A stretch of DNA of 64,000 nucleotides from contig NZ_CP017886.1 in assembly GCF_001874645.1 (NCBI RefSeq), positions 1,488,001 to 1,552,000 on the forward strand, given 5' to 3'. This DNA is from Pseudomonas frederiksbergensis. GTDB lineage: Bacteria > Pseudomonadota > Gammaproteobacteria > Pseudomonadales > Pseudomonadaceae. Shown here in pieces: positions 1 to 64,000 of the stretch (positions within the stretch are counted from its first letter, which is position 1; each line of letters opens with the position of its first letter). Under the pieces are notes generated by a model. The model saw only the letters and a list, made by a program, of their open reading frames with translations. It had not been told where the DNA came from and did not search any database. Both the position numbers and the translations under genes were made by a program.

Positions 1-2
1 CA

Positions 3-284
3 CCAGATGGCTGGCCGCTGGAATCCAGCGGTTGGTCGAGCTCAGGGCAGATGTCCAAACGCTTCGAAATCGCCCGGGCAATCGGGCGCGGAGATAACCG
101 TTTGTTTACCCCGGAAGGCAGCAACCTGCCCGGTCCCGGGTTTCCGATGATCACCACACCCTTGTTCTACGAGGCCATCTCTCCACACCTTTCAGCAGCG
201 ACCCTTAGCGCGCTGAACAAGGCCGTGTCGCCTCAGGAATGGAACACCTTTTTGCTCGCCTCACCTGACTTCAATAACCGCTAA
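3..284 (+). CDS. DUF1800 family protein, C-terminal end (partial)
   Basis: The open frame runs in from the left edge, so only about the last 93 codons are present. The end of the frame (PDGWPLESSGW, then an SKRFEIARAI helix and a CPG-free tail) resembles the C-terminus of DUF1800 proteins. The next gene is a DUF1501 protein 21 bases downstream. DUF1800/DUF1501 gene pairs are common in proteobacteria, and this pairing supports the call. The function of the family is not established. An ATG at 51 is internal and not a likely start. Confidence 0.7.
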   Translation, partial: PDGWPLESSGWSSSGQMSKRFEIARAIGRGDNRLFTPEGSNLPGPGFPMITTPLFYEAISPHLSAATLSALNKAVSPQEWNTFLLASPDFNNR

Positions 285-305
285 GCTGCGAAATGAGGTA
301 CCGCC

Positions 306-1502
306 ATGAATCGTCGAGAACTGCTGATTGCCGCTGCGGCAGCCGCGACTCTGCCGTCCTTGTCCTTTTCCGCGAAGCTGTTCGCCGCCCCGGTTTCGGC
401 GCCACGCTTTCTGATGGTCTTTCTGCGCGGCGGCTACGACTGCAACAATCTGCTGGTGCCCTACTCCAGCGATTTTTACTACGAGTCGCGTCCGACTCTC
501 GCCATTGCCCGCCCGGAATCGCATAACCCCAACAGCGCCATTGCACTGGACAGCCATTGGGGTCTGAACCCGGTTTTACGTGATTCGATCTACCCGTTGT
601 GGCAACGCAAACAGATCGCCTTCGTGCCATTCGCCGGGACCGATGACTTGTCCCGCAGTCACTTCGAGACTCAGGACAACATCGAGTCTGGCGAACCGAC
701 CCAACAGCGCAACCGTTACCACTCGGGCTTTCTTGCACGCTTGTCGCGTCAGGTGCCGAACAGTGCGCCCATTGCCTTCACCGATGCCTTGCCCCTGAGT
801 TTTCAGGGCGGCAACGCCATCCCCAACCTCTCGATGCGCGGCGCCTCGAAACCGGCCTTTGATGCCCGGCAGTCGGAGATTCTCTCGTCGATGTACAAAA
901 ACACACCCTACGCTGCCTCCGCAGCCGATGGCCTTGAACTGCGCCAGCAGGTGTCAAAGGATCTGCAAGAAGAGATGGTCAAGGCCAATCGTGGTGCGCC
1001 AAATGCGCAGAATTTCGCTGCCCAGACCCGGCGTATGGCAACGCTGATGCGCGACCAGTACCGACTGGGTTTCGTCGATGTCGGCGGCTGGGATACCCAC
1101 GTCAATCAGGGCAGCACCAGCGGCCAACTGGCCAACAACCTGGCGAACCTCGGCGAAGGTCTGGTCGCCTATGCCCAGGCGCTGGGTGATGAATGGAATA
1201 ACACCACTGTGGTAGTGGTCTCGGAGTTCGGCCGCACCTTTCGTGAAAACGGCGCCAGGGGCACCGATCACGGGCATGGCACGGTGTATTGGGTACTGGG
1301 CGGTAACGTTCGCGGCGGGCGCATCGTTGGCGAACAGGTAGCGGTCAACCCGCAAAGTCTGCTGCAAAATCGCGATTACCCGGTGCTCAACAATTACCGG
1401 AACCTGCTCGGTGGATTGCTTGGCCGGACGTGGGGTTTGTCCGCTTCGCAGTTGCAGAGCGTATTTCCCGGTGCACGTCCGGATGCATTGCAGTTGCTGT
1501 GA
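306..1502 (+). CDS. DUF1501 family protein with twin-arginine-like leader
   Basis: The 398-residue protein starts MNRRELL followed by an alanine-rich hydrophobic stretch, which looks like a Tat leader and implies periplasmic export. The body has the DUF1501 hallmarks LMVFLRGGYDCNNLL near residue 35, VGGWDTH near 258, and VVVVSEFGRT...GTDHGHG near residue 305-325, which places it in the alkaline-phosphatase/sulfatase-like superfamily. The start at 306 follows a GAGG ribosome site at 295-298. It probably forms an operon with the preceding DUF1800 gene. Substrate and role are unknown. Confidence 0.85.
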   Translation: MNRRELLIAAAAAATLPSLSFSAKLFAAPVSAPRFLMVFLRGGYDCNNLLVPYSSDFYYESRPTLAIARPESHNPNSAIALDSHWGLNPVLRDSIYPLWQRKQIAFVPFAGTDDLSRSHFETQDNIESGEPTQQRNRYHSGFLARLSRQVPNSAPIAFTDALPLSFQGGNAIPNLSMRGASKPAFDARQSEILSSMYKNTPYAASAADGLELRQQVSKDLQEEMVKANRGAPNAQNFAAQTRRMATLMRDQYRLGFVDVGGWDTHVNQGSTSGQLANNLANLGEGLVAYAQALGDEWNNTTVVVVSEFGRTFRENGARGTDHGHGTVYWVLGGNVRGGRIVGEQVAVNPQSLLQNRDYPVLNNYRNLLGGLLGRTWGLSASQLQSVFPGARPDALQLL

Positions 1503-1646
1503 TAGGCGTAAGAAACATGCATCACTACACGTAGGAAATTTCATCTAACAATTCCTCCGGCAACTCTCACACAGACCTCGGTTATAAACATGGGCAATCG
1601 CTTCAAGACGTAACGGAGCACCGTCTACTACAAGAGAGTGACTACT

Positions 1647-2633
1647 GTGCTGAAAAACTCCGGATCGAATGCGGGCAAAGGCCCCATGCCCATCGTGCCG
1701 TCTCCTGCAACACCCAACACGCCGCCTGCGGGTCAAAAACCCAGGAACAGCAATGTCTTTCCCCCGATCGAAAGCTCCCTGGCGTCTTCATCAAACGCAT
1801 CGGCACCGCCCCCTCAAGCAGCGCCTGCCATCGTCCCAAAACCCACAGCGTTTCTAGTCCCCAAACTATGTGCCGTGTGCAAATCCAATCACCAAGGCCC
1901 CTGCCTGACTCAACCTTCCAGCGCCGCATCATCCTCTTCGCAAAAGCCGGCTTCGGCGCTGGAAATGTATGAACAGCACCAGGCGAACTATCAGCCACAG
2001 GACCGGACTCAGCCGTTCGACATCATGCATTCGGTCACGGATGACAACCTGAAGTTCAGCAACAAGAAGGCGACCGACGCCGATCTCGCGAAAGTCGCGG
2101 ACAAGAAATTCACCCTCCGGCACTACACCACGTCAAAGGACGGTCCCCCACCGTTCAACACCATTTCATCGAACTTTGAACTGGTGCACCGCAAGATCAA
2201 AACCCTGCAAAGAACCCAGGGCAGCAACACCAACCAGGATGATTGGGTGCGCCTGGGCAACACGGCGTTTACCTTCTTTCTGTTGGCGATCGACGGCGAG
2301 GTAGCGAACCGAAAGTTCCTCGCAGGCGCAACGCATTACGCGGAAATTGACCCGGACAACCTGGAACAAATGACGGCGGCGGGCTTGGGAGATGCGGAGT
2401 TTTTCGCCTCGCCCGACTTGCTGCACACCAAGGATCTGTCGAGTGCCAAAGCCATCAAAGGACCGTTGAAAGACCTCAAGACGCTGATGGTCGCAAGCTC
2501 CGGACTCAAGGCCATCAGCTTGGGGCGTACACCTGCGCACGGCCTGCTCAAAGCCATCGACGATCAGTTCGCCGGCACCCTGGAAGTGAAACTGCCCGGA
2601 TCGGTAATCGTTGCTCGATGGCACACGATTTAG
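1647..2633 (+). CDS. Uncharacterised proline-rich protein with effector-like C-terminal domain
   Basis: Hypothetical protein of about 328 residues. The first 110 residues are low-complexity and rich in Pro, Ser and Ala, with a Cys cluster (CAVCKSNHQGPC). A compact domain follows that starts with FTLRHYTTSK and contains SSNFELVHR, DDWVRLGNTAFTFFLLAIDG and THYAEID. A disordered N-terminus before a domain with an R-H-Y-T motif recalls secreted ADP-ribosyltransferase-like toxins and type III effectors. That likeness is my inference, not an assignment. A GTG at 1638 is possible, but the GTG at 1647 has better spacing from AAGAGAG (1632-1638). The gene stands alone. Confidence 0.6.
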   Translation: MLKNSGSNAGKGPMPIVPSPATPNTPPAGQKPRNSNVFPPIESSLASSSNASAPPPQAAPAIVPKPTAFLVPKLCAVCKSNHQGPCLTQPSSAASSSSQKPASALEMYEQHQANYQPQDRTQPFDIMHSVTDDNLKFSNKKATDADLAKVADKKFTLRHYTTSKDGPPPFNTISSNFELVHRKIKTLQRTQGSNTNQDDWVRLGNTAFTFFLLAIDGEVANRKFLAGATHYAEIDPDNLEQMTAAGLGDAEFFASPDLLHTKDLSSAKAIKGPLKDLKTLMVASSGLKAISLGRTPAHGLLKAIDDQFAGTLEVKLPGSVIVARWHTI

Positions 2634-2949
2634 AGAGAAATCAACGCCTGGGAAACGCTCTGTATCGCTGTTTCCTTATCGCCAAATCATCGGAAGTTAA
2701 AAGCAAAACGACCGCCCGTCGAGCGAAGCGTCCTCTGTTTTGACAGCTTCAGATGGGCATCTATAGTGCAGACGCGGCCTGTTGGAAGGAACCCGGGCCG
2801 GTCACTTTTATAGGCAAGGAGCCAGGCCAGCTCGTACCCTGTGATCGGTGGGTTCCCCGTAGTAGCGCGCTCAACAACAGTCGCAAGGCAATCAAGCGTT
2901 GTTGTGCCTGGTAGATGCCAGGCGCTCACTATGAACAAGGAGCTTTACT
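2634..2949. other. Intergenic region upstream of the first aidA/pixA-like gene
   Basis: This 316-base stretch has no supported gene. A short hairpin, GCCTGG/CCAGGC (2906-2923), lies just before the ribosome site AAGGAG (2938-2943) of the next gene. It could affect translation or mRNA stability, but nothing proves this. I see no clear sigma-70 promoter. Confidence 0.4.
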
Positions 2950-3453
2950 ATGTCTCGAGTCACGGATGTGCTTGTTTCGATCGACACCGAAACCATTCTG
3001 AAAAACTACCCGAACATCAGCAAAAACCCTGCCGCGCCAACCATGATCGATGTCAATCACGTGTACATGGTCACCAACCAGAACAACGTGATCAATGGCC
3101 AGGCCGGTGGCGAGCTCAACTTGAGAGCCCAGGTCGGCGACCTGATTCGCTGGCGCGAAACCAGCCTGTCGCAGAGTTTCGAAACAGCGGTGATTTTCTA
3201 CAAGTTCATCGGCAACGTGGGTAACGAGCTGATCTCTACACCGACTCCGCGTAAAGCCACCGCGTGTGTTGCCGTGCCAAACACCAGCAACCCGTCAGTA
3301 CCTAGCTGCCAGAAAGTCGATAACCATTACTGGTCTTCGGAAACCCTCGCCACCGGCAGCGTGACCTATCACTTCAACTTCCTGATCGTGGATCGGGACT
3401 GCAAAATTGTAGGTTGCTGCTCGTGGGATCCGTTCATCACCATCCGTAACTGA
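2950..3453 (+). CDS. AidA/PixA family inclusion body protein
   Basis: The 167-residue cytoplasmic protein matches the inclusion-body family named after Xenorhabdus PixA and Ralstonia AidA. It opens with VLVSIDTETILKNYPN, has a central beta-rich segment (GDLIRWRETSLSQSFETAVIFYKF), and ends with DNHYWSSETLATGSVTYHFNFLIVD then CKIVGCCSWDPFITI. The family forms crystalline or granular inclusions and is often controlled by quorum sensing or growth phase, but its biochemical role is unknown. The ATG follows an excellent AAGGAG site. A paralogue lies directly downstream after a terminator hairpin. Confidence 0.88.
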   Translation: MSRVTDVLVSIDTETILKNYPNISKNPAAPTMIDVNHVYMVTNQNNVINGQAGGELNLRAQVGDLIRWRETSLSQSFETAVIFYKFIGNVGNELISTPTPRKATACVAVPNTSNPSVPSCQKVDNHYWSSETLATGSVTYHFNFLIVDRDCKIVGCCSWDPFITIRN

Positions 3454-3461
3454 TCTGGGCG

Positions 3462-3484
3462 GCCCCTTGGCGACAAGGGGCTTT
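3462..3484 (+). terminator. Rho-independent terminator after first AidA/PixA gene
   Basis: GCCCCTTG and CAAGGGGC form a perfect 8-bp stem with a 4-base loop, followed by TTT. It sits 9 bases after the stop codon, between the two paralogues, so it probably reduces read-through to the second copy. Confidence 0.7.
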
Positions 3485-3575
3485 CCCCTCGCCTCGCGCC
3501 CCGACTGGAACTGGATGTCTTGCGTAAGCCGCAGCGGCGCGCCGCAATCCACCCACATCATGAAAGGAAGCCGTG

Positions 3576-4115
3576 ATGTCGACAGATACCTGCGCAAACC
3601 CGTCACCCACCACTGAGCAGGCCACCAATGTGTTGCTGATTGTCGACGCCGAAACCCTGCTCACCCGCTACCCACAACCGAGCCTCGATCCCCTGCACCC
3701 GACCGTGATCGAGGACGGCTTCATTTTCACCTTTGGCGCAGCTCAAGGGACAACGCCTGCGACCAAGGGCACCTGCCTTGAGCTGGCCGCAAACGCCGCA
3801 AAAACCTTCCATTTACGTGGCCGAACCGTCGGCCTGCACGCCGAACACAGCGTGGTGTTTTACGACCTGTCCGTGGGCAGTGCCGGGGTGTTCGCAAAAC
3901 CGCATCTGGTGGTGCACAACGGCCAGACCTTACCCGCCCCCAACCCTGATACCCCCACCGAACCGATCGCGGTAAAAGCCGATGATTACTACTGGCACTG
4001 TCAGCAGTTGAGCACCGGTATCGAGCAGTGCGAGCTGAGTTTCATGCTGGTGAACAGCAACTGTGAAACGCTGGGGTATTTCAGTTGGACGGTTGGAGTG
4101 AAGCTGTCGGCTTGA
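3576..4115 (+). CDS. AidA/PixA family inclusion body protein, second paralogue
   Basis: The 179-residue protein has the same plan as its upstream neighbour: VLLIVDAETLLTRYPQP at the start, HSVVFYDL in the middle, and DDYYWHCQQLSTGIEQCELSFMLVNSNCETLGYFSW at the end. The two copies are clearly diverged, so this is an old duplication. The ATG at 3576 is preferred over the GTG at 3573 because it is better spaced from AAAGGAAG (3563-3570). Role as for the family: a cytoplasmic inclusion-forming protein of unknown function. Confidence 0.85.
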   Translation: MSTDTCANPSPTTEQATNVLLIVDAETLLTRYPQPSLDPLHPTVIEDGFIFTFGAAQGTTPATKGTCLELAANAAKTFHLRGRTVGLHAEHSVVFYDLSVGSAGVFAKPHLVVHNGQTLPAPNPDTPTEPIAVKADDYYWHCQQLSTGIEQCELSFMLVNSNCETLGYFSWTVGVKLSA

Positions 4116-4202
4116 AGCGCCTGGACTGTTTTGTGGTTTGGCTCGAAGCGGTCCTGGCCCACCACATGTTCCGTAGCATCTGCCAAAGGTTGCGCTCGGC
4201 CT

Positions 4203-4234
4203 GATCGTTCCCACGCTCCCGCGTGGGAACGATC
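4203..4234. repeat. Perfect palindromic GATCGTTCCCACGC repeat
   Basis: Two 14-base arms, GATCGTTCCCACGC and its exact complement, flank a 4-base spacer. The hairpin lies between two convergent genes. Shorter or partial copies of the same motif occur at 15548, 58972 and 63453, so this is a dispersed element that may also terminate transcription in both directions. Confidence 0.75.
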
Positions 4235-4260
4235 AACGTCAGTGCTGAACGGCACCTGAG

Positions 4261-4785
4261 TCAGCCATCCACCCGAGCAGATTGACGACCGGCCTGAAGC
4301 GCTTTGGCCATTTGCAGGTGGTTTTCGAGTTTGGGCAGCGTCTCTGCAGCGAAGGCCTTGATCTCCGGCACGTCGGTGGTTTGTGCTTCCTGCTTCAACT
4401 GCTCAATGGCTTCTTGGGTGGTTTGTACCTGGCTGGCGGCAAAGGTCGCGTCGAATGAGTCGCCCTCCTTGACCTCAGGAATCAACGCCTTGGCCTTGCT
4501 GGCCACCTCCTCTCTGGGGGCAACGGGCAGATCGAGTTTTTTGGCGATTTTCGCCAGATGCTGGTTGGCGGTGGTGCGGTCGTTAATCACCACAATCGCG
4601 TAATCCTTGACCTCTTTGGATTCGGTTTTCTGGTGAGCCAGGCGGCTGGCCTCGATGTCGGCCATGCCATTGACTGAGGTGTCGTTGATAAAGTCGGCTG
4701 GCGACTGGGCAAAAGCATTGCTAGCGCCCAAGCCCAGCAACACGGCAAAACTGATGGTCAATAATCGGCTGGCCATACGCTTCAT
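4261..4785 (-). CDS. DUF4142 domain-containing periplasmic protein
   Basis: The 174-residue protein has a signal peptide (MKRMASRLLTISFAVLLGLGA, cleavage after the AFA near residue 26). It then has the all-helical DUF4142 domain: DFINDTSVNGMADIEASRLAHQK, a central DYAIVVINDRTTANQHL, and a C-terminal FAAETLPKLENHLQMAKAL. DUF4142 is a ferritin-like four-helix domain seen in exported proteins, often stress-related. The ATG at 4785 is chosen over the GTG at 4791 because AGGAGG is 8 bases before the ATG. It appears monocistronic. Confidence 0.85.
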   Translation of the reverse strand: MKRMASRLLTISFAVLLGLGASNAFAQSPADFINDTSVNGMADIEASRLAHQKTESKEVKDYAIVVINDRTTANQHLAKIAKKLDLPVAPREEVASKAKALIPEVKEGDSFDATFAASQVQTTQEAIEQLKQEAQTTDVPEIKAFAAETLPKLENHLQMAKALQAGRQSARVDG

Positions 4786-4916
4786 GGTCACGCCCTCCTT
4801 GAACTGACAAATGAGTGCTGCGGGTTTCCCCCGCCTGACGTCTGAAGTTAAAACACCACAAAGGTTTAGAAAAATTGAGCCGGACGCGACGAACGGCGCC
4901 CCGCATGAAAGCCGGA

Positions 4917-6260
4917 TCAGACGCGGTCCAGGCGTCCACTCAGGCGTTTGGCAGCGTACATGGCCTCATCCGCATGCTTGAACAATTGCTTTTCTTCGCT
5001 GCCATGCTCGGGGTAAAGCGCGATGCCAATACTCGGCAGAATGTTCAGGCTGTGGCTGTCCAGGCGCATCGGCTGGCCGAGCACCTGACGGATTTTGATC
5101 GCCACACGGGCCGCGTCTTCGGCAGCCTGAATGCTGTCGAGCAGGACGACAAACTCATCACCGCCAATGCGCGCCACCGTATCGGACTCACGCACGCAGC
5201 CTTGAAGTCGATTGGCCACCGCTTGCAGCAACATGTCGCCGACGCCATGGCCATAGGTGTCGTTGACCTGTTTGAAGTGGTCCAGGTCGACGTACAGCAG
5301 TGCCATGCGCCCCGACTCTTTTCTGGCTTTACCGAGAGCGGCCAACAGGCGTTCACGCAGCAGTTCGCGATTGGGCAATCGGGTCAAGTGATCGTGCTGC
5401 GCCATGAATTGCAGCCGGCTGTGCAATTGCTTGCGCTCAATGGCCGCCGCGACCTGGGCGCAGACGTATTGCAGCAGCTCCTTGTCACGCTCGGTATAGT
5501 GTTCGCCACCGGGTACGCTTTTGACGATCAGCGCACCGATGGTGCCTTTTTGTGAGTTCAGCGGCACGCCCAGCCAGCAGGGTGAATCCTGGTCATTGAC
5601 GACCTCGCACAGTCCGGGCATCGAGACAGGTTGGTCAGGCGTTACCAGAACCGGCTGCCCCGTGCGAATCACCTCGGCGCAGAGCCGGCCGGTAACGCTG
5701 AACAGCGGATCGTGCTCGTGATCATCGACGTGGTACGGGAAATTCAATTGTTCGCAGTGCTCGTCATAGAGCGCCACCGAAAAGTTCAACGCCGGTAACC
5801 ATTCGCCAATCAGTTGATGAACGAGCTTGAACAGCGCCAGCAGATCCTCAGCGGCATGGGCGGCTTCGGAGATCGCGTACAGTGCGGCCTGCCGGGATTC
5901 GGCCTGTTTGCGCTCGGTGATGTCACGGGCCACGGCGATGCGCAGTTGGTCGACTTCAGACCAACGCGCCGACCAGAGAAGATGCACCACCTGACCATCC
6001 TTGCGCAGGTAGCGGTTTTCAAAATTAGGGTTGGGCTGGCCGCGCATGATTTCTCGGGCGGCGTCCAGAGTCCGTTGGCGATCGGTCGGGTGGACCATCT
6101 CGATCATCGGCTGACCGATCAACTCGTCCGGGGTGTAACCGAACACTCGTTCGCAAGCGGCGCTGACAAAGACGAAGCGCCCTTGGCCATCGACCGCACA
6201 CACGACGTCGAGCAAAAGATCGATGTAGCTCGCCAGCGGCGCGGAATTTCTGGTGGTCAT
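4917..6260 (-). CDS. PAS-GAF-GGDEF diguanylate cyclase
   Basis: The 447-residue protein has an N-terminal PAS domain with PAC tail (residues about 8-125, ending VARDITERK), a GAF domain (about 135-270), and a C-terminal GGDEF domain (about 280-445). The active-site signature is RIGGDEFVVLL. An RESD lies five residues before GGDEF, which is a canonical inhibitory I-site for cyclic-di-GMP. No EAL domain follows, so it should synthesise c-di-GMP in response to an unknown signal. No membrane segment is visible, so it is probably cytoplasmic. It is transcribed alone. Confidence 0.93.
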   Translation of the reverse strand: MTTRNSAPLASYIDLLLDVVCAVDGQGRFVFVSAACERVFGYTPDELIGQPMIEMVHPTDRQRTLDAAREIMRGQPNPNFENRYLRKDGQVVHLLWSARWSEVDQLRIAVARDITERKQAESRQAALYAISEAAHAAEDLLALFKLVHQLIGEWLPALNFSVALYDEHCEQLNFPYHVDDHEHDPLFSVTGRLCAEVIRTGQPVLVTPDQPVSMPGLCEVVNDQDSPCWLGVPLNSQKGTIGALIVKSVPGGEHYTERDKELLQYVCAQVAAAIERKQLHSRLQFMAQHDHLTRLPNRELLRERLLAALGKARKESGRMALLYVDLDHFKQVNDTYGHGVGDMLLQAVANRLQGCVRESDTVARIGGDEFVVLLDSIQAAEDAARVAIKIRQVLGQPMRLDSHSLNILPSIGIALYPEHGSEEKQLFKHADEAMYAAKRLSGRLDRV

Positions 6261-6366
6261 CGTGGAAAGATACTGTCCAAAAGTACAGCTGTGAGTATCA
6301 ATCCCTGGACCGGGCCATCGCTAAAAAGGATGTCCTGATGCAGCTGTCGCAGCCCTGCGCGCAGCC

Positions 6367-6612
6367 TCAAACCTTATTCGCCAGCAACCCCGGCACCGCG
6401 TGCAGCAAGGCATTGGCGGCGAAGCCGATGAACATTACCCCGCACATCCGGGTAATTGCCAGCTCATGACGCTGATACAGCGTGCGTATCCGACGAGTGC
6501 CCAGAATGCCGATCAGAATAGCGTATGCGGCGATACCGCCAGCGAGGCTCAGAAATATCAGCCATGGGCCGCGCCAATCCCGAATACCGCGAGCACGCCC
6601 GGTCACGACGTA
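6367..6612 (-). pseudogene. Remnant of a LysE/Rht-type exporter (C-terminal part)
   Basis: This frame starts inside the end of fosA and reads about 80 residues: one hydrophobic helix (WLIFLSLAGGIAAYAILIGIL), then a basic loop and a second helix (MCGVMFIGFAANALLHAV). This matches the C-terminal layout of LysE-family amino-acid exporters. The N-terminal two thirds of such a protein are missing. In many pseudomonads a LysE gene follows fosA, so this is probably a deletion remnant. It could also be an unrelated small membrane protein. Confidence 0.4.
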
Positions 6613-7016
6613 AAAAACTTCATCCCGGCATAAGGTTTCTGACGACATGCCTCAAGCCGCGATATCAGATCTCCAACATGGGCTTCGAGCTTGTGTCCAT
6701 CCGGATCCAGAAAATAGAACGACGCGCCTTCGCTGCGATTGTCCCGCCACTCTAGAACACCCACGGCTCGCAGGCGTTCAACGAACATCGAAAAGTCGTT
6801 GGCGCCAACGCTGAAGGCGTAATGGGTGTAATCGGCTGCGGCTTCAGGCTGACGCATTGGGTCGAGCGACAGACACAACCACAACCCCGGCAACGACAGG
6901 TAGGCGCCGCTGTCCCAGGTGGCGTCGAGGCGCAGTTGCAATACGCCCTGATAGAACGCCACGCTGCGGTCCAGATCGGTGACCGCCAGGGTCAGGTGGT
7001 TGAGGCCGGAGAGCAT
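6603..7016 (-). CDS. fosA: FosA family fosfomycin resistance glutathione transferase
   Basis: The 137-residue protein of the vicinal oxygen chelate superfamily is close in sequence to chromosomal Pseudomonas FosA. Metal ligands are visible: His in GLNHLTLAV (residue 7), His in ADYTHYAF (about 65) and Glu in [11 protein letters not shown] (about 112). The [16 protein letters not shown] block is also typical. FosA is a Mn2+- and K+-dependent cytoplasmic enzyme that opens the fosfomycin epoxide with glutathione. Length is normal for the family. The last bases overlap the degenerate LysE-like frame. Confidence 0.93.
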
Positions 7017-7100
7017 GCAGGAATACCTTGTGGGTGATGTTTTGAATCAAAGGTTTTGGGGGCAACAGACGAATGGAGCTAGCACCGCCCCCCTGACAGC

Positions 7101-7133
7101 GATGTAGTATGTTGTATTACAAACCACTACATC
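7101..7133. promoter_or_regulatory. Nested dyad, candidate operator of the toxin-antitoxin pair
   Basis: GATGTAGT (7101-7108) and ACTACATC (7126-7133) form an outer inverted repeat. TTGTATTACAA (7112-7122) is an inner palindrome. The block ends 9 bases before the antitoxin start codon. Ribbon-helix-helix antitoxins usually bind such dyads to autoregulate, so this is the likely operator, by inference. Confidence 0.55.
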
Positions 7134-7142
7134 GAGACTGCC

Positions 7143-7382
7143 ATGTCCGTCATGTCATTGCGTCTGCCAGACGAAATCGCCGACACCCTCGCCAATCTGG
7201 CTAAAGCGACAGGCCGCAGCAAATCTTTTCTCGCCGTAGATGCTCTACGTGAATACCTGGCTCGAGAAGCCTGGCAAATAGAGGAAATTCAACACGCCTT
7301 GAAAGAGGCTGACGCTGGAGACTTTGCCAGTGATGAAGAAGTAAACGCCCTCGCCAACAAGTGGGCCAGCAATGCGCGTTGA
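7143..7382 (+). CDS. Ribbon-helix-helix (CopG/ParD-like) antitoxin
   Basis: The 79-residue protein has an N-terminal ribbon-helix-helix fold (SVMSLRLPDEIADTLANLAKATGRSKSFLAVDALREYL). An acidic C-terminal tail (EEIQHALKEADAGDFASDEEVNALANKW) would wrap and neutralise the toxin. It overlaps the toxin gene by 11 bases, which implies coupled translation. It likely represses its own promoter through the dyad just upstream. Confidence 0.88.
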   Translation: MSVMSLRLPDEIADTLANLAKATGRSKSFLAVDALREYLAREAWQIEEIQHALKEADAGDFASDEEVNALANKWASNAR

Positions 7383-7656
7383 GTGGCTGAGAACCGCACT
7401 AAAAAATATTGATGACGAAGCCGCTTACATCGCGCTGGAAAACCCGAAAGCCGCCGCTGACTTCGTCAAAACCATCTTCGCCAGTGTCGACCACCTTGCC
7501 CAATTTCCTGCGATTGGCCGTGAAGGCCGTCTGCCCGGTACCCGAGAGTGGGTACTAACTGACCGCCCCTACCTCATCCCTTATCGTGTTCGCCAAGGGC
7601 GTCTTCAGGTTCTACGAGTGTTCCACACCCGCCGTCTACCACCCGGAGCATGCTAG
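7372..7656 (+). CDS. RelE/ParE family toxin
   Basis: The 94-residue protein has the ParE/RelE layout: a WLRTALKNIDDEAAYIALENPKAAADFVKTIFASVDHLAQFPAIGREGR helical start, then the beta strands REWVLTDRPYLIPYRV and LQVLRVFHTRR. ParE-like toxins attack gyrase and RelE-like ones cleave mRNA. The R-x-F-H-x-R end is shared, so I cannot tell which target applies. It is the second gene of a two-gene toxin-antitoxin operon. Confidence 0.87.
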   Translation: MRVEWLRTALKNIDDEAAYIALENPKAAADFVKTIFASVDHLAQFPAIGREGRLPGTREWVLTDRPYLIPYRVRQGRLQVLRVFHTRRLPPGAC

Positions 7657-7669
7657 GTCTCAACCTGTG

Positions 7670-8410
7670 TCATGAACCCTGCATTTCTTTCGGCACCACA
7701 TACTGCCGACCGTCATACCGCAGCGTCGTCAGTACCGTTTTCCCCACCGTATCGTTGTACTCACACTCGCCGTTTTTCACAGTATTCAGCGAGCCGGTGG
7801 TCACCGATTTGACGATCAGGTCAGCAAAACCATGGCTGCTGGTTTTGGCCATGTCCAAGGTGCGTTTGGTGCGCGAGAATTCGCCGGCACAGTTGGTATC
7901 CCACTCACCGCTACCGGATTCGATCACCAGTTGTTCCAGCACTGGGCGCAGTGTGTTGCCCTCGCGAACATACAGCGACAGCCAGGCCTCGTCGAAAGGA
8001 TTGGCCCGTGACGAGCCGGTGAAACCCGCACGCACACCGAATGCCCGCAGGTCGGAGGTGAGCTTGTAGCGCGCGGTGTCAATGCTCAGCCCATCGAACC
8101 GAAAGGCATCGGAGCTGAACACCGAGGCTTTGGAATAGCGGGCCAGCGGCTTGCCGTCGACGTTGGACACCACGGCCAGTTTCAAGTCGTACATCCCAGT
8201 GCCGGCAGGCTCATCGGTGAGGGTCGGATCCGGCTCGATCTGCGACAACGCGGTGATGGTCTGACCGTCGTAGGCCGGCCAGTCCTTGCACACCGAATAA
8301 CCCGGTACCCCCTCGGGCAACGGCGGTGTTCCACACTCTGCGTACGCCTGGGTCGCACCCAGCGCACCACTCATTGCTACACATCCCAGCCAGCTGTATT
8401 TCAAGGTCAT
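7670..8410 (-). CDS. Uncharacterised exported protein
   Basis: The 246-residue protein starts MTLKYSWLGCVAMSGALGA with cleavage predicted after AYA, so it is probably periplasmic. No family is recognised. Cysteines lie near both ends of the mature protein (ECGTPPLP, YSVCKDW, TNCAGEF, NGECEYN), which suggests disulfides. The start at 8410 is preferred because AAGGAA lies 7-12 bases upstream. A 15-codon upstream extension is open but lacks a ribosome site. It converges with the toxin-antitoxin operon. Confidence 0.7.
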   Translation of the reverse strand: MTLKYSWLGCVAMSGALGATQAYAECGTPPLPEGVPGYSVCKDWPAYDGQTITALSQIEPDPTLTDEPAGTGMYDLKLAVVSNVDGKPLARYSKASVFSSDAFRFDGLSIDTARYKLTSDLRAFGVRAGFTGSSRANPFDEAWLSLYVREGNTLRPVLEQLVIESGSGEWDTNCAGEFSRTKRTLDMAKTSSHGFADLIVKSVTTGSLNTVKNGECEYNDTVGKTVLTTLRYDGRQYVVPKEMQGS

Positions 8411-8504
8411 TCCCTGTTCCTTGCGAACGTCATCAATCGATAAAAAATCAGCCATGCACTATCGCCTGCCCGATCTGTCGATTCAACCCGTTCAATGCCG
8501 CCAT

Positions 8505-9653
8505 TCAAAACGCGCTACGAAAGATCTCCTCGATTTGCCGCTGATCCGCCGCCCGTGGATTGGTCAGGCCGCAGGCGTCTTTCAAGGCATTGGCGGCGAG
8601 GATCGGGATGTCTTGCAGCTTGGCGCCGAGGTCGCGCAAACCGCCGGGAATCTCCACATCCCTGGCCAACGTGCGGATCGCCACGATGGCCGCCTGGGCG
8701 CCCTCCTCCGGGCTGACACCACGGGTGTCAGCACCCAGAGCGCGCGCCACCACCGCCAGGCGTTCGGCGCAGACGGCGGCGTTGAAGCTCTGCACGTGCG
8801 GCAGCAGTACCGCGTTGCATACACCGTGAGGCAAGTCATAAAAGCCGCCCAACTGATGAGCCATCGCATGCACAAACCCCAACGAAGCATTGTTGAATGC
8901 CATGCCGGCGAGGAACTGCGCGTAGGCCATGTTTTCCCGGGCGATCATGTCGCTGCCGTCGCGCACGGCCAGGCGCAGATTGCGGCTGATCAGCTCGATG
9001 GCTTTCAGCGCACAAGCGTCGGTGATCGGATTGGCGGCCGTGGAGACGTAAGCTTCGATAGCGTGGGTCAAGGCGTCCATGCCGGTCGCTGCGGTGAGGC
9101 CTTTGGGCATCGCGGCCATCAGCGCCGGGTCGTTGACCGACAGCAGCGGCGTGACGTTGCGGTCGACGATGGCCATTTTTACGTGACGCGATTCGTCGGT
9201 GATGATGCAGAAACGGGTCATCTCGCTGGCAGTACCGGCCGTGGTATTGATCGCGATCAGCGGCAACTGCGGCTTGATAGATTGGTCGACGCCTTCGTAA
9301 TCCGCGATCTTGCCGCCGTTGGTGGCGCACAGGGCGATGCCTTTGGCACAGTCGTGGGGCGAGCCGCCGCCCAGGGAAATCACGCAATCACACTGGTTGC
9401 GCCGGAGCAGTTCCAGGCCGCTCTCGACGTTGGCAATGGTCGGGTTCGGTTTGGCACCCTCGAAAATTACCGAGTCGATGTCCTGCACCGCCAGTTTTTC
9501 CGCGATCAGGGTTGCCACGCCAGCCTTGGCCAATCCTGCGTCCGTCACGATCAAGGCCTTGCGAAAGCCATAGTTGCGAATGGCGGTCATGGCTTCGTCG
9601 AGGCAACCGATGCCCATGATGTTCACGGCGGGAATGAAAAACGTGCTGGTCAT
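8505..9653 (-). CDS. yiaY: Iron-containing alcohol dehydrogenase (YiaY/ErcA type)
   Basis: The 382-residue group III alcohol dehydrogenase has an N-terminal dinucleotide-binding part with [11 protein letters not shown] near residue 97. It has the iron-ADH signature with metal-binding His residues in [28 protein letters not shown] near residue 260. It should oxidise or reduce a short-chain alcohol/aldehyde or 3-hydroxy amino acid with NAD(H) and Fe2+. The yiaY symbol rests on overall similarity, and the substrate is unproven. The ATG at 9653 has AAGGA 6-7 bases upstream. Not in an operon. Confidence 0.82.
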
Positions 9654-9796
9654 GACCATTCCTTTTCGATAGGGCCGAACCGGCAACCCCGATTCAGCGG
9701 ATCCCCAAAGGATCGACCCATCCGTTACCGCGCATGTTGATCTGGCTCAACACCCGGTCGTGATAAAGTCTGCGCCCTGCACTCCACCTGCTTGAG

Positions 9797-10828
9797 ATGA
9801 CCGACGCGATGACCGATTTCCAGGAATTTGATGCCCGACTAGAAGACTGGAATGCGTTGCGCGCAACCACCCCGTTCAGCGGCCTGCTGGTGGGTAACGG
9901 CGCCAGCCGCGCGGTGTGGGATGACTTTGGTTACGACTCGCTGTTCGAGAACGCCCGCACGGTCGAAGAAAAGCCGTTGAGCCAGTCCGAGCTGAGCGTG
10001 TTCGACGCGATGCAAACCCGCAGCTTTGAACAAGTGCTGGGGGCGCTGAAAACCACCAGCCGGGTCAACAAGGCCTTGGCCGTGAGCTCCGCCGCACCAC
10101 GCAATCGCTACTACGCGATCAAGGAAGCACTGATCAACACCGTGCACACGGTGCACATCCCGTGGCGCCTGGTGCAAGCCGCAAGCCTGGCGGCGATCAA
10201 TCAGGAATTGAGCACGTATCCGACGGTGTTCACCACCAACTACGACCTGCTCAACTATTGGGCGATCCAGCACCAACCCGACGCTATCAGCGACCTGTTT
10301 CACGGCACCGAGCCGAGCTTCGACCTGAGTGCCAGCGCCGCTGACAAAACCCGCCTGCTTTACCTGCACGGCGGCCTGCACTTGGTGCGCAACCAAGACG
10401 GCACCGCACGCAAACTGACCTCGACCGAGGGCACGCTGCTGGGCAGTTTTGCAATCAACAACACGATCAAAACCCTCGACGATGTGCCGCTGTTCGTTAG
10501 CGAAGGCACCTCTGAAGACAAGCTCAAGACCATCCGCAGTTCGGATTACCTGTCGTTCTGCTACGACCAGTTACTGAGCCAGCACGACGCACTGTGCATC
10601 TTCGGCCACAGCCTGGGCAAGCAGGACAATCACATCATTCATGCGCTGCGCCAGGCGCAACCGAAGACCGTGGCGATCTCGATTTACCCGCGCAGCGCGG
10701 CGTTCATCCAGAGCCAGAAGCGGCATTACGCGAAGGTGTTTGAAGGAATCGGCGTGGAGCTACGGTTTTTTGATTCGAAGAGCCATGCGTTGGGTAGCCC
10801 CCAATTGACCGTTCCGGTCGAGGTCTGA
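9797..10828 (+). CDS. DUF4917 family SIR2-like protein
   Basis: The 343-residue soluble protein shows a SIR2-type NAD-binding pattern: LLVGNGASRAVWDDFGYDSLF (residues about 30-50, glycine loop), VFTTNYDLLNYWA (about 145), LYLHGGLHL (about 193), and IFGHSLGKQDNHII (about 275). The Asn-Tyr-Asp and His motifs correspond to the catalytic positions of SIR2-like NADases. SIR2-like domains occur in several anti-phage systems, where they destroy NAD+. No partner gene is adjacent, so a defence role here is only a hypothesis. An in-frame ATG at 9809 is an alternative start. Confidence 0.8.
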   Translation: MTDAMTDFQEFDARLEDWNALRATTPFSGLLVGNGASRAVWDDFGYDSLFENARTVEEKPLSQSELSVFDAMQTRSFEQVLGALKTTSRVNKALAVSSAAPRNRYYAIKEALINTVHTVHIPWRLVQAASLAAINQELSTYPTVFTTNYDLLNYWAIQHQPDAISDLFHGTEPSFDLSASAADKTRLLYLHGGLHLVRNQDGTARKLTSTEGTLLGSFAINNTIKTLDDVPLFVSEGTSEDKLKTIRSSDYLSFCYDQLLSQHDALCIFGHSLGKQDNHIIHALRQAQPKTVAISIYPRSAAFIQSQKRHYAKVFEGIGVELRFFDSKSHALGSPQLTVPVEV

Positions 10829-10848
10829 CGGATCGTTCCCCAATGTAT

Positions 10849-11193
10849 TCAAAACACCGGCAAGGTTTTGTCCTTGATCACCTTGGTCGGCCCGTTGGCC
10901 TTGACGCTGGCGATGCCTTTTTCCCGCGCAGCGTCGGAAGAATAAGCTTCACTGCTGCCGATGATCTGATGGTTGGCAGCCTTGAGGTTGAAATAAGGAT
11001 GGCCATCCTTGGTGGACTTTTTCTCGTAGCATTCATCCAGTGGGCTATTGGTCTGAACCGAGGCGATGCCGCTATCAGCGGCGCTGCGTGTGGTGTACAG
11101 CTCGCTGGTGAGAATGGTTTCGGCGTTGGCCGCTTTCAGCACAAAGCGAAATTGGCCATTGCTGCTTTTGCTCAACTCATACCATCCAGACAT
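10849..11193 (-). CDS. yegP: YegP family protein (two DUF1508 repeats)
   Basis: The 114-residue protein contains two tandem DUF1508 repeats, GWYELSKSSNGQFRFVLKAANAETILTSE and GHPYFNLKAANHQIIGSSEAY, each ending in a GIASV.aN segment. It is very close in plan to E. coli YegP. The function is unknown. The start at 11193 begins MSGWYEL as in the family, and a 14-codon upstream extension is unsupported. It converges with the DUF4917 gene. Confidence 0.92.
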   Translation of the reverse strand: MSGWYELSKSSNGQFRFVLKAANAETILTSELYTTRSAADSGIASVQTNSPLDECYEKKSTKDGHPYFNLKAANHQIIGSSEAYSSDAAREKGIASVKANGPTKVIKDKTLPVF

Positions 11194-11298
11194 GCATCTA
11201 CTCCTGTCGATTGAAAGGGCTGGGACTACGCCCACTGAGTAAAGCCCTTCTTAAGCATTTGACCACTTCGAAAGGCACAGCTCATATGCCACGAGACA

Positions 11299-11327
11299 AA
11301 TAGTAATAATTCTCGATATCATTCGCG
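11299..11327 (+). promoter_or_regulatory. Possible Fur box upstream of the sigma-factor gene
   Basis: The AT-rich stretch AATAGTAATAATTCTC followed by GATATCATT partly matches the Fur consensus. It lies 35-65 bases before the sigma gene. Iron-starvation sigma factors of this family are usually Fur-repressed. The match is imperfect, so this is an inference. Confidence 0.4.
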
Positions 11328-11363
11328 GCATTTCTGCGCCCGACTTCGACAAGAAGGATATCC

Positions 11364-11900
11364 ATGCCTCACCTCAAGCCCGACCCACTGTCGGCTGACT
11401 CCTTTCGCGGATTTTATGCGGACATCCTGCATTACCTGCGTAAACGCACAGACAACGCCAGCGATGCGGCGGACATGACCCAGGACGTCTTCACCCAATG
11501 GCTCGATTACCGTGATCGGGCAAAGGTCGAGCAGCCGCGTGCGTTTCTGTTTCAGATGGCGCGCAACCTGCTCCGCGATCATTGGCGACGACAGAAAGTC
11601 CGGCATGTTGTGCACACTGAATCGGCGGTCAATAACGAGCCAACCGCCGATGAGAAAAACGATCCCTTGCCGGCCGCTCAACGCCTGCAACACCTGGAGC
11701 GCTTGAAAGAGGTGCTGGCCGAACTCTCGCCACGCCGAAAGGAAGCCCTGATGCTGCACCGCTTCGAAGGACTGAGCCAGGCGCAGATCGCCGAACGCAT
11801 GGGGATCTCCATCAGCATGGTGGAAAAACACATCGCCTTTGCCCTGCTGCATTGCAAACAACGCCTACAACAAGAACGCAGCAAGGAGCAGCCAGAATGA
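11364..11900 (+). CDS. hxuI: FecI-like ECF sigma factor (HxuI-like)
   Basis: The 178-residue sigma-70 family ECF factor has region 2 (residues about 13-75, DAADMTQDVFTQWLDY and FLFQMARNLLRDHWRR) and region 4 (about 120-170, LSPRRKEALMLHRFEGLSQAQIAERMGISISMVEKHIAFAL). It should direct RNA polymerase to the receptor gene downstream when released by the anti-sigma factor. The gene order sigma, anti-sigma, STN-containing receptor defines cell-surface signalling. The hxu symbol rests on resemblance of the receptor to the P. aeruginosa haem receptor. AAGGA lies 5 bases before the start. Confidence 0.85.
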   Translation: MPHLKPDPLSADSFRGFYADILHYLRKRTDNASDAADMTQDVFTQWLDYRDRAKVEQPRAFLFQMARNLLRDHWRRQKVRHVVHTESAVNNEPTADEKNDPLPAAQRLQHLERLKEVLAELSPRRKEALMLHRFEGLSQAQIAERMGISISMVEKHIAFALLHCKQRLQQERSKEQPE

Positions 11901-12862
11901 CCGGCCTTTCAGGCATCGACAACGACATCGATCGTCACAACAGCATCGATGCTCAGGCTGCTGACTGGTTCACGCGCAATCGCAACGACCACAGCCATGC
12001 CACACGCAAGGCCTTCAGCCTCTGGATGGCCGAACCTGCCCACGCCCTGGCCTACCATGAGTTCGAACAGCTGTGGGCTGATCTGGTCCAATTGCAGCCA
12101 CTCAACATTTCCCTGCCGTTGCCCGTGCGCAAACCCGCTGCGTGGCGTGCGTCCCTGGCGATTGCCGCGGCGTTGGTCTGCGCGCTACTGGCTTTCAACC
12201 TCGGAGCGCCCCATGAAGTCTTCGAGCGCCAGATCGCCGCACATGTCAAAGGCTCGCGAACCTTCAATTTGCCGGACGGCAGCACGCTCCATGTGAACGC
12301 CAATACCCGATTGCGCATCGACTTCAACAACCAGCAACGCAACCTCTACCTCGATCAGGGTCAGCTCTATCTGGAAGTCGCGCCAGACAAGGAGCGCCCG
12401 CTGTGGGTGCATTCTGGCGAGGCCACTGTACGCGTGGTCGGCACCGGTTTTGACGTACGTCGCGGGCACCAGCAGATGGTTGTCAGTGTCGCCCACGGTC
12501 AGGTGGCGTTCGCCCCGGACAGCACCACCACGACCTCGACCTTGCTCGGCGCCCGACAACAAGCCACCTGGGATTTCACCAAGGGCACCTTGCAACAGCA
12601 AACCCTGAGCGACGGCGAAGTGGCTGACTGGCGCAGCGGGCACTTGTCGTTTCGCAACCGCGAACTGGCCAGCCTGGTGGATGAGTTGAACCTGTACCGA
12701 GCCAAACCAGTGCTGTTGGCCGATGGCCCGCTGAGCCGTTTCAAGGTCTCGGGCACGCTCGACGTCGACGATCCGGATGCATTGATCAAAGCCCTGCCGG
12801 CGCTGATCCCGGTCAAAACCGTGGCCCTGGCAGACGGTCGGGTGCGCATTGAAGCCCGATGA
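11897..12862 (+). CDS. hxuR: FecR-like anti-sigma factor (HxuR-like)
   Basis: The 321-residue inner-membrane protein has a cytoplasmic N-terminal FecR segment (FTRNRNDHSHATRKAFSLWMAEPAHALAYHEFEQLWADL), one membrane helix near residue 90 (SLAIAAALVCALLAFNL), and a periplasmic FecR domain (FNLPDGSTLHVNANTRLRI, WVHSGEATVRVVGTGFDVR). It keeps the sigma factor inactive until the receptor signals. The ATG overlaps the sigma stop by 4 bases (ATGA), so the pair is translationally coupled. Confidence 0.88.
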   Translation: MTGLSGIDNDIDRHNSIDAQAADWFTRNRNDHSHATRKAFSLWMAEPAHALAYHEFEQLWADLVQLQPLNISLPLPVRKPAAWRASLAIAAALVCALLAFNLGAPHEVFERQIAAHVKGSRTFNLPDGSTLHVNANTRLRIDFNNQQRNLYLDQGQLYLEVAPDKERPLWVHSGEATVRVVGTGFDVRRGHQQMVVSVAHGQVAFAPDSTTTTSTLLGARQQATWDFTKGTLQQQTLSDGEVADWRSGHLSFRNRELASLVDELNLYRAKPVLLADGPLSRFKVSGTLDVDDPDALIKALPALIPVKTVALADGRVRIEAR

Positions 12863-12868
12863 AGTACC

Positions 12869-12908
12869 CACATGAGAATATTTTTCATTCGCATGTGAGG
12901 TTTTTTTT
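12869..12908 (+). terminator. Hairpin with T-run between anti-sigma and receptor genes
   Basis: CACATG.GAAT and ATTC.CATGTG form an imperfect stem (12869-12897) followed by AGG and a run of eight T. It sits 6 bases after the anti-sigma stop and 76 bases before the receptor start. It should terminate much of the sigma/anti-sigma transcript, leaving the receptor mainly to its own sigma-dependent promoter. Confidence 0.65.
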
Positions 12909-12983
12909 CGCTACCGCGTCTTCCTCGGGTCTGCGTTGTGTACGCACGCCTTTTTGGCCTTTGTTGCCGCCCCGGGGGATTTA

Positions 12984-15542
12984 ATGTTTCGCGCGTCTGA
13001 TCATCTTCAACTGCTGTGCTCTCGCCCGACCCTGATCGCCGCCTGCCTGGCGTTCAGCCTGCAAGCCCAAGCCGAATCGATCAGCCTGCACTTGCCAGTC
13101 CAACCGTTGGCGACCTCGCTGAGTCAGATTGGCCAGCAGGCGAAGATCCAGTTGCTGTTCGATGAGGCGCAGTTACGCACTGTCACTGCCCCGGCGCTCG
13201 ATGGCGAGTTCAGCCCGGAAGCGGCCATCCGCCAATTGCTGAAGAACAGCCCGTTCAGTTTGATCAAGATCGACCAGACGTTCGTCGTGCGCCTGGAGGG
13301 CAGCAGCACCAGCAGTGGCCAGTCCCTGCAACTCGATGCCCAGAGCGTGATCGGCACCGGCACCGAAGTCGACTCCAGCACGGTCGGTCGCTCAACCCTG
13401 AACCAGGCCGACATCGACCGCCACCAGCCCAACAACATCCCCAGCCTGCTGGCAACCCTGCCCGGCGTCACCATGGGCGGCTCGATGAAACCGGGTGGCC
13501 AGACCATTAACATCTGGGGCCTGGGCGATGCTGAAGACGTACCGATGACCGTCGACGGTGCGACTAAAAGTGGCTTCGAGCGTTATCAGCAAGGGACGAT
13601 TTTCATCGAGCCCGAGCTGATCAAAAGCATCGAAGTCGAAAAAGGTCCGCACTCGCCTTTCACCGGCAACGGTGGCTTCGGCGGCACCGTGCACATGGAA
13701 ACCAAGGACGCCCCGGACCTGCTGCAAGAAGGTCGCGACACCGGTGCCATGGTCAAATATGGCTACTCCAGCAACGACCATCAGCAGGTTTACAGCTCGG
13801 CGCTGTTCGGGCGTACCGACGATGGCCGCGCCGATGCATTGGTGTACATCACCCAACGTGACGGCGGCGACATGAAGCTGGCCGGAAAAATCGACGACCC
13901 TGAGCATAATTTCCCGATCAACCCTCAGCGCCTGCCGAACAGCGCGCAGGACCTGGACGGTCAGCTGTTCAAGCTCAATTTGCACCTGAACGATGGGCAC
14001 AGCGTCGGCATGTCCTACTCGCGCTCCTACAGTGAGCGCTGGACACCGTTTTCGTCGGCCAGTTTCCCTAGCCCGCCGAACCAGGCCGCCATCGACAAGT
14101 ACGGCTACGAAAATGCCTTGAAGCGCTTCCTCGCCAACCGCCAGACCACCGACACCACCTGGTCGACCAAGTACCTGTATCAACCGCTGGATAACCCGCT
14201 GGTGGATTTCAAGATCAGCTATTCGGAGTCCAACACCGACCAGACCGACGAACGCGGTGAAACGGCGTTTTACCAGACCGCTACCGGCGGGCGAAAAATG
14301 GACACGGCCTACAAGGATCGGATCCTTGAGCTACGCAACATCAGCCTGTTTGCCTCAGGGCCTTTGGAACATGCCGTGACCACCGGCGTGCAAATCCGCA
14401 AACACTCCCGCGATACCGAAATGTGGATGCCGGGCAAGGCCTACGACACGGCAAAGTACAACTACGGTTACTTCCAGCCCAACTTCATGCCGCAGGGTAA
14501 AGTCGACACCCACAGTTTCTACGTGCAGGACGCCGTCACCCTGGGCGACTTCACCCTGACGCCATCCCTGCGTTACGACCACGTACGCAACCGTGGCGAG
14601 GCCAACGAGGCGCCGTACTACAACAACCCGAATCCGGCCTTCGGCCACGACTACAGCGATCAGACCTACACCGGATGGTCGCCACGGCTGTCGGCGTTCT
14701 GGAAAGTCACACCCAATGTGGCGCTGTTCGCCGACTACAGCAAAACCTGGCGCGCGCCGGTCATCGACGAGCAGTACGAAGTGCAGGGCCTGGGCAGTCG
14801 CACCGCCACCAGCACCGATCTCGATCCGGAACGCATCACTGCGTTGCGCGCCGGCAACATCACCAGTTTCGCCAACGTCTTTGCCGACCGCGACAGCGTG
14901 CAGATCCGCACTACGCTGTTCCATAACAAGATCGAAGACGAGATTTTCCGGGCCACCGGTGTCGGCTGCGAGCATCAGGCGATCAAGGGCGGGACCATTG
15001 CCTCGGACTGCAAGAACATGGGGCCGATGGGCAACTACCGCAATATCGGTGGTTTGACCATCAAGGGCTTCGAAGTCGAAAGTTTCTACGACTCCACGTA
15101 TCTGTTCGGCTCGTTGTCCTACTCATGGATTACCGGCAAGCATGAAGGTGCCTACACCAACCCATGGGGACCGGACGTGTGGGCGCGAGATATTCCGCCG
15201 GCCAAATGGATTGCCGTATTGGGTGTGAAAATCCCGAGCTGGGACGCTCAGGTCGGTTGGCAAGGTGAGTTCGTGCGCAAGACTGATCGCCTGCCCAGTG
15301 ACCACTACGGCTCAGGTAAAAACACCGTCGGTGACGTGTTCTACGACCAGTACCCCAACGACAGCTACAACACCCAGGGACTGTTCGCCAACTGGAAACC
15401 GCAGCAGCCATACCTCAAAGGCACCGAGGTCAACTTCACGGTCGATAACCTGTTCAATAGCGAGTTCCGCCCGGCCCTCAGCGGTGACCGCGCCTACACC
15501 CAAGGGCGCAATGCCAAGGTCAGCGTGACGCGGTTCTTCTGA
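12984..15542 (+). CDS. hxuA: TonB-dependent receptor with STN signalling domain (HxuA-like haem receptor)
   Basis: The 852-residue outer-membrane protein has a signal peptide (to about residue 35), then a secretin/TonB short N-terminal domain (LPVQPLATSLSQIGQQAKIQLLFDEAQLR, about 38-110). A plug follows (LLATLPGVTMGGSMKPGGQ, IEVEKGPHSPFTGNGGFGGTVH), then a 22-strand barrel ending KVSVTRFF with the usual C-terminal Phe. The WRAPVIDEQYE segment recalls the FRAP box of haem receptors. The STN domain passes the ligand signal to the FecR-like protein. Length and gene order fit P. aeruginosa HxuA. The exact ligand is inferred. The ATG follows GGGGGA. Confidence 0.82.
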   Translation: MFRASDHLQLLCSRPTLIAACLAFSLQAQAESISLHLPVQPLATSLSQIGQQAKIQLLFDEAQLRTVTAPALDGEFSPEAAIRQLLKNSPFSLIKIDQTFVVRLEGSSTSSGQSLQLDAQSVIGTGTEVDSSTVGRSTLNQADIDRHQPNNIPSLLATLPGVTMGGSMKPGGQTINIWGLGDAEDVPMTVDGATKSGFERYQQGTIFIEPELIKSIEVEKGPHSPFTGNGGFGGTVHMETKDAPDLLQEGRDTGAMVKYGYSSNDHQQVYSSALFGRTDDGRADALVYITQRDGGDMKLAGKIDDPEHNFPINPQRLPNSAQDLDGQLFKLNLHLNDGHSVGMSYSRSYSERWTPFSSASFPSPPNQAAIDKYGYENALKRFLANRQTTDTTWSTKYLYQPLDNPLVDFKISYSESNTDQTDERGETAFYQTATGGRKMDTAYKDRILELRNISLFASGPLEHAVTTGVQIRKHSRDTEMWMPGKAYDTAKYNYGYFQPNFMPQGKVDTHSFYVQDAVTLGDFTLTPSLRYDHVRNRGEANEAPYYNNPNPAFGHDYSDQTYTGWSPRLSAFWKVTPNVALFADYSKTWRAPVIDEQYEVQGLGSRTATSTDLDPERITALRAGNITSFANVFADRDSVQIRTTLFHNKIEDEIFRATGVGCEHQAIKGGTIASDCKNMGPMGNYRNIGGLTIKGFEVESFYDSTYLFGSLSYSWITGKHEGAYTNPWGPDVWARDIPPAKWIAVLGVKIPSWDAQVGWQGEFVRKTDRLPSDHYGSGKNTVGDVFYDQYPNDSYNTQGLFANWKPQQPYLKGTEVNFTVDNLFNSEFRPALSGDRAYTQGRNAKVSVTRFF

Positions 15543-15547
15543 CAGCA

Positions 15548-15571
15548 GATCGTTCCTGCATGGGAACGATC
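15548..15571. terminator. GATCGTTCC palindrome, bidirectional terminator candidate
   Basis: GATCGTTCC and GGAACGATC form a perfect 9-bp stem with a 6-base loop between two convergent genes. It is a short relative of the repeat at 4203. Its right arm contains the stop codon of the minus-strand RHH gene. Confidence 0.6.
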
Positions 15572-15875
15572 ATTTCTGCGCTGTACGCACCACCGCCAAC
15601 TCCGGTGGTGCAACCCGGCGCTGGCTCAAGTAGCGGGTGCAACTGACCCGCAGAAACGAAGCGAAATTCACCACTTCGCCACGGTAGTCCATTACCTCTT
15701 CATAGAGCTTGGCGATCAACTGGTTGGTGGTCATGCCATCGACTTCGGCGATTTCGCTGAGGATGTCCCAGAACGAGTTCTCCAGCCGCAGCGTGGTCAC
15801 CACCCCACAGATGCGCAGCGAGCGCGAGCGTGACTCGTACAGAATCGGGTCGGCTTTGACGTACAGCTCGCACAT
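15570..15875 (-). CDS. Ribbon-helix-helix domain protein
   Basis: The 101-residue protein has an RHH-like core: ICGVVTTLRLENSFWDILSEIAEVDGMTTNQLIAKLYEEVMD, then SFLRVSCTRYLSQR. This matches the RHH_4 type found in many Pseudomonas genomes. DNA targets are unknown. The start at 15875 follows GGAGG. It lies 14 bases after the PfpI-like gene and is probably cotranscribed with it. The stop codon overlaps a palindromic repeat. Confidence 0.75.
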   Translation of the reverse strand: MCELYVKADPILYESRSRSLRICGVVTTLRLENSFWDILSEIAEVDGMTTNQLIAKLYEEVMDYRGEVVNFASFLRVSCTRYLSQRRVAPPELAVVRTAQK

Positions 15876-15889
15876 GCGCAGCCCTCCGC

Positions 15890-16471
15890 TTACAAGGTGA
15901 TTTGGGTGCCCAGCAGACCGAGGAAACCGGCCAGCCAGCTCGGGTGCGCCGGCCAGGCGGGTGCCGTCGCCAGATTGCCCTGAACGTGGCCTTGCGTCAC
16001 CGGAATATCGATGAACGTGCCACCGGCCAAACGCACTTCTGGCGCACAGGCGGGATAAGCGCTGCATTCGCGACCTTCCAGAATCCCCGCCGCCGCCAGC
16101 AATTGCGCACCATGGCAAACCGCCGCAATCGGTTTGCCGGCCTTGTCGAAGGCTTGCACCAGTTGCAGGACTTTTTCGTTCAGGCGCAGGTATTCCGGCG
16201 CCCGACCACCCGGCACCAGCAACGCGTCGTAGTCCGCCGCATCGACCTTGGCAAAGTCGAAGTTCAGCGCGAACAGGTGACCGGGTTTCTCGCTGTAGGT
16301 CTGGTCGCCTTCAAAATCATGGATCGCAGTGCGCACGGTCTGCCCGGCGGTTTTGTCCGGGCACACCGCGTGCACCGTGTGACCGACCATCAGCAGCGCC
16401 TGAAACGGCACCATCACTTCGTAGTCTTCGACATAATCGCCGACCAGCATCAGAATTTTTTTCGCGGCCAT
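15890..16471 (-). CDS. DJ-1/PfpI family protein
   Basis: The 193-residue protein has the class I glutamine amidotransferase-like fold: [23 protein letters not shown] at the start, [15 protein letters not shown] near residue 85, and the nucleophile elbow [14 protein letters not shown] with Cys near residue 117. Family members act as glyoxalase, deglycase, chaperone or protease. Which applies cannot be read from the sequence. It is the first gene of a two-gene unit with the RHH protein. Confidence 0.87.
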
Positions 16472-16557
16472 GGGGATGACTCCTCTGGTAAATACTTGGG
16501 CAGGAAGGAGTATTCAAGGTAGTCCGAATCCTGCGGGACGGGTAATAACCAGCTACT

Positions 16558-16643
16558 ACGTAGGAGCTGCCGCAGGCTGCGATCTTTTGATTTTTGGTGT
16601 TGCTGGAATCGCTAGAAGATCGCAGCCTTCGGCAGCTCCTACG
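16558..16643. repeat. REP doublet (REPIN)
   Basis: ACGTAGGAGCTGCCGCAGGC runs into TGCGATCTTTT and is answered about 25 bases later by the inverted copy AGAAGATCGCAGCC followed by TTCGGCAGCTCCTACGT. The pair can fold into one long hairpin. It is one of six such doublets in the window. Confidence 0.85.
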
Positions 16644-16759
16644 TTGGGGGCATCACCCCCAACTGTACGGATAACTTTGCGGCCAGCTGTAAGCGCGTAA
16701 ATCCGGGGTTTATGGCTAGATGAAAGCTCTCCCGCCACTTTCGAATGCTGGTTACCGTT

Positions 16760-17689
16760 ATGTCCTCGCGCGAAAACACCGGCATGGCTCTGGGCCTGCT
16801 CGGCGTCGTCATCTTCAGCCTGACCCTGCCCTTCACCCGGATCGTGGTGCAGGAAGTCCATCCGTTGCTCAATGGTCTGGGCCGAGCATTGTTCGCGGCG
16901 ATTCCGGCGGCGTTGTTGCTGCTCTGGCGACGGGAGAAATGGCCAACCTGGAAACAGATCAAAGGTCTGAGCCTGGTGATCGCCGGAGTTATTCTCGGCT
17001 TCCCGGTGCTCTCGGCCTGGGCCATGCAAACGCTGCCAGCGTCCCATGGCGCGCTGGTCAACGGTTTGCAGCCGCTGTGCGTGGCGCTGTATGCGGCGTG
17101 GTTGTCCCATGAGCGACCGTCGAAAGCCTTCTGGGCCTGTGCTGCATTGGGCAGTGCATTGGTCCTGAGTTACGCGTTGATCAGTGGTGCCGGCAGCATC
17201 CAGGCCGGTGATGTGTTGATGCTCGGAGCGATTGCCATCGGCGGTCTGGGGTACGCCGAAGGTGGCCGGTTGGCCAAGGAGATAGGCGGCTGGCAGGTGA
17301 TCTGCTGGGCGCTGGTGCTGTCGACACCGCTGTTGATCGGCCCGGTGACGTATTTGGCGCTACAGCACCAAGGCGGGATTTCGGCGAAAACCTGGTGGGC
17401 CTTCGGTTATGTGTCGCTGTTCTCGCAGTTCATCGGTTTCTTCGCCTGGTACGCCGGACTGGCGATGGGTGGCATCGCCCGGGTGAGTCAGATCCAATTG
17501 CTGCAGATCTTCTTCACCATCGCCTTCTCGGCGCTGTTCTTTGGCGAACACATCGAACCGATTACCTGGCTGTTTGCGGTCGGGGTGATCGTCACCGTGA
17601 TGCTCGGGCGCAAAACCAGCGTGCGCCCGGCTGAACAGCAAAAGATCGCAGGCTTCGGCAGCTCCTACGCCGACCGCGGGAAACCGTAG
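16760..17689 (+). CDS. EamA/DMT family exporter
   Basis: The protein of about 309 residues has ten predicted membrane helices in two EamA repeats (GMALGLLGVVIFSLTLPFTRIVV; second repeat from DVLMLGAIAIGGLGYAEG). The YGLA-type segment IGFFAWYAGLAMGGIARVSQIQLLQ is characteristic. It probably exports a metabolite or drug; the substrate is unknown. The start is uncertain (16745 or 16760), as neither has a good ribosome site. The last 16 or so residues and the stop codon lie inside a REP doublet, so the tail is repeat-derived. Confidence 0.82.
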   Translation: MSSRENTGMALGLLGVVIFSLTLPFTRIVVQEVHPLLNGLGRALFAAIPAALLLLWRREKWPTWKQIKGLSLVIAGVILGFPVLSAWAMQTLPASHGALVNGLQPLCVALYAAWLSHERPSKAFWACAALGSALVLSYALISGAGSIQAGDVLMLGAIAIGGLGYAEGGRLAKEIGGWQVICWALVLSTPLLIGPVTYLALQHQGGISAKTWWAFGYVSLFSQFIGFFAWYAGLAMGGIARVSQIQLLQIFFTIAFSALFFGEHIEPITWLFAVGVIVTVMLGRKTSVRPAEQQKIAGFGSSYADRGKP

Positions 17690-17714
17690 GAGCTGCCGCA
17701 GGCTGCGATCTTTT
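17640..17714. repeat. REP doublet overlapping the 3' end of the EamA gene
   Basis: The left arm AAAAGATCGCAGGCTTCGGC plus AGCTCCTACG lies within the coding sequence. The right arm CGTAGGAGCTGCCGCAGGCT plus GCGATCTTTT lies beyond its stop codon at 17687-17689. Confidence 0.85.
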
Positions 17715-17719
17715 CGCTC

Positions 17720-18937
17720 TTAATTTAGGTAGCCATCGGCCCGCAGCAGGGTTTCCAGGCAATGCTCGGTGATGTGGTAGAACGCCTTGAGCTCCTGAAT
17801 TTTCACCAACAGCTGGGCCGGGTCCACCGGTTCAGCGCGTTTGACCGCCAGGATCATCTTGTTCTTGTTGGTGTGGTCCAGGGAGATGAACTCGAAGACC
17901 TTGGTTTCATAACCGCACGCTTCGAGGAACAACGCCCGCAGGCTGTCGGTAACCATTTCCGCCTGCTGACCGAGGTGCAAACCGTATTGCAGCATCGGCT
18001 TGAGCAGCGCCGGGCTCTGGATTTGCAGGCGAATCTGCTTATGGCAGCACGGCGAGCACATGATGATCGCCGCACCGGAGCGAATGCCGGTATGGATCGC
18101 GTAATCGGTGGCGATGTCACAGGCATGCAAGGCGATCATCACGTCCAGCTCGCTCGGCGCCACGCTGCGCACATCACCACATTTGAACACCAGACCCGGA
18201 TGCTCCAGGCGTGCGGCCGCGGTGTTGCACAGGGTAACCATGTCTTCACGCAGCTCGACCCCGGTCACCTCTCCTTCGGCGTGCAAGGTGTTGCGCAGAT
18301 AATCGTGAATGGCGAAGGTCAGGTAACCCTTGCCTGAACCGAAGTCCGCCACCCGTACCGGTTTATCCAGCGCCAGCGGTGAAGACGTCAGTGCATGGCT
18401 GAAGACTTCAATGAACTTGTTGATCTGCTTCCACTTGCGCGACATCGCCGGGATCAGCTCATGCTGCTTGTTGGTCACGCCCAGGTCCGCAAGGAACGGC
18501 CGGCTCAGGTCCAGGAAGCGGTTCTTCTCGCGGTTGTGCTCGGCAGACGGCACTTCGCGCAGTTGCTGCGGTTTGCTCTTGAACAGCGAACTCTTGCCCT
18601 TCTTGCTGTATTCGAGCTGGGCTTCATCGGTCAGCGACAGCAAGTGAGCGTTTTTGAAGTCCTGCGGCAACAGCGCAGCAATCGTCGCCACGCCCTCTTC
18701 AATCGGAAAATTCTTGGTGATGTCGCGCGTCTTGTAGCGATAGACGAAGGACAGGCACGGCTGATCCTTGACTGTCAGCTGCTTGATGATGATTCGCTGC
18801 AAGTCGACTTCAGCACCGACGTACTTGGCCAGCACCAGTTTGATAAAGGCGTTCTGCGCCAGACTGGTGCTCAGCAGGTCGATAAATTGCGCGTGATGAT
18901 CCGGCGTGAGGCTGGCGGGAGTTACGGTAACGGACAT
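17720..18937 (-). CDS. SAM-dependent methyltransferase (Methyltransf_32 type)
   Basis: The 405-residue protein has a helical N-terminal part and a Rossmann methyltransferase domain. VRVADFGSGKGYLTFAIHDYL (about residue 193) is motif I for SAM binding. ELDVMIALHACDIATDYAI and IIMCSPCCHKQIR complete the domain. The CSPCCHK segment is typical of PF13679-type enzymes, whose substrates are mostly unknown. It probably methylates RNA or protein. Cytoplasmic, monocistronic. Confidence 0.82.
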   Translation of the reverse strand: MSVTVTPASLTPDHHAQFIDLLSTSLAQNAFIKLVLAKYVGAEVDLQRIIIKQLTVKDQPCLSFVYRYKTRDITKNFPIEEGVATIAALLPQDFKNAHLLSLTDEAQLEYSKKGKSSLFKSKPQQLREVPSAEHNREKNRFLDLSRPFLADLGVTNKQHELIPAMSRKWKQINKFIEVFSHALTSSPLALDKPVRVADFGSGKGYLTFAIHDYLRNTLHAEGEVTGVELREDMVTLCNTAAARLEHPGLVFKCGDVRSVAPSELDVMIALHACDIATDYAIHTGIRSGAAIIMCSPCCHKQIRLQIQSPALLKPMLQYGLHLGQQAEMVTDSLRALFLEACGYETKVFEFISLDHTNKNKMILAVKRAEPVDPAQLLVKIQELKAFYHITEHCLETLLRADGYLN

Positions 18938-19071
18938 GTCAAAAACGCCTCGGGCGATGCGGATCAGGGAATGGCGGGTATTTTAGGGGGGATGGGGGGT
19001 TAGGGCACGGGCTTATTTTTCACCAGGCCCGGGAAGCGCAACCCAAGACCTGATCACACCCCCAAAAAACC

Positions 19072-19434
19072 TCAGGGTTCCACCAGCCGGAGTTTGCGGC
19101 TGCTTGGCGAGTTGATGACGTACTTGACAATCAACCCCACCGGCACCGCCCACGTCAGGCCATTGGCCGGATCAGTGACCACCGCCACGGTTTCGGAGCT
19201 GGCCGCGATATCCAGACGCCGACGATCATGGCTGGATTTGAGAATGCCATAGGCGTGGCTCACCTGCCTTTCAGCCAAGTGCAACGGCACATCAATGCCC
19301 TGCAAGTGCTTCACTGCGCGGCAGAACAGCACCTGATCGTCGACGGAGACATCGCTCTCGTGACGGGCCAGAAATGCCTGGGCAATGGCCAGTAACTCCT
19401 CGTTCAGATCGAGACTGTCATCGGTTCCACTCAT
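19072..19434 (-). CDS. Uncharacterised protein in prophage-remnant operon
   Basis: The 120-residue soluble protein has an acidic helical N-terminus (SGTDDSLDLNEELLAIAQAFLARHESDVSVDDQVLFCRAVKHLQG) and a beta-rich C-terminus (ETVAVVTDPANGLTWAVPVGLIVKYVI). No family is recognised. The ATG lies 2 bases after the stop of the Ogr/Delta-like gene, so the two are cotranscribed and probably share a phage origin. Confidence 0.65.
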   Translation of the reverse strand: MSGTDDSLDLNEELLAIAQAFLARHESDVSVDDQVLFCRAVKHLQGIDVPLHLAERQVSHAYGILKSSHDRRRLDIAASSETVAVVTDPANGLTWAVPVGLIVKYVINSPSSRKLRLVEP

Positions 19435-19436
19435 GC

Positions 19437-19712
19437 TCACGACTCCACTGGTTTTTCCGTCGCGAGCTCCACCGCAACAGGTCGCGCAGCACGACGCAGG
19501 TCGGGGCCTGCGCAAGGCAAACGCACGGCCGGGTTGGGCATACCGCTGGGCGACAGTTCATGGGTCATTTCGAACTCCGCCCGAACCGACCAGCCGCAGA
19601 CTTCCGATGTGCATTGTAAATATGCCACCCGCAGGAAAATATGACGGCCTTCGCTGGTGCGAATACGCATCCTGCTCAAGCAGTGCGGACAGACCATTTT
19701 GTAGGTACTCAT
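19437..19712 (-). CDS. Ogr/Delta-like zinc finger protein
   Basis: The 91-residue protein opens MSTYKMVCPHCLSRMRIRTS, with a second Cys pair in LQCTSEVCGW about 20 residues later. This is the CxxC...CxxxxC pattern of the Ogr/Delta late-transcription activators of P2-like phages. LRVAYLQC and SVRAEFEMTHELSPSG also fit the family. In phages it activates late genes through RNA polymerase alpha. Here no structural phage genes remain. The start at 19712 overlaps the preceding ORF stop (ATGA). Confidence 0.82.
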   Translation of the reverse strand: MSTYKMVCPHCLSRMRIRTSEGRHIFLRVAYLQCTSEVCGWSVRAEFEMTHELSPSGMPNPAVRLPCAGPDLRRAARPVAVELATEKPVES

Positions 19713-19903
19713 GCCGGGCTCCCACTGGTCATCTGGTGGCAATCAACTTGATCAAACGCAATACTGCCTGCTGCATTGATCGGCGCTGTCCGCGCTTGCG
19801 ACAAACGTCTGCCAGACATAAGGAAGTGCAGTGAGCAGACACGTAATTGGTATGAGCCAAGCCCGTAGGAAATTCCCCTGATACTATTAGGACGTTTCGG
19901 CAT
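19709..19903 (-). CDS. Small uncharacterised ORF coupled to the Ogr-like gene
   Basis: The 64-residue ORF starts MPKRPNSIRGISYGLG, with AGAAG 6 bases upstream. Its TGA overlaps the ATG of the zinc-finger gene (ATGA), which is the main support for its reality. It has no recognised domain and is basic. It could also be a leader reading frame without product function. Confidence 0.35.
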   Translation of the reverse strand: MPKRPNSIRGISYGLGSYQLRVCSLHFLMSGRRLSQARTAPINAAGSIAFDQVDCHQMTSGSPA

Positions 19904-20012
19904 CGTATTCTTCTGATTCATAGTTGACGGTTGATTACTCATACAAAAAAAAGTACTCATTACGCATAAGTTAGGCACTCAAAAAGAATATGTCAAAAGG
20001 AAGAGGCTCAAA
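19904..20012. promoter_or_regulatory. Divergent control region between repressor and Ogr operon
   Basis: The 109 bases are AT-rich and lie between divergent genes. TACTCAT occurs twice (19937-19943 and 19952-19958), and ACGCATAAGT lies just before the repressor gene. This looks like a phage-type operator region, but I cannot define promoter hexamers with confidence. Confidence 0.4.
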
Positions 20013-20438
20013 TTGCGTAGCAAAAAATCACAAGCTGTTCTGGATCGCCTGAAGCAAATTACCGGCACAAAAACCGATACATCCTTGTCTTCAGCGTTGC
20101 AGATCAGCCCTCAAACCCTCAGCAGCTGGAAAGGACGCGACAGCACGCCATACGCATTATGCGTAGATATAGCGCAAGCGCGTGGCATCTCTCTGGACTG
20201 GCTTCTGTTAGGTGAAGGACCCATACAGCGGCATGCGCATGCCAATAACACTGAGCACACTCAAGAAAGTACAACACGCGAACATACGATTCTCGCGCTA
20301 TGGCGATTACTCAACGAAGATGATCGCTGCGCCATTCAAAGAGCACTGGAGGAAAAGAAACGTCTGCGCGAGATGGAACTCAAACTTGCGGAAATGGCCA
20401 CACTCCTGTCAGCACTTCAACTTTCCAACGACACATAA
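20013..20438 (+). CDS. CI-like phage repressor, helix-turn-helix protein
   Basis: The 141-residue protein has an N-terminal bacteriophage CI helix-turn-helix domain: SQAVLDRLKQITGTKTDTSLSSALQISPQTLSSWKGRDSTPYALCVDIAQARGISLDWLLLGEG. A linker and a coiled-coil-like C-terminus (EEKKRLREMELKLAEMATLLSAL) follow. There is no S24 peptidase domain, so LexA-like self-cleavage is not expected. The start is TTG, supported by GGAAGAGG 6 bases upstream. It likely represses the divergent Ogr operon or the lysis genes it faces. Confidence 0.8.
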   Translation: MRSKKSQAVLDRLKQITGTKTDTSLSSALQISPQTLSSWKGRDSTPYALCVDIAQARGISLDWLLLGEGPIQRHAHANNTEHTQESTTREHTILALWRLLNEDDRCAIQRALEEKKRLREMELKLAEMATLLSALQLSNDT

Positions 20439-20461
20439 ATTCATAAGTTGCTCGGCATTTG

Positions 20462-20742
20462 CTATTTCAAGGTATGCCACAAAACAGCGATGTTGCCGCC
20501 GCGGCGAATAATCAGTGCACATAACAAAACGCTGAGGAGCGCATGCCACGGGCTCACGGGTTGAAGTGCCAGCATTACATCCATACCGGCCAGGCAAAAC
20601 ACCCCCCGCACAGGCCGGTCCATAACCCATCTCGCCAGCAATAGCGCTCTTCGTCGCACTGGTAACATGCCAGTCTGAATGCGCTGAGCAAATGGGCGGC
20701 AGCGGTTATACAGACCAGAACAAGCATTTCACTGCCCATCAT
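20462..20742 (-). pseudogene. Frameshifted 3TM phage holin
   Basis: The N-terminal half (MMGSEMLVLVCITAAAHLLSAFRLACYQ) and the C-terminal half (LLLARWVMDRPVRGVFCLAG, then VSPWHALLSVLLCALIIRRG and NIAVLWHTLK) read in different frames. They switch near 20650-20670. Together they give three hydrophobic segments as in putative 3TM holins (PF05449 type). The start overlaps the preceding holin stop (ATGA). One indel explains the break, though a programmed shift cannot be excluded without comparison. Confidence 0.65.
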
Positions 20743-21098
20743 CCCTTCCCTCTCAAGTGCCGGATAATTTCTGCGATACCGGTGCCGTCGACCCACAGCA
20801 TGATTTTGATACTGATCGGAATGACGATCAGCGCACACAGAAATGCCGTCACACCCCCGGTCAAAAAGGGGACCAGCGGCAACGCCACGGGGGTGAACAG
20901 GTAGCCAACCCCCGCCGACAACAACAATGAACCGACGCGCTGCCAGGCCTTGAAGTTGTTGCGGGTGGTCGTGACCAGCCAGGCGCCGAGGGCAGCACCA
21001 AACAGTGCCTCCCCATCGATCACGGGTAATGTCGCGGCCATGCCCAACCCCAGCAACAACGCACTGATGCTGCTGTACGCCGAATCAGTCAGGCTCAT
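20739..21098 (-). CDS. Phage-type holin, small multi-pass membrane protein
   Basis: The 119-residue protein is almost wholly hydrophobic, with about four membrane segments (SISALLLGLGMAATLPVI, LFGAALGAWLVTT, VGSLLLSAGVGYLFTPVAL, LTGGVTAFLCALIVIPISI) and a basic tail HLRGKG. This fits a putative phage holin of Pseudomonas prophage and tailocin lysis cassettes. It lies between the LuxR-type regulator (14-base overlap) and the frameshifted second holin (ATGA overlap). Confidence 0.7.
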   Translation of the reverse strand: MSLTDSAYSSISALLLGLGMAATLPVIDGEALFGAALGAWLVTTTRNNFKAWQRVGSLLLSAGVGYLFTPVALPLVPFLTGGVTAFLCALIVIPISIKIMLWVDGTGIAEIIRHLRGKG

Positions 21099-21387
21099 GG
21101 GCGCCTCGCGTACCGGTCTTTGCAACGGTAATCACGCCCGACTCAATGGCCTTGAGCAAGGCTGCGCTACGCGAGGTCACCGCAAATTTGCGGCGAATGT
21201 TACTGAAGTGAAAATTGATCGTGGCTTCCGAGCAATTCTGAATCCTGGCGATCTCCCAGGAGGTTTTCCCCTGAAAGCTCCATAGCAGGGCTTGCGTCTC
21301 TTTGGCGGTCAGCATGGCCGGCGCAGACTGAACCCCACCCGCATGAGCTACACCGTCAAACGAGTCGAATGGTTGATGCTTTGACAT
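21085..21387 (-). CDS. LuxR-type helix-turn-helix regulator (orphan, prophage-associated)
   Basis: The 100-residue protein is essentially one LuxR C-terminal DNA-binding domain: LTAKETQALLWSFQGKTSWEIARIQNCSEATINFHFSNIRRKFAVTSRSAALLKAIESGVI. It lacks an autoinducer or receiver domain. Similar stand-alone regulators sit next to lysis genes in Pseudomonas prophages and tailocin clusters. GGGAG lies 8 bases before the ATG. It heads the operon with the two holin genes. Confidence 0.82.
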   Translation of the reverse strand: MSKHQPFDSFDGVAHAGGVQSAPAMLTAKETQALLWSFQGKTSWEIARIQNCSEATINFHFSNIRRKFAVTSRSAALLKAIESGVITVAKTGTRGAHEPD

Positions 21388-21510
21388 GACAAGAACTCCC
21401 TCTACGTCAGAACGTCCGTGATCTGGGCGCTCTCAGATAAAGAAAGATGATGAAGATCGGCCGGCACTCAGACAACGATCACCCGTTGTAGCGTGAAGTC
21501 CTACACAACA

Positions 21511-22128
21511 CTAGCCGAGCACCACCAGGCGATTGGGTAACTCGTTGCGCGCATGAGTCGCCGGCACATGCACCTTGAGCAACGCGCCACAGGCCTCGAT
21601 GCAGGTCACAAAGCCTTGCAACGTCTGGCCCTGTTTCACCTGTCGGGTGAAGGCTACGACGATCGGCTCCCAGGTTTTGTTGCCCAGCCGTTTGGAAATC
21701 CCTTCGTCCACCAGAATCTCCACATAGCGTTCCGCCTCGCAGACAAAAATCAGCATGCCGGTGCTGCCAGCGGTGTGGTGCAGGTTCTGCTCCAGAAACT
21801 GCCGACGCGCCAGGTTCGAGGCGCGCCAGTGGCGCACGGAACGCGGGATCAAGTGCGTGGTGATCGACGGAATCCGGAACACCAGGCATAACACGATAAA
21901 ACTTGCCCACTGCACCAGCAGCAAAGTGTGCATGTTCAGCCAGCCGGAAACGTAGTGCACGATGCCCGGCACGATCAGCGCCAGCAGGCTGGCCCAAAGC
22001 AACGGGATGTAGGCGTAGTCGTCGGCCCGGGCCGCGAGCACGGTGACCAGTTCAGCGTCGGTGTCGCGCTCGACACGGGCAATCGCTTCGGCGACCTGAC
22101 GCTGTTCGTACTCACTCAGTAATGCCAT
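21511..22128 (-). CDS. TPM domain-containing membrane protein
   Basis: The 205-residue protein starts with an amphipathic EYEQRQVAEAIARVERDTDAELVTVLAA. Two membrane helices follow (PLLWASLLALIVPGIVHYVSGW, LLLVQWASFIVLCLVF). The C-terminal TPM fold contains GMLIFVCEAERYVEILVDEGISKRL. TPM proteins usually come as a lemA-TPM-TPM set, but this one is alone. The role is unknown; related domains have been linked to membrane-protein quality control and phosphatase activity. Confidence 0.8.
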   Translation of the reverse strand: MALLSEYEQRQVAEAIARVERDTDAELVTVLAARADDYAYIPLLWASLLALIVPGIVHYVSGWLNMHTLLLVQWASFIVLCLVFRIPSITTHLIPRSVRHWRASNLARRQFLEQNLHHTAGSTGMLIFVCEAERYVEILVDEGISKRLGNKTWEPIVVAFTRQVKQGQTLQGFVTCIEACGALLKVHVPATHARNELPNRLVVLG

Positions 22129-22368
22129 GGTGTTGAACGCTCATTCATTATTGTTATGACCTGCTGCCTCTGAAACCACTCCCCCCAAGTACTGAGGCAT
22201 AATCTGCCCCGCCACTGGATTGCATCGAGCCAATCGGCTAAAAGATGCCCAGCGCGAAAAGCGTTCAGAAGTTTGCTGCATTTACCCGAACAACAACAGA
22301 CGCTCCCTAATTTTTGGCTGACCGGCGCGTAACCACAGCGTCCGTTTAGGCTTTTGAGAAAACTATTC

Positions 22369-24660
22369 ATGAAGAAGCTGTGTTTGCTGGGCCTTGCCAT
22401 CGGCCTGGCCAGTCACTCGGTATGGGCCGACACAACGCCTGCACCGATTGAAAACAAGGACGCTTTCGTCAGCAACCTGATGAAGCAGATGACCCTGGAA
22501 GAAAAGATCGGCCAATTGCGCCTGATCAGCATCGGCCCGGAAATGCCGCGCGAGCTGATCCGCAAGGAAATCGCCGCCGGCAACATCGGCGGCACATTCA
22601 ACTCGATCACTCGCCCGGAAAACCGTCCGATGCAGGACGCGGCCATGCGCAGCCGGTTGAAGATCCCGATGTTCTTCGCCTATGACGTGATCCACGGCCA
22701 CCGGACCATTTTCCCTATCCCTCTGGCCCTGGCCTCGAGCTGGGACATGGACGCCATCGGCCGCAGCGGGCGCATTGCCGCCAAGGAAGCCGCGGCCGAC
22801 AGCCTCGACATCACCTTCGCACCGATGGTCGACATCTCCCGCGACCCACGTTGGGGTCGCACCTCCGAAGGTTTCGGTGAAGACACCTATCTGGTCTCGC
22901 GCATTGCCAAAGTGATGGTCAAGGCCTATCAGGGCGAGACCCCGAGCGCGGCCGACAGCATCATGGCCAGCGTCAAGCACTTCGCCCTGTACGGCGCGGT
23001 CGAAGGCGGTCGCGACTACAACACTGTCGACATGAGTCCGGTGAAGATGTACCAGGACTACCTGCCGCCGTACCGCGCCGCCATTGATGCCGGCGCCGGT
23101 GGGGTGATGGTTGCGCTGAACTCGATCAACGGCATACCGGCCACCGCGAACCTGTGGCTGATGCAGGACCTGCTGCGCAAAGAATGGGGCTTCAAAGGCC
23201 TGGCGGTGAGTGACCACGGGGCGATCTTCGAGCTGATCAAGCATGGCGTGGCCCGCGACGGTCGCGAAGCGGCGAAGCTGGCAATCAAGGCCGGCATCGA
23301 CATGAGCATGAACGACACCCTGTACGGCAAGGAATTGCCAGGGCTGCTGAAATCCGGTGAGATCCAGCAGAGCGACATCGACAACGCCGTGCGTGAAGTG
23401 TTGGGCGCCAAGTACGACATGGGCCTGTTCAAAGACCCGTACCTGCGTATCGGCAAGGCCGAGGATGATCCGGCCGACACTTACGCCGACAGCCGTCTGC
23501 ACCGCGCCGAAGCCCGTGACGTTGCCCGTCGCAGCATGGTGTTGCTGAAGAACCAGAACGAAACCTTGCCCCTGAAGAAAACCGCGAAAATCGTTCTGGT
23601 CGGTCCGCTGGTCAAGGCACCGATCGACATGATGGGCAGCTGGGCTGCCGCCGGTAAACCGGAACAGTCGGTCACCTTGTTCGATGGCATGACCCGTACC
23701 CTCGGCGATCAGGCCAAGTTGACCTACGTCCGCGGCGCCAACATCACCGAGGACAAGAAAGTCCTCGACTACCTGAACTTCCTCAACTTCGACGCTCCGG
23801 AAGTGGTGAATGATCCGCGCTCGGCGCAGGTCATGATCGACGAAGCGGTGAAAGCCGCGCAGCAGTCCGATGTGATCGTGGCGGCGGTGGGTGAATCGCG
23901 CGGCATGTCCCACGAGTCCTCGAGCCGTACCGACCTGAACATCCCGGCTAACCAGCGCGACCTGATCAAGGCCCTGAAAGCCACCGGTAAACCGCTGGTG
24001 CTGGTGCTGATGAACGGCCGTCCGCTGACGATTCTCGATGAGAAGGAACAGGCTGACGCGATCCTTGAAACCTGGTTCACCGGCACCGAAGGCGGTAACG
24101 CGATTGCTGACGTACTGTTCGGTGACTACAACCCGTCCGGCAAACTGCCGATCAGCATCCCGCGTTCGGTGGGGCAGATTCCGACCTACTACAACCACCT
24201 GAGCATCGGTCGCCCGTTCACCCCAGGCAAACCGGGTAACTACACCTCGCAGTATTTCGATGACACCACGGGTCCCTTGTATCCATTCGGCTACGGCCTG
24301 AGCTACACCAGCTTCAGCTTGTCGGACATGGCCCTGTCGTCGACCACACTGAATAAAACCGGCAAGATCGACGCCAGCGTGACCGTTAAAAACACCGGCA
24401 AGCGCGACGGCGAAACCGTGGTGCAGCTGTACATTCAGGACGTGATCGGTTCGATAATCCGCCCGGTCAAAGAGCTGAAAAACTTCCAGAAGGTAATGCT
24501 CAAGGCCGGCGAACAGAAAGTCATCCACTTCACCATCGAAGAGGACGACCTGAAGTTCTACAACGCCCAGCTCAAATACGCAGCAGAATCTGGCAAGTTC
24601 AACGTGCAGATCGGCCTCGATTCCGAGGACGTGACGCAGCAGAGCTTTGAGTTGCTTTAA
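22369..24660 (+). CDS. bglX: Periplasmic beta-glucosidase, GH3 (BglX)
   Basis: The 763-residue protein has a signal peptide (MKKLCLLGLAIGLASHSVWA). The GH3 N-terminal barrel has KHFALYGAVEGGRDYNTVD and the nucleophile Asp in GLAVSDHGAIFELIKHG near residue 282. The GH3 C-terminal domain has GESRGMSHESSSRTDLNIP, and a fibronectin-III-like domain completes it. This is the architecture and length of E. coli BglX. It should hydrolyse beta-glucosides in the periplasm. The ATG at 22369 is chosen because the signal peptide begins there. Monocistronic, ending at a REP doublet. Confidence 0.93.
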   Translation: MKKLCLLGLAIGLASHSVWADTTPAPIENKDAFVSNLMKQMTLEEKIGQLRLISIGPEMPRELIRKEIAAGNIGGTFNSITRPENRPMQDAAMRSRLKIPMFFAYDVIHGHRTIFPIPLALASSWDMDAIGRSGRIAAKEAAADSLDITFAPMVDISRDPRWGRTSEGFGEDTYLVSRIAKVMVKAYQGETPSAADSIMASVKHFALYGAVEGGRDYNTVDMSPVKMYQDYLPPYRAAIDAGAGGVMVALNSINGIPATANLWLMQDLLRKEWGFKGLAVSDHGAIFELIKHGVARDGREAAKLAIKAGIDMSMNDTLYGKELPGLLKSGEIQQSDIDNAVREVLGAKYDMGLFKDPYLRIGKAEDDPADTYADSRLHRAEARDVARRSMVLLKNQNETLPLKKTAKIVLVGPLVKAPIDMMGSWAAAGKPEQSVTLFDGMTRTLGDQAKLTYVRGANITEDKKVLDYLNFLNFDAPEVVNDPRSAQVMIDEAVKAAQQSDVIVAAVGESRGMSHESSSRTDLNIPANQRDLIKALKATGKPLVLVLMNGRPLTILDEKEQADAILETWFTGTEGGNAIADVLFGDYNPSGKLPISIPRSVGQIPTYYNHLSIGRPFTPGKPGNYTSQYFDDTTGPLYPFGYGLSYTSFSLSDMALSSTTLNKTGKIDASVTVKNTGKRDGETVVQLYIQDVIGSIIRPVKELKNFQKVMLKAGEQKVIHFTIEEDDLKFYNAQLKYAAESGKFNVQIGLDSEDVTQQSFELL

Positions 24661-24672
24661 CCTTGTAAAGCA

Positions 24673-24746
24673 ACGATCGCAGCCTTCGGCAGCCTCTACA
24701 GGCGTACACAAAACCCTGTAGGAGCTGCCGGAGGCTGCGATCTTTT
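24673..24746. repeat. REP doublet (REPIN)
   Basis: CGATCGCAGCCTTCGGCAGC then CTCTACAGG is answered by CCTGTAGGAGCTGCCGGAGG then CTGCGATCTTTTG. The left arm carries a small change (GCCTC for GCTCC). It lies between convergent bglX and clsB. Confidence 0.82.
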
Positions 24747-24757
24747 GATCTTGAAAC

Positions 24758-25915
24758 CTACCCCCGCCGATCCAGCAGATTCACCACCACCCGATCCACC
24801 CATCCCCACACCCGCTGCTTGACCCGTCGCCATAGCGGCCGGCGTTGCCATTCCTCAAGACTGACTCTTTGACTCAAGGCAAAGTCCTTTTCGAAACTTG
24901 CCGCCACCGCCAGGGTCAGCGCCGGATCAAGGGCTTCCAGATTGGCTTCCAGGTTGAAGCGCAGATTCCAATGATCGAAATTGCACGAGCCGATGCTCAC
25001 CCAATCATCGATCAGGACCATTTTCAAGTGCAGGAAACACGGCTGATATTCGAAGATCTTCACCCCGGCCTTGAGTAGGCGTGGGTAATAGCGATGCCCG
25101 GCGTAACGCACCGACGGATGATCGGTGCGCGGTCCGGTCAGCAGCAGGCGTACATCAATGCCCCGTGCGGCGGCCTTGCGCAGCGAGCGGCGGACTTTCC
25201 AGGTCGGCAGGAAGTAAGGCGTGGCCAGCCAGATCCGACGCTGGCCGCTGTTCAAGGCGCGAAACAGCGACTGCAGGATGTCCCGGTGTTGCCTGGCGTC
25301 GGCATACGCTACCCGGCCCATCCCTTCGCTCATCGACGGCACCCGTGGCAAACGCGGTAAACCGAAGTGTGAGGCGGGTTTCCAGGCACGACGGTGACGG
25401 TTGGCGATCCATTGACGGTCAAACAGCAACTGCCAGTCGAGCACCAGCGGGCCGCTGATTTCCACCATCACTTCATGCCATTCACTGGTGTCATGGCCGG
25501 GCGTCCAGAACTCATCAGTGACACCCGTGCCGCCGACCACCGCCAGCGTCTGATCGACCAGCAATAACTTGCGGTGGTCACGGTAAAGATTGCGCACCCA
25601 GCGCCGCCAGCTCAGGCGATTGTAGAAGCGCAGCTCCACGTCAGCCTCGATCAGGCGTCGCCGCAGACTCAGGGTGAACGCCAGGCTTCCATAGTCATCG
25701 AACAGACAACGCACGCGTACACCGCGCTCGGCGGCTTGCACCAGCGCCTGAACCATCGCTTCGGCGCAAGCGCCCGCCTCCACCAGGTACAGTTCCAGTT
25801 CGATCTGCTCCTGCGCGCTGGCAATTGCCGTCAGCATCCGTGGAAAAAACTGTGGCCCGTCGATCAACAGCTCATAGCGATTGCCTTCTCGCCACGGAAA
25901 CACTGCACCCTTCAT
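24758..25915 (-). CDS. clsB: Cardiolipin synthase ClsB (phospholipase D family)
   Basis: The 385-residue protein has two HKD motifs: HRKLLLVDQ near residue 117 and HLKMVLIDD near residue 297, each with a following acidic residue. WREGNRYELLIDGPQFFPRML at the start and SIGSCNFDHWNLRFNLEANLE near the end match ClsB. It makes cardiolipin from phosphatidylglycerol and a second phospholipid at the inner membrane. No N-terminal membrane helices are present, as expected for ClsB. The ATG lies 1 base after the yceI stop, so they form an operon. Confidence 0.9.
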   Translation of the reverse strand: MKGAVFPWREGNRYELLIDGPQFFPRMLTAIASAQEQIELELYLVEAGACAEAMVQALVQAAERGVRVRCLFDDYGSLAFTLSLRRRLIEADVELRFYNRLSWRRWVRNLYRDHRKLLLVDQTLAVVGGTGVTDEFWTPGHDTSEWHEVMVEISGPLVLDWQLLFDRQWIANRHRRAWKPASHFGLPRLPRVPSMSEGMGRVAYADARQHRDILQSLFRALNSGQRRIWLATPYFLPTWKVRRSLRKAAARGIDVRLLLTGPRTDHPSVRYAGHRYYPRLLKAGVKIFEYQPCFLHLKMVLIDDWVSIGSCNFDHWNLRFNLEANLEALDPALTLAVAASFEKDFALSQRVSLEEWQRRPLWRRVKQRVWGWVDRVVVNLLDRRG

Positions 25916-25916
25916 G

Positions 25917-26507
25917 TCAGCGCGCCGTGAAAATCAGCACCGCACCCACCGGCACCGACAAACTGATGGCCGACAGGCCGGCGACGGTACGCAGGCTTTC
26001 CAGCCCTGGCAGCAGATCGAAATCCGCAGCATTGAGCACCAGCGGCTCCAGGGTCACCACTTGAAAGCGCCGATCATCGAGCCGTGTCGCCAGCAACTCG
26101 GCGTTGTAAGCGTGCTCTTTACCGTGAAGGCTGACCGTCAGTGGCAAACGCAATTCGAGTTGCGCGCCGGAGGCCAGATCCTTGATCGGCCGCAAATCGA
26201 TCTGCGCGCTGATCAGTGCTTCAGGGAACGTCTTGATCTCAAACAGCGCCTTGCGCATACGCTCATCGCGCAGCGGGATTCCGCTATTGACCGACTCCAG
26301 TTCGACCTGCACTTGCGCCTGGCCTGTGGCGTCGACTTTTCCATGCAGCACCAGAAAGCGCTGAACTTCGGAGAGGTTGGCGTTCTTGGTGGAGATAAAC
26401 GAAAGACGTGAAGACTCACCGTCCAGATACCAGTCGGCGTGGGCTGGCGAGGTAACGAAAGCCAACGGCAGCAAGGCCAGGGCTGTGCAGCAAAACCGCT
26501 TGAACAT
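25917..26507 (-). CDS. YceI family periplasmic protein
   Basis: The 196-residue protein has a signal peptide (MFKRFCCTALALLPLAFVTSPAHA). The YceI lipocalin-like domain starts DWYLDGESSRLSFISTKNANLSEVQRF and has PLRDERMRKALFEIKTFPEALI. YceI proteins bind polyisoprenoids or amphiphiles in the periplasm. The ATG at 26507 or a GTG at 26513 could start it, as neither has a strong ribosome site. Cotranscribed with clsB. Confidence 0.85.
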   Translation of the reverse strand: MFKRFCCTALALLPLAFVTSPAHADWYLDGESSRLSFISTKNANLSEVQRFLVLHGKVDATGQAQVQVELESVNSGIPLRDERMRKALFEIKTFPEALISAQIDLRPIKDLASGAQLELRLPLTVSLHGKEHAYNAELLATRLDDRRFQVVTLEPLVLNAADFDLLPGLESLRTVAGLSAISLSVPVGAVLIFTAR

Positions 26508-26591
26508 AAACACTCATGAGTCAGTAAACCTGAGCCGAACCTTAGCCTGAGTGAACGCGCTTGCAAACCGCGCAGGGCAAAAGACCACCGC

Positions 26592-26918
26592 CTACGGAGT
26601 CAAGCGGCAACCCTGACGGGCACCGAGCCATACAGCGGTATGGCTGCGTCCCATGCCGCTGGCCGTCACACGCTTGTTTGGGGCGTCATCGAGAAAACCG
26701 CTGATGGGCACGTACTGCTTCACATAGGCCTGGCAATAATCCGCCGGGTTGTTCTCGACATAACGGCACGAGCAATATTCCTTGGCGGTGTAGGCGCTAA
26801 TGATGTCTGGAAATGCCCACAACGCGACCCGCTCCTGCCAGACCCAGCCGAGCAACACGGCGATCAACAACAGCAACACGCTGAGCCGTGGTCGACGGCG
26901 AATAACACCGAAATTCAT
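26592..26918 (-). CDS. Small single-pass membrane protein, uncharacterised
   Basis: The 108-residue protein has one N-terminal membrane helix (PRLSVLLLLIAVLLGWVW), then a periplasmic domain with four Cys (YCSCRY, DYCQAYV, QGCRLTP). No named family is recognised, but it forms a gene pair with the upstream serine hydrolase, overlapping by 4 bases (ATGA). It may be an accessory or anchor to that enzyme, by context only. Confidence 0.7.
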   Translation of the reverse strand: MNFGVIRRRPRLSVLLLLIAVLLGWVWQERVALWAFPDIISAYTAKEYCSCRYVENNPADYCQAYVKQYVPISGFLDDAPNKRVTASGMGRSHTAVWLGARQGCRLTP

Positions 26919-28018
26919 GGCTGCACCTTCTGCGCGAATGCCGCCAGTGCCAGTCTGAGCAATTCGTTGTGCTGGTAGCTGCCGTCGCGATCATCGCCAT
27001 AGCGCACGATCACCAGTTTCTCGCTGGGCATCACATACAACGCCTGCCCCCAATGGCCGAGGGCGGCAAAGGTGTCATCAGGGGCGTCCTCCCAGGGTCT
27101 CTCCGCACCGTCGACCGCACGATTGAGCCACCAATGTCCCCCGGGAACGGCTTCATCCTGATTGGCTTTGAAGCGATTGAACGGTTGGCGGTTGAACTCG
27201 ACCCAGTCCTTTGGCAGCAACTGCCGGTTACCCCAGCGACCGTCGCGTTGCATCAACAGGCCGATCCGCGCCAGATCGCGAGCCGTCATATAGGCATAGG
27301 AGGAGGCAACAAATGTCCCCGTCGCATCGGTTTCCCAAACCGCACTGCGAATCCCCAAGGGGCCGAACAACGCGGTCCATGGATAGTCGGCGTAGCGCTG
27401 CGCACCGACCATGGTCTTCAGCGTTGCGGACAATAGATTGCTGTCACCGCTGGAGTAACGGAACGCCTCGCCCGGCAGGCTGAACTCGCCATGGTCGGCG
27501 GCGAATGCGGCAATGTCCTGGCGTCCATGGGTGTAGAGCATCGCCACCACCGAAGAATTCAGCGGCGCATATTCATAACTTTCCTGCCAGTCCAGCCCCG
27601 AGGCCCAGTGCAGCAGATCGGCGATGGAAACATTCGGATGGCTCTGCAAGGGTGGGTAAAAATTCGCTGCCGGGTCCTGCAATTTGAACAAGCCTTCACC
27701 ATAGGCCACGCCCAGCACCGTGGCTATCAGGCTTTTACTGACGGACCAGGTCAGGTGCGCAGTGTCGGCCGTCGTTGGACCAGCGTAGCGTTCGTAGATC
27801 AATTGCCCGTCACGAATCACCAGCAAGGCATCGGTACGAACGCCTTTACGGCTGACGTCATCACGCGGCGCAAAGGCGTAATTCTCCAATGCCTGAAGCT
27901 GCGGGCCGGTGATTTTCGGGCCAGACGACCATTGCTCGGTGGGCCAGTTTTCCGCCAGAACCGGAAGGCTGACCAGCAACATCAACAGCAGCAACAGGCG
28001 TTTGAACACGGCAGTCAC
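26915..28018 (-). CDS. Serine hydrolase of the class C beta-lactamase fold
   Basis: The 367-residue exported protein has a signal peptide (FKRLLLLLMLLVSLPVLA). The catalytic SxxK is in TWSVSKSLIATVLG near residue 92, with the YSSGDSN motif (Tyr position) near 192. The third motif is likely HWGQALYVMP near 330. Proteins of this type are esterases, D-aminopeptidases or 6-aminohexanoate-dimer-hydrolase-like enzymes rather than true beta-lactamases. It is translationally coupled to the small membrane protein downstream. Confidence 0.85.
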   Translation of the reverse strand: MTAVFKRLLLLLMLLVSLPVLAENWPTEQWSSGPKITGPQLQALENYAFAPRDDVSRKGVRTDALLVIRDGQLIYERYAGPTTADTAHLTWSVSKSLIATVLGVAYGEGLFKLQDPAANFYPPLQSHPNVSIADLLHWASGLDWQESYEYAPLNSSVVAMLYTHGRQDIAAFAADHGEFSLPGEAFRYSSGDSNLLSATLKTMVGAQRYADYPWTALFGPLGIRSAVWETDATGTFVASSYAYMTARDLARIGLLMQRDGRWGNRQLLPKDWVEFNRQPFNRFKANQDEAVPGGHWWLNRAVDGAERPWEDAPDDTFAALGHWGQALYVMPSEKLVIVRYGDDRDGSYQHNELLRLALAAFAQKVQP

Positions 28019-28089
28019 TCGGAGGGATTAACCCTCTGAGCGTAGTCGAGGCAGATGACGGTTTCGAATGTGAATACCAAAACCAGCGA

Positions 28090-28971
28090 TTACATAGATC
28101 CCGCCAACGCCTTGGCCAACCGTTTGGCCCGCGCCCCCGCCGCCAGCTCCAGCACCGTCTGATCGCGCGTCCACAACGCCGCCCATGGCGGCGGCCCGTC
28201 GGCAAAGGCTTCATAAAGCGACGCCTTGAGCCCATCAAACTGCGCAAACAGTCCGCCCAGCAACACATGCCCGACACTGCTGTTCGGCGGTTGGCGGCTG
28301 GCTTCCGCACACCCCGCCAGCAACGCCAGCAATTTCAGTTGAAGGCTTTGTGGCCAGTCGCTGTCCCGACCGACACCGTACAACCAGGCACTCATGGCGC
28401 TCAGTACATAGATGTCTTCAAGGGTGCGGAACGGTTTGACATACGCGTCCCAGCCATCTCCAGCGAGCAATTCACACAGCGCGTTGTCAAGAAACAGCCG
28501 ACCGTGACTGATGTCCGGCATCAACGCAATGGCCGGAAGTTTTTCAACCCGTACGCCGGGTTCGCCGGGATAAACCACCGCCAGACTCAAACGCGGTGAC
28601 TGGCCCTGCTCTTCGCTGCGCGCAGCAATCAGCAACCAGCCCGCCGCATCACCCGCGGTGACGAAATCCTTGCGCCCGCTCAAGCGAAGATCTGTGAGAC
28701 GGGTTTGCATGTCTGCCGGGCGCAGGCTGCGCTGTTCGGTCGCACACAATGCCCCCAGGCTCGGCGGCGCGCTGGGCCACAACATGCGCAACGCAGCCTG
28801 GTAACCCACCAGAAAGGCCAACCCCGGCGTTGCCATCATCCGCCCGCCGCGCACCGCCAACTCGAACGGCGTCACTGTACCCAACACATGCAGCAACGTC
28901 GCATATCCCTCTGCCAGGTCAGGGTTTTCGAGCTGACGCTGGTCGCAGTTCAACAAGGCTTGCCAAGGCAT
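28090..28971 (-). CDS. Reduced acyl-CoA dehydrogenase-like protein
   Basis: The 293-residue protein begins MPWQALLNCDQRQL. It shows traces of the acyl-CoA dehydrogenase fold: a helical start, a central beta part (LRLSGRKDFVTAGDAAGWLLIAARSEEQ...RLSLAVVYP) and a helical C-terminus. At under 300 residues it is shorter than the usual 380, and I cannot place the catalytic Glu, so it may be non-catalytic. The start at 28971 follows GAGGA. It is divergent from olsBA. Confidence 0.6.
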   Translation of the reverse strand: MPWQALLNCDQRQLENPDLAEGYATLLHVLGTVTPFELAVRGGRMMATPGLAFLVGYQAALRMLWPSAPPSLGALCATEQRSLRPADMQTRLTDLRLSGRKDFVTAGDAAGWLLIAARSEEQGQSPRLSLAVVYPGEPGVRVEKLPAIALMPDISHGRLFLDNALCELLAGDGWDAYVKPFRTLEDIYVLSAMSAWLYGVGRDSDWPQSLQLKLLALLAGCAEASRQPPNSSVGHVLLGGLFAQFDGLKASLYEAFADGPPPWAALWTRDQTVLELAAGARAKRLAKALAGSM

Positions 28972-28988
28972 AAACGGGTCCTCAAGGG

Positions 28989-29006
28989 CTGTCACACAAG
29001 CATCAC
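28989..29006 (+). promoter_or_regulatory. Weak candidate Pho box upstream of olsB
   Basis: CTGTCAC at 28989 is followed 11 bases later by the poorer copy GCATCAC. PhoB boxes are two such repeats 11 bases apart, and olsBA is phosphate-regulated in other pseudomonads. The second half matches only 4 of 7 bases, so this is tentative. Confidence 0.3.
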
Positions 29007-29111
29007 CAAAGCTTCATGGCGATGACACCGGGGCTACATAGCCTGACTTTGCACAACAAAGTCGATCGACTGCAACCCAAGACGGGTGAGCAGCCCGTAC
29101 GGAGATTCGCA

Positions 29112-29867
29112 ATGACTCAGCTCGCCCGCATCAGCGACACCGGCAATGAACGCCGCCTGCAAGCCGAACGCCTGATCGGCGCCGAGGCGTTGCAGGAAGC
29201 CCAGGCCCTGCGCTTCAACGTGTTCAGCGGCGAGTTCAACGCCAAGCTCAAAGGCGCAGAGTTAGGTCTGGACATGGATGACTATGATGTTCATTGCGCC
29301 CACATTGGCGTGCGTGATTTGAATACCGGACGCCTGGTCGCGACGACGCGTTTGCTCGACCACCAGGCCGCCAGCAGCCTGGGGCGTTTCTACAGCGAAG
29401 AAGAATTCAGCCTGCACGGCCTGTTACATCTGCAAGGTCCCATCCTGGAAATCGGTCGCACCTGCGTCGACCCGGCCTACCGCAACGGCGGCACCATCGC
29501 CGTGCTCTGGGGCGAGCTGGCCGAAGTGCTGAATCAGGGCGGCTACAGCTACCTGATGGGTTGCGCGAGCATCCCGATGCAGGACGGCGGGATTCAGGCC
29601 CAGGCGATCATGCAGCGCTTGCGTGAACGGTATCTGTGCACCGAACACCTGCGCGCCGAACCGAAGAAACCGCTGCCGGCCCTCGACATTCCGTCCAACG
29701 TGATCGCAGAAATGCCGCCGCTGCTCAAGGCCTACATGCGTCTGGGTGCGAAGATCTGTGGCGAGCCGTGCTGGGACGAAGACTTCCAGGTCGCCGACGT
29801 GTTCATCCTGCTTAAACGCGACGAGCTGTGCCCGCGTTATGCCAAACACTTCAAGGCAGCAGTCTGA
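29112..29867 (+). CDS. olsB: L-ornithine N-alpha-acyltransferase OlsB
   Basis: The 251-residue GNAT-related enzyme has [26 protein letters not shown] at the start, [14 protein letters not shown], and [30 protein letters not shown] near residue 120-150. These are all typical of OlsB. It transfers a 3-hydroxyacyl chain from ACP to ornithine, giving lyso-ornithine lipid. The start at 29112 follows GGAGA. Its stop overlaps the olsA start (TGATG). Confidence 0.92.
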
Positions 29868-30661
29868 TGAGCCGGCTGCGGGTGTACGCGCGGATCGCGC
29901 GAGTGCTGCTGGTGGTCGCACTGGGCTTGAGCATGGCCAGCGTGTTCGGGCTGTTCGAGCGCATGGGTATTGCCAACTCGATGGTGCGGCGCCAACGCTG
30001 GTCGCGGTTTTTCATGACGCGGCTGAGCAACGCCCTGCCCTTTCGCGTGACAGTCCACGGCGAACTGCCGCAAAAGCCGATGCTCTGGGTCAGCAACCAT
30101 GTGTCCTGGACCGACATTCCGTTATTGGGCATGCTCACGCCCTTGTCTTTCCTGTCCAAGGCCGAAGTGCGCACCTGGCCGGTCGCCGGCTGGCTCGCGG
30201 CCAAGGCTGGCAGCCTGTTCATTCGTCGAGGTTCGGGTGACAGCCAACTGATCCGCAAGCAGATGAGCCGCCACCTGGAGCAAGCCCATCCGTTACTGAT
30301 GTTCCCGGAAGGCACCACCACCGATGGCCGTTCGTTGCGCACCTTTCACGGTCGCTTGTTGTCCGCAGCCATCGACGCAGACGTGGCGCTGCAACCGGTG
30401 GCCGTTCGTTATCTGCGCGACGGTCAGATCGACCCGCTTGCACCGTTCATTGGTGATGACGACTTGCTCTCTCACTTGATGCGCTTGTTCGCCAACGATC
30501 AGGGCGACGTCGAGATCCATCTGCTCAAACCGATTGCCTGCCACGGCCAGGAACGCGCAGCGCTGGCCTTTGCGGCTCAGCAAGCGGTGCAGAAGGCGTT
30601 GTTTGGCGACGTGGCTCAACCTGTCGAACCGCGGCGTGCCGGCGAATTGATCGCCGCCTGA
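29867..30661 (+). CDS. olsA: Lyso-ornithine lipid O-acyltransferase OlsA
   Basis: The 264-residue membrane-associated acyltransferase of the PlsC family has an N-terminal hydrophobic helix (IARVLLVVALGLSMASVFGLF). The catalytic HX4D motif is in SNHVSWTDIPLLG near residue 79, and the FPEGTTTDG substrate motif near 146. It adds the second acyl chain to complete ornithine lipid. One-base overlap with olsB indicates a single operon. A REP doublet begins immediately after its stop. Confidence 0.9.
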   Translation: MSRLRVYARIARVLLVVALGLSMASVFGLFERMGIANSMVRRQRWSRFFMTRLSNALPFRVTVHGELPQKPMLWVSNHVSWTDIPLLGMLTPLSFLSKAEVRTWPVAGWLAAKAGSLFIRRGSGDSQLIRKQMSRHLEQAHPLLMFPEGTTTDGRSLRTFHGRLLSAAIDADVALQPVAVRYLRDGQIDPLAPFIGDDDLLSHLMRLFANDQGDVEIHLLKPIACHGQERAALAFAAQQAVQKALFGDVAQPVEPRRAGELIAA

Positions 30662-30662
30662 A

Positions 30663-30740
30663 AAAAGATCGCAGCCTGCGGCAACTCCTACAGGGTGTAC
30701 ACGTTCCCACTGTAGGAGCTGCCGCAGGCTGCGATCTTTT
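30663..30740. repeat. REP doublet (REPIN)
   Basis: AAAAGATCGCAGCCTGCGGC then AACTCCTACAG is answered by CTGTAGGAGCTGCCGCAGGC then TGCGATCTTTTG. It fills the gap between convergent olsA and acpH. Confidence 0.87.
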
Positions 30741-30748
30741 GACCTGAT

Positions 30749-31321
30749 CTACAACCGCCGCCCCGCAAAATCCTGCAACTGCGGATAGAACAACCGGAAA
30801 TCATCACTCAACGGTTCATACAATCGCTCCAGATCCGCCATCGCGGCGGCCAGTTCTTCAGGCCGCGACAGGCGCCGTGAAATCCCCCGCAGCACTTGGT
30901 CCAGCACCGCAAATTCGCGATAAGAACCGAGCCAGTCATTCGTTGCCATGTGCGGGGCAATCTGCGCCAGTCGTCCTGGCAGCTGCGGTTCGGCAGCGAG
31001 CACCCGGTACACATCCGAAGTGAACTGTTCCAGCGGCTGGTCAGCGTAAAGTGTCCAGTCCCGCGCCAGGCAATGGTCGAAAAACACATCGAGCACGATG
31101 CCGGCATACCGTCGTCGCGTTAGCGTAAATCGCGACAACGCCAGGTCGACTAACGGATGGCGGTCGGTAAACACGTCGATGCTGCGATGCAGCTGAATGG
31201 CCGCTTCGATCTCCGGATTGAATTGCCCTTGCAGCCGACCTTTGACGAAATCGCCATACAAACTGCCGAGCAATTGACCGGGACGCTGGCCACCGAGATG
31301 AAGATGTGCGAGATAGTTCAT
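30749..31321 (-). CDS. acpH: Acyl carrier protein phosphodiesterase AcpH
   Basis: The 190-residue protein has NYLAHLHLGGQRPGQLLGSLYGDFVKGRL at the start, IQLHRSIDVFTDRHP, and GIVLDVFFDHCLARDW, which carry the HD-like His/Asp metal ligands of the AcpH family. It removes the phosphopantetheine arm from ACP. Length fits E. coli AcpH. It is divergent from the ArsR-like gene. Confidence 0.9.
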   Translation of the reverse strand: MNYLAHLHLGGQRPGQLLGSLYGDFVKGRLQGQFNPEIEAAIQLHRSIDVFTDRHPLVDLALSRFTLTRRRYAGIVLDVFFDHCLARDWTLYADQPLEQFTSDVYRVLAAEPQLPGRLAQIAPHMATNDWLGSYREFAVLDQVLRGISRRLSRPEELAAAMADLERLYEPLSDDFRLFYPQLQDFAGRRL

Positions 31322-31348
31322 GACGCGTAGCTTAGCACTGCGCCATTC

Positions 31349-31452
31349 ATATCGTTATAACTCGATATACCGATTTTGGCTGACCTCAGACCAAAATCAT
31401 ATTTGTATATCGCGAAATACCGATTTAAAGTTCGCCTCATCGCGATATAACG
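31349..31452. promoter_or_regulatory. Cluster of ATATCG dyads, candidate ArsR-type operator
   Basis: ATATCG and CGATAT flank 8 bases at 31349-31368. TATATCGCGAAATA (31406-31419) is a 14-mer palindrome with one mismatch, and CGCGATATAACG follows at 31441-31452. The cluster lies just upstream of the ArsR-like gene, so autoregulation is likely by inference. Confidence 0.55.
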
Positions 31453-31475
31453 TTTTACCCAACCCGAGCACTGCC

Positions 31476-31781
31476 ATGTCCACCATTGACCTCGACGAAA
31501 TAATAAAAGCCCTGGCGCACCCGGTACGGCGAGAAATCCTGCACTGGCTCAAAGACCCGACCGTCGAATTCCCCGACCAATCCCACAGCAACGAGCACGG
31601 CGTCTGCGCCGGACAGATCGATCAACGTTGCGGTTTGTCGCAGTCCACTGTTTCTGCCCATCTGGCGACCCTGCAACGCGCCGGCCTGATCAGCAGCCGT
31701 AAAGTCGGCCAGTGGCATTTTTTCAAACGCAACGAGGAAACCATTCAGGAATTCCTCCGCAGCTTCAGCAAAGAGCTCTGA
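31476..31781 (+). CDS. ArsR family transcriptional regulator
   Basis: The 101-residue winged-helix protein has EIIKALAHPVRREILHWLKDP, the recognition region GLSQSTVSAHLATLQRAGLISSRKVGQWHFFKRN, and a short C-terminal helix. The acidic/His loop SHSNEHGVCAGQIDQRCGLS could sense a ligand or thiol, but no classical metal site is obvious. It heads the operon with an MFS pump and xenB and lies next to strong ATATCG dyads. Confidence 0.85.
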   Translation: MSTIDLDEIIKALAHPVRREILHWLKDPTVEFPDQSHSNEHGVCAGQIDQRCGLSQSTVSAHLATLQRAGLISSRKVGQWHFFKRNEETIQEFLRSFSKEL

Positions 31782-31815
31782 CCCTTTACGTCAGTACGCC
31801 GATAAGGAATCGACA

Positions 31816-32988
31816 ATGCCCCTCTCGCTACTCATTCTGGCCCTGAGCGCCTTTGCCATCGGCACCACCGAGTTCGTCATCATGGGCTTGCTGCCCGATG
31901 TGGCGACCGACCTCGGCGTGTCGATCCCCGGTGCCGGCTGGTTGGTGACTGGTTACGCCCTGGGCGTGGCCATCGGTGCGCCGTTCATGGCACTGGCCAC
32001 CGCCAGACTGCCGCGCAAGGCTGCTTTGGTTGCGTTGATGGGCATTTTCATCATCGGCAACCTGCTCTGCGCCCTGGCCGGTGACTACAACGTGCTGATG
32101 TTTGCCCGTGTGGTGACTGCCCTTTGCCACGGCGCATTCTTTGGTATCGGTTCGGTGGTCGCTGCGGGTCTGGTTCCGGCCAACAAGCGCGCTTCGGCCG
32201 TGGCCCTGATGTTCACCGGCCTGACCCTGGCCAACGTACTCGGTGTGCCGCTGGGTACCGCGCTCGGCCAGGAAGCCGGCTGGCGTTCGACCTTCTGGGC
32301 GGTGACCGTGATCGGTGTGATTGCGCTGATCGGCCTGATCCGTTTCCTGCCGGCCAAACGTGACGAAGAAAAACTCGACATGCGCGCCGAACTGGCGGCC
32401 CTCAAAGGCGCCGGGATCTGGCTGTCGCTAAGCATGACCGCATTGTTCGCCGCGTCGGTCTTCACCTTGTTCACCTATGTCGCACCGCTGTTGGGCGAAG
32501 TCACCGGTGTCTCGCCACGCGGCGTGACCTGGAGCCTGATGCTCATCGGGCTGGGCCTGACGGTCGGCAACATCATCGGCGGCAAGCTGGCTGACAAAAG
32601 CATGGCGACGACGCTGATCGGCGTGTTCATCACCATGGCGGTGGTCTCCACCGTGCTGACCTGGACCAGCGTTGCATTGATCCCGACCGAAATCACGCTG
32701 TTCCTCTGGGCCACCGCGTGCTTTGCCGCCGTACCCGCCCTGCAAGTGAATGTAGTGACCTTCGGCAAGGCAGCACCGAACCTGGTGTCGACCCTGAACA
32801 TCGGCGCTTTCAATGTCGGCAACGCACTCGGTGCCTGGGTCGGCGGCAGCGTCATCGCCCACGGTTTCGGCCTGACCAGCGTGCCTCTCGCGGCCGCTGT
32901 GCTGGCGATCCTGGCGCTGCTGGTGACCTTGATTACTTTCCGTCAGAGCGGCAATGCCGAGCTGGCTCCTGCTATCACTGATCATTAA
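31816..32988 (+). CDS. MFS transporter (DHA1, arabinose-efflux-like)
   Basis: The 390-residue protein has twelve predicted membrane helices. LSAFAIGTTEFVIMGLLPDVATDLGVSIPGAGWLVTGYALGVAIGAP is the typical opening of the AraJ/YdhP-like DHA1 group. It is probably a drug or metabolite efflux pump. AAGGA lies 8 bases before the start. It sits between the ArsR-like regulator (34-base gap) and xenB (15-base gap), so it is probably induced together with the reductase. Confidence 0.87.
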   Translation: MPLSLLILALSAFAIGTTEFVIMGLLPDVATDLGVSIPGAGWLVTGYALGVAIGAPFMALATARLPRKAALVALMGIFIIGNLLCALAGDYNVLMFARVVTALCHGAFFGIGSVVAAGLVPANKRASAVALMFTGLTLANVLGVPLGTALGQEAGWRSTFWAVTVIGVIALIGLIRFLPAKRDEEKLDMRAELAALKGAGIWLSLSMTALFAASVFTLFTYVAPLLGEVTGVSPRGVTWSLMLIGLGLTVGNIIGGKLADKSMATTLIGVFITMAVVSTVLTWTSVALIPTEITLFLWATACFAAVPALQVNVVTFGKAAPNLVSTLNIGAFNVGNALGAWVGGSVIAHGFGLTSVPLAAAVLAILALLVTLITFRQSGNAELAPAITDH

Positions 32989-33003
32989 CGAGGGTTGTAT
33001 CTC

Positions 33004-34053
33004 ATGACGACTATTTTCGATCCGATCACACTGGGCGACCTGCAACTGGCGAACCGCATCATCATGGCGCCATTGACCCGCTGCCGCGCCGACGAAGGTC
33101 GTGTGCCAAACGCGCTGATGGCTGAATACTACGTGCAGCGCGCTTCTGCTGGCCTGATCCTCAGCGAAGCCACTTCGGTCGCGCCGATGGGTGTCGGCTA
33201 CCCGGACACCCCCGGCATCTGGTCCAACGACCAGGTGCGTGGCTGGAGCAACGTGACCAAAGCGGTCCACGGCGCCGGCGGCAAGATTGTTCTGCAACTG
33301 TGGCACGTTGGCCGGGTTTCCCACCCGTCCTACCTGAACGGCGAAGCGCCGGTTGCACCGAGCGCCATTGCGCCAAAAGGTCATGTCAGCCTGGTTCGTC
33401 CATTGGCCGACTACCCAACGCCGCGCGCACTGGAAACCGCTGAAATCGCCGACATCATCGACGCTTACCGCGTCGGTGCGGAAAACGCCAAAGCGGCCGG
33501 TTTTGACGGCGTGGAAATCCACGGCGCCAACGGCTACCTGCTCGACCAATTCCTGCAAAGCAGCACCAACCAGCGCACCGACAATTACGGTGGCTCCCTG
33601 GAAAACCGTGCCCGCCTGTTGCTGGAAGTGACTGACGCAGCGATCGAAGTCTGGGGCGCAGGTCGCGTCGGTGTGCACCTGGCACCACGCGCCGACTCCC
33701 ACGACATGGGTGACGACAACCTGGCCGAGACCTTTACCTACGTCGCTCGCGAACTGGGTAAACGCGGCATCGCGTTCATTTGCTCCCGTGAGAAAGAAGC
33801 CGGCGACAGCCTCGGCCCACAACTGAAAGAAGCCTTCGGTGGCCCGTACATTGCCAACGAACGCTTCACCAAGGACAGCGCCAACGCCTGGCTCGCCAGC
33901 GGCAAGGCCGATGCGGTCGCCTTCGGCGTACCGTTCATTGCCAACCCGGACCTGCCGGCACGCCTGAAAGCCGATGCACCGCTCAACGAAGCGCGCCCTG
34001 AAACGTTCTACGGCAAAGGCCCGGTCGGTTACATCGACTATCCGACGTTGTAA
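33004..34053 (+). CDS. xenB: Old Yellow Enzyme-type xenobiotic reductase XenB
   Basis: The 349-residue FMN-dependent TIM-barrel ene-reductase has IMAPLTRCRADEGRVPNALMAEYY, the LWHVGRVSHPSYL segment, the active-site pair in GVEIHGANGYLLDQFLQ, and NYGGSLENRARLLLEV. It matches XenB of P. fluorescens and P. putida almost throughout. It reduces activated alkenes, nitroaromatics and nitrate esters with NADPH. The start at 33004 follows GAGG. It is the last gene of the ArsR-MFS-xenB operon, closed by a strong terminator. Confidence 0.92.
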   Translation: MTTIFDPITLGDLQLANRIIMAPLTRCRADEGRVPNALMAEYYVQRASAGLILSEATSVAPMGVGYPDTPGIWSNDQVRGWSNVTKAVHGAGGKIVLQLWHVGRVSHPSYLNGEAPVAPSAIAPKGHVSLVRPLADYPTPRALETAEIADIIDAYRVGAENAKAAGFDGVEIHGANGYLLDQFLQSSTNQRTDNYGGSLENRARLLLEVTDAAIEVWGAGRVGVHLAPRADSHDMGDDNLAETFTYVARELGKRGIAFICSREKEAGDSLGPQLKEAFGGPYIANERFTKDSANAWLASGKADAVAFGVPFIANPDLPARLKADAPLNEARPETFYGKGPVGYIDYPTL

Positions 34054-34074
34054 GTAAATCGCGCTAAAAACAAA

Positions 34075-34104
34075 AGCCCCGACTCTCGCGAGTCGGGGCT
34101 TTTT
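34075..34104 (+). terminator. Rho-independent terminator after xenB
   Basis: AAGCCCCGACT and AGTCGGGGCTT form an 11-bp perfect stem with a short loop, followed by TTTT. It also faces the end of the convergent EamA gene. Confidence 0.88.
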
Positions 34105-34124
34105 GCAGTGTGATCATTTCAGGG

Positions 34125-35009
34125 CTAGCGCTTGCGCTGCCCCCACGCCACCGCCAGACCGCTCAAGCAAATAACCGCGATCCCGGCAATTGCGGCGCTA
34201 TCCGGTGTATGGCCGAAGATCAGGTAGCCGTACATCCCGGCGAACAGAATCTGCCCGTAACTGAACGGCGCCAGCATCGCCGGTGCCGCGTGACGGTACG
34301 CCTGGGTCAGTAGCAAGTGGCCGAACATGCCGCAAGTCCCCAATCCGAGCATGAACGCGGCGTGCGTCAACGTCGGCGTGCTCCAGAAAAATGGCAGCAA
34401 TGCACTCATGATCAGGCTGTTGAGAATACCGGTGAGGAAGTTGCTGGTGGTCGGACTGTCAATGCCGCTGAGTTTGCGGGTCAGCAATTGATAGAAACCG
34501 AAACACAACGCCGAGCACATCGGTAGCAACATCGCCGGGGTGAACAACGCTCCGCCTGGACGTACCACAATCAGCACCCCGACAAAACCGGCGAGCACCG
34601 CCAGCCATTGATTACGAGTGACGCGCTCACCCAAAAACGGCACAGAAAGCGCGGTCACTAACAAAGGGGCGAGAAACGTAACGGCCGTAGCTTCCGCCAA
34701 CGGGATGTAGCGCAGCCCGGTGGTAAAAAACAGACTGGTGCCGATCAGGCACAACCCACGAAGCAATTGTAGCCCCGGGCGCTTGGTGCGCACCACCGCA
34801 GAAAAACCACTGCGCGGCACGAAGATCACCAACATCAGTAGCGTGTGCACCACATAACGGGCCCAGACCACCATGACGATGGGATAAAAACCTGACAGGT
34901 ATTTGGACAACGTGTCATGACTGGCGAACAACAATACCGCCAGACAAATCAACGCAATGCCTTTGATGGGCTGTTCCGTGCCTTTGAAAATCGGGTTACT
35001 CACACTCAT
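34125..35009 (-). CDS. EamA/DMT family transporter
   Basis: The 294-residue protein has ten predicted helices in two EamA repeats (GIALICLAVLLFASHDTLSKYLSGFYPIVMVVWARYVVH; second from FTPAMLLPMCSALCFGFYQLLTRK). It has the RYIPLAEATAVTFLAPL motif typical of RhaT/RarD-like exporters. Substrate unknown. Monocistronic, convergent with xenB. Confidence 0.85.
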   Translation of the reverse strand: MSVSNPIFKGTEQPIKGIALICLAVLLFASHDTLSKYLSGFYPIVMVVWARYVVHTLLMLVIFVPRSGFSAVVRTKRPGLQLLRGLCLIGTSLFFTTGLRYIPLAEATAVTFLAPLLVTALSVPFLGERVTRNQWLAVLAGFVGVLIVVRPGGALFTPAMLLPMCSALCFGFYQLLTRKLSGIDSPTTSNFLTGILNSLIMSALLPFFWSTPTLTHAAFMLGLGTCGMFGHLLLTQAYRHAAPAMLAPFSYGQILFAGMYGYLIFGHTPDSAAIAGIAVICLSGLAVAWGQRKR

Positions 35010-35171
35010 TCACAAACCCGCAACAAATTCCCTACAAAATACGTAGCTCGCTATCTATCAACTTGGCGAGCGTGCGTATATAAAAGCACCCCATCGCAAC
35101 AAGGTGAACGAAGACAGGATCTTCGCTCGCCTTAAGTGTTGACACAACTGGACTCAATTACGCATGTTGTC

Positions 35172-35804
35172 TTAATGACGCAAGCTGGGGCTCAAGCGCA
35201 GCATGTCCAGACCCGTGTCGACCCAGCGCGCGGCTTCAGTGTGTAGCTGAAAGCTGTCGGGAGCGAGCAGCCACTGATACAGGATGCCGTCAACATAGGC
35301 ATGAATGCTGATCGCAGCGCGGGCCGTGTCGAGATTATCCGGCAACTGACCCCGTTTCACCGCGTTACGCAATGCCAGTTCGATACGCACATTGCACTCC
35401 AGACTGACGGTGCGGCGCTGCTGGCGCAGATCACACATTTCATCAGTGAATTCGCACTTGTGGAACAGAATCTCATTGATGCGTCGGGTCTTCGGGTCCA
35501 GGGCAACTTGATGAAACAAATGAATCAGCAGTTTGCGCATGCATCCCAGCGGATCCTCTTCCTCTTCACTTTCGCTCGCCCTGGCCATTTCATCCAGCGG
35601 CTCATGCAAGCTGTCGAGCATGGCCTGAACCAGATCGGCCTTATTGCTGAAATGCCAGTAGATGGCCCCACGCGTAACACCGGCCAGGGTAGCAATGTCC
35701 GCCAGTGTCGTGCGCGCCACGCCCCTTTCGTAAAAGGCTTTTTCTGCCGCTTCGAGTATCTGGCTACGGGTTTCTTGAGCTTCCTCTTTGGTGCGACGGA
35801 CCAT
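35172..35804 (-). CDS. emhR: TetR family repressor of the efflux operon (EmhR/TtgR)
   Basis: The 210-residue protein has an N-terminal TetR helix-turn-helix ([52 protein letters not shown]) and a helical ligand-binding domain. Sequence and position match TtgR of P. putida and EmhR of P. fluorescens, which bind aromatic drugs and flavonoids and then release the operator. It is divergent from emhABC and shares the operator with it, so it should repress itself as well. Confidence 0.92.
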
Positions 35805-35949
35805 GGCAGTAAAACCTCAATCAGGAATGCTTCAGCGATGTCTGCACACCGTCTGAACAAATGTGGGGCGAGCTCTCTGGAGTCTCGTCCCCGGCCTACA
35901 ATTCACGCCTTGCCTCGACTTTTGTAACCGGGTTGGTACTCAGCCAAGC

Positions 35950-35977
35950 TATTTACAAACAACCATGAACGTAAGTA
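35950..35977. promoter_or_regulatory. EmhR/TtgR operator
   Basis: An imperfect dyad with TATTTAC on the left and GTAAGTA on the right, centre ACAAACAACCATGAAC. It is nearly identical to the described TtgR operator in the ttgR-ttgA intergenic region of P. putida. It overlaps the divergent promoters of emhR and emhA. Confidence 0.85.
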
Positions 35978-36070
35978 TATTCCTTAGCAAGCTACTTATC
36001 CACCCAGCACAGTTTTTTTACCTTTCCACTTTTCTTGTGCGCATTTTGCGCGCCTGACCCGAGGATCTTC

Positions 36071-37228
36071 ATGCAATTCAAGCCAGCTGTTACCGCTCTG
36101 GTTACTGCCGTCGCCCTGGCATCGCTGCTCAGCGGATGTAAAAAGGAAGAGGCGGCCCCTGCCGCTCCAGCCCCTCAGGTCGGCGTCGTAACCCTTCAAC
36201 CTCAAGCCTTTACCCTGACATCCGAGCTGCCGGGCCGCACAACGGCCTACCGCATGGCGGAAGTTCGCCCACAGGTCAATGGCATCATTCTCAAGCGCCT
36301 GTTCAAAGAAGGCGGTGAAGTCAAGGAAGGCCAACAGCTCTACCAGATCGACCCTTCGGTCTATGAAGCCACGCTGAACAGTGCGCAAGCCAATCTGCAA
36401 TCGACCAAGTCGATTTCCGATCGCTACAAACAACTGGTCAACGAGCAAGCCGTAAGCCGTCAGGAATACGACACCGCCGTGGCTAACCGCTTGCAATCGG
36501 AAGCTGCCCTGAAAACCGCGCAGATCAATGTGCGCTATACCAAGGTTTATGCACCGATTTCCGGTCGCATCGGCCGCTCTTCGGTCACCGAAGGCGCACT
36601 GGTCAACAATGGCCAGACCGACGCCATGGCCGTCATCCAGCAACTGGACCCGATCTACGTCGACGTTACCCAGTCCTCGGTCGAACTGCTGGAACTGCGC
36701 CGCGAACTGGAAAGCGGTCGTTTGCAAAAGGCTGGCGAGAATGCCGCCATGGTCAAACTGACCCTCGAAGACGGCAGCCAGTACAAGCAACAGGGCAAGC
36801 TTGAGTTCTCCGAAGTCACGGTTGACCAGACCACCGGTTCCGTGACCTTGCGCGCAGTGTTCCCGAACCCTGATCACACGTTGCTGCCGGGCATGTTCGT
36901 TCACGCCCAACTGCAAGCCGGTGTGAATGCCGCCGCGATTCTTGCGCCGCAACAGGGCGTGACCCGTGACCTCAAAGGGACGCCAACCGCTCTGGTGGTC
37001 AGTGCGGACAACAAGGTCGAACTGCGTCAGCTCAAGGCCAGCCGCACTGTTGGCAGCCAATGGCTGGTTGAAGATGGCCTCAAGGCCGGCGATCGCCTGA
37101 TCACCGAAGGACTGCAATTCGTCAGACCTGGCGTTGAAGTCAAAACCACTGAAGCAACTAACGTTGGCGCAAAGAACCCAGCCCCCGCACAGGCAGCTAA
37201 CAATGCCGCCGGCGGCAAAGGGGAGTAA
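36071..37228 (+). CDS. emhA: RND efflux periplasmic adaptor EmhA/TtgA
   Basis: The 385-residue lipoprotein has the lipobox LLSG-C at residues about 19-23. A barrel-sandwich hybrid and alpha-helical hairpin follow (AEVRPQVNGIILKRLFKEGGEVKEGQQLYQIDPSVYEA; NEQAVSRQEYDTAVANRLQSEAALKTAQINVRYTKVYAPISGRIG), then a beta-barrel and a membrane-proximal domain. It links the inner-membrane pump to the outer-membrane channel. GAGGA precedes the ATG. First gene of the emhABC operon. Confidence 0.93.
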   Translation: MQFKPAVTALVTAVALASLLSGCKKEEAAPAAPAPQVGVVTLQPQAFTLTSELPGRTTAYRMAEVRPQVNGIILKRLFKEGGEVKEGQQLYQIDPSVYEATLNSAQANLQSTKSISDRYKQLVNEQAVSRQEYDTAVANRLQSEAALKTAQINVRYTKVYAPISGRIGRSSVTEGALVNNGQTDAMAVIQQLDPIYVDVTQSSVELLELRRELESGRLQKAGENAAMVKLTLEDGSQYKQQGKLEFSEVTVDQTTGSVTLRAVFPNPDHTLLPGMFVHAQLQAGVNAAAILAPQQGVTRDLKGTPTALVVSADNKVELRQLKASRTVGSQWLVEDGLKAGDRLITEGLQFVRPGVEVKTTEATNVGAKNPAPAQAANNAAGGKGE

Positions 37229-37231
37229 ACC

Positions 37232-40200
37232 ATGTCGAAATTTTTTATCGACCGTCCAATTTTCGCCTGGGTAATTGCCCTGGTGATCATGTTGGTCGGG
37301 GCACTATCGATCCTCAAGTTGCCGATCAACCAGTACCCGAGCATCGCCCCGCCGGCGATCGCCATTTCCGTCACCTACCCGGGTGCTTCTGCACAAACCG
37401 TGCAGGACACCGTGGTGCAGGTGATCGAGCAGCAGCTCAACGGTATCGATAACCTGCGTTATGTGTCCTCGGAAAGTAACTCCGACGGCAGCATGACCAT
37501 TACCGCGACCTTCGAGCAGGGCACCAACCCCGATACCGCGCAGGTTCAGGTCCAGAACAAACTGAACCTGGCCACCCCGCTGCTGCCGCAAGAAGTGCAG
37601 CAACAGGGTATCCGCGTGACCAAGGCCGTGAAAAACTTCCTGATGGTCATCGGCGTGGTCTCGCGCGACGGCAGCATGACCAAGGACGACCTGTCCAACT
37701 ACATCGTGTCCAACATGCAGGACCCGATCTCGCGGACGGCGGGTGTCGGTGACTTCCAGGTGTTTGGTGCCCAGTACGCCATGCGTATCTGGCTCGACCC
37801 GGCCAAGTTGAACAACTTCAACCTGACCCCGGTCGATGTCAAAACCGCCATCGCGGCACAGAACGTCCAGGTCTCCTCCGGCCAACTCGGCGGCCTGCCA
37901 GCCCTGCCCGGCCAGCAACTGAACGCCACGATCATCGGCAAGACCCGCTTGCAGACGGCCGAGCAGTTCAAGGAAATCCTGCTCCGGGTCAACAAGGATG
38001 GTTCGCAGGTTCGCCTGGCGGACGTTGCCGATGTCGGCCTCGGTGGCGAGAACTACAGCATCAGCGCCCAATTCAACGGCAGCCCGGCTTCCGGTCTGGC
38101 GGTGAAACTGGCCAACGGTGCCAACGCCCTCGACACCGCTAAAGCCCTGCGCAAGACCATCAGCGACCTCAAGCCGTTCTTCCCGGAAGGGATGGAAGTG
38201 GTATTCCCGTACGACACCACTCCGGTGGTGACCGAGTCGATCAAGGGTGTGGTTGAAACCCTGGTTGAAGCAATCGTGCTGGTGTTCCTGGTGATGTTCC
38301 TGTTCCTGCAAAACTTCCGCGCCACGGTCATCACGACCATGACCGTACCCGTGGTTCTACTGGGTACGTTCGGGATCCTCGCGGCGTTCGGTTTCAGCAT
38401 CAACACCCTGACCATGTTCGGCATGGTGCTCGCCATCGGCTTGCTGGTGGACGATGCCATCGTCGTGGTGGAAAACGTCGAACGGGTGATGAGCGAAGAA
38501 GGACTCTCGCCCAAGGAAGCCACCAAGAAATCCATGGGCCAGATCCAGGGTGCACTGGTCGGTATCGCACTGGTTCTGTCGGCGGTATTGCTGCCGATGG
38601 CGTTCTTCAGCGGCTCGACCGGGGTGATCTACAAGCAGTTCTCGATCACCATCGTTTCGGCCATGGCGTTGTCGGTCCTGGTCGCCTTGATCTTCACCCC
38701 GGCGCTCTGCGCCACCATGCTCAAGGCGATTCCGAAAGGCGAGCACGGCGTTCCGAAACGCGGCTTCTTCGGCTGGTTCAACCGCAACTTCGACCGTAGC
38801 GTCAGAAGCTACGAGCGCGGTGTCGGCAACATGCTCAAACACAAGGCGCCGTACCTGCTGGCCTACATCATCATCATCGTCGGCATGATCTGGCTGTTCA
38901 CCCGCATCCCAACGGCGTTCCTGCCGGAAGAAGACCAGGGCGTACTCTTTGCCCAGGTCCAGACCCCGGCCGGCTCCACCTCCCAGCGCACCCAAGTGGT
39001 CGTGGACGAGATGCGTGAATTCCTGCTGCGTCCTGGCAAGGATGGCGGTGAAGGCGATGCGGTGAACTCAGTGTTTACCGTGACCGGCTTCAACTTCGCC
39101 GGCCGTGGTCAGAGTTCGGGTATGGCGTTCATCATGCTCAAGCCATGGAGCGAGCGGAACGCCGACAACAGCGTGTTCAAGGTCGCGGCCCGTGCCCAAC
39201 AGCACTTCTTCACCTTCCGTGACGCCATGGTGTTTGCGTTCGCGCCACCCGCGGTACTGGAGTTGGGTAACGCCACCGGTTTCGACGTGTTCCTTCAGGA
39301 TCGTGCCGGCATTGGTCACGACAAGTTGATGGCTGCCCGTAACCAGTTCCTCGGTATGGCGGCGCAGAGCAAGGTGTTGTCGCAGGTCCGTCCGAACGGT
39401 CTGAACGACGAACCGCAATACCAACTGGAAATCGACGATGAAAAGGCCAGTGCCTTGGGCATCACGATGACCGAGATCAACAACACGCTGTCGATCGCAT
39501 TGGGCAGTAGCTACGTCAACGACTTCATCGACCGTGGTCGAGTGAAAAAGGTTTACGTACAAGGCCAGCCGGGTGCTCGCATGAGCCCTGAAGACCTGAA
39601 GAAATGGTACGTACGCAACAGCCAGGGGACCATGGTTCCGTTCTCTGCGTTCGCCAAGGGCGAGTGGATCTACGGCTCACCGAAGCTGGCGCGTTACAAC
39701 GGCGTAGAAGCGATGGAAATCCTCGGGGCTCCAGCGCCTGGTTACAGTACCGGTGAGGCCATGGCCGAAGTCGAAGCCCTGGCCCAGAAACTGCCGACGG
39801 GCGTGGGTATTTCCTGGACCGGTCTGTCGTATGAGGAACGTCTGTCCGGCTCGCAAGCTCCGGCGCTGTACGCATTGTCATTGCTGATGGTCTTCCTCTG
39901 TCTGGCGGCGCTGTACGAAAGCTGGTCGATTCCGATTGCGGTGATGCTGGTTGTACCGCTGGGGATCATCGGTGCCCTGCTCGCCACGAGCCTTCGCGGT
40001 CTGTCCAACGACGTGTACTTCCAGGTGGGTCTATTGACAACCATCGGTCTGGCGGCGAAAAACGCCATTCTGATTGTCGAATTTGCCAAGGAACTGCATG
40101 AACAAGGGCGCAGCCTGACGGACGCAGCCATCGAAGCGTGTCGGATGCGTTTGCGACCGATCATCATGACCTCGCTGGCCTTCGTCCTCGGTGTGGTACC

Positions 40201-40396
40201 TCTGGCCATTTCCACCGGCGCAGGTTCGGGTAGCCAACATGCGATCGGTACCGGGGTCATCGGCGGTATGCTGACCGCCACCGTACTGGCGATCTTCTGG
40301 GTCCCACTGTTCTTTGTCACCGTGTCGTCGATAGGTCAACGCAAGACTGCGGACCAGGATGACGCTATTGAAACTCCTAAAGAGGCTAGCCAATGA
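37232..40396 (+). CDS. emhB: RND efflux pump EmhB/TtgB (HAE1 family)
   Basis: The 1054-residue inner-membrane proton/drug antiporter starts [20 protein letters not shown]. Proton-relay acidic residues lie in [18 protein letters not shown] near residue 405, and the relay Lys in [17 protein letters not shown] near 945. Two large periplasmic loops are present. Length and motifs fit AcrB/TtgB. It exports solvents, aromatic hydrocarbons and antibiotics. GGGGAG precedes the start, 3 bases after emhA ends. Its stop overlaps emhC by 4 bases. Confidence 0.95.
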
Positions 40397-41853
40397 GCAA
40401 GTCGCTACTCTCCCTAGCCATCGCCGCGTTCGTGCTCGGTGGCTGCTCGCTGATACCGGATTATCAGCAGCCTGCCGCACCGATTGCGCCGCAATACCCA
40501 CAAGGTCCGGCGTACTCACCGGCCCAGGCCGCAAGCCAGGCAGCCGCCGAACAAGGCTGGAAGCAGTTTTTCCATGACCCGGCGCTGCAACAGCTGATCC
40601 AGACCGCTCTGGAGAACAACCGCGACCTGCGTGTCGCGGCACTGAACATCGACGCTTTTGCGGCTCAATACCGCATCTCGCGCGCCGACTTGTTCCCGGC
40701 CGTCTCGGCGACCGGCACCGGCAGCCGTCAGCGGGTTCCGGCGCGAGCCTCGCAGACTGGCAAAGCGGGTATCAGCAGTTCCTATTCGGCCACCGTGGGC
40801 GTCAGCGCCTATGAGCTCGACCTGTTCGGTCGGGTTCGCAGCCTGAACGAACAAGCGCTGCAATCGTACTTCGCCACTGAAGAAGCGCGCCGCAGTACCC
40901 AGATCAGCCTGGTGGCCAGTGTGGCCAACGCCTACCTGACTTGGCAGGCCGACAAGGAACAGCTGAAACTGTCCCAGGACACCCTGGCCGCCTTCGAAGA
41001 AAGCTACCGGCTCACCGCCCGGAGCAACGAAGTCGGCGTGGCGTCGGCGCTGGACCTGAGCCAGTCGCGTACGTCCGTGGAGACCGCCAAGGTACAACAG
41101 GCGAAATTCACTCGCCTGGTTGCCCAGGATGAAAACAACCTGGCACTGCTGTTGGGCACCGGTGTACCGGCCAACCTGGCAGCGGGCCAGCCGTTGTCCG
41201 ATGACCTGCTCAGCGAAGTACCGGCCGGTCTGCCGTCTGACCTGCTGCAACGTCGCCCGGACATCCTTGAAGCCGAACACAAGCTCAAGGCCGCCAACGC
41301 CAACATCGGCGCAGCGCGGGCGGCGTTCTTCCCGAGCATCAGCCTGACCGCCAATGCCGGCACCCTGAGCCCGGACCTTTCCGGTCTGTTCAAGGGCGGT
41401 TCAGGGACCTGGTTGTTCCAGCCACAAATCAACCTGCCGATCTTCAATGCCGGCTCTCTGAGCGCCAGCCTGGATTATTCGAAAATCCAGAAAGACATCA
41501 CGATCGCGCAGTACGAGAAGTCGATTCAGACAGCCTTTCAGGAAGTCTCCGACGGCCTCGCCGCACGCCTGACCTTCAACGAACAGTTGCAGGCCCAGCG
41601 TGATCTGGTGGCCGCCAACCAGAATTACTACCGCCTGGCCGAGCGTCGCTACCGCATCGGTGTCGACAGCAACCTGACCTTCCTCGACGCCCAGCGTCAG
41701 TTGTTCAGCGCGCAGCAATCGCTGATCACCGACCGCCTGTCGCAACTGGTCAGTGAAGTGAACCTGTATAAGGCTCTGGGTGGTGGCTGGAACGCGCAAA
41801 CCGCAAAGAACGAGCCGGTGAAAGAAGAAGCACCGAAACTGAAGATGTTCTGA
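40393..41853 (+). CDS. emhC: Outer-membrane efflux channel EmhC/TtgC (OprM family)
   Basis: The 486-residue lipoprotein has the lipobox VLGG-C at residues 13-17 and two OEP repeats ([38 protein letters not shown]-like [25 protein letters not shown]). [24 protein letters not shown] is also typical of OprM/TtgC. It forms the trimeric exit duct. The ATGA overlap with emhB and a terminator after it close the operon. Confidence 0.94.
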
Positions 41854-41884
41854 TAGCAATGCTCTGATAACAACGGCAAAAATG

Positions 41885-41909
41885 AAGCCCACCCTCCGGT
41901 GGGCTTTTT
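41885..41909 (+). terminator. Rho-independent terminator after emhC
   Basis: AAGCCCACC and GGTGGGCTT form a 9-bp stem with loop CTCC, followed by TTT, 32 bases after the emhC stop. Confidence 0.88.
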
Positions 41910-42016
41910 GTTGTCCATAAAAAAGCTGGCGACTCGCTTTCACCGGTGATGAAGCCAACAGCGGGTTTTGTCGCACAGCCGCCGGGGCATGTGCAGAAAC
42001 TCGCGCCTCCCTGGCA

Positions 42017-43177
42017 TCAACCGGTCATACCCAGCAAGCGTGCAGCCCCCTCCGCAGTTCCCGATATCGCCAACAGCCCGGCGTGGTGACTTTCCAGCCC
42101 TCTGACCTCTTTGGCCAGGTTTTCCAGAAGCTGACGTCCTTGAGGTGTGAAATCCGTGCTGGCTTCAAAATCCGGCAACGCCTTGATCAAGCCTTGCAGG
42201 ATGAACACCAGACGGTTTTGCGCCCGTTGCAGTTCATGCGACGAGCGTGAGCGAACCCGTCCCAGGTATTTGACCAATGCGACGCACACGAAAAACTCAT
42301 GGAAATAGCCATGAAAATCACGTGCCTGCCCCGACCACGGCAAAGTGAACAACACCTCCCGCGAGGTCTCATCCTTGACGACTGGGCACACTTCGACAAT
42401 GTTGTAGAGCAATTGATGGGTGGCCTCATGCACCAGCGACTCTTCCAGGTCGAGTATCGAATCATCCCGGTTCGATATGAAGATGATCCCGATGAAGCGC
42501 GACGCCGAACAGCTTCGAAATGAACCATCGGGCAAATAACAAATGGACTTGACCAGTTTTCTAAACTGTTCGCGACAGGCGGGCCACGTGTGTTCTATCC
42601 GCAATAGCGCAATATTCACCACGTCGCAAAAGAAATTCACGGAATGACCATTACGCTCCAATTGTTTGCGGGTCGCTTCATCTTTCGGAAACTCATAACT
42701 GGGCGGCGCCACTCTCGCCACCAGCGGATCGACATCAAACCGATACACAGGGGGGCAATAATCGTTCGTGCGAACACTGTCGGTTGTTTTCACCCGCGCC
42801 AGCATCTGTGGAAACCCGATCAGCATTTTCTCTAACGCATCCGTATCAGCAACCTTTTTCGTGATGACCCGATGGGCATAATGAGCGGTCAATACATTCC
42901 ACACTTGAAACACCGGATCATTAATAATCAAACGCTGCTCACGGGTCGGAGGCACGATAAGATTAAACGCTTGCTCGAAAAACTCCGCCAACTGCGGAGC
43001 ATTGGGAAACCGTTGAAAAAGTTCGGTGTACAGCGCGTCAAAGCGCGTGTAGCGATTCCGACTGACACGCTCCAGCAATACCTCAAATCGTGAAAGCTCC
43101 GCATCCGGCAGGAATGTCGTGCCCTGAAATAACTCGTCATCGGATAGCTCACGCAGACCACTGTTCCCGATATCCAT
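42017..43177 (-). CDS. HExxH motif protein of the peptide-modification (aKG-HExxH-like) type
   Basis: The 386-residue cytoplasmic protein has the metal-binding motif HEATH in LDLEESLVHEATHQLLYNI near residue 243. About 30 residues later comes TLPWSGQARDFHGYFHEFFVCVALVKYLG, where RDFHGYFHEFFV matches the conserved block after HExxH in the TIGR04267-like 'HEXXH motif putative peptide modification' family. Members of that family are linked to RiPP maturation as 2-oxoglutarate-dependent hydroxylases. The start at 43177 has AAGGGAAGG upstream; an in-frame ATG at 43303 lacks good spacing. Two tiny ORFs precede it on the same strand. No transporter or protease gene is adjacent. Confidence 0.75.
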   Translation of the reverse strand: MDIGNSGLRELSDDELFQGTTFLPDAELSRFEVLLERVSRNRYTRFDALYTELFQRFPNAPQLAEFFEQAFNLIVPPTREQRLIINDPVFQVWNVLTAHYAHRVITKKVADTDALEKMLIGFPQMLARVKTTDSVRTNDYCPPVYRFDVDPLVARVAPPSYEFPKDEATRKQLERNGHSVNFFCDVVNIALLRIEHTWPACREQFRKLVKSICYLPDGSFRSCSASRFIGIIFISNRDDSILDLEESLVHEATHQLLYNIVEVCPVVKDETSREVLFTLPWSGQARDFHGYFHEFFVCVALVKYLGRVRSRSSHELQRAQNRLVFILQGLIKALPDFEASTDFTPQGRQLLENLAKEVRGLESHHAGLLAISGTAEGAARLLGMTG

Positions 43178-43241
43178 TTTGCAACCTTCCCTTAAGCTGA
43201 CGGCAACGGCTTCGCCATCGTCAGACTGGCGATGCCATACC

Positions 43242-43310
43242 CTAATTGTTCGTAAAGACGACGCACCCAAGAACCGAGGCCAAACATTCCTGATTGACTT
43301 CATGACTCAT
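43242..43310 (-). CDS. Micro-ORF, 22 residues, candidate modified-peptide precursor
   Basis: The ORF reads MSHEVNQECLAS, then VLGCVV and FTNN, with two Cys. AAGGAG lies exactly 7 bases before the ATG, one of the best ribosome sites nearby, while the overlapping ATG at 43303 is poorly placed. It ends 64 bases before the HExxH gene, on the same strand. It could be a very short RiPP precursor, a leader peptide controlling translation, or chance. Confidence 0.35.
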   Translation of the reverse strand: MSHEVNQECLASVLGCVVFTNN

Positions 43311-43324
43311 TAAACTTCTCCTTG

Positions 43325-43366
43325 TTATTTCGGCATGACGAAAAACGTACCCCCCTGACGAAGCAT
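43325..43366 (-). CDS. Micro-ORF, 13 residues, upstream of the HExxH gene
   Basis: The ORF reads MLRQGGTFFVMPK. AAAAGGA ends 7 bases before the ATG, the same spacing as for the next micro-ORF. Its stop lies 14 bases before the start of that ORF, so both would be on one transcript with the HExxH gene. At this length coding status cannot be judged from sequence alone. Confidence 0.28.
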   Translation of the reverse strand: MLRQGGTFFVMPK

Positions 43367-43933
43367 GAAACTTTCCTTTTCCCGCCCTGAGGACCTTGAA
43401 TATAGCAAGACCCCTGCTCTTTTCCAGCCATGCCCAGGGTTCCCTTTAAACCGTTTCACGATAATCGACAACACCGATTCTTAAGGTTAACTGGCAATTA
43501 TCGATCGCCGCCTAATAACAGAAACAACCATAGGAAACCTCTTACAACCAAAGTAATAAACACTTCTATTTACTATCAACCAACAGAACACATGCGCCAT
43601 TAATAGAACGCGACGCCGCCCCCCCACCATTGCCCCGGATAACCAGTGATTTTAATTAACAATGTTCCATGCATCAGCAGCCCGACCGTCGTCGATTAGT
43701 GTTCGCTGATCGCCCAAAAACCCGTCTCCCCGATTGAACCCCCTCATCGATCCCCCGCACCATTCCCCCGCACCGACAAGAACCAATAACAACAGGTCCG
43801 ACACCATGACTGCGTGCCCTACCCGCTCCGGCTGACCTCGCCCCTTCGCTTTATTCGAATTCGATTTTTTGTCTGCAACCCTGGTTGCGGCTGTGTCCTG
43901 CTTCATCCCTAACAATTAGAGAGACCTGACTTC
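43367..43933. other. Long AT-richer intergenic region upstream of the HExxH unit and the OprD gene
   Basis: These 567 bases are the divergent control region of the HExxH unit (minus) and the porin (plus). I see no gene of ordinary length that I can support. A CGATAATCG motif at 43459-43467 equals the core of the PcaR-like sites at 54672 and 56222, and a C-run lies at 43616-43625. Composition is more AT-rich than the flanks between 43480 and 43610. Confidence 0.4.
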
Positions 43934-45196
43934 ATGAAGCCTTCCACCTGTGCAAAACAGCTTTTTCCGACTCTATTGACCACCGCACTGGTCAGCGCGG
44001 CCCTGCCGGCCATGGCCGCTGAGTCAGGTTTTCTGGAGGACGCCAGCGCCAACCTGAACCTGCGCAACTTCTACTTCAACCGCAACTTCACCAACCCGAC
44101 CCATGCGCAACACACGCAGGCAGAATGGACGCAAAGCTTCATCCTCGATGCCAAATCCGGGTTCACCCAAGGCACCGTCGGTTTTGGTCTGGATGTGCTG
44201 GGGCTGTATTCGGTCAAGCTCGATGGTGGGCGTGGTACCGGTGGTACGCAGTTGCTGCCGCTGGACGGTGACGGGGAACCCGCGAGCAACTTCGGGCGCC
44301 TGGACGTGGCCTTCAAGGCGAGGATTTCCAAGACTGAACTGAAGGTCGGCGAATGGATGCCGGTGCTGCCGATCCTGCGCTCTGACGATGGTCGCTCGCT
44401 GCCGCAAACCTTTCGTGGCGGGCAGATCACCTCGAAGGAAATCGACGGCCTGACGCTTTACGGTGGCCAGTTCCAGAACAACAGCCCACGCAACGACTCG
44501 AGCATGACCGCCATGTTCATGAACGGTAAACCGGGCATCACTTCCGACCGTTTCAACTTCCAGGGCGGCGAATACACCTTCAACGACAAGCGCAGCATGA
44601 TCGGGTTGTGGAACGCCCAACTCAAGGACATCTACAGTCAGCAGTTCATCAACCTGGTCCACACCCAGCCATTGGGTGACTGGACCCTCGGTGCCAACCT
44701 GGGCTTTTTCTATGGCAAGGAAGATGGCAGCGCGCGGGCCGGCGACCTCGATAACAAAACCTGGTCCGGGTTGTTCTCGGCCAAATATGGCGGCAACACG
44801 TTCTATGTCGGCTTGCAGAAACTCACCGGCGACAGTGCCTGGATGCGGGTCAACGGCACCAGCGGCGGGACGCTGGCCAACGACAGTTACAACTCAAGCT
44901 ACGACAACGCCCAGGAGAAATCCTGGCAACTGCGCCACGACTACAACTTCGCCGCCGCAGGCATTCCCGGCCTGACCCTGATGAACCGCTACATCAGCGG
45001 CGATAACGTACACACCGGGACCATCACCAACGGCAAGGAATGGGGGCGCGAGAGCGAAATCGGCTACACCGTGCAAAGCGGCAGCCTGAAAAGCCTCAAC
45101 GTCAGGTGGCGTAACTCGAGCATGCGTCGGGATTACAGCAACAACGAATTCGACGAAAACCGCCTGATCGTCAGCTATCCAATCAACCTGCTCTGA
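43934..45196 (+). CDS. OprD family outer-membrane porin
   Basis: The 420-residue protein has a signal peptide (to about residue 28, AMAAES). It then has the OprD signature opening GFLEDASANLNLRNFYFNRNF, a QSFILDAKSGFTQGTVGFGLDVLG strand, and a C-terminal ENRLIVSYPINLL. OprD-family channels take up amino acids or small aromatic and organic acids. Closeness to the pca cluster suggests an aromatic acid, but the substrate is not readable. A GAGAG site precedes the ATG. Confidence 0.9.
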   Translation: MKPSTCAKQLFPTLLTTALVSAALPAMAAESGFLEDASANLNLRNFYFNRNFTNPTHAQHTQAEWTQSFILDAKSGFTQGTVGFGLDVLGLYSVKLDGGRGTGGTQLLPLDGDGEPASNFGRLDVAFKARISKTELKVGEWMPVLPILRSDDGRSLPQTFRGGQITSKEIDGLTLYGGQFQNNSPRNDSSMTAMFMNGKPGITSDRFNFQGGEYTFNDKRSMIGLWNAQLKDIYSQQFINLVHTQPLGDWTLGANLGFFYGKEDGSARAGDLDNKTWSGLFSAKYGGNTFYVGLQKLTGDSAWMRVNGTSGGTLANDSYNSSYDNAQEKSWQLRHDYNFAAAGIPGLTLMNRYISGDNVHTGTITNGKEWGRESEIGYTVQSGSLKSLNVRWRNSSMRRDYSNNEFDENRLIVSYPINLL

Positions 45197-45242
45197 CTCG
45201 ATAAAAAATACCGCGAGGACATGAACCGTTCAGCATCGTTAT

Positions 45243-45268
45243 GCTCCTATGGAGACTTCCATAGGAGC
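45243..45268 (+). terminator. Hairpin after the OprD porin gene
   Basis: GCTCCTATGG and CCATAGGAGC form a perfect 10-bp stem with loop AGACTT, 46 bases after the stop. No T-run follows, so it may stabilise the mRNA end rather than terminate strictly. Confidence 0.5.
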
Positions 45269-45347
45269 GACGGTTTGCGGCGTGGTGAATCACTGCGCGC
45301 CGACAGTCTGCATTCGTCCTGATCTGTCGTAGGCCAAAGCAAAAGAC

Positions 45348-46247
45348 ATGAAACTGATCGCTGCTGCCTTATCAGTCCTTGCCGTTACGGTCGGCCTCAG
45401 CGGTTGTATCGGCCCACCGATCGAACTGACCCCGAAGACCGAGCAGATTCTGCGTTCGACCCCGCCGATCCGCTTTCTGCTGACCTTCGACGATGGTCCC
45501 AGCGCGTCCGGTTTCTTCAATCCAACCAGTGCCGTTCTCGACGCACTCGCCAACAACCCGATTGAACCGGGGATCAAGGCCGTGTTCTTCGTGCAGACCC
45601 AAGCCCCCCGGGCCGGTGGCAGCGAACTGGGCAAAAAAATCATGCAGCGTGAACAGGCCGAGGGGCACATCCTGGGCTTCCACACGGCCACGCCATGGCA
45701 TACCAATCACCGCTCGCTTTCCCCGGAAGAACTCGAACGGTCGCTCACCCAAGGCTCTGCGGACATAGCTTCGATCACCGGCAGCCCGCCGATGCTGTTG
45801 CGCCCACCGTTCTGGAATTACGACAAACGCACGTTCGCGGCGTATCAACAGCATGGCTTACAAGTGTTGCTGACCGATCTGAGCGCCAATGACGGCAAAA
45901 TATGGGGGTTCAATGGCAGCCCGCGCCGGCGTGCCAACATGCTCAGGCAAATGTCCGAGGTACGCGAACGAATAGCGGCCGGCGAACTGCCGACGGTTGA
46001 TGGCGTCATTCCGGTGGTCGTGACGTTTCACGACCTCAATCGCTACACGTCCTGGCATATGGAGGAATACCTGCAGATTCTGCTCGACAGCGCACGCGAG
46101 ACCGGCGTGACCACCGCCGCCAAACCTTTTTACGACGAACATATAGCCTTGCGAGATGCGGCTCTGGCCCGCACGGTTCGCGATGCCAACCAACCGGTCC
46201 ATTTGCCTGGCGTGTGGAGTTGGTTCTGGGACAGCAACTCCCATTGA
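45348..46247 (+). CDS. Polysaccharide deacetylase family lipoprotein
   Basis: The 299-residue protein has a lipoprotein signal with lipobox GLSG-C near residue 20. The NodB-homology domain has RFLLTFDDGPS near residue 47 (catalytic and metal Asp residues), GFHTATPWHTNH near 105 (His ligands), and LLRPPFWNYDKRT. It should deacetylate an N- or O-acetylated glycan at the envelope. Substrate unknown. Monocistronic, ending at a bidirectional terminator. Confidence 0.87.
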   Translation: MKLIAAALSVLAVTVGLSGCIGPPIELTPKTEQILRSTPPIRFLLTFDDGPSASGFFNPTSAVLDALANNPIEPGIKAVFFVQTQAPRAGGSELGKKIMQREQAEGHILGFHTATPWHTNHRSLSPEELERSLTQGSADIASITGSPPMLLRPPFWNYDKRTFAAYQQHGLQVLLTDLSANDGKIWGFNGSPRRRANMLRQMSEVRERIAAGELPTVDGVIPVVVTFHDLNRYTSWHMEEYLQILLDSARETGVTTAAKPFYDEHIALRDAALARTVRDANQPVHLPGVWSWFWDSNSH

Positions 46248-46287
46248 GGCACACCGTGTAAACGGGGAGTCCGCGCTGAGGCATTGC

Positions 46288-46311
46288 GGCCCTGACAGTC
46301 GTGTCAGGGCC
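46288..46311. terminator. Bidirectional terminator between deacetylase and pcaC
   Basis: GGCCCTGACA and TGTCAGGGCC form a perfect 10-bp stem with a 4-base loop (GTCG), placed between two convergent genes. Confidence 0.7.
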
Positions 46312-46322
46312 TGAGGTTGTTA

Positions 46323-46715
46323 CTACTCGCGCGATTCGACGCCCAACTCATCCCACACCGACTCGGCCAGGTGGAAGGTTGCATTGGCCGCCGGGATGCC
46401 GCAGTAGATTGCGCTCTGCATCAGCACTTCCTTGATCTCGGCGCGGGTGACGCCGTTGTTCGCCGCGCAACGCAGGTGCATTTTCAGTTCTTCGTTGCGG
46501 TTCATGCCGATCAGCATGGCGATGGTGATCAGGCTACGGGTGTGACGTGGCAGGCCGGGGCGGGTCCAGATGTCACCCCAGGCGTGGCGGGTGATCATGT
46601 CCTGAAACTCCGAATTGAACTCGGTCAGGGTCGCCAGGCTGCGATCGACATGGGCGTCGCCGAGCACGGCGCGACGCACGTGCATGCCGTCGTCATAACG
46701 TTGTTTCTCGTCCAC
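46323..46715 (-). CDS. pcaC: 4-carboxymuconolactone decarboxylase PcaC
   Basis: The 130-residue protein has RRAVLGDAHVDRSLA, FQDMITRHAWGDIWTRPGLPRHTRSLITIAMLIGMNRNEELKMHLRCAANNGVTRAEIKEVLMQ, the CMD-family core. It decarboxylates 4-carboxymuconolactone to beta-ketoadipate enol-lactone. The start is GTG, with GAGGGG 6 bases upstream. Last gene of the pca cluster, 10 bases after pcaD. Confidence 0.95.
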   Translation of the reverse strand: MDEKQRYDDGMHVRRAVLGDAHVDRSLATLTEFNSEFQDMITRHAWGDIWTRPGLPRHTRSLITIAMLIGMNRNEELKMHLRCAANNGVTRAEIKEVLMQSAIYCGIPAANATFHLAESVWDELGVESRE

Positions 46716-46725
46716 AAGTAACCCC

Positions 46726-47526
46726 TCAGAGATGCTTTTCAGCTAACAGAAAGTCCAGCACTCGTTCGCTGAACGCACTACCGGCCTGAACGTTGGACAG
46801 GTGCGCCGCAACGAACTCGGCGTACTCGGCGCCTCTCACCTGCTCTTGAATAAAGTGCCCGCCGGAAGGTGGCGTGACCGCGTCTTCAGTGCCGGCGATG
46901 ACCAGGGTCGGCACCGTGATCGATGCCAGTTGCTCACGGAAATCAGCATCGCGTACCGCTGCACAATTGGCCGCGTAGCCCTGTGGTGAAGTGGCGGCGA
47001 GCATGTCGGTGATCTGCTTCGCCACCGCCGGATTGGCGTCGGCAAAGTCCGGGGTAAACCAACGGGCAATCGACGCATCGCGCAGTGCGACCATCGCCGC
47101 CGGACCGTCGCGCAGTACGGTTTCGATACGCGGGTTCCAACCAGAAGGATCACCGATCTTCGCTGCGGTGTTGCACACCACCAGTGTGCGCAGACGCTCA
47201 GCGGCGTTGATCCCCAACCACTGACCGATCAGCCCGCCCATGGACAGACCGCAAAAATGTGCACGTTCGATACGCAAGGCATCCAGCAACGCCAGCACGT
47301 CACGGCCCAACTGCTCGATGCTGTACGGCCCCGGCGTCACCAGCGAACGGCCATGACCGCGAGTGTCGAAACGCAGCACCCGAAAGTGCTCGGTGAACGC
47401 CGGAATCTGCACGTCCCACATGTGCAGGTTGGTGCCCAACGAGTTGGACAGCACCAGCACCGGGGCGTGTTCAGGACCGTCGAGTTGGTAGTTCAGTTCG
47501 CCGTCGGCGAGTTGTACGAATCCCAC
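46726..47526 (-). CDS. pcaD: 3-oxoadipate enol-lactonase PcaD
   Basis: The 266-residue alpha/beta hydrolase has the nucleophile elbow HFCGLSMGGLIGQWLG near residue 100 and AHLSNVQ with the catalytic His near 247. The oxyanion region is NSLGTNLHMWD. It hydrolyses the enol-lactone to beta-ketoadipate. The start is GTG with AAGGAG upstream. It lies between pcaB and pcaC with tight spacing. Confidence 0.94.
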   Translation of the reverse strand: MGFVQLADGELNYQLDGPEHAPVLVLSNSLGTNLHMWDVQIPAFTEHFRVLRFDTRGHGRSLVTPGPYSIEQLGRDVLALLDALRIERAHFCGLSMGGLIGQWLGINAAERLRTLVVCNTAAKIGDPSGWNPRIETVLRDGPAAMVALRDASIARWFTPDFADANPAVAKQITDMLAATSPQGYAANCAAVRDADFREQLASITVPTLVIAGTEDAVTPPSGGHFIQEQVRGAEYAEFVAAHLSNVQAGSAFSERVLDFLLAEKHL

Positions 47527-47538
47527 AGAAATACTCCT

Positions 47539-48900
47539 TCAGGCAGTCAGGGCAAAATGCTCGGCCAGCGCACGCTCAACCCAGGCTTGAGCCTGGCCGA
47601 GGTAATGCGCAGGGTTCATCAATTGATCGAGCTCAGCGCTTGAGAGCTCGGCGGTCACTTGCGGCTCATCGCCGAGCACCGCACGCAAATGCTGCTGCTC
47701 GGCCACCGCACGCTTGCAGCACAGTTCCAGCAGATGGTGCGCGCTGTCGCGACCGATCCGTTGGGCGAGGACGATGCTCACCGCTTCGGCCAGCACCAGG
47801 CCTTGGGTCAAATCGAGGTTTTGCGCCATGCGCTCGGCGTCGACCTCCAGCCCTTCGGCCACCAGCAACGCTTGCTGCAAGGCGCCGGACACCAGGCAAC
47901 AGATTTCCGGCAGGGTTTCCCATTCGGCGTGCCACAACCCCAGGCTGCGTTCGTGCTCTTGAGGCATGGCGCTGAACAATGTCGAGAGCAAACCGGGAAC
48001 ACGGGTCGCGGCACTGATCAGCACCGCCGCGCCCACCGGATTGCGTTTGTGCGGCATGGTCGAGGATCCGCCCTTGCCTGGCGATGACGGTTCGAAGACT
48101 TCCGCCGCCTCGGTCTGCATCAACAGGCTGATGTCGCGGCCCAGTTTGCCGAGGCTGCCGGCGATCAGGCCAAGCGCTGCGCCGAACTCCACCAACCGGT
48201 CACGTTGGGTGTGCCAGGGTTGTTCCGGCAACGTGAGTTGCAGCGCCTGCGCCAGCGCTTCAGCGATCGGCATGGCCTGCTCGCCGAGGGCCGCGAGGGT
48301 TCCACTGGCGCCACCAAATTGCAGCACCAACAGGCGCGGCTTGAGTGCTTGCAGACGTTGCCGACTGCGCGTCACCGCCCCCAGCCAACCGGCGATTTTC
48401 ATCCCCAGCGTGACCGGCGTCGCATGTTGCAACCAGGTGCGTCCGGCCAGCGGCGTGAGCACATGGCGCCGGGCCTGAATGGCCAATGCTTCGCCAAGCC
48501 GCGCCAGATCGCTCTCAATCAATTGCAGTGCCTGGCGCAGTTGCAGCACCAGGCCCGTGTCCATCACATCCTGACTGGTCGCGCCCAGATGCACGTACCG
48601 TTCGGCGTCCTGGTCATGCGCAGCGATCTGCTTGCCCAACGCCTTGACCAGCGGAATCGCCGAGTTACCGGCAATCGCTATCGCCTCGCCAAGGGCAGAA
48701 AAGTCGTAGTGCTCGGCTCGGCAGGCCGCCTCTATTGGTGCAACGGCAGACGCCGGAATCAGTCCGACCCACGCCTCGGCCCGCGCCAGTGCGGCTTCAA
48801 AATCGAGCATGGCCTGAACCCGACCCTGATCGCTGAACACTTCACGCATATTTCGAGCAGTGAAATAGCTATCGAACAGTTGATTGCTCGGTCGTTGCAT
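47539..48900 (-). CDS. pcaB: 3-carboxy-cis,cis-muconate cycloisomerase PcaB
   Basis: The 453-residue enzyme of the fumarase/aspartase superfamily has the signature GKGGSSTMPHKRNPVGAAV near residue 280, TSQDVMDTGLVLQLR near 110, and AGRTWLQHATPVTLG near 155. It cyclises 3-carboxymuconate to 4-carboxymuconolactone. AAGGAA precedes the ATG. It is followed 12 bases later by pcaD. Confidence 0.95.
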   Translation of the reverse strand: MQRPSNQLFDSYFTARNMREVFSDQGRVQAMLDFEAALARAEAWVGLIPASAVAPIEAACRAEHYDFSALGEAIAIAGNSAIPLVKALGKQIAAHDQDAERYVHLGATSQDVMDTGLVLQLRQALQLIESDLARLGEALAIQARRHVLTPLAGRTWLQHATPVTLGMKIAGWLGAVTRSRQRLQALKPRLLVLQFGGASGTLAALGEQAMPIAEALAQALQLTLPEQPWHTQRDRLVEFGAALGLIAGSLGKLGRDISLLMQTEAAEVFEPSSPGKGGSSTMPHKRNPVGAAVLISAATRVPGLLSTLFSAMPQEHERSLGLWHAEWETLPEICCLVSGALQQALLVAEGLEVDAERMAQNLDLTQGLVLAEAVSIVLAQRIGRDSAHHLLELCCKRAVAEQQHLRAVLGDEPQVTAELSSAELDQLMNPAHYLGQAQAWVERALAEHFALTA

Positions 48901-48949
48901 AGGGGATTCCTTACGCGGCGCGCGCCCGATTCAGGCGCGCGCCGACAAT

Positions 48950-50245
48950 TCAAAGATCGTTTTCCAGATACGCTGCCCGTTTCGGCAGACGCAGGCTGAA
49001 CAGGAAGGCGACCGCCATCATCACTGTCACGTACCAGTAGAAGGAGTTTTCCATACCGACCGATTTCAGGCTCAAGGCCACGTACTCGGCCGAACCACCG
49101 AAGATCGCGTTTGCCACGGCGTAGGCCAGGCCCACACCCAGCGCACGGACTTGCGGCGGGAACATCTCGGCTTTCACCAGACCGCTGATGGAGGTGTAAA
49201 AACTCACAATCGCCAGCGCCAGGGTGATCAGTCCAAACGCCAGGAACGGACTGCTCACCGATTTCAAGGTCAGCAGGATCGGTACGGTGAACAGCGTCCC
49301 CAGGGCACCAAACCAAAGCATCGAGTTACGCCGGCCGATCTTGTCGGCCAACATGCCGAACAATGGCTGCATGCACATATAAAGGAACAGTGCGCCGGTC
49401 ATGATGTAGCTGGCGGTCTTGGCGGGCATCCCGGCGGTGTTCACCAGGTACTTCTGCATATACGTGGTGAAGGTGTAGAAAATCAGCGACCCCCCGGCGG
49501 TGTAGCCAAGCACGGTAATAAATGCAGCAGTGTGGTTCTTGAACAGCGCGGCCATGCTGCCGGCGTCCTTGTCTGCGCGCATTTCCTTGCTGGTGGTCTC
49601 TTTCAGCGAACGACGCAAGAACAGCGAAATCAAGGCCGCGACAGCACCGACCACGAACGGAATCCGCCAGCCCCAGGCGCGCAGGTCGTCCTCTGTCAGG
49701 AACTGTTGCAGGATCACCACCAACAGCACCGCCAGTAACTGTCCACCGATCAGGGTCACGTACTGGAACGAGGCGAAAAACCCGCGCTGGCCTTTGAGCG
49801 CGACTTCACTCATGTAGGTCGCGGTGGTGCCATATTCACCGCCCACCGACACGCCCTGAATCAGGCGAGCCAGCAGCAGCAGGAGTGGTGCCCAGACGCC
49901 GATGTCCTTGTAGGTCGGCAGGCAGGCGATCAGCAGTGAGCCGGCGCACATCATCAGCACCGAAATCATCATCGAATTCTTGCGCCCGTGCTTGTCGGCC
50001 ACCCGGCCAAACAGCCAGCCGCCGATGGGACGCATCAAAAACCCTGCGGCGAACACCCCGGCGGTATTAACCAGTTGCACCGTGGGGTTGTCGGAGGGGA
50101 AAAACGCCGGGGCAAAATAAATCGCGCTGAAGGCGTAAACATAGAAGTCGAACCACTCGACCAGGTTGCCGGAAGACGCCCCGACAATCGCAAAGATCCT
50201 TTTGCCACGCTCTTCAGCGGTGTAGAGACCGGTTATTGTTGTCAT
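48950..50245 (-). CDS. pcaT: MFS transporter PcaT (alpha-ketoglutarate permease family)
   Basis: The 431-residue protein has twelve helices. [33 protein letters not shown] is the classic opening of the metabolite:H+ symporter family. [19 protein letters not shown] is the MFS loop motif, and [20 protein letters not shown] follows. PcaT of P. putida carries beta-ketoadipate and other dicarboxylates. Its place directly upstream of pcaB supports this. With pcaK lost, it is the only full aromatic-pathway permease in this cluster. Confidence 0.9.
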
Positions 50246-50314
50246 GGTTTTTCACTCGATGGGGACAGTGAGAGTCTAGACATACTTTGCAACAGCCCCG
50301 TTTCACAGAGACCG

Positions 50315-50407
50315 AAAAGGATCGCAGCCCGCGGCAGCTCCTACGGGAGAACACGCGCCCCCTGTAGGAGCTGCCGCAGGTTCGGGCCGCGTTCGGACGA
50401 TCTTTTG
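50315..50407. repeat. Variant REP doublet inside the pca cluster
   Basis: AAAAGGATCGCAGCCCGCGG then CAGCTCCTACGG is answered by CCTGTAGGAGCTGCCGCAGG. The right arm is then extended by TTCGGGCCGCGTTCGGAC before GATCTTTTGAC, so the doublet is longer than the other five. It separates pcaHG from pcaTBDC. Confidence 0.8.
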
Positions 50408-50416
50408 ACCTTAATC

Positions 50417-50983
50417 TCAGTAATCGAAAAACACCGTCTCGGCATCGGTGCCCTGCAGGATCACGTTCCACTGCAACGCGCCCGTCCCATTGGCTTTCGC
50501 CAGCAAGGTCGTGCGTCGCTCTTCAGGCACGCAGGCCAGCAACGGGTCACTGGCGTTGGCCGGTTCACCGTCGAAGTAGATTCGCGTCAACAAGTGCTTG
50601 ACCAGGCCACGGGCAAACACCAGCACCACCAGATGCGGAGCCTGAGTGCTGCCCTTAAGGCCCTGAACAGTTCCCGGTTTGATGGTGGTGAAACGGAATC
50701 GCCCTTCTGCGTCCACCGGCACTCGGCCAAACCCTTCGAAATTCGGGTCCAGCGGTTTGTCCTGCTCGTCGTCTGGATGGTCATACTTGCCAGCGGCGTT
50801 GGCCTGCCAGACTTCCAGCATCGCGTCGTTGACGAAATCGCCGTTGCCATCGATCACTTGCCCGGCGATCGCCACCCGCTCGCCGAGGGTGTGTTCAACG
50901 GTCAGGTTTTCACGGTTCAGCCAGGTCAATCCAATGTGGTAGTACGGCCCTACGGTGTGGGACGTCGTCGCGTTCAGCGTCAT
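50417..50983 (-). CDS. pcaG: Protocatechuate 3,4-dioxygenase alpha subunit PcaG
   Basis: The 188-residue subunit has TVGPYYHIGLTW at the start and the intradiol fold GQVIDGNGDFVNDAMLEVWQANAAGKYDHPDDEQDKPLDPNFEGFGRVP. It lacks the full iron ligand set, as expected for alpha. With PcaH it cleaves protocatechuate to 3-carboxymuconate. The ATG at 50983 follows GGAGA. The start lies 1 base after pcaH ends. Confidence 0.95.
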   Translation of the reverse strand: MTLNATTSHTVGPYYHIGLTWLNRENLTVEHTLGERVAIAGQVIDGNGDFVNDAMLEVWQANAAGKYDHPDDEQDKPLDPNFEGFGRVPVDAEGRFRFTTIKPGTVQGLKGSTQAPHLVVLVFARGLVKHLLTRIYFDGEPANASDPLLACVPEERRTTLLAKANGTGALQWNVILQGTDAETVFFDY

Positions 50984-50984
50984 C

Positions 50985-51689
50985 TTATTTCTCCATCGGC
51001 GTGGCATCGCGGCCGCGCAAAACAATGTCCCAGCGATAACCGAGGGCGTAGGACGGGATGGTTTTTTCCAGGTCGAAACTGGCGATCAAGCGTTCTTTGG
51101 CGGCGGTATCGGGTACGCAGTTGTAAATCGGGTCGTAGGCCAGCAGCGGATCACCGGGGAAGTACATCTGCGTGACCAGACGCGTCAGAATGCTCGGCCC
51201 GAACAGCGAAAAATGGATATGCGCCGGGCGCCAGGCATTGTGGTGATTGCCCCACGGGTAAGCGCCGGGCTTGATGGTCTGGAACTGGTAACCGCCATCG
51301 GCGTCGGTCACGGTGCGGCCGGTACCGGTAAAGTTCGGGTCCAGCGGCGCGTCATGCAGGTCGCGGTCATGGTGGTAGCGACCGGCGGCATTGGCCTGCC
51401 AGATCTCCAGCAGAATTCCTGGCACCGGCAGACCGTTCTCATCCAGCACGCGGCCGTGAATGATGATTCGCTCACCCAAAGGCTCGCCCGAATGCTGAGC
51501 GGTCAGGTCATTGTCCCGCTCTTGCAGAGACTCGGCGCCGATGGTCGGGCCGGTGATTTCCGACAATGAGTGAGGCAAGAACACCAACGGCTTGGACGGC
51601 GAACGACGGTTGGTCGATTGATAGGCTGGGTGCAAATATTCCGGCTGGGTGCCCGCTTGCGGGCGACGGTAACCAGGCTTGTCAGTCAT
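50985..51689 (-). CDS. pcaH: Protocatechuate 3,4-dioxygenase beta subunit PcaH
   Basis: The 234-residue catalytic subunit has the intradiol signature LEIWQANAAGRYHHDRD with one Tyr iron ligand. The second Tyr and two His lie in GAYPWGNHHNAWRPAHIHFSLFG. It carries the non-haem Fe(III) of the alpha-beta dioxygenase. The start at 51689 gives the normal MTDKPGYRRP N-terminus; an upstream extension is unsupported. It lies between pcaF and pcaG, a position that joins the ring-cleavage genes to the lower pathway. Confidence 0.95.
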   Translation of the reverse strand: MTDKPGYRRPQAGTQPEYLHPAYQSTNRRSPSKPLVFLPHSLSEITGPTIGAESLQERDNDLTAQHSGEPLGERIIIHGRVLDENGLPVPGILLEIWQANAAGRYHHDRDLHDAPLDPNFTGTGRTVTDADGGYQFQTIKPGAYPWGNHHNAWRPAHIHFSLFGPSILTRLVTQMYFPGDPLLAYDPIYNCVPDTAAKERLIASFDLEKTIPSYALGYRWDIVLRGRDATPMEK

Positions 51690-51729
51690 GAAACTGTCCT
51701 CTTTTGTTGTTCGGTAGGGCGGGTGCGCC

Positions 51730-52932
51730 TCAGACCCGTTCGATTGCCAGCGCCAGACCTTGGCCAACGCCAACGCACAGGGTTGCCAGCGCTTTCCTGC
51801 CGCCGGTCTTTTCCAACTGATGCAGGGCCGTCAGCACCAACCGTGCACCGCTCATGCCCAGCGGATGCCCCAAAGCGATGGCGCCACCGTTCGGGTTGAC
51901 CTGCGCTGCGTCGTCGGCCAGACCGAGTTCACGCAACACCGCCAGGCCCTGGCTGGCAAAGGCTTCATTGAGTTCGATCACATCGAAATCGCTGACCGCC
52001 ACGCCCAGGCGTTCGATCAACTTGCGCACCGCCGGCACCGGGCCGATCCCCATCACCCGTGGCGCAACGCCAGCGCTGGCCATGCCCAACACCCGAGCGC
52101 GGGCCGTCAGACCGTGTTTTTTCACGGCTTCGGCGGACGCCAGAATCAGCGCTGCGGCACCGTCGTTCACGCCTGAGGCATTGCCAGCGGTGACGGTTTT
52201 GTCCGGGCCGTTGACCGGTTTGAGTTTGCTCAGGGTTTCCAGGGTGGTGTCAGCGCGAGGATGCTCGTCCTGCTCGACCACGCTGTCACCCTTCTTGTGA
52301 GCAATGCGCACCGGGACGATTTCTTCGGCGAAATAGCCTGCCGCTTGCGCGGCCGCCGTCCGTTGCTGACTGCGCAGTGCGAAGGCATCCTGATCAGCGC
52401 GGGAAACCGCGTAATCATCGGCCACGTTGTCGGCTGTCTGCGGCATCGCATCGACGCCGTACCGAGCCTTCATCAACGGGTTGATGAAGCGCCAGCCGAT
52501 GGTGGTGTCTTCCAGTTTCATGGTGCGCGAGAACGCCGCATCAGCCTTGCCCATCACGAACGGCGCGCGGGACATCGACTCGACACCGCCGGCAATCGCC
52601 AGCTCCATCTCTCCGCTGGCGATCGCCCGGAACGCCGTGCCGATGGCGTCCATACCCGAGGCGCACAGACGATTGAGGGTCACGCCGGGAATGCTTTCCG
52701 GCAGCCCGGCCAACAACAATGCCATGCGCGCCACGTTGCGGTTGTCTTCGCCGGCCTGGTTGGCGCAACCGAGGAACACTTCGTCCACTGCACTCCAATC
52801 GACGCTCGGGTTGCGCTCCATCAGTGCCTTGATCGGCACAGCGGCCAAATCGTCGGCACGAACCGTCGACAAGCCGCCACCAAAACGGCCGATGGGGGTG
52901 CGAATTGCGTCGCAGATATAAACCTCGCGCAT
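51730..52932 (-). CDS. pcaF: 3-oxoadipyl-CoA thiolase PcaF
   Basis: The 400-residue thiolase has the acyl-accepting Cys in [20 protein letters not shown] near residue 90, [20 protein letters not shown] with catalytic His, and [14 protein letters not shown] with the second Cys near 387. [20 protein letters not shown] is the usual N-terminus of PcaF. It splits 3-oxoadipyl-CoA into succinyl-CoA and acetyl-CoA. Its ATG overlaps the pcaJ stop (TGATG). Confidence 0.95.
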
Positions 52933-53711
52933 CAGGCTTCTCCCGGTGCTTGGCCGTGGGCAGCAGCGGTACGCGCTTCAAGATCGCGCAGCGCAGACAA
53001 TTCGACCTCGGTCGGTTCGGCGGTGTGTTCCACCTGATCGGCAAAACGGATGGCCCAACCGGTGGCGGCAATGACCTGCTCGCGGGTCACGCCTGGGTGC
53101 AGCGCAGTGACCACGAATTCATTGCTGGGGGCTTGCGGTTCCATGATGCACAGGTCAGTGATGATCCCCACGGGACCGGCGCCCGGCAGGCCGAGACGCT
53201 TGCGCGAATCGCCGCCTTCGCCATGGCCGACTGAGGTAATAAAGTCGAGCTTGTCGACAAACGAGCGAGCCGACTGTTTAAGGATGATCAACACGCTTTT
53301 CGCCGAGCCAGCGATCTCCGGTGCACCGCCGGCACCCGGCAGACGGACTTTCGGCTGATGGTAATCGCCGACCACGGTGGTATTGATGTTGCCAAAACGG
53401 TCGACCTGAGCGGCACCGAGAAAACCGACGTCAATGCGCCCACCTTGCAACCAGTAGCGAAAAATCTCACCGGTCGGCACGACAGTGTCGGCGGTTTCCG
53501 CCAGCTCGCCGTCACCGATCGACAGCGGCAATACCGTCGGCTTGGCACCAATCGGACCCGATTCATAGATCAGGACTACGTCCGGCGAAGACGTCAGGCG
53601 TGCCAGGTTGGCCGCTTTCGACGGCAGGCCGATGCCGACGAAGCACACCGAGCCATTCTTCAATCGGCGAGCAGCGGCGACGGTCATCATTTCATTGGTG
53701 GAGTAAGCCAT
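52932..53711 (-). CDS. pcaJ: 3-oxoadipate CoA-transferase beta subunit PcaJ
   Basis: The 259-residue subunit has the catalytic Glu in [21 protein letters not shown] near residue 51, then [23 protein letters not shown]. With PcaI it moves CoA from succinyl-CoA to beta-ketoadipate. It overlaps pcaI and pcaF by one base each, so the three are translationally coupled. Confidence 0.92.
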
Positions 53712-54568
53712 TATTGAGCCTCCGACGCTTTGGCCAGCTTGGCCTGGAACTCACTGAAGTCAGCGCTGCCGTGGATGTATTCGTTGATCCACGCGGTGAA
53801 GGTTTCACGGTCGCGGGCAATCGGGTCCCAAGCCTGGTAGAAGCGGTTGTCGCGTTCGGTATAACCGTGGGCGTAGGACGGATGCGCGCCACCGGGCACA
53901 TGGCACACCGCGCTCAAGGCCCAGGTCGGCAATACGCAGGCGTTCATTGGTGCCTTCAGGTCATCAACGATTTCTTCGACCGTGACGATGCAGCGCTTGG
54001 CGGCCAATGCGGCTTCCTTCTGCACTCCAAGAATGCCCCAGAGCAAGACGTTGCCCTTGCGATCGGCCTTCTGCGCGTGGATCACCGTGACGTCCGGGCG
54101 CACCGATGGCACCGCCGCCAGCACTTCGCCGGTGAACGGGCAGGTCACGCTTTTGATCCGCGGGTTGACCTTCGGCAAGTCGGAACCGGCGTAAGCCCGC
54201 AACACGGCAAACGGCAGGCCGGAAGCGCCCGCAACGTAGGCATTGGCCAGATCGGCGTGGCTGTGCTCTTCGATTTCCAGCGCATGCGGCCACTGTTTCT
54301 CGACGGCATCGCGCAGACGGTGCAGCGAACCCACGCCCGGGTTTCCGCCCCAGGAGAAAATCAGCTTGCGAGCGCAACCGGCACCGATCAACTGGTCATA
54401 GACCAGATCAGGGGTCATGCGCACCAGCGTCAGATCTTTCTTGCCCTGACGAATGATTTCATGACCCGCCGCGGTCGGAATCAAGTGAGTGAAGCCTTCA
54501 AGCGCGACGGTATCGCCGTCGTTGACGAATTGCTTCACCGCGTCGTGCAGCGAAAGGATTTCAGCCAT
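53711..54568 (-). CDS. pcaI: 3-oxoadipate CoA-transferase alpha subunit PcaI
   Basis: The 285-residue subunit has GDTVALEGFTHLIPTAAGHEIIRQGKKDLTLVRMTPD near the start and LIFSWGGNPGVGSLHRLRDAV near residue 90. It is the larger subunit type also seen in P. aeruginosa PcaI. First gene of pcaIJF-HG, with a PcaR-like site 120 bases upstream. Confidence 0.92.
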   Translation of the reverse strand: MAEILSLHDAVKQFVNDGDTVALEGFTHLIPTAAGHEIIRQGKKDLTLVRMTPDLVYDQLIGAGCARKLIFSWGGNPGVGSLHRLRDAVEKQWPHALEIEEHSHADLANAYVAGASGLPFAVLRAYAGSDLPKVNPRIKSVTCPFTGEVLAAVPSVRPDVTVIHAQKADRKGNVLLWGILGVQKEAALAAKRCIVTVEEIVDDLKAPMNACVLPTWALSAVCHVPGGAHPSYAHGYTERDNRFYQAWDPIARDRETFTAWINEYIHGSADFSEFQAKLAKASEAQ

Positions 54569-54670
54569 GGGGTTGGACTCCCGATTCTCAGTAAACCGAT
54601 GTGGAGGACAAGGCGCGATAAGCAGCGCCGGAATGACTGAAGATTAAGCCGCCGAAAAACCCCAAACAAT

Positions 54671-54702
54671 CCGATAATCGACTAAGTGTTCGTTTATCGA
54701 AC
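54671..54702 (-). promoter_or_regulatory. Candidate PcaR operator upstream of pcaI
   Basis: GTTCGTTTATCGAAC (54688-54702) is an almost perfect palindrome, and CCGATAATCG lies at 54671-54680. Both resemble PcaR binding sites and recur near pcaK and pcaR. Confidence 0.6.
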
Positions 54703-54737
54703 ATATTGTTGTCAGGCTATCGGTTCTGTAGAGGCGC

Positions 54738-54812
54738 AAAAGATCGCAGGCTGCGCCAGCTCCTACGGAGGTAATTATTCCTGTAGGAGCCGCCGGAGGC
54801 TGCGATCTTTTC
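54738..54812. repeat. REP doublet (REPIN)
   Basis: AAAAGATCGCAGGCTGCGCC then AGCTCCTACGG is answered by CTGTAGGAGCCGCCGGAGGC then TGCGATCTTTTC. It lies between pcaI and the pcaK relic. Confidence 0.85.
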
Positions 54813-54827
54813 AACCGTTCAATCAAC

Positions 54828-55093
54828 TCAAGTCGCATCCGCATGGCTGACCATGCCTTTGATCACCACCGCCGTGGTGGCCAACGCCGCCGGAATCACC
54901 AATGCCGTCAGCACCTGTTCGAAATTCCAGCCCAGGCCCAGCAACGTCGCCCCCCCCGCTGTGTCCAGGCCATCGAGAAACACAATCAGGAAACACAGGA
55001 TCACCACCCGCCATTGATAGCGCGACAGCGGTGGGTATTGATAAAGGACTGCACATCGAGGCAGTTCCCGACAACGGATTGAGGCTGGTTCAT
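54828..55093 (-). pseudogene. pcaK: Relic of the 4-hydroxybenzoate/protocatechuate transporter pcaK
   Basis: The authentic start ATG at 55093 reads MNQPQSVVGNCLDVQSFINTH, the N-terminus of PcaK. A one-base loss then shifts the frame, and PLSRYQWRVVILCFLIVFLD continues in the next frame. After GLDTA the sequence jumps directly to GGATLLGLGWNFEQVLTAL and ends KGMVSHADAT, the normal PcaK C-terminus. About 370 central residues are therefore deleted. The relic carries two independent lesions and cannot make a transporter. Confidence 0.88.
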
Positions 55094-55261
55094 TATTGTT
55101 ATTCCACGCAAGAAACGCAGGCGAACACGTGCGGGCAATCGCCTCATCATTATTATTGGGTCGCCACCCGGTGCTGGGCGCAGTGGCCAACAGCACCGGA
55201 TGACGCTGCCGCGACATTAATGAGGCAAGGGAAACAGCGTCAATTCACCCAACGCGACTCT

Positions 55262-55276
55262 GTGCGTTTATCGAAC
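55262..55276 (-). promoter_or_regulatory. Candidate PcaR operator upstream of the pcaK relic
   Basis: GTGCGTTTATCGAAC differs from the site at 54688 by one base. It sits between the pcaR stop and the dead pcaK start, where the pcaK promoter would be, and so survives without a working gene. Confidence 0.55.
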
Positions 55277-55279
55277 AGC

Positions 55280-56122
55280 TTACGCAAACAGCTGGGCACT
55301 CAACTCACGGCTGGCACTCAACAACCCCGGCAAAAAGCGCTGCTCCAGTTCGTTGCGACTGACCCGTCCGGCGTGTGTGCTGACATTCAGCGCAGCCAGC
55401 ACCTGACCGGATGCGTCGTACACCGGAACGGCAATCGAGCGCAGGCCTTGCTCGAGCTCCTGGTCCACAATGCACCAGCCTTGCTGCCTAACCTCCTGAA
55501 GACATTCGAGCAACGACTCGCGCGTATGCAGGGTGCGACTGGTCTTGGCCTGCAATTCGGCATGTTCGAGATAATCGTGCAGCGATGCATCGTCCAGCGC
55601 GGCCAGAAGAATCCGACCCATGGAGGTGCAATAAGCCGGCAAACGCCCACCCACCGACAGGTCGACGGAGATCAAACGCTGGGTCGTTGCCGAACGCGCG
55701 ATGTACAGGATGTCATCACCTTCCAGCGTGGCCATGTTGCAAGCCTCGTGCAGTTGCTCGCTCATGCGGTCCAGATAAGGCTGGGCCGATACCGCCAGCG
55801 GCGTCGAGGACAGATAGGCATGGCCGAGGGTCAGGACTTTGGGCAACAGCGAATAGGTTCGACCGTCGGTGGTCGCATAGCCGAGCTTGATCAGCGTATG
55901 CAGGCAACGGCGTACGGCGGCGCGGGGAATTTCCGTACGATGGCTGATCTGCGCGATGGTCAGGTGCCGCTTGCGCTCCTGAAAGGCTTGCACCACCGCC
56001 AAGCCACGGGCCAGGGAAGTCATGAAGTCCGGATCGCCAGTAAATGCCTGAATCCGCTTGGCCGGCGAAGCAACGATCGGCGGCGCCACTGAAGCAAAGG
56101 AATTGCGCAATTGATCGTTCAT
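55280..56122 (-). CDS. pcaR: IclR family regulator PcaR
   Basis: The 280-residue protein has an N-terminal winged helix (SLARGLAVVQAFQERKRHLTIAQISHRTEIPRAAVRRCLHTLIKLGYA) and the IclR effector domain (LPAYCTSMGRILLAAL, QGWCIVDQELEQGLRSIAVPVYD). PcaR activates the pca genes with beta-ketoadipate as co-inducer. A strong inverted repeat lies in its own promoter region, which suggests autoregulation. Confidence 0.94.
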   Translation of the reverse strand: MNDQLRNSFASVAPPIVASPAKRIQAFTGDPDFMTSLARGLAVVQAFQERKRHLTIAQISHRTEIPRAAVRRCLHTLIKLGYATTDGRTYSLLPKVLTLGHAYLSSTPLAVSAQPYLDRMSEQLHEACNMATLEGDDILYIARSATTQRLISVDLSVGGRLPAYCTSMGRILLAALDDASLHDYLEHAELQAKTSRTLHTRESLLECLQEVRQQGWCIVDQELEQGLRSIAVPVYDASGQVLAALNVSTHAGRVSRNELEQRFLPGLLSASRELSAQLFA

Positions 56123-56201
56123 TTCAGGTCATTCCCCAGAGTTCGATAGCTATTACAAGCTGCTCCGGATCTTGCGCACAAGCATCGGCAGCCAAGGCTG
56201 G

Positions 56202-56231
56202 GCGATTATCGAACCATTAATCGATAATCGC
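56202..56231 (-). promoter_or_regulatory. Perfect inverted repeat upstream of pcaR
   Basis: GCGATTATCGA (56202-56212) and TCGATAATCGC (56221-56231) are exact complements separated by 8 bases. The arms match the PcaR box core CGATAATCG. It lies about 80 bases before the pcaR start and is probably the autoregulatory site. Confidence 0.65.
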
Positions 56232-56844
56232 AATCAACTGACGACATGGCTAAATGGCATGAGGGTTGCCAACGACCGCAGGGACATTTTCCTATAAGAC
56301 CGGGAAACGCTCATTACAGATTTTGACACTTTAGCTGACACTGAATAACAGCCGCGTTCTAATCCACTCAACTTGTACGACTTAATGGCGCCAGGAAACA
56401 GGCTTGTAAAGACGCTGCCAAAAAGTGCACTGCACACAAAACTTGCGGGTAACAAAACAAATTCACAGAACGAAGCACTTTTAAATTATTCGAGATAGTG
56501 TTCTGCCGATCGGTCGCTATAATGCAACTCAGTGATGACCGTACTTTTTGGCAACTACGGGGTCCAATCACTCAGGCAGCGCGAGGTTTCAACGCCGCTT
56601 CCTGCTGGCAAACGCTTGACGTTCATTTCGAATGCCCGACCCATGCGTTTGCAAAAAACAAAGAAACTGATGCTACGTCAGTGGTTCTGCTCTGGTGCCG
56701 TGGCCGCCTGCAAGAAGGAAGCTGTCAAGCACAACGCCGTCGCAGTGGGTGCCTTCCCGGACACTTTGCTCGAGACGTTTGTGACCGACACAACGAATGC
56801 AGTGCGTATCACCAGAATTTATCTCAACTCAATTAGGTAACACT
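56232..56844. other. Long region without a supported gene
   Basis: About 610 bases. A good -10 hexamer TATAAT lies at 56519-56524. Two overlapping plus-strand frames of about 100 codons run from 56498-56532 to 56840, but neither shows a domain or a ribosome site. The region may hold the promoter and a long leader of the small gene at 56845. Confidence 0.35.
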
Positions 56845-57045
56845 GTGACGAAAGACGAACTGCGCGCGGAACTTGAGCGCCAGGAACAACGTTACAAGGA
56901 AGTTTACGGCGGGGAAGTCACCACCTACGCCGCTCAGCCCGACCCGGAACGCAAACCTTGGCGTAAACGCGCCAGCATCCTCGATCAGGCTTTTACCCAG
57001 GAACTGCAGAAGATGGAAAAGGAACTCAAAGCCGAAGAGCCATAA
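56845..57045 (+). CDS. Small conserved-looking hydrophilic protein
   Basis: The 66-residue, highly charged protein begins (GTG) [32 protein letters not shown] basic [20 protein letters not shown] and an acidic helix [12 protein letters not shown] follow. It is largely helical, with no recognised domain. The start codon is a guess, as the ribosome site is weak. Confidence 0.6.
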
Positions 57046-57422
57046 TCGCTCAGGCTTGAGTCCTCAAGGGCCTGCGTCGCCTTCAGCCACACGCTGAATG
57101 GATTGGCGTTCCATATCGCGCCTGCTAAAAGCCGGCGATTGCCACCTTAATCCCACCGGATGAGGTTATTGGCGCTTGGCTGGCCCTCCTTACAGATATT
57201 TCACACACCCGATTCAGCCTCCCATCGAAGTAGCTGAAATGCTGGCGCGCGCCACAACAGCCAATGAAATCAAAGACTTGAAAAACCTACGACAACGCTG
57301 GGATTTAAGGCCTTGTTACACACTAAATCGTTGAAGAATGTAACCGATGAGCAGCAAGTGCATTGATTAGCAGGGTTTTCTGGCATAATCGCGCCCCCTT
57401 ATGACCGGGTCAGAAAACCTTC
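57046..57422. other. Intergenic region upstream of the Pit gene
   Basis: 377 bases. TTGATT (57363) and CATAAT (57384), 15 bases apart, could be the Pit promoter, though the spacing is short. An unexplained open stretch reads VAEMLARATTANEIKDLKNL around 57225-57285, possibly a gene remnant. I cannot assign it. Confidence 0.35.
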
Positions 57423-58898
57423 ATGATCGATTTATTCAGCGGACTGGATGCTTGGGTGCTTGTGAGCCTCTTGCTCGCCCTGGCCTTTGTCCTCGCCTTC
57501 GAGTTCATCAACGGCTTTCATGACACCGCTAACGCGGTTGCCACTGTTATTTACACCAAAGCCATGCCGCCTCATCTGGCAGTGTTCTTTTCCGGTGTGT
57601 TCAATTTCCTCGGCGTGTTGCTGGGCGGCGTTGGCGTGGCGTATGCCATCGTCCACCTGCTGCCGGTAGAGTTGCTGATCAATGTGAATACCGGCCACGG
57701 GCTGGCGATGGTGTTCTCGTTGCTCGCTGCGGCCATCACCTGGAACCTGGGGACCTGGTACTTCGGTATCCCGGCCTCCAGCTCTCATACCCTGATCGGT
57801 TCGATCCTGGGTGTGGGTCTGGCGAACGCCCTGATCAACGACATTCCATTGGCTGACGGTGTTAACTGGCAGAAAGCGATTGATATCGGCTCCTCGCTGG
57901 TGTTCTCGCCAATGGCCGGTTTCCTGGTAGCCGCACTGGTGCTGATTGGCCTGAAATGGTGGCGTCCCCTGTCCAAGATGCACAAGACACCGGACCAGCG
58001 CCGCAATCTTGACGACAAGAAACACCCGCCGTTCTGGAACCGCCTGGTTCTGGTGATCTCGGCAATGGCTGTCAGCTTTGTTCACGGCTCCAACGATGGC
58101 CAGAAAGGCATCGGCCTGATCATGCTGGTATTGATCGGTATCGTACCGGCACAGTTCGTACTCGACCTGAGCAGCAGCACCTACCAGATCGAACGGACTC
58201 GCGATGCGACCCTGCACCTGAGCCAGTTCTATAAGCGCAATGCCGATACTCTGGGTGAGTTCCTGGCCTTGGGCAAAAGTCTGGATGGCGATTTGCCGGA
58301 GAAGTTCCGCTGCAACCCGCAACAGACCGAACCGACCATTGCCGCCCTGCTCGGCACCCTCAAGGGTGTAGCGGACTACCACTCGCTGTCGCAGGAAAGC
58401 CGCATTGAAGTGCGTCGCTACCTGCTCTGCCTGGACGACACGGCGAAAAAGGTCGGCAAGTTGCCTGGCCTCGATGCCCGCGAAAAGGCCGACCTGGACA
58501 AACTGCGTAAAGACCTGACTACCACCACCGAATACGCCCCGTTCTGGGTGATTCTGGCAGTCGCCCTGGCTCTCGGCCTGGGCACCATGGTGGGCTGGAA
58601 ACGCGTGGTACTGACCATCGGCGAGAAAATCGGCAAGCAAGGCATGACCTACGCTCAAGGCATGTCGGCACAAATCACCACGGCGGGCATGATCGGTCTG
58701 GCGAACATCTTCAGCCTGCCGGTATCGACCACCCACGTGCTGTCTTCGGGTGTGGCCGGGACCATGATCGCCAACAAAAGCGGCCTGCAAGGCGGCACCG
58801 TGAAAACCATCCTGCTGGCCTGGGTCCTGACCCTGCCTGCGACGGTGGCCCTGTCGGCCGGCCTGTTCTGGCTGGCATCGAAGGCACTCGGCAGCTGA
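57423..58898 (+). CDS. Inorganic phosphate transporter, Pit family
   Basis: The 491-residue inner-membrane protein has duplicated PiT signatures: FEFINGFHDTANAVATVIYTKAMPP near residue 25 and MAVSFVHGSNDGQKGIGLI near 220. GIPASSSHTLIGSILGVGLANAL and LPVSTTHVLSSGVAG are also present. A cytoplasmic loop of about 110 residues (DATLHLSQFYKRNADTLGEFLA...) sits in the middle. It is a low-affinity metal-phosphate/H+ symporter. Ends with a strong terminator. Confidence 0.92.
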   Translation: MIDLFSGLDAWVLVSLLLALAFVLAFEFINGFHDTANAVATVIYTKAMPPHLAVFFSGVFNFLGVLLGGVGVAYAIVHLLPVELLINVNTGHGLAMVFSLLAAAITWNLGTWYFGIPASSSHTLIGSILGVGLANALINDIPLADGVNWQKAIDIGSSLVFSPMAGFLVAALVLIGLKWWRPLSKMHKTPDQRRNLDDKKHPPFWNRLVLVISAMAVSFVHGSNDGQKGIGLIMLVLIGIVPAQFVLDLSSSTYQIERTRDATLHLSQFYKRNADTLGEFLALGKSLDGDLPEKFRCNPQQTEPTIAALLGTLKGVADYHSLSQESRIEVRRYLLCLDDTAKKVGKLPGLDAREKADLDKLRKDLTTTTEYAPFWVILAVALALGLGTMVGWKRVVLTIGEKIGKQGMTYAQGMSAQITTAGMIGLANIFSLPVSTTHVLSSGVAGTMIANKSGLQGGTVKTILLAWVLTLPATVALSAGLFWLASKALGS

Positions 58899-58912
58899 TT
58901 CATCGCCAAACC

Positions 58913-58948
58913 AAAAAGGCGCGCCCTCCCGGAGGTCGCGCCTTTTTT
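58913..58948 (+). terminator. Rho-independent terminator after the Pit gene
   Basis: AAAAAGGCGCG and CGCGCCTTTTT form a stem with an inner CCT/AGG, followed by T and A residues. It starts 15 bases after the stop codon. Confidence 0.88.
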
Positions 58949-58971
58949 ATTGCCGATTTTTTTGGATCGTT

Positions 58972-59328
58972 GATCGTTCCCACGCTCTGCGCTCCAACCA
59001 CTCAGGCCGGCTGTCAGGCCGCCGTGCTGTTGCTGTTGATCTTGATCCACCCGCCCCTTCGGAAGGCCGAGCGCAGGTGTTCATCAGGGGTTGGCGCGCA
59101 GCGCCGTACGGCGTAGCCGGACACATCGAGAGGAGGTCGTCGCGCAGCAGACCGTAGGCGATGCCCCCTGATGGATACCGGAGAGAGGGAACGCCGAGCC
59201 TAAGCGAGGTGCCGTACGCTTGGGGCGAGCGTTTTTTTGCTTACTTTTTTTAGGCGCTTGTAAAAAAAGTGAGGCGCCGTAAGGGCGGAACCCTAAGCGG
59301 CCGTTACCGCAGCAACGGATATGTACAC
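58972..59328. repeat. Large composite repeated intergenic element
   Basis: The block begins with the GATCGTTCCCACGC motif, then GCTGTTGCTGTTGATCTTGA. In the middle is GAGCGTTTTTTTGCTTAC, and it ends GTGAGGCGCCGTAAGGGCGG, AACCC, CCGTTACCGCAGCAACGG, ATATGTACA. I recognise this layout as an element found in many copies in P. fluorescens-group genomes. CCGTTACCGCAGCAACGG (59301-59318) is itself a hairpin. It makes spurious ORFs on both strands, such as the one at 59084-59389. Function unknown. Confidence 0.6.
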
Positions 59329-59421
59329 CCGCAAGCGCTGACTCGGCAAGAAACCGCAGGCAAAAAAAAGGGCGACCGAAGTCGCCCAAAATGCCTTGCG
59401 TGCTCGTGCTTCCAGAAAGAC

Positions 59422-59538
59422 CTAAGGCTTTTTACGCTTATGTGCGTCTTTCCAGATAAAGAATCCAAACCCGGCAAAAAACAGAACCATGAGGCCAACT
59501 GTCAGCACTCCGGCGATCACCACATTATCGAAAAACAT
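59422..59538 (-). CDS. ccoM: Tiny membrane protein, likely cbb3 oxidase subunit CcoM
   Basis: The 38-residue protein starts MFFDNVVIAGVLTVGLMVLF, continues FAGFGFFIWKD, and ends AHKRKKP. It is one membrane helix with a basic C-terminus. AGGAGG lies 6 bases before the ATG. Size, single helix and end charge fit CcoM, a small cbb3 cytochrome oxidase subunit described in P. stutzeri. A perfect Anr box 66 bases upstream fits a low-oxygen oxidase function. The assignment is from recall of the family, so it is moderate. Confidence 0.65.
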   Translation of the reverse strand: MFFDNVVIAGVLTVGLMVLFFAGFGFFIWKDAHKRKKP

Positions 59539-59603
59539 GACTGGCCTCCTGCACTTGCCCTGTTGCGATGGGGCTAAGTTAACCAATCGGGCGCAGAAGA
59601 AAA

Positions 59604-59617
59604 TTGATCGGGATCAA
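59604..59617 (-). promoter_or_regulatory. Anr (FNR-type) box
   Basis: TTGATCGGGATCAA is a perfect match to TTGAT-N4-ATCAA. Its centre lies 72 bases before the ccoM-like start. A site at -41.5 would place the transcript start near 59569 with a 31-base leader. It implies activation under low oxygen. Confidence 0.75.
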
Positions 59618-59683
59618 TGCCGCCCAAGACCGGGCGTAAAAGGAAGGGAAATAACTGACCTGTATCAATAGAAACAGGGAGGA

Positions 59684-59845
59684 TCAACGCTTTTTCGGTT
59701 TGTTTTTCGGCTTTTTCTTCGCTTTACCCAAAGGCATGGCCTGCTCGAAAGCCTGACGCACTTCATTCAGGCGCTTTTCATTAAGGTCATGCACGCGCTT
59801 GGCACGCTCGGTGTTGAGGTCGATCAGCTTGTCGTCTTGGCTCAT
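59684..59845 (-). CDS. Small Lys-rich protein
   Basis: The 53-residue protein begins MSQDDKLIDLNTERAKRVHD. A helix LNEKRLNEVRQAFEQAMPLG follows, then a very basic tail KAKKKPKNKPKKR. It is probably helical and nucleic-acid- or ribosome-associated by charge alone. No family is recognised. It lies upstream of ccoM on the same strand, but an Anr box separates the two. Confidence 0.65.
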   Translation of the reverse strand: MSQDDKLIDLNTERAKRVHDLNEKRLNEVRQAFEQAMPLGKAKKKPKNKPKKR

Positions 59846-59992
59846 GGCGTGGCTTACATCTTCAAGGTCAATACAGGCGTAGCACAGCGACCACCGTCAC
59901 CCTGCCCGCTCAAGGTTTGCCAATAATGCGGCCAATGGCCGGCGCTGACCAGCCGCCAGCAGCATCAGAGCGCAACAAAACGTGTGTGAACG

Positions 59993-60334
59993 TCAGACCT
60001 CGATATCGACCCACAACCCCTGACGCGGCTGATCTTCCATCAGCGGGACCACGGGCACCGTGTTGTCGGCGTTCAACTCGTCACCCGGCACGGCCAGGTG
60101 CTTTTCAGGATCATCTTCGGCTTCGCGGCGACGCTTGTCGCGCTCTTGCTGACGCCGCTGCTCTTCGCGTAACAACAGCGCCGACTCTTCGGCATGGCGC
60201 TTGTGCAGGTCGATCGTACTTTCGCTGGAGCTCGCCTCCACCGGCACCACCGGCGGAATATCCGGCCGCTGGCGGACCGGATCCTGCTGGGAAGTGATCG
60301 GTACGGCACTCAAGGGGAGCATCGGTGGCAGCAT
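59993..60334 (-). CDS. Uncharacterised charged protein
   Basis: The 113-residue protein has a Pro-rich start (MLPPMLPLSAVPITSQQDP) and a highly charged central helix (DLHKRHAEESALLLREEQRRQQERDKRRREAEDDPEKH). It ends QGLWVDIEV. Likely coiled-coil or disordered. Proteins of this kind are common in Pseudomonas, sometimes misnamed aspartate-semialdehyde dehydrogenase; nothing enzymatic is visible. It is divergent from rapA. Confidence 0.65.
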   Translation of the reverse strand: MLPPMLPLSAVPITSQQDPVRQRPDIPPVVPVEASSSESTIDLHKRHAEESALLLREEQRRQQERDKRRREAEDDPEKHLAVPGDELNADNTVPVVPLMEDQPRQGLWVDIEV

Positions 60335-60541
60335 AGTTGTTAGTCTCCTGACGGCAGGCTGTCGGCTGCTGGAGGGGTGACTTGAGCCATCGGTCGCAAA
60401 CTTGCGACCCGCTTGACACATACAATCGACAATCGCCTCCTTGCGCTACCGTAAGCCTAGTAGTTTTTATGAGAGTCCTTTGGCTCTGAAGGCACTGATC
60501 CGTTAACATAGTCGGCTTTTTCAAGGCGGGAGTCAGGCAGC

Positions 60542-63388
60542 ATGGCGCAGCAGTATCAACCGGGGCAACGCTGGATTAGTGACAGCGAAGCCGAGCTAGG
60601 TTTAGGCACCGTTCTGGCACAGGACGGTCGCTTGCTGACCGTGCTCTATCCGGCCACTGGCGACACTCGTCAGTACGCGCTACGGAATGCGCCCCTCACT
60701 CGCGTGAGGTTTTCGCCGGGTGACATGATCACTCACTTCGAAGGCTGGAAAATGACCGTGCGTGAAGTCGACGACGTCGACGGCTTGCTGGTCTACCACG
60801 GGCTCAACGCGCAGAACGAAGGAGTGACGCTGCCTGAGACCCAACTCTCGAACTTCATCCAGTTCCGTCTGGCCAGCGACCGTTTGTTCGCCGGGCAGAT
60901 CGACCCACTGGCCTGGTTCTCCCTGCGTTACCACACCCTGGAACACACCAGCCGCCAGTTGCAATCCTCGCTCTGGGGCCTGGGTGGCGTACGTGCGCAG
61001 CCTATCGCCCACCAACTGCATATCGCCCGCGAAGTCGCTGACCGTATCGCGCCGCGGGTTCTGCTGGCGGACGAAGTCGGTCTGGGCAAGACCATCGAAG
61101 CCGGTCTGGTCATCCATCGCCAGCTGCTCTCGGGACGCGCCAACCGCGTGCTGATCCTGGTTCCGGAAAACCTCCAGCACCAGTGGCTGGTGGAGATGCG
61201 CCGCCGTTTCAACCTGCAAGTCGCACTGTTCGACGAAGAACGTTTCATCGAAAGCGATGCCAGCAACCCGTTCGAAGACACCCAGCTCGCCCTGGTAGCT
61301 CTGGAATGGCTGGTGGACGACGAGAAGGCCCAGGACGCGCTGTTCGCTGCCGGTTGGGACCTGCTGGTGGTCGACGAAGCGCACCACCTGGTGTGGCACG
61401 AAGATCAGGTCAGCTCTGAGTATTCGCTGGTCGAGCAACTCGCAGAAACCATTCCCGGTGTGCTGCTGCTGACCGCGACCCCAGAGCAACTGGGTCAGGA
61501 CAGCCATTTCGCTCGCTTGCGCCTGCTCGATCCAAACCGCTTCCATGACCTGAAAGCCTTCCGCGCCGAGAGCGAAAACTATCGCCCGGTGGCCGAAGCC
61601 GTTCAGGAGCTGATGGACCAGGGGCGCTTGTCCCCGGCCGCACACAAAACCATCCAGGGTTTCCTCGGTGATGAAGGCGAAGCCCTGCTGACTGCCGTCA
61701 ACGCAGGCGACGCTGAGGCCAGCGCCCGCCTGGTTCGCGAACTGCTGGACCGCCACGGCACTGGCCGCGTTTTGTTCCGTAACACCCGCGCCGCGGTACA
61801 AGGCTTCCCGGAACGCAAACTGCACCCGTACCCGCTGCCGTGCCCGGACGAGTACCTCGAACTGCCATTGGGCGAACACGCCGAGCTGTACCCGGAAGTC
61901 AGCTTCCAGGCTCAGCCGGATATCGATGAAGAACAACGCTGGTGGCGCTTCGACCCACGGGTCGAGTGGCTGATCGACCAGCTGAAAATGCTCAAGCGCA
62001 CCAAAGTGCTGGTGATCTGTGCCCACGCCGAAACCGCCATGGACCTGGAAGACGCCCTGCGCGTACGTTCCGGCATCCCGGCCACGGTGTTCCATGAAGG
62101 CATGAACATCCTTGAACGTGACCGTGCGGCGGCTTACTTCGCCGACGAAGAGTTCGGCGCCCAGGTGCTGATCTGTTCGGAAATCGGCAGTGAAGGTCGC
62201 AACTTCCAGTTCTCCCACCACTTGGTGCTGTTCGATCTGCCATCGCACCCGGACCTGCTGGAACAGCGGATCGGGCGTCTCGACCGGATCGGTCAGAAGC
62301 ACGTCATCGAACTGCATGTGCCGTACCTGGAAACCAGCCCGCAAGAGCGCCTGTTCCAGTGGTATCACGAAGCGCTGAACGCGTTCCTCAACACCTGCCC
62401 GACCGGCAACGCCTTGCAGCATCAGTTCGGCCCACGCCTGCTGCCACTGCTGGAAAACGCCGATGACGGTGAGTGGCAAGCGCTGATTGACGAAGCCCGT
62501 ACCACCCGTGAAAACCTGGAAGCCGAGTTGCACAGCGGCCGTGACCGCCTGCTGGAACTCAACTCCGGCGGCGCGGGCGAAGGTGACGCGCTGGTTGAGG
62601 CAATCCTTGAGCAAGACGATCAGTTCGCCCTGCCGATTTACATGGAAACCCTGTTCGACGCGTTCGGCATCGACAGCGAAGACCACTCGGAAAACGCGCT
62701 GATCCTCAAGCCGAGCGAAAAAATGCTCGACGCCAGCTTCCCGCTGGGCGACGACGAAGGCGTAACCATCACCTACGACCGCAACCAGGCGCTGTCTCGC
62801 GAAGACATGCAATTCATCACCTGGGAGCACCCGATGGTTCAGGGCGGCATGGACCTGGTCCTGTCCGGCTCGATGGGTAACACCGCCGTGGCGCTGATCA
62901 AAAACAAGGCACTCAAGCCCGGCACCGTGTTGCTGGAGCTGCTTTACGTCAGCGAAGTGGTTGCCCCGCGCTCGCTGCAATTGGGCCGTTACCTGCCGCC
63001 GGCCGCCCTGCGCTGCCTGCTCGATGCCAACGGCAACGACCTGTCGGGTCGCGTTTCATTCGAAACCCTCAACGACCAGCTCGAAAGCGTGCCACGCGCC
63101 AGCGCCAACAAGTTTGTCCAGGCTCAGCGTGATCAACTGACACCGCGCATCAATGCCGGTGAAGAGAAGATCACCCCGCGCCACGCCGAACGTGTCGCCG
63201 AAGCGCAACGCCGTCTGGCGGCCGATACCGAAGAAGAACTGGCGCGCCTGACCGCCCTGCAAGCGGTCAACCCGACCGTGCGCGACAGCGAACTGGTTGC
63301 CTTGCGTCAGCAGCGCGAGCAAGGCCTGGCCATGCTCGACAAAGCGGCACTGCGACTGGAAGCGATCCGGGTGCTGGTGGCGGGTTAA
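60542..63388 (+). CDS. rapA: RNA polymerase-associated ATPase RapA (HepA)
   Basis: The 948-residue Swi2/Snf2 ATPase has an N-terminal Tudor-like part ([35 protein letters not shown]), Walker [20 protein letters not shown] near residue 175, and DEAH box [12 protein letters not shown] near 278. Motif III is LLLTATPEQ and motifs V-VI are [39 protein letters not shown] near 545-585. The C-terminal RapA domain is present. It recycles RNA polymerase during transcription. Length is normal. Ends with a terminator. Confidence 0.96.
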
Positions 63389-63411
63389 TCCCTCCCCTAC
63401 CGCGTTAAAAC

Positions 63412-63441
63412 AAAAGGCCCGCAGCGATGCGGGCCTTTTTT
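63412..63441 (+). terminator. Rho-independent terminator after rapA
   Basis: AAAAGGCCCGC and GCGGGCCTTTT form a perfect 11-bp stem with loop AGCGAT, followed by further T. It starts 24 bases after the rapA stop. Confidence 0.9.
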
Positions 63442-63546
63442 GTTCTTGATCCGATCGTTCCCATGCGCAGCAAAGAGCCGAAGTGCCGCTGGTTGAACTA
63501 CGTTCGGTACTGAACGAGATCAACCAGCGCAAGCACGCACACGCCA

Positions 63547-63828
63547 TCAATCCTTTGAGTCTGGCTCGCGGTAAAGATGGATCAATGTCGCGGGATCTTT
63601 TTCCAGATAGCCCTGCCCACCATGCAGGCGCGGCAATAGGCCGCGGCCAACAAGCGCCGGCACATCGGTAACCCCATCAAGCCGATTCCAGCGAACGCGA
63701 GCGAAGGTAACGTTGCCACCCATTTGCCTCTGTTCGATTAAAGATCGCCGAATATTGGCCGATTCATCATGAATCAGGAAAGGATTCCCCCTAGCGACGC
63801 TCAGGTAAAGCCCTATCGCTGGGGACAC
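63547..63828 (-). CDS. Uncertain ORF near the right edge
   Basis: A 93-codon frame reads IGLYLSVARGNPFLIHDESA, then FARVRWNRLDGVTDVPALVG and LHGGQGYLEKDPATLIHLYR. No family is recognised. A second frame overlaps its 5' end (LFLEVIVRHVPGLVGSAARYH, to 63791), so the two could be one frameshifted gene. It may also be non-coding; the base composition is less GC-rich than rapA. Confidence 0.25.
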   Translation of the reverse strand: MSPAIGLYLSVARGNPFLIHDESANIRRSLIEQRQMGGNVTFARVRWNRLDGVTDVPALVGRGLLPRLHGGQGYLEKDPATLIHLYREPDSKD

Positions 63829-63918
63829 TATCGCGCTGTAAAGTCGCGAGTTCTATATTCGTGATGGCTTGATGATATCTCGCCGCCGAACCAACCAGTC
63901 CAGGCACATGGCGCACAA

Positions 63919-64000
63919 TGACTTCTAAAAATAATCCTGCCCCAGCGGTATCCGAACTGACGCTCACCGCCGCCACGGATAAACCCTCAGCCCCGAAGCC
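63919..64000 (+). CDS. Start of an unknown gene cut by the window edge
   Basis: The open frame from an ATG at 63919 reads MTSKNNPAPAVSELTLTAAT then DKPSAPKP to the edge. It is Pro- and Thr-rich, like the linker start of a surface or secreted protein. No ribosome site is clear. Too little is present for a family call. Confidence 0.35.

Follow-up and report, generated by a model that had tools for sequence, protein, structure and literature searches.

The question raised by this locus is whether an enzyme of the HExxH type, encoded behind two micro-ORFs with strong ribosome sites and apart from the usual partners, represents a minimal peptide-modification unit or something more familiar. The locus lies in the window, by which we mean the whole stretch of 64,000 nucleotides analyzed here. 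We conclude with high confidence that it is what deletions have left of a pfl/pos (Os1348-type) RiPP cluster, and that the micro-ORFs are by-products. The features considered are as follows.

40393..41853, plus strand: EmhC/OprM-like outer-membrane factor, conserved flank, collinear in relatives
41934..41960, minus strand: MNIO-nitroreductase remnant 2, 27 bp, at 85-89% identity with locus positions 7887-7913 of L002, L007 and L010
41961..42005, minus strand: MNIO-nitroreductase remnant 1, 45 bp (REFLHMPRRLCDKTR), 87-93% identical to the interior of the gene in L002, L007 and L010
42017..43177, minus strand: aKG-HExxH enzyme gene, PosC/PflC homologue, 386 aa, intact
43192..43267, minus strand: GNAT-gene remnant, last 24 codons and stop (VRRLYEQLGYGIASLTMAKPLPSA); the same sequence ends GNAT in relatives
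43242..43310, minus strand: micro-ORF 2, from ATG, 22 aa (MSHEVNQECLASVLGCVVFTNN), precursor stub plus 7-8 out-of-frame GNAT codons
43268..43310, minus strand: precursor-gene stub, family Os1348/PosA/PflA: the ATG and some 14-15 codons (MSHEVNQECLASVLG)
43318..43323, minus strand: AAGGAG, ribosome site of the lost precursor gene, kept in the window and in 19 of 19 relatives
43325..43366, minus strand: micro-ORF 1, from ATG, 13 aa (MLRQGGTFFVMPK), a chance ORF in the 5' leader of the precursor, with neither frame nor length conserved
43399..43408, minus strand: candidate extended -10 promoter element of the precursor operon (TTGCTATATT), kept in the window and 19 relatives
43934..45196, plus strand: conserved flank on the other side, collinear in relatives, a porin that we take to be OprD-like

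The Enzyme

The preliminary description had recognized an HExxH protein of the type associated with RiPP maturation, and this stands. The protein carries HEATH along with the block RDFHGYFHEFFV, and it matches NCBIfam TIGR04267 (E 5.6e-29, 101.4 bits, exceeding the curated cut-off of 40), while no Pfam family is matched at E <= 1. H250, E251 and H254 of the motif and the downstream H293 are all present, and are invariant in 44 aligned sequences (alignment A2, which took in 44 of the 65 proteins). The assignment as a homologue of the aKG-HExxH peptide hydroxylases is thus supported by these sequence comparisons. The gene starts with the ATG at 43177, a position at which all 20 of the relatives examined also have ATG, and runs to a stop codon ending at 42017; upstream, the frame stays open as far as an ATG at 43303. 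The good ribosome site claimed for this protein is confirmed, GGGAAGG ending 7 bases 5' of the ATG.

The RDFHGYFHEFFV block had been quoted as a family feature, and it is present, but one of its residues, E294, is found only in the window enzyme and in one other protein, P0002, among 50 sequences, nearly all others having A at this position, which adjoins the conserved H293. T229I has the same distribution. H289 is Tyr in close relatives, and H is also found in part of the sister clade described below.

A Complete Cluster in Related Genomes

In nine related Pseudomonas loci (L002-L010), the slot between the EmhC-like and OprD-like genes is occupied by a complete pfl/pos (“Os1348”) RiPP cluster, made of a precursor of 85-90 aa ending in ...QARMD, a GNAT, the aKG-HExxH enzyme and an MNIO-nitroreductase, all four full length in 9/9. 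The OprD-like flank is also present in all nine, and the EmhC-like flank is full in six and partly covered in L003, L005, and L006. All four genes are also matched in 11 four-kb relatives (L011-L020 and L023), the last gene being clipped by the locus end or matched partly. The cluster in L005, where TIGR03605 is also among the family matches, is an example:

5139-5396: precursor, 85 aa, NF038399 (‘Os1348 family NHLP clan protein’)
5510-5986: GNAT, PF00583
6001-7161: enzyme
7178-9145: MNIO-nitroreductase fusion, PF05114 and PF00881

Two further observations concern L005: the 3' end of its MNIO-nitroreductase gene is apparently duplicated downstream (8990-11185), and its EmhC-like gene is matched over only 15%. 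The locus may have been rearranged, or misjoined in assembly. Separately, the 396-aa metagenomic protein P0065 combines a UPF0276/MNIO domain (PF05114) with a match covering 27% of the enzyme (71% identity), and is possibly a fusion or deletion product of a pfl/pos-type cluster.

Of the 398 Pseudomonas genomes surveyed, 21, including that of the window, carry the enzyme at E < 1e-100 (22 loci), and five more show weak partial matches only. Nine carrier loci also come from named Pseudomonas contigs; some of these and some loci of the genome set are probably from the same genomes, and so the relatives are not all independent.

The closest known systems are pos/OS3 of Pseudomonas sp. Os17 (Os1348-Os1351, PosA-PosD) and pfl of P. 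fluorescens CH267. The OS3 cluster is placed upstream of emhABC by PMC7726476, whose Table 1 is the source of the EmhABC naming used here for the outer-membrane-factor flank, and clusters of this type are also described as pos/pfl in PMC12636437. These share with the window the enzyme family and the place beside emhABC, and with the relatives of the window the gene order; unlike in pos/pfl, only scraps of the precursor, GNAT and MNIO-nitroreductase genes are found in the window. The enzyme of L018, 57% identical to the window enzyme, is inferred to be PosC, since its start coordinate is that of Os1350 (PMC7726476, Table 1). More distant are the HExxH domain of ChlB (PDB 8s5f, 20% sequence identity), described as a radical-SAM-linked hydroxylase with a cyclophane peptide substrate (PMC12636437), and SjiH (PDB 22ob, 16%). 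According to PMC12636437, PosC and PflC catalyze aKG/iron-dependent beta-hydroxylation on the Gln run of the precursor and the oxidative removal of ARMD to leave an amide, while PflD, the MNIO-nitroreductase, forms dehydro-Phe and hydroxy-Asp.

Deletions and Remnants

The window is collinear with L007 except for deletions of about 729, 278, 391, and about 1,250 bp, the last of these falling in a stretch without further resolution; L002 and L010 place the first three breaks at the same sites. Break 1 (43268/43267), at which the L002, L007, and L010 loci jump from 5181 to 5911, takes out the precursor past codon 14-15 and the GNAT except for its last 24 codons. Break 2 (42006/42005) takes out the start of the MNIO-nitroreductase gene, and past the two short pieces of this gene the alignment picks up near the convergent EmhC-like gene. 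As judged by eye, the breaks have at most a few bases of shared sequence. The earlier remark that the usual partners are not adjacent needs correcting: scraps of three partner genes lie on either side of the enzyme gene.

The missing functions have not moved elsewhere in the genome, as far as the searches reach. The precursor profile A1, with all candidates scored, gave no match at E <= 10 in the window's genome, and it matched four of four control genomes at 3.2e-39 or better (two of these, G108 and G061, had supplied rows of the profile, and the other two had not). Within the sensitivity of the profile, this genome has no second precursor. The GNAT of L005 matches the remnant only (residues 128-157 of 158, 73%), with no other match at E <= 0.001, and the only MNIO relative elsewhere in the genome is at 28%. 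Across the 398 genomes, with 13 first-look candidates scored per genome and all candidates scored for the window's genome and nine others, the precursor was found in 16 (17 loci), all of them among the 21 that bear the enzyme. The five genomes with the enzyme and without the precursor are that of the window, with HEATH intact, and G037, G044, G307, and G395, in which the motif is lost; an intact HExxH enzyme without a precursor is thus seen once in 398 genomes.

The Micro-ORFs and the Leader

The two micro-ORFs, of 13 and 22 residues, do each have a purine-rich site ending 7 bases 5' of the ATG, as described (AAAAGGA for micro-ORF 1, AAGGAG for micro-ORF 2). The window, both strands counted, contains 466 ORFs of 10-30 codons opening with ATG; only 16 of them (3.4%) have an upstream purine-rich word of the listed type, and so two consecutive ORFs with such sites exceed chance. 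For micro-ORF 2 the site is explained by its homology to the start of the precursor gene. The stub aligns with the precursor start in 19 relatives, matching six precursor N-termini at 9-11 of 15 residues; micro-ORF 2 reads MSHEVNQECLASVLG followed by CVVFTNN, and the precursor of L002 starts with MSNKVNQQTLASVVG. Thus micro-ORF 2 does occupy the place of a substrate gene, and its start and AAGGAG are kept in 19 of 19 relatives, as a conservation check had proposed, but they are kept because the full-length precursor starts there. Compared with the Os1348 family NHLP precursors (NF038399; PDB 6lk7), with whose first 14-15 codons it begins, nearly all of the leader peptide and the entire core are gone, and the frame is lost past the junction. 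Read in this way, micro-ORF 2 is a deletion scar, the precursor start being fused out of frame to the last 24 GNAT codons. In Os17, the place of AAGGAG is listed as a potential RsmA/E site (PMC7726476).

Micro-ORF 1 is situated between AAGGAG and the conserved TTGCTATATT, a probable extended -10 element that would be the promoter of the precursor operon. Its conservation was assessed by alignment column in 19 relatives, all of which keep the enzyme (L015, same in sequence as L006, was omitted from this leader alignment and count). The aligned triplet is a start codon in 14 (ATG in 11, GTG in one, TTG in two) and not in the other five, so that for this micro-ORF the same check fails. Of the 14, five have a 12-codon ORF (MLRQGVVFVMPK-like, one from TTG) ending at the same stop, five continue in frame into the precursor, and the remaining four have ORFs of 7, 14, 21, and 34 codons. 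Such a distribution is what small indels in an untranslated leader produce, although the five 12-codon cases are mildly contrary to it.

Selection on the Enzyme

With 14 of the 21 sequences of the start-codon comparison in the branch test, omega on the window branch was 0.27 versus a background of 0.21, not a significant rise (2dlnL 0.58), with a profile ranging from about 0.15 to 0.5. The other four tip branches tested gave 0.15, 0.29, 0.19, and 0.22, and the control branch L012, with a complete cluster, at 0.29 (2dlnL 1.99) was as high as that of the window. With an intact enzyme and no significant relaxation, either the loss happened recently or the protein still has a use. An omega of 1 along the whole branch, with other parameters held fixed, is 7.9 log units worse, so neutral drift over the whole branch is rejected, and a relic is compatible with this only if the loss was recent or the protein is in use. 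In a simple two-phase model, the deletion would fall no earlier than roughly the final third of the branch, if selection stopped then.

Residue changes were compared in 33 of the 65 proteins (without P0001, P0005, P0023, and P0037-P0065), four exact duplicates then being dropped. At sites uniform in eight relatives, six changes are common to the window enzyme and P0002 (N102H, T229I, Y289H, A294E, A360G, and L384M; H102 recurs in P0031), and six are found in the window enzyme only (L56R, L103R, E121G, A275V, K285A, and Y298C). At position 47 both proteins depart from the eight relatives, and not alike. P0002 (source lgn), 94% identical to the window enzyme, may be another orphan; the nearly invariant R286 is C in this protein. 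The changes in the two proteins may reflect reduced activity, altered substrate or drift.

A Sister Clade at lexA

A sister clade, 54-56% identical to the window enzyme, is encoded in a two-gene unit, an Os1348-family precursor and a HETTH enzyme, between lexA and an AstE/AspA-like gene (L021, L022/L040, L024, L025, and L036; positions 6055-6312 and 6516-7664 in L040). GNAT and MNIO-nitroreductase are unmatched at these units, in 16 kb of L040 and about 4 kb each of L021, L024, L025, and L036, and AstE has no match in the approximately 4-kb stretch of L025. The precursors end in FDQQQVRTD in four of five (L021, L022/L040, L024, and L025) and in FDQQRIRMD in L036, and so have V or I in place of the Ala at which ARMD is cleaved. 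As the A91V variant of the precursor was hydroxylated and uncleaved (PMC12636437), hydroxylation without cleavage is the predicted outcome at these units. L026, with a decayed precursor tail (DPQQARTN) and the motif HETTQ in its enzyme, apparently represents an intermediate state.

The homologues of the four genomes that have lost the motif (L027, L028, L029, and L030, in G044, G307, G395, and G037, respectively) are full length, with RETAH replacing HExxH, and with H293Q and C223G. L027, L028, and L030 adjoin lexA, which is unmatched in the 4 kb of L029. With all candidates scored, no precursor was found in these genomes; the best candidate (E 0.39) was a frame of 479 codons, which we took as chance. 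Omega in this clade is 0.167 versus 0.121 in the active clade, and omega 1 is rejected (2dlnL 288). Going by sequence and omega, these are conserved pseudo-enzymes under strong purifying selection, in which precursor loss and motif loss coincide and the protein is retained. The literature on aKG-HExxH pseudoenzymes in Pseudomonas, in a search not aimed at either, gave nothing on the two-gene unit or on the motif-less clade.

Weighing the Explanations

In the erosion scenario, about four deletions removed most of the precursor and GNAT genes and all but small pieces of the MNIO-nitroreductase gene. What remains is the leader with TTGCTATATT and its ribosome site, the 14-15 codon stub and the intact enzyme gene, which the old promoter would still drive through the stub. 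The enzyme would now have no RiPP substrate of its own, and would be a relic of recent date or else a protein retained for some other activity. The counterpoint to this scenario is that the gene is uninterrupted, without a significant rise in omega. The same constraint is what one would expect if the enzyme had been kept after pathway loss for another task, for instance peptidase or hydroxylase action on other proteins, or a role in binding. We consider this possible but unlikely: PflC is described as hydrolyzing a truncated, leaderless substrate (PMC12636437), four genomes keep a homologue with neither the HExxH motif nor a detectable precursor, and there are the six changes common with P0002, two of them restricted to this pair; however, the radical changes L56R, L103R, E121G, and Y298C, specific to the window, fit relaxation, the branch test does not distinguish recent loss from use, and the motif-less homologues form a separate clade, in which three of four members are at another locus, linked to lexA. 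It is the retention of the motif-less protein that earns the idea its minor share of probability. More generally, one may tentatively suppose that HExxH proteins of the PosC type serve a second purpose unconnected with RiPPs and can survive the loss of their pathway, and, jointly with this and with equal reserve, that two stages of such survival would be represented, one by an orphan with an intact motif (the window, perhaps the P0002 lineage), and the other, in another clade, by a motif-less protein under purifying selection.

The proposals that the enzyme and a very short substrate make up a minimal unit, or that the enzyme is regulated through translation of a micro-ORF, have become very improbable. 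Both micro-ORFs have good ribosome sites, translation of the stub could perhaps couple to the enzyme 64 bases downstream, and the 12-codon version of micro-ORF 1 recurs in a minority of relatives; but micro-ORF 2 is a junction lacking a core peptide, the frame of micro-ORF 1 is not conserved, and, in PMC12636437, PflC showed no hydroxylation on substrates without the N-terminal part, and the targets of these enzymes are Gln and Ala close to the precursor C-terminus. An artefact of assembly or sequencing, with the strain in fact possessing the complete cluster, is scarcely credible, as the site is inside one 5.7-Mb contig of a two-contig genome, there are several separate breaks with diverged remnants between them, and the rest of the genome offers neither a precursor nor more than the GNAT remnant and the distant MNIO relative.

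In conclusion, the locus is ordinary in kind: a RiPP cluster of a published type that has decayed, leaving an orphaned and apparently intact enzyme. Deletion scars can yield a convincing reading of ‘micro-ORF plus enzyme,’ and for orphan RiPP enzymes syntenic loci should be compared before a new minimal system is proposed. With a natural precursor-less PosC homologue and a conserved motif-less clade at hand, the question of a precursor-free function becomes directly testable, and the motif-less clade, a by-product of this analysis, is more surprising and worth more than the finding in the window itself.
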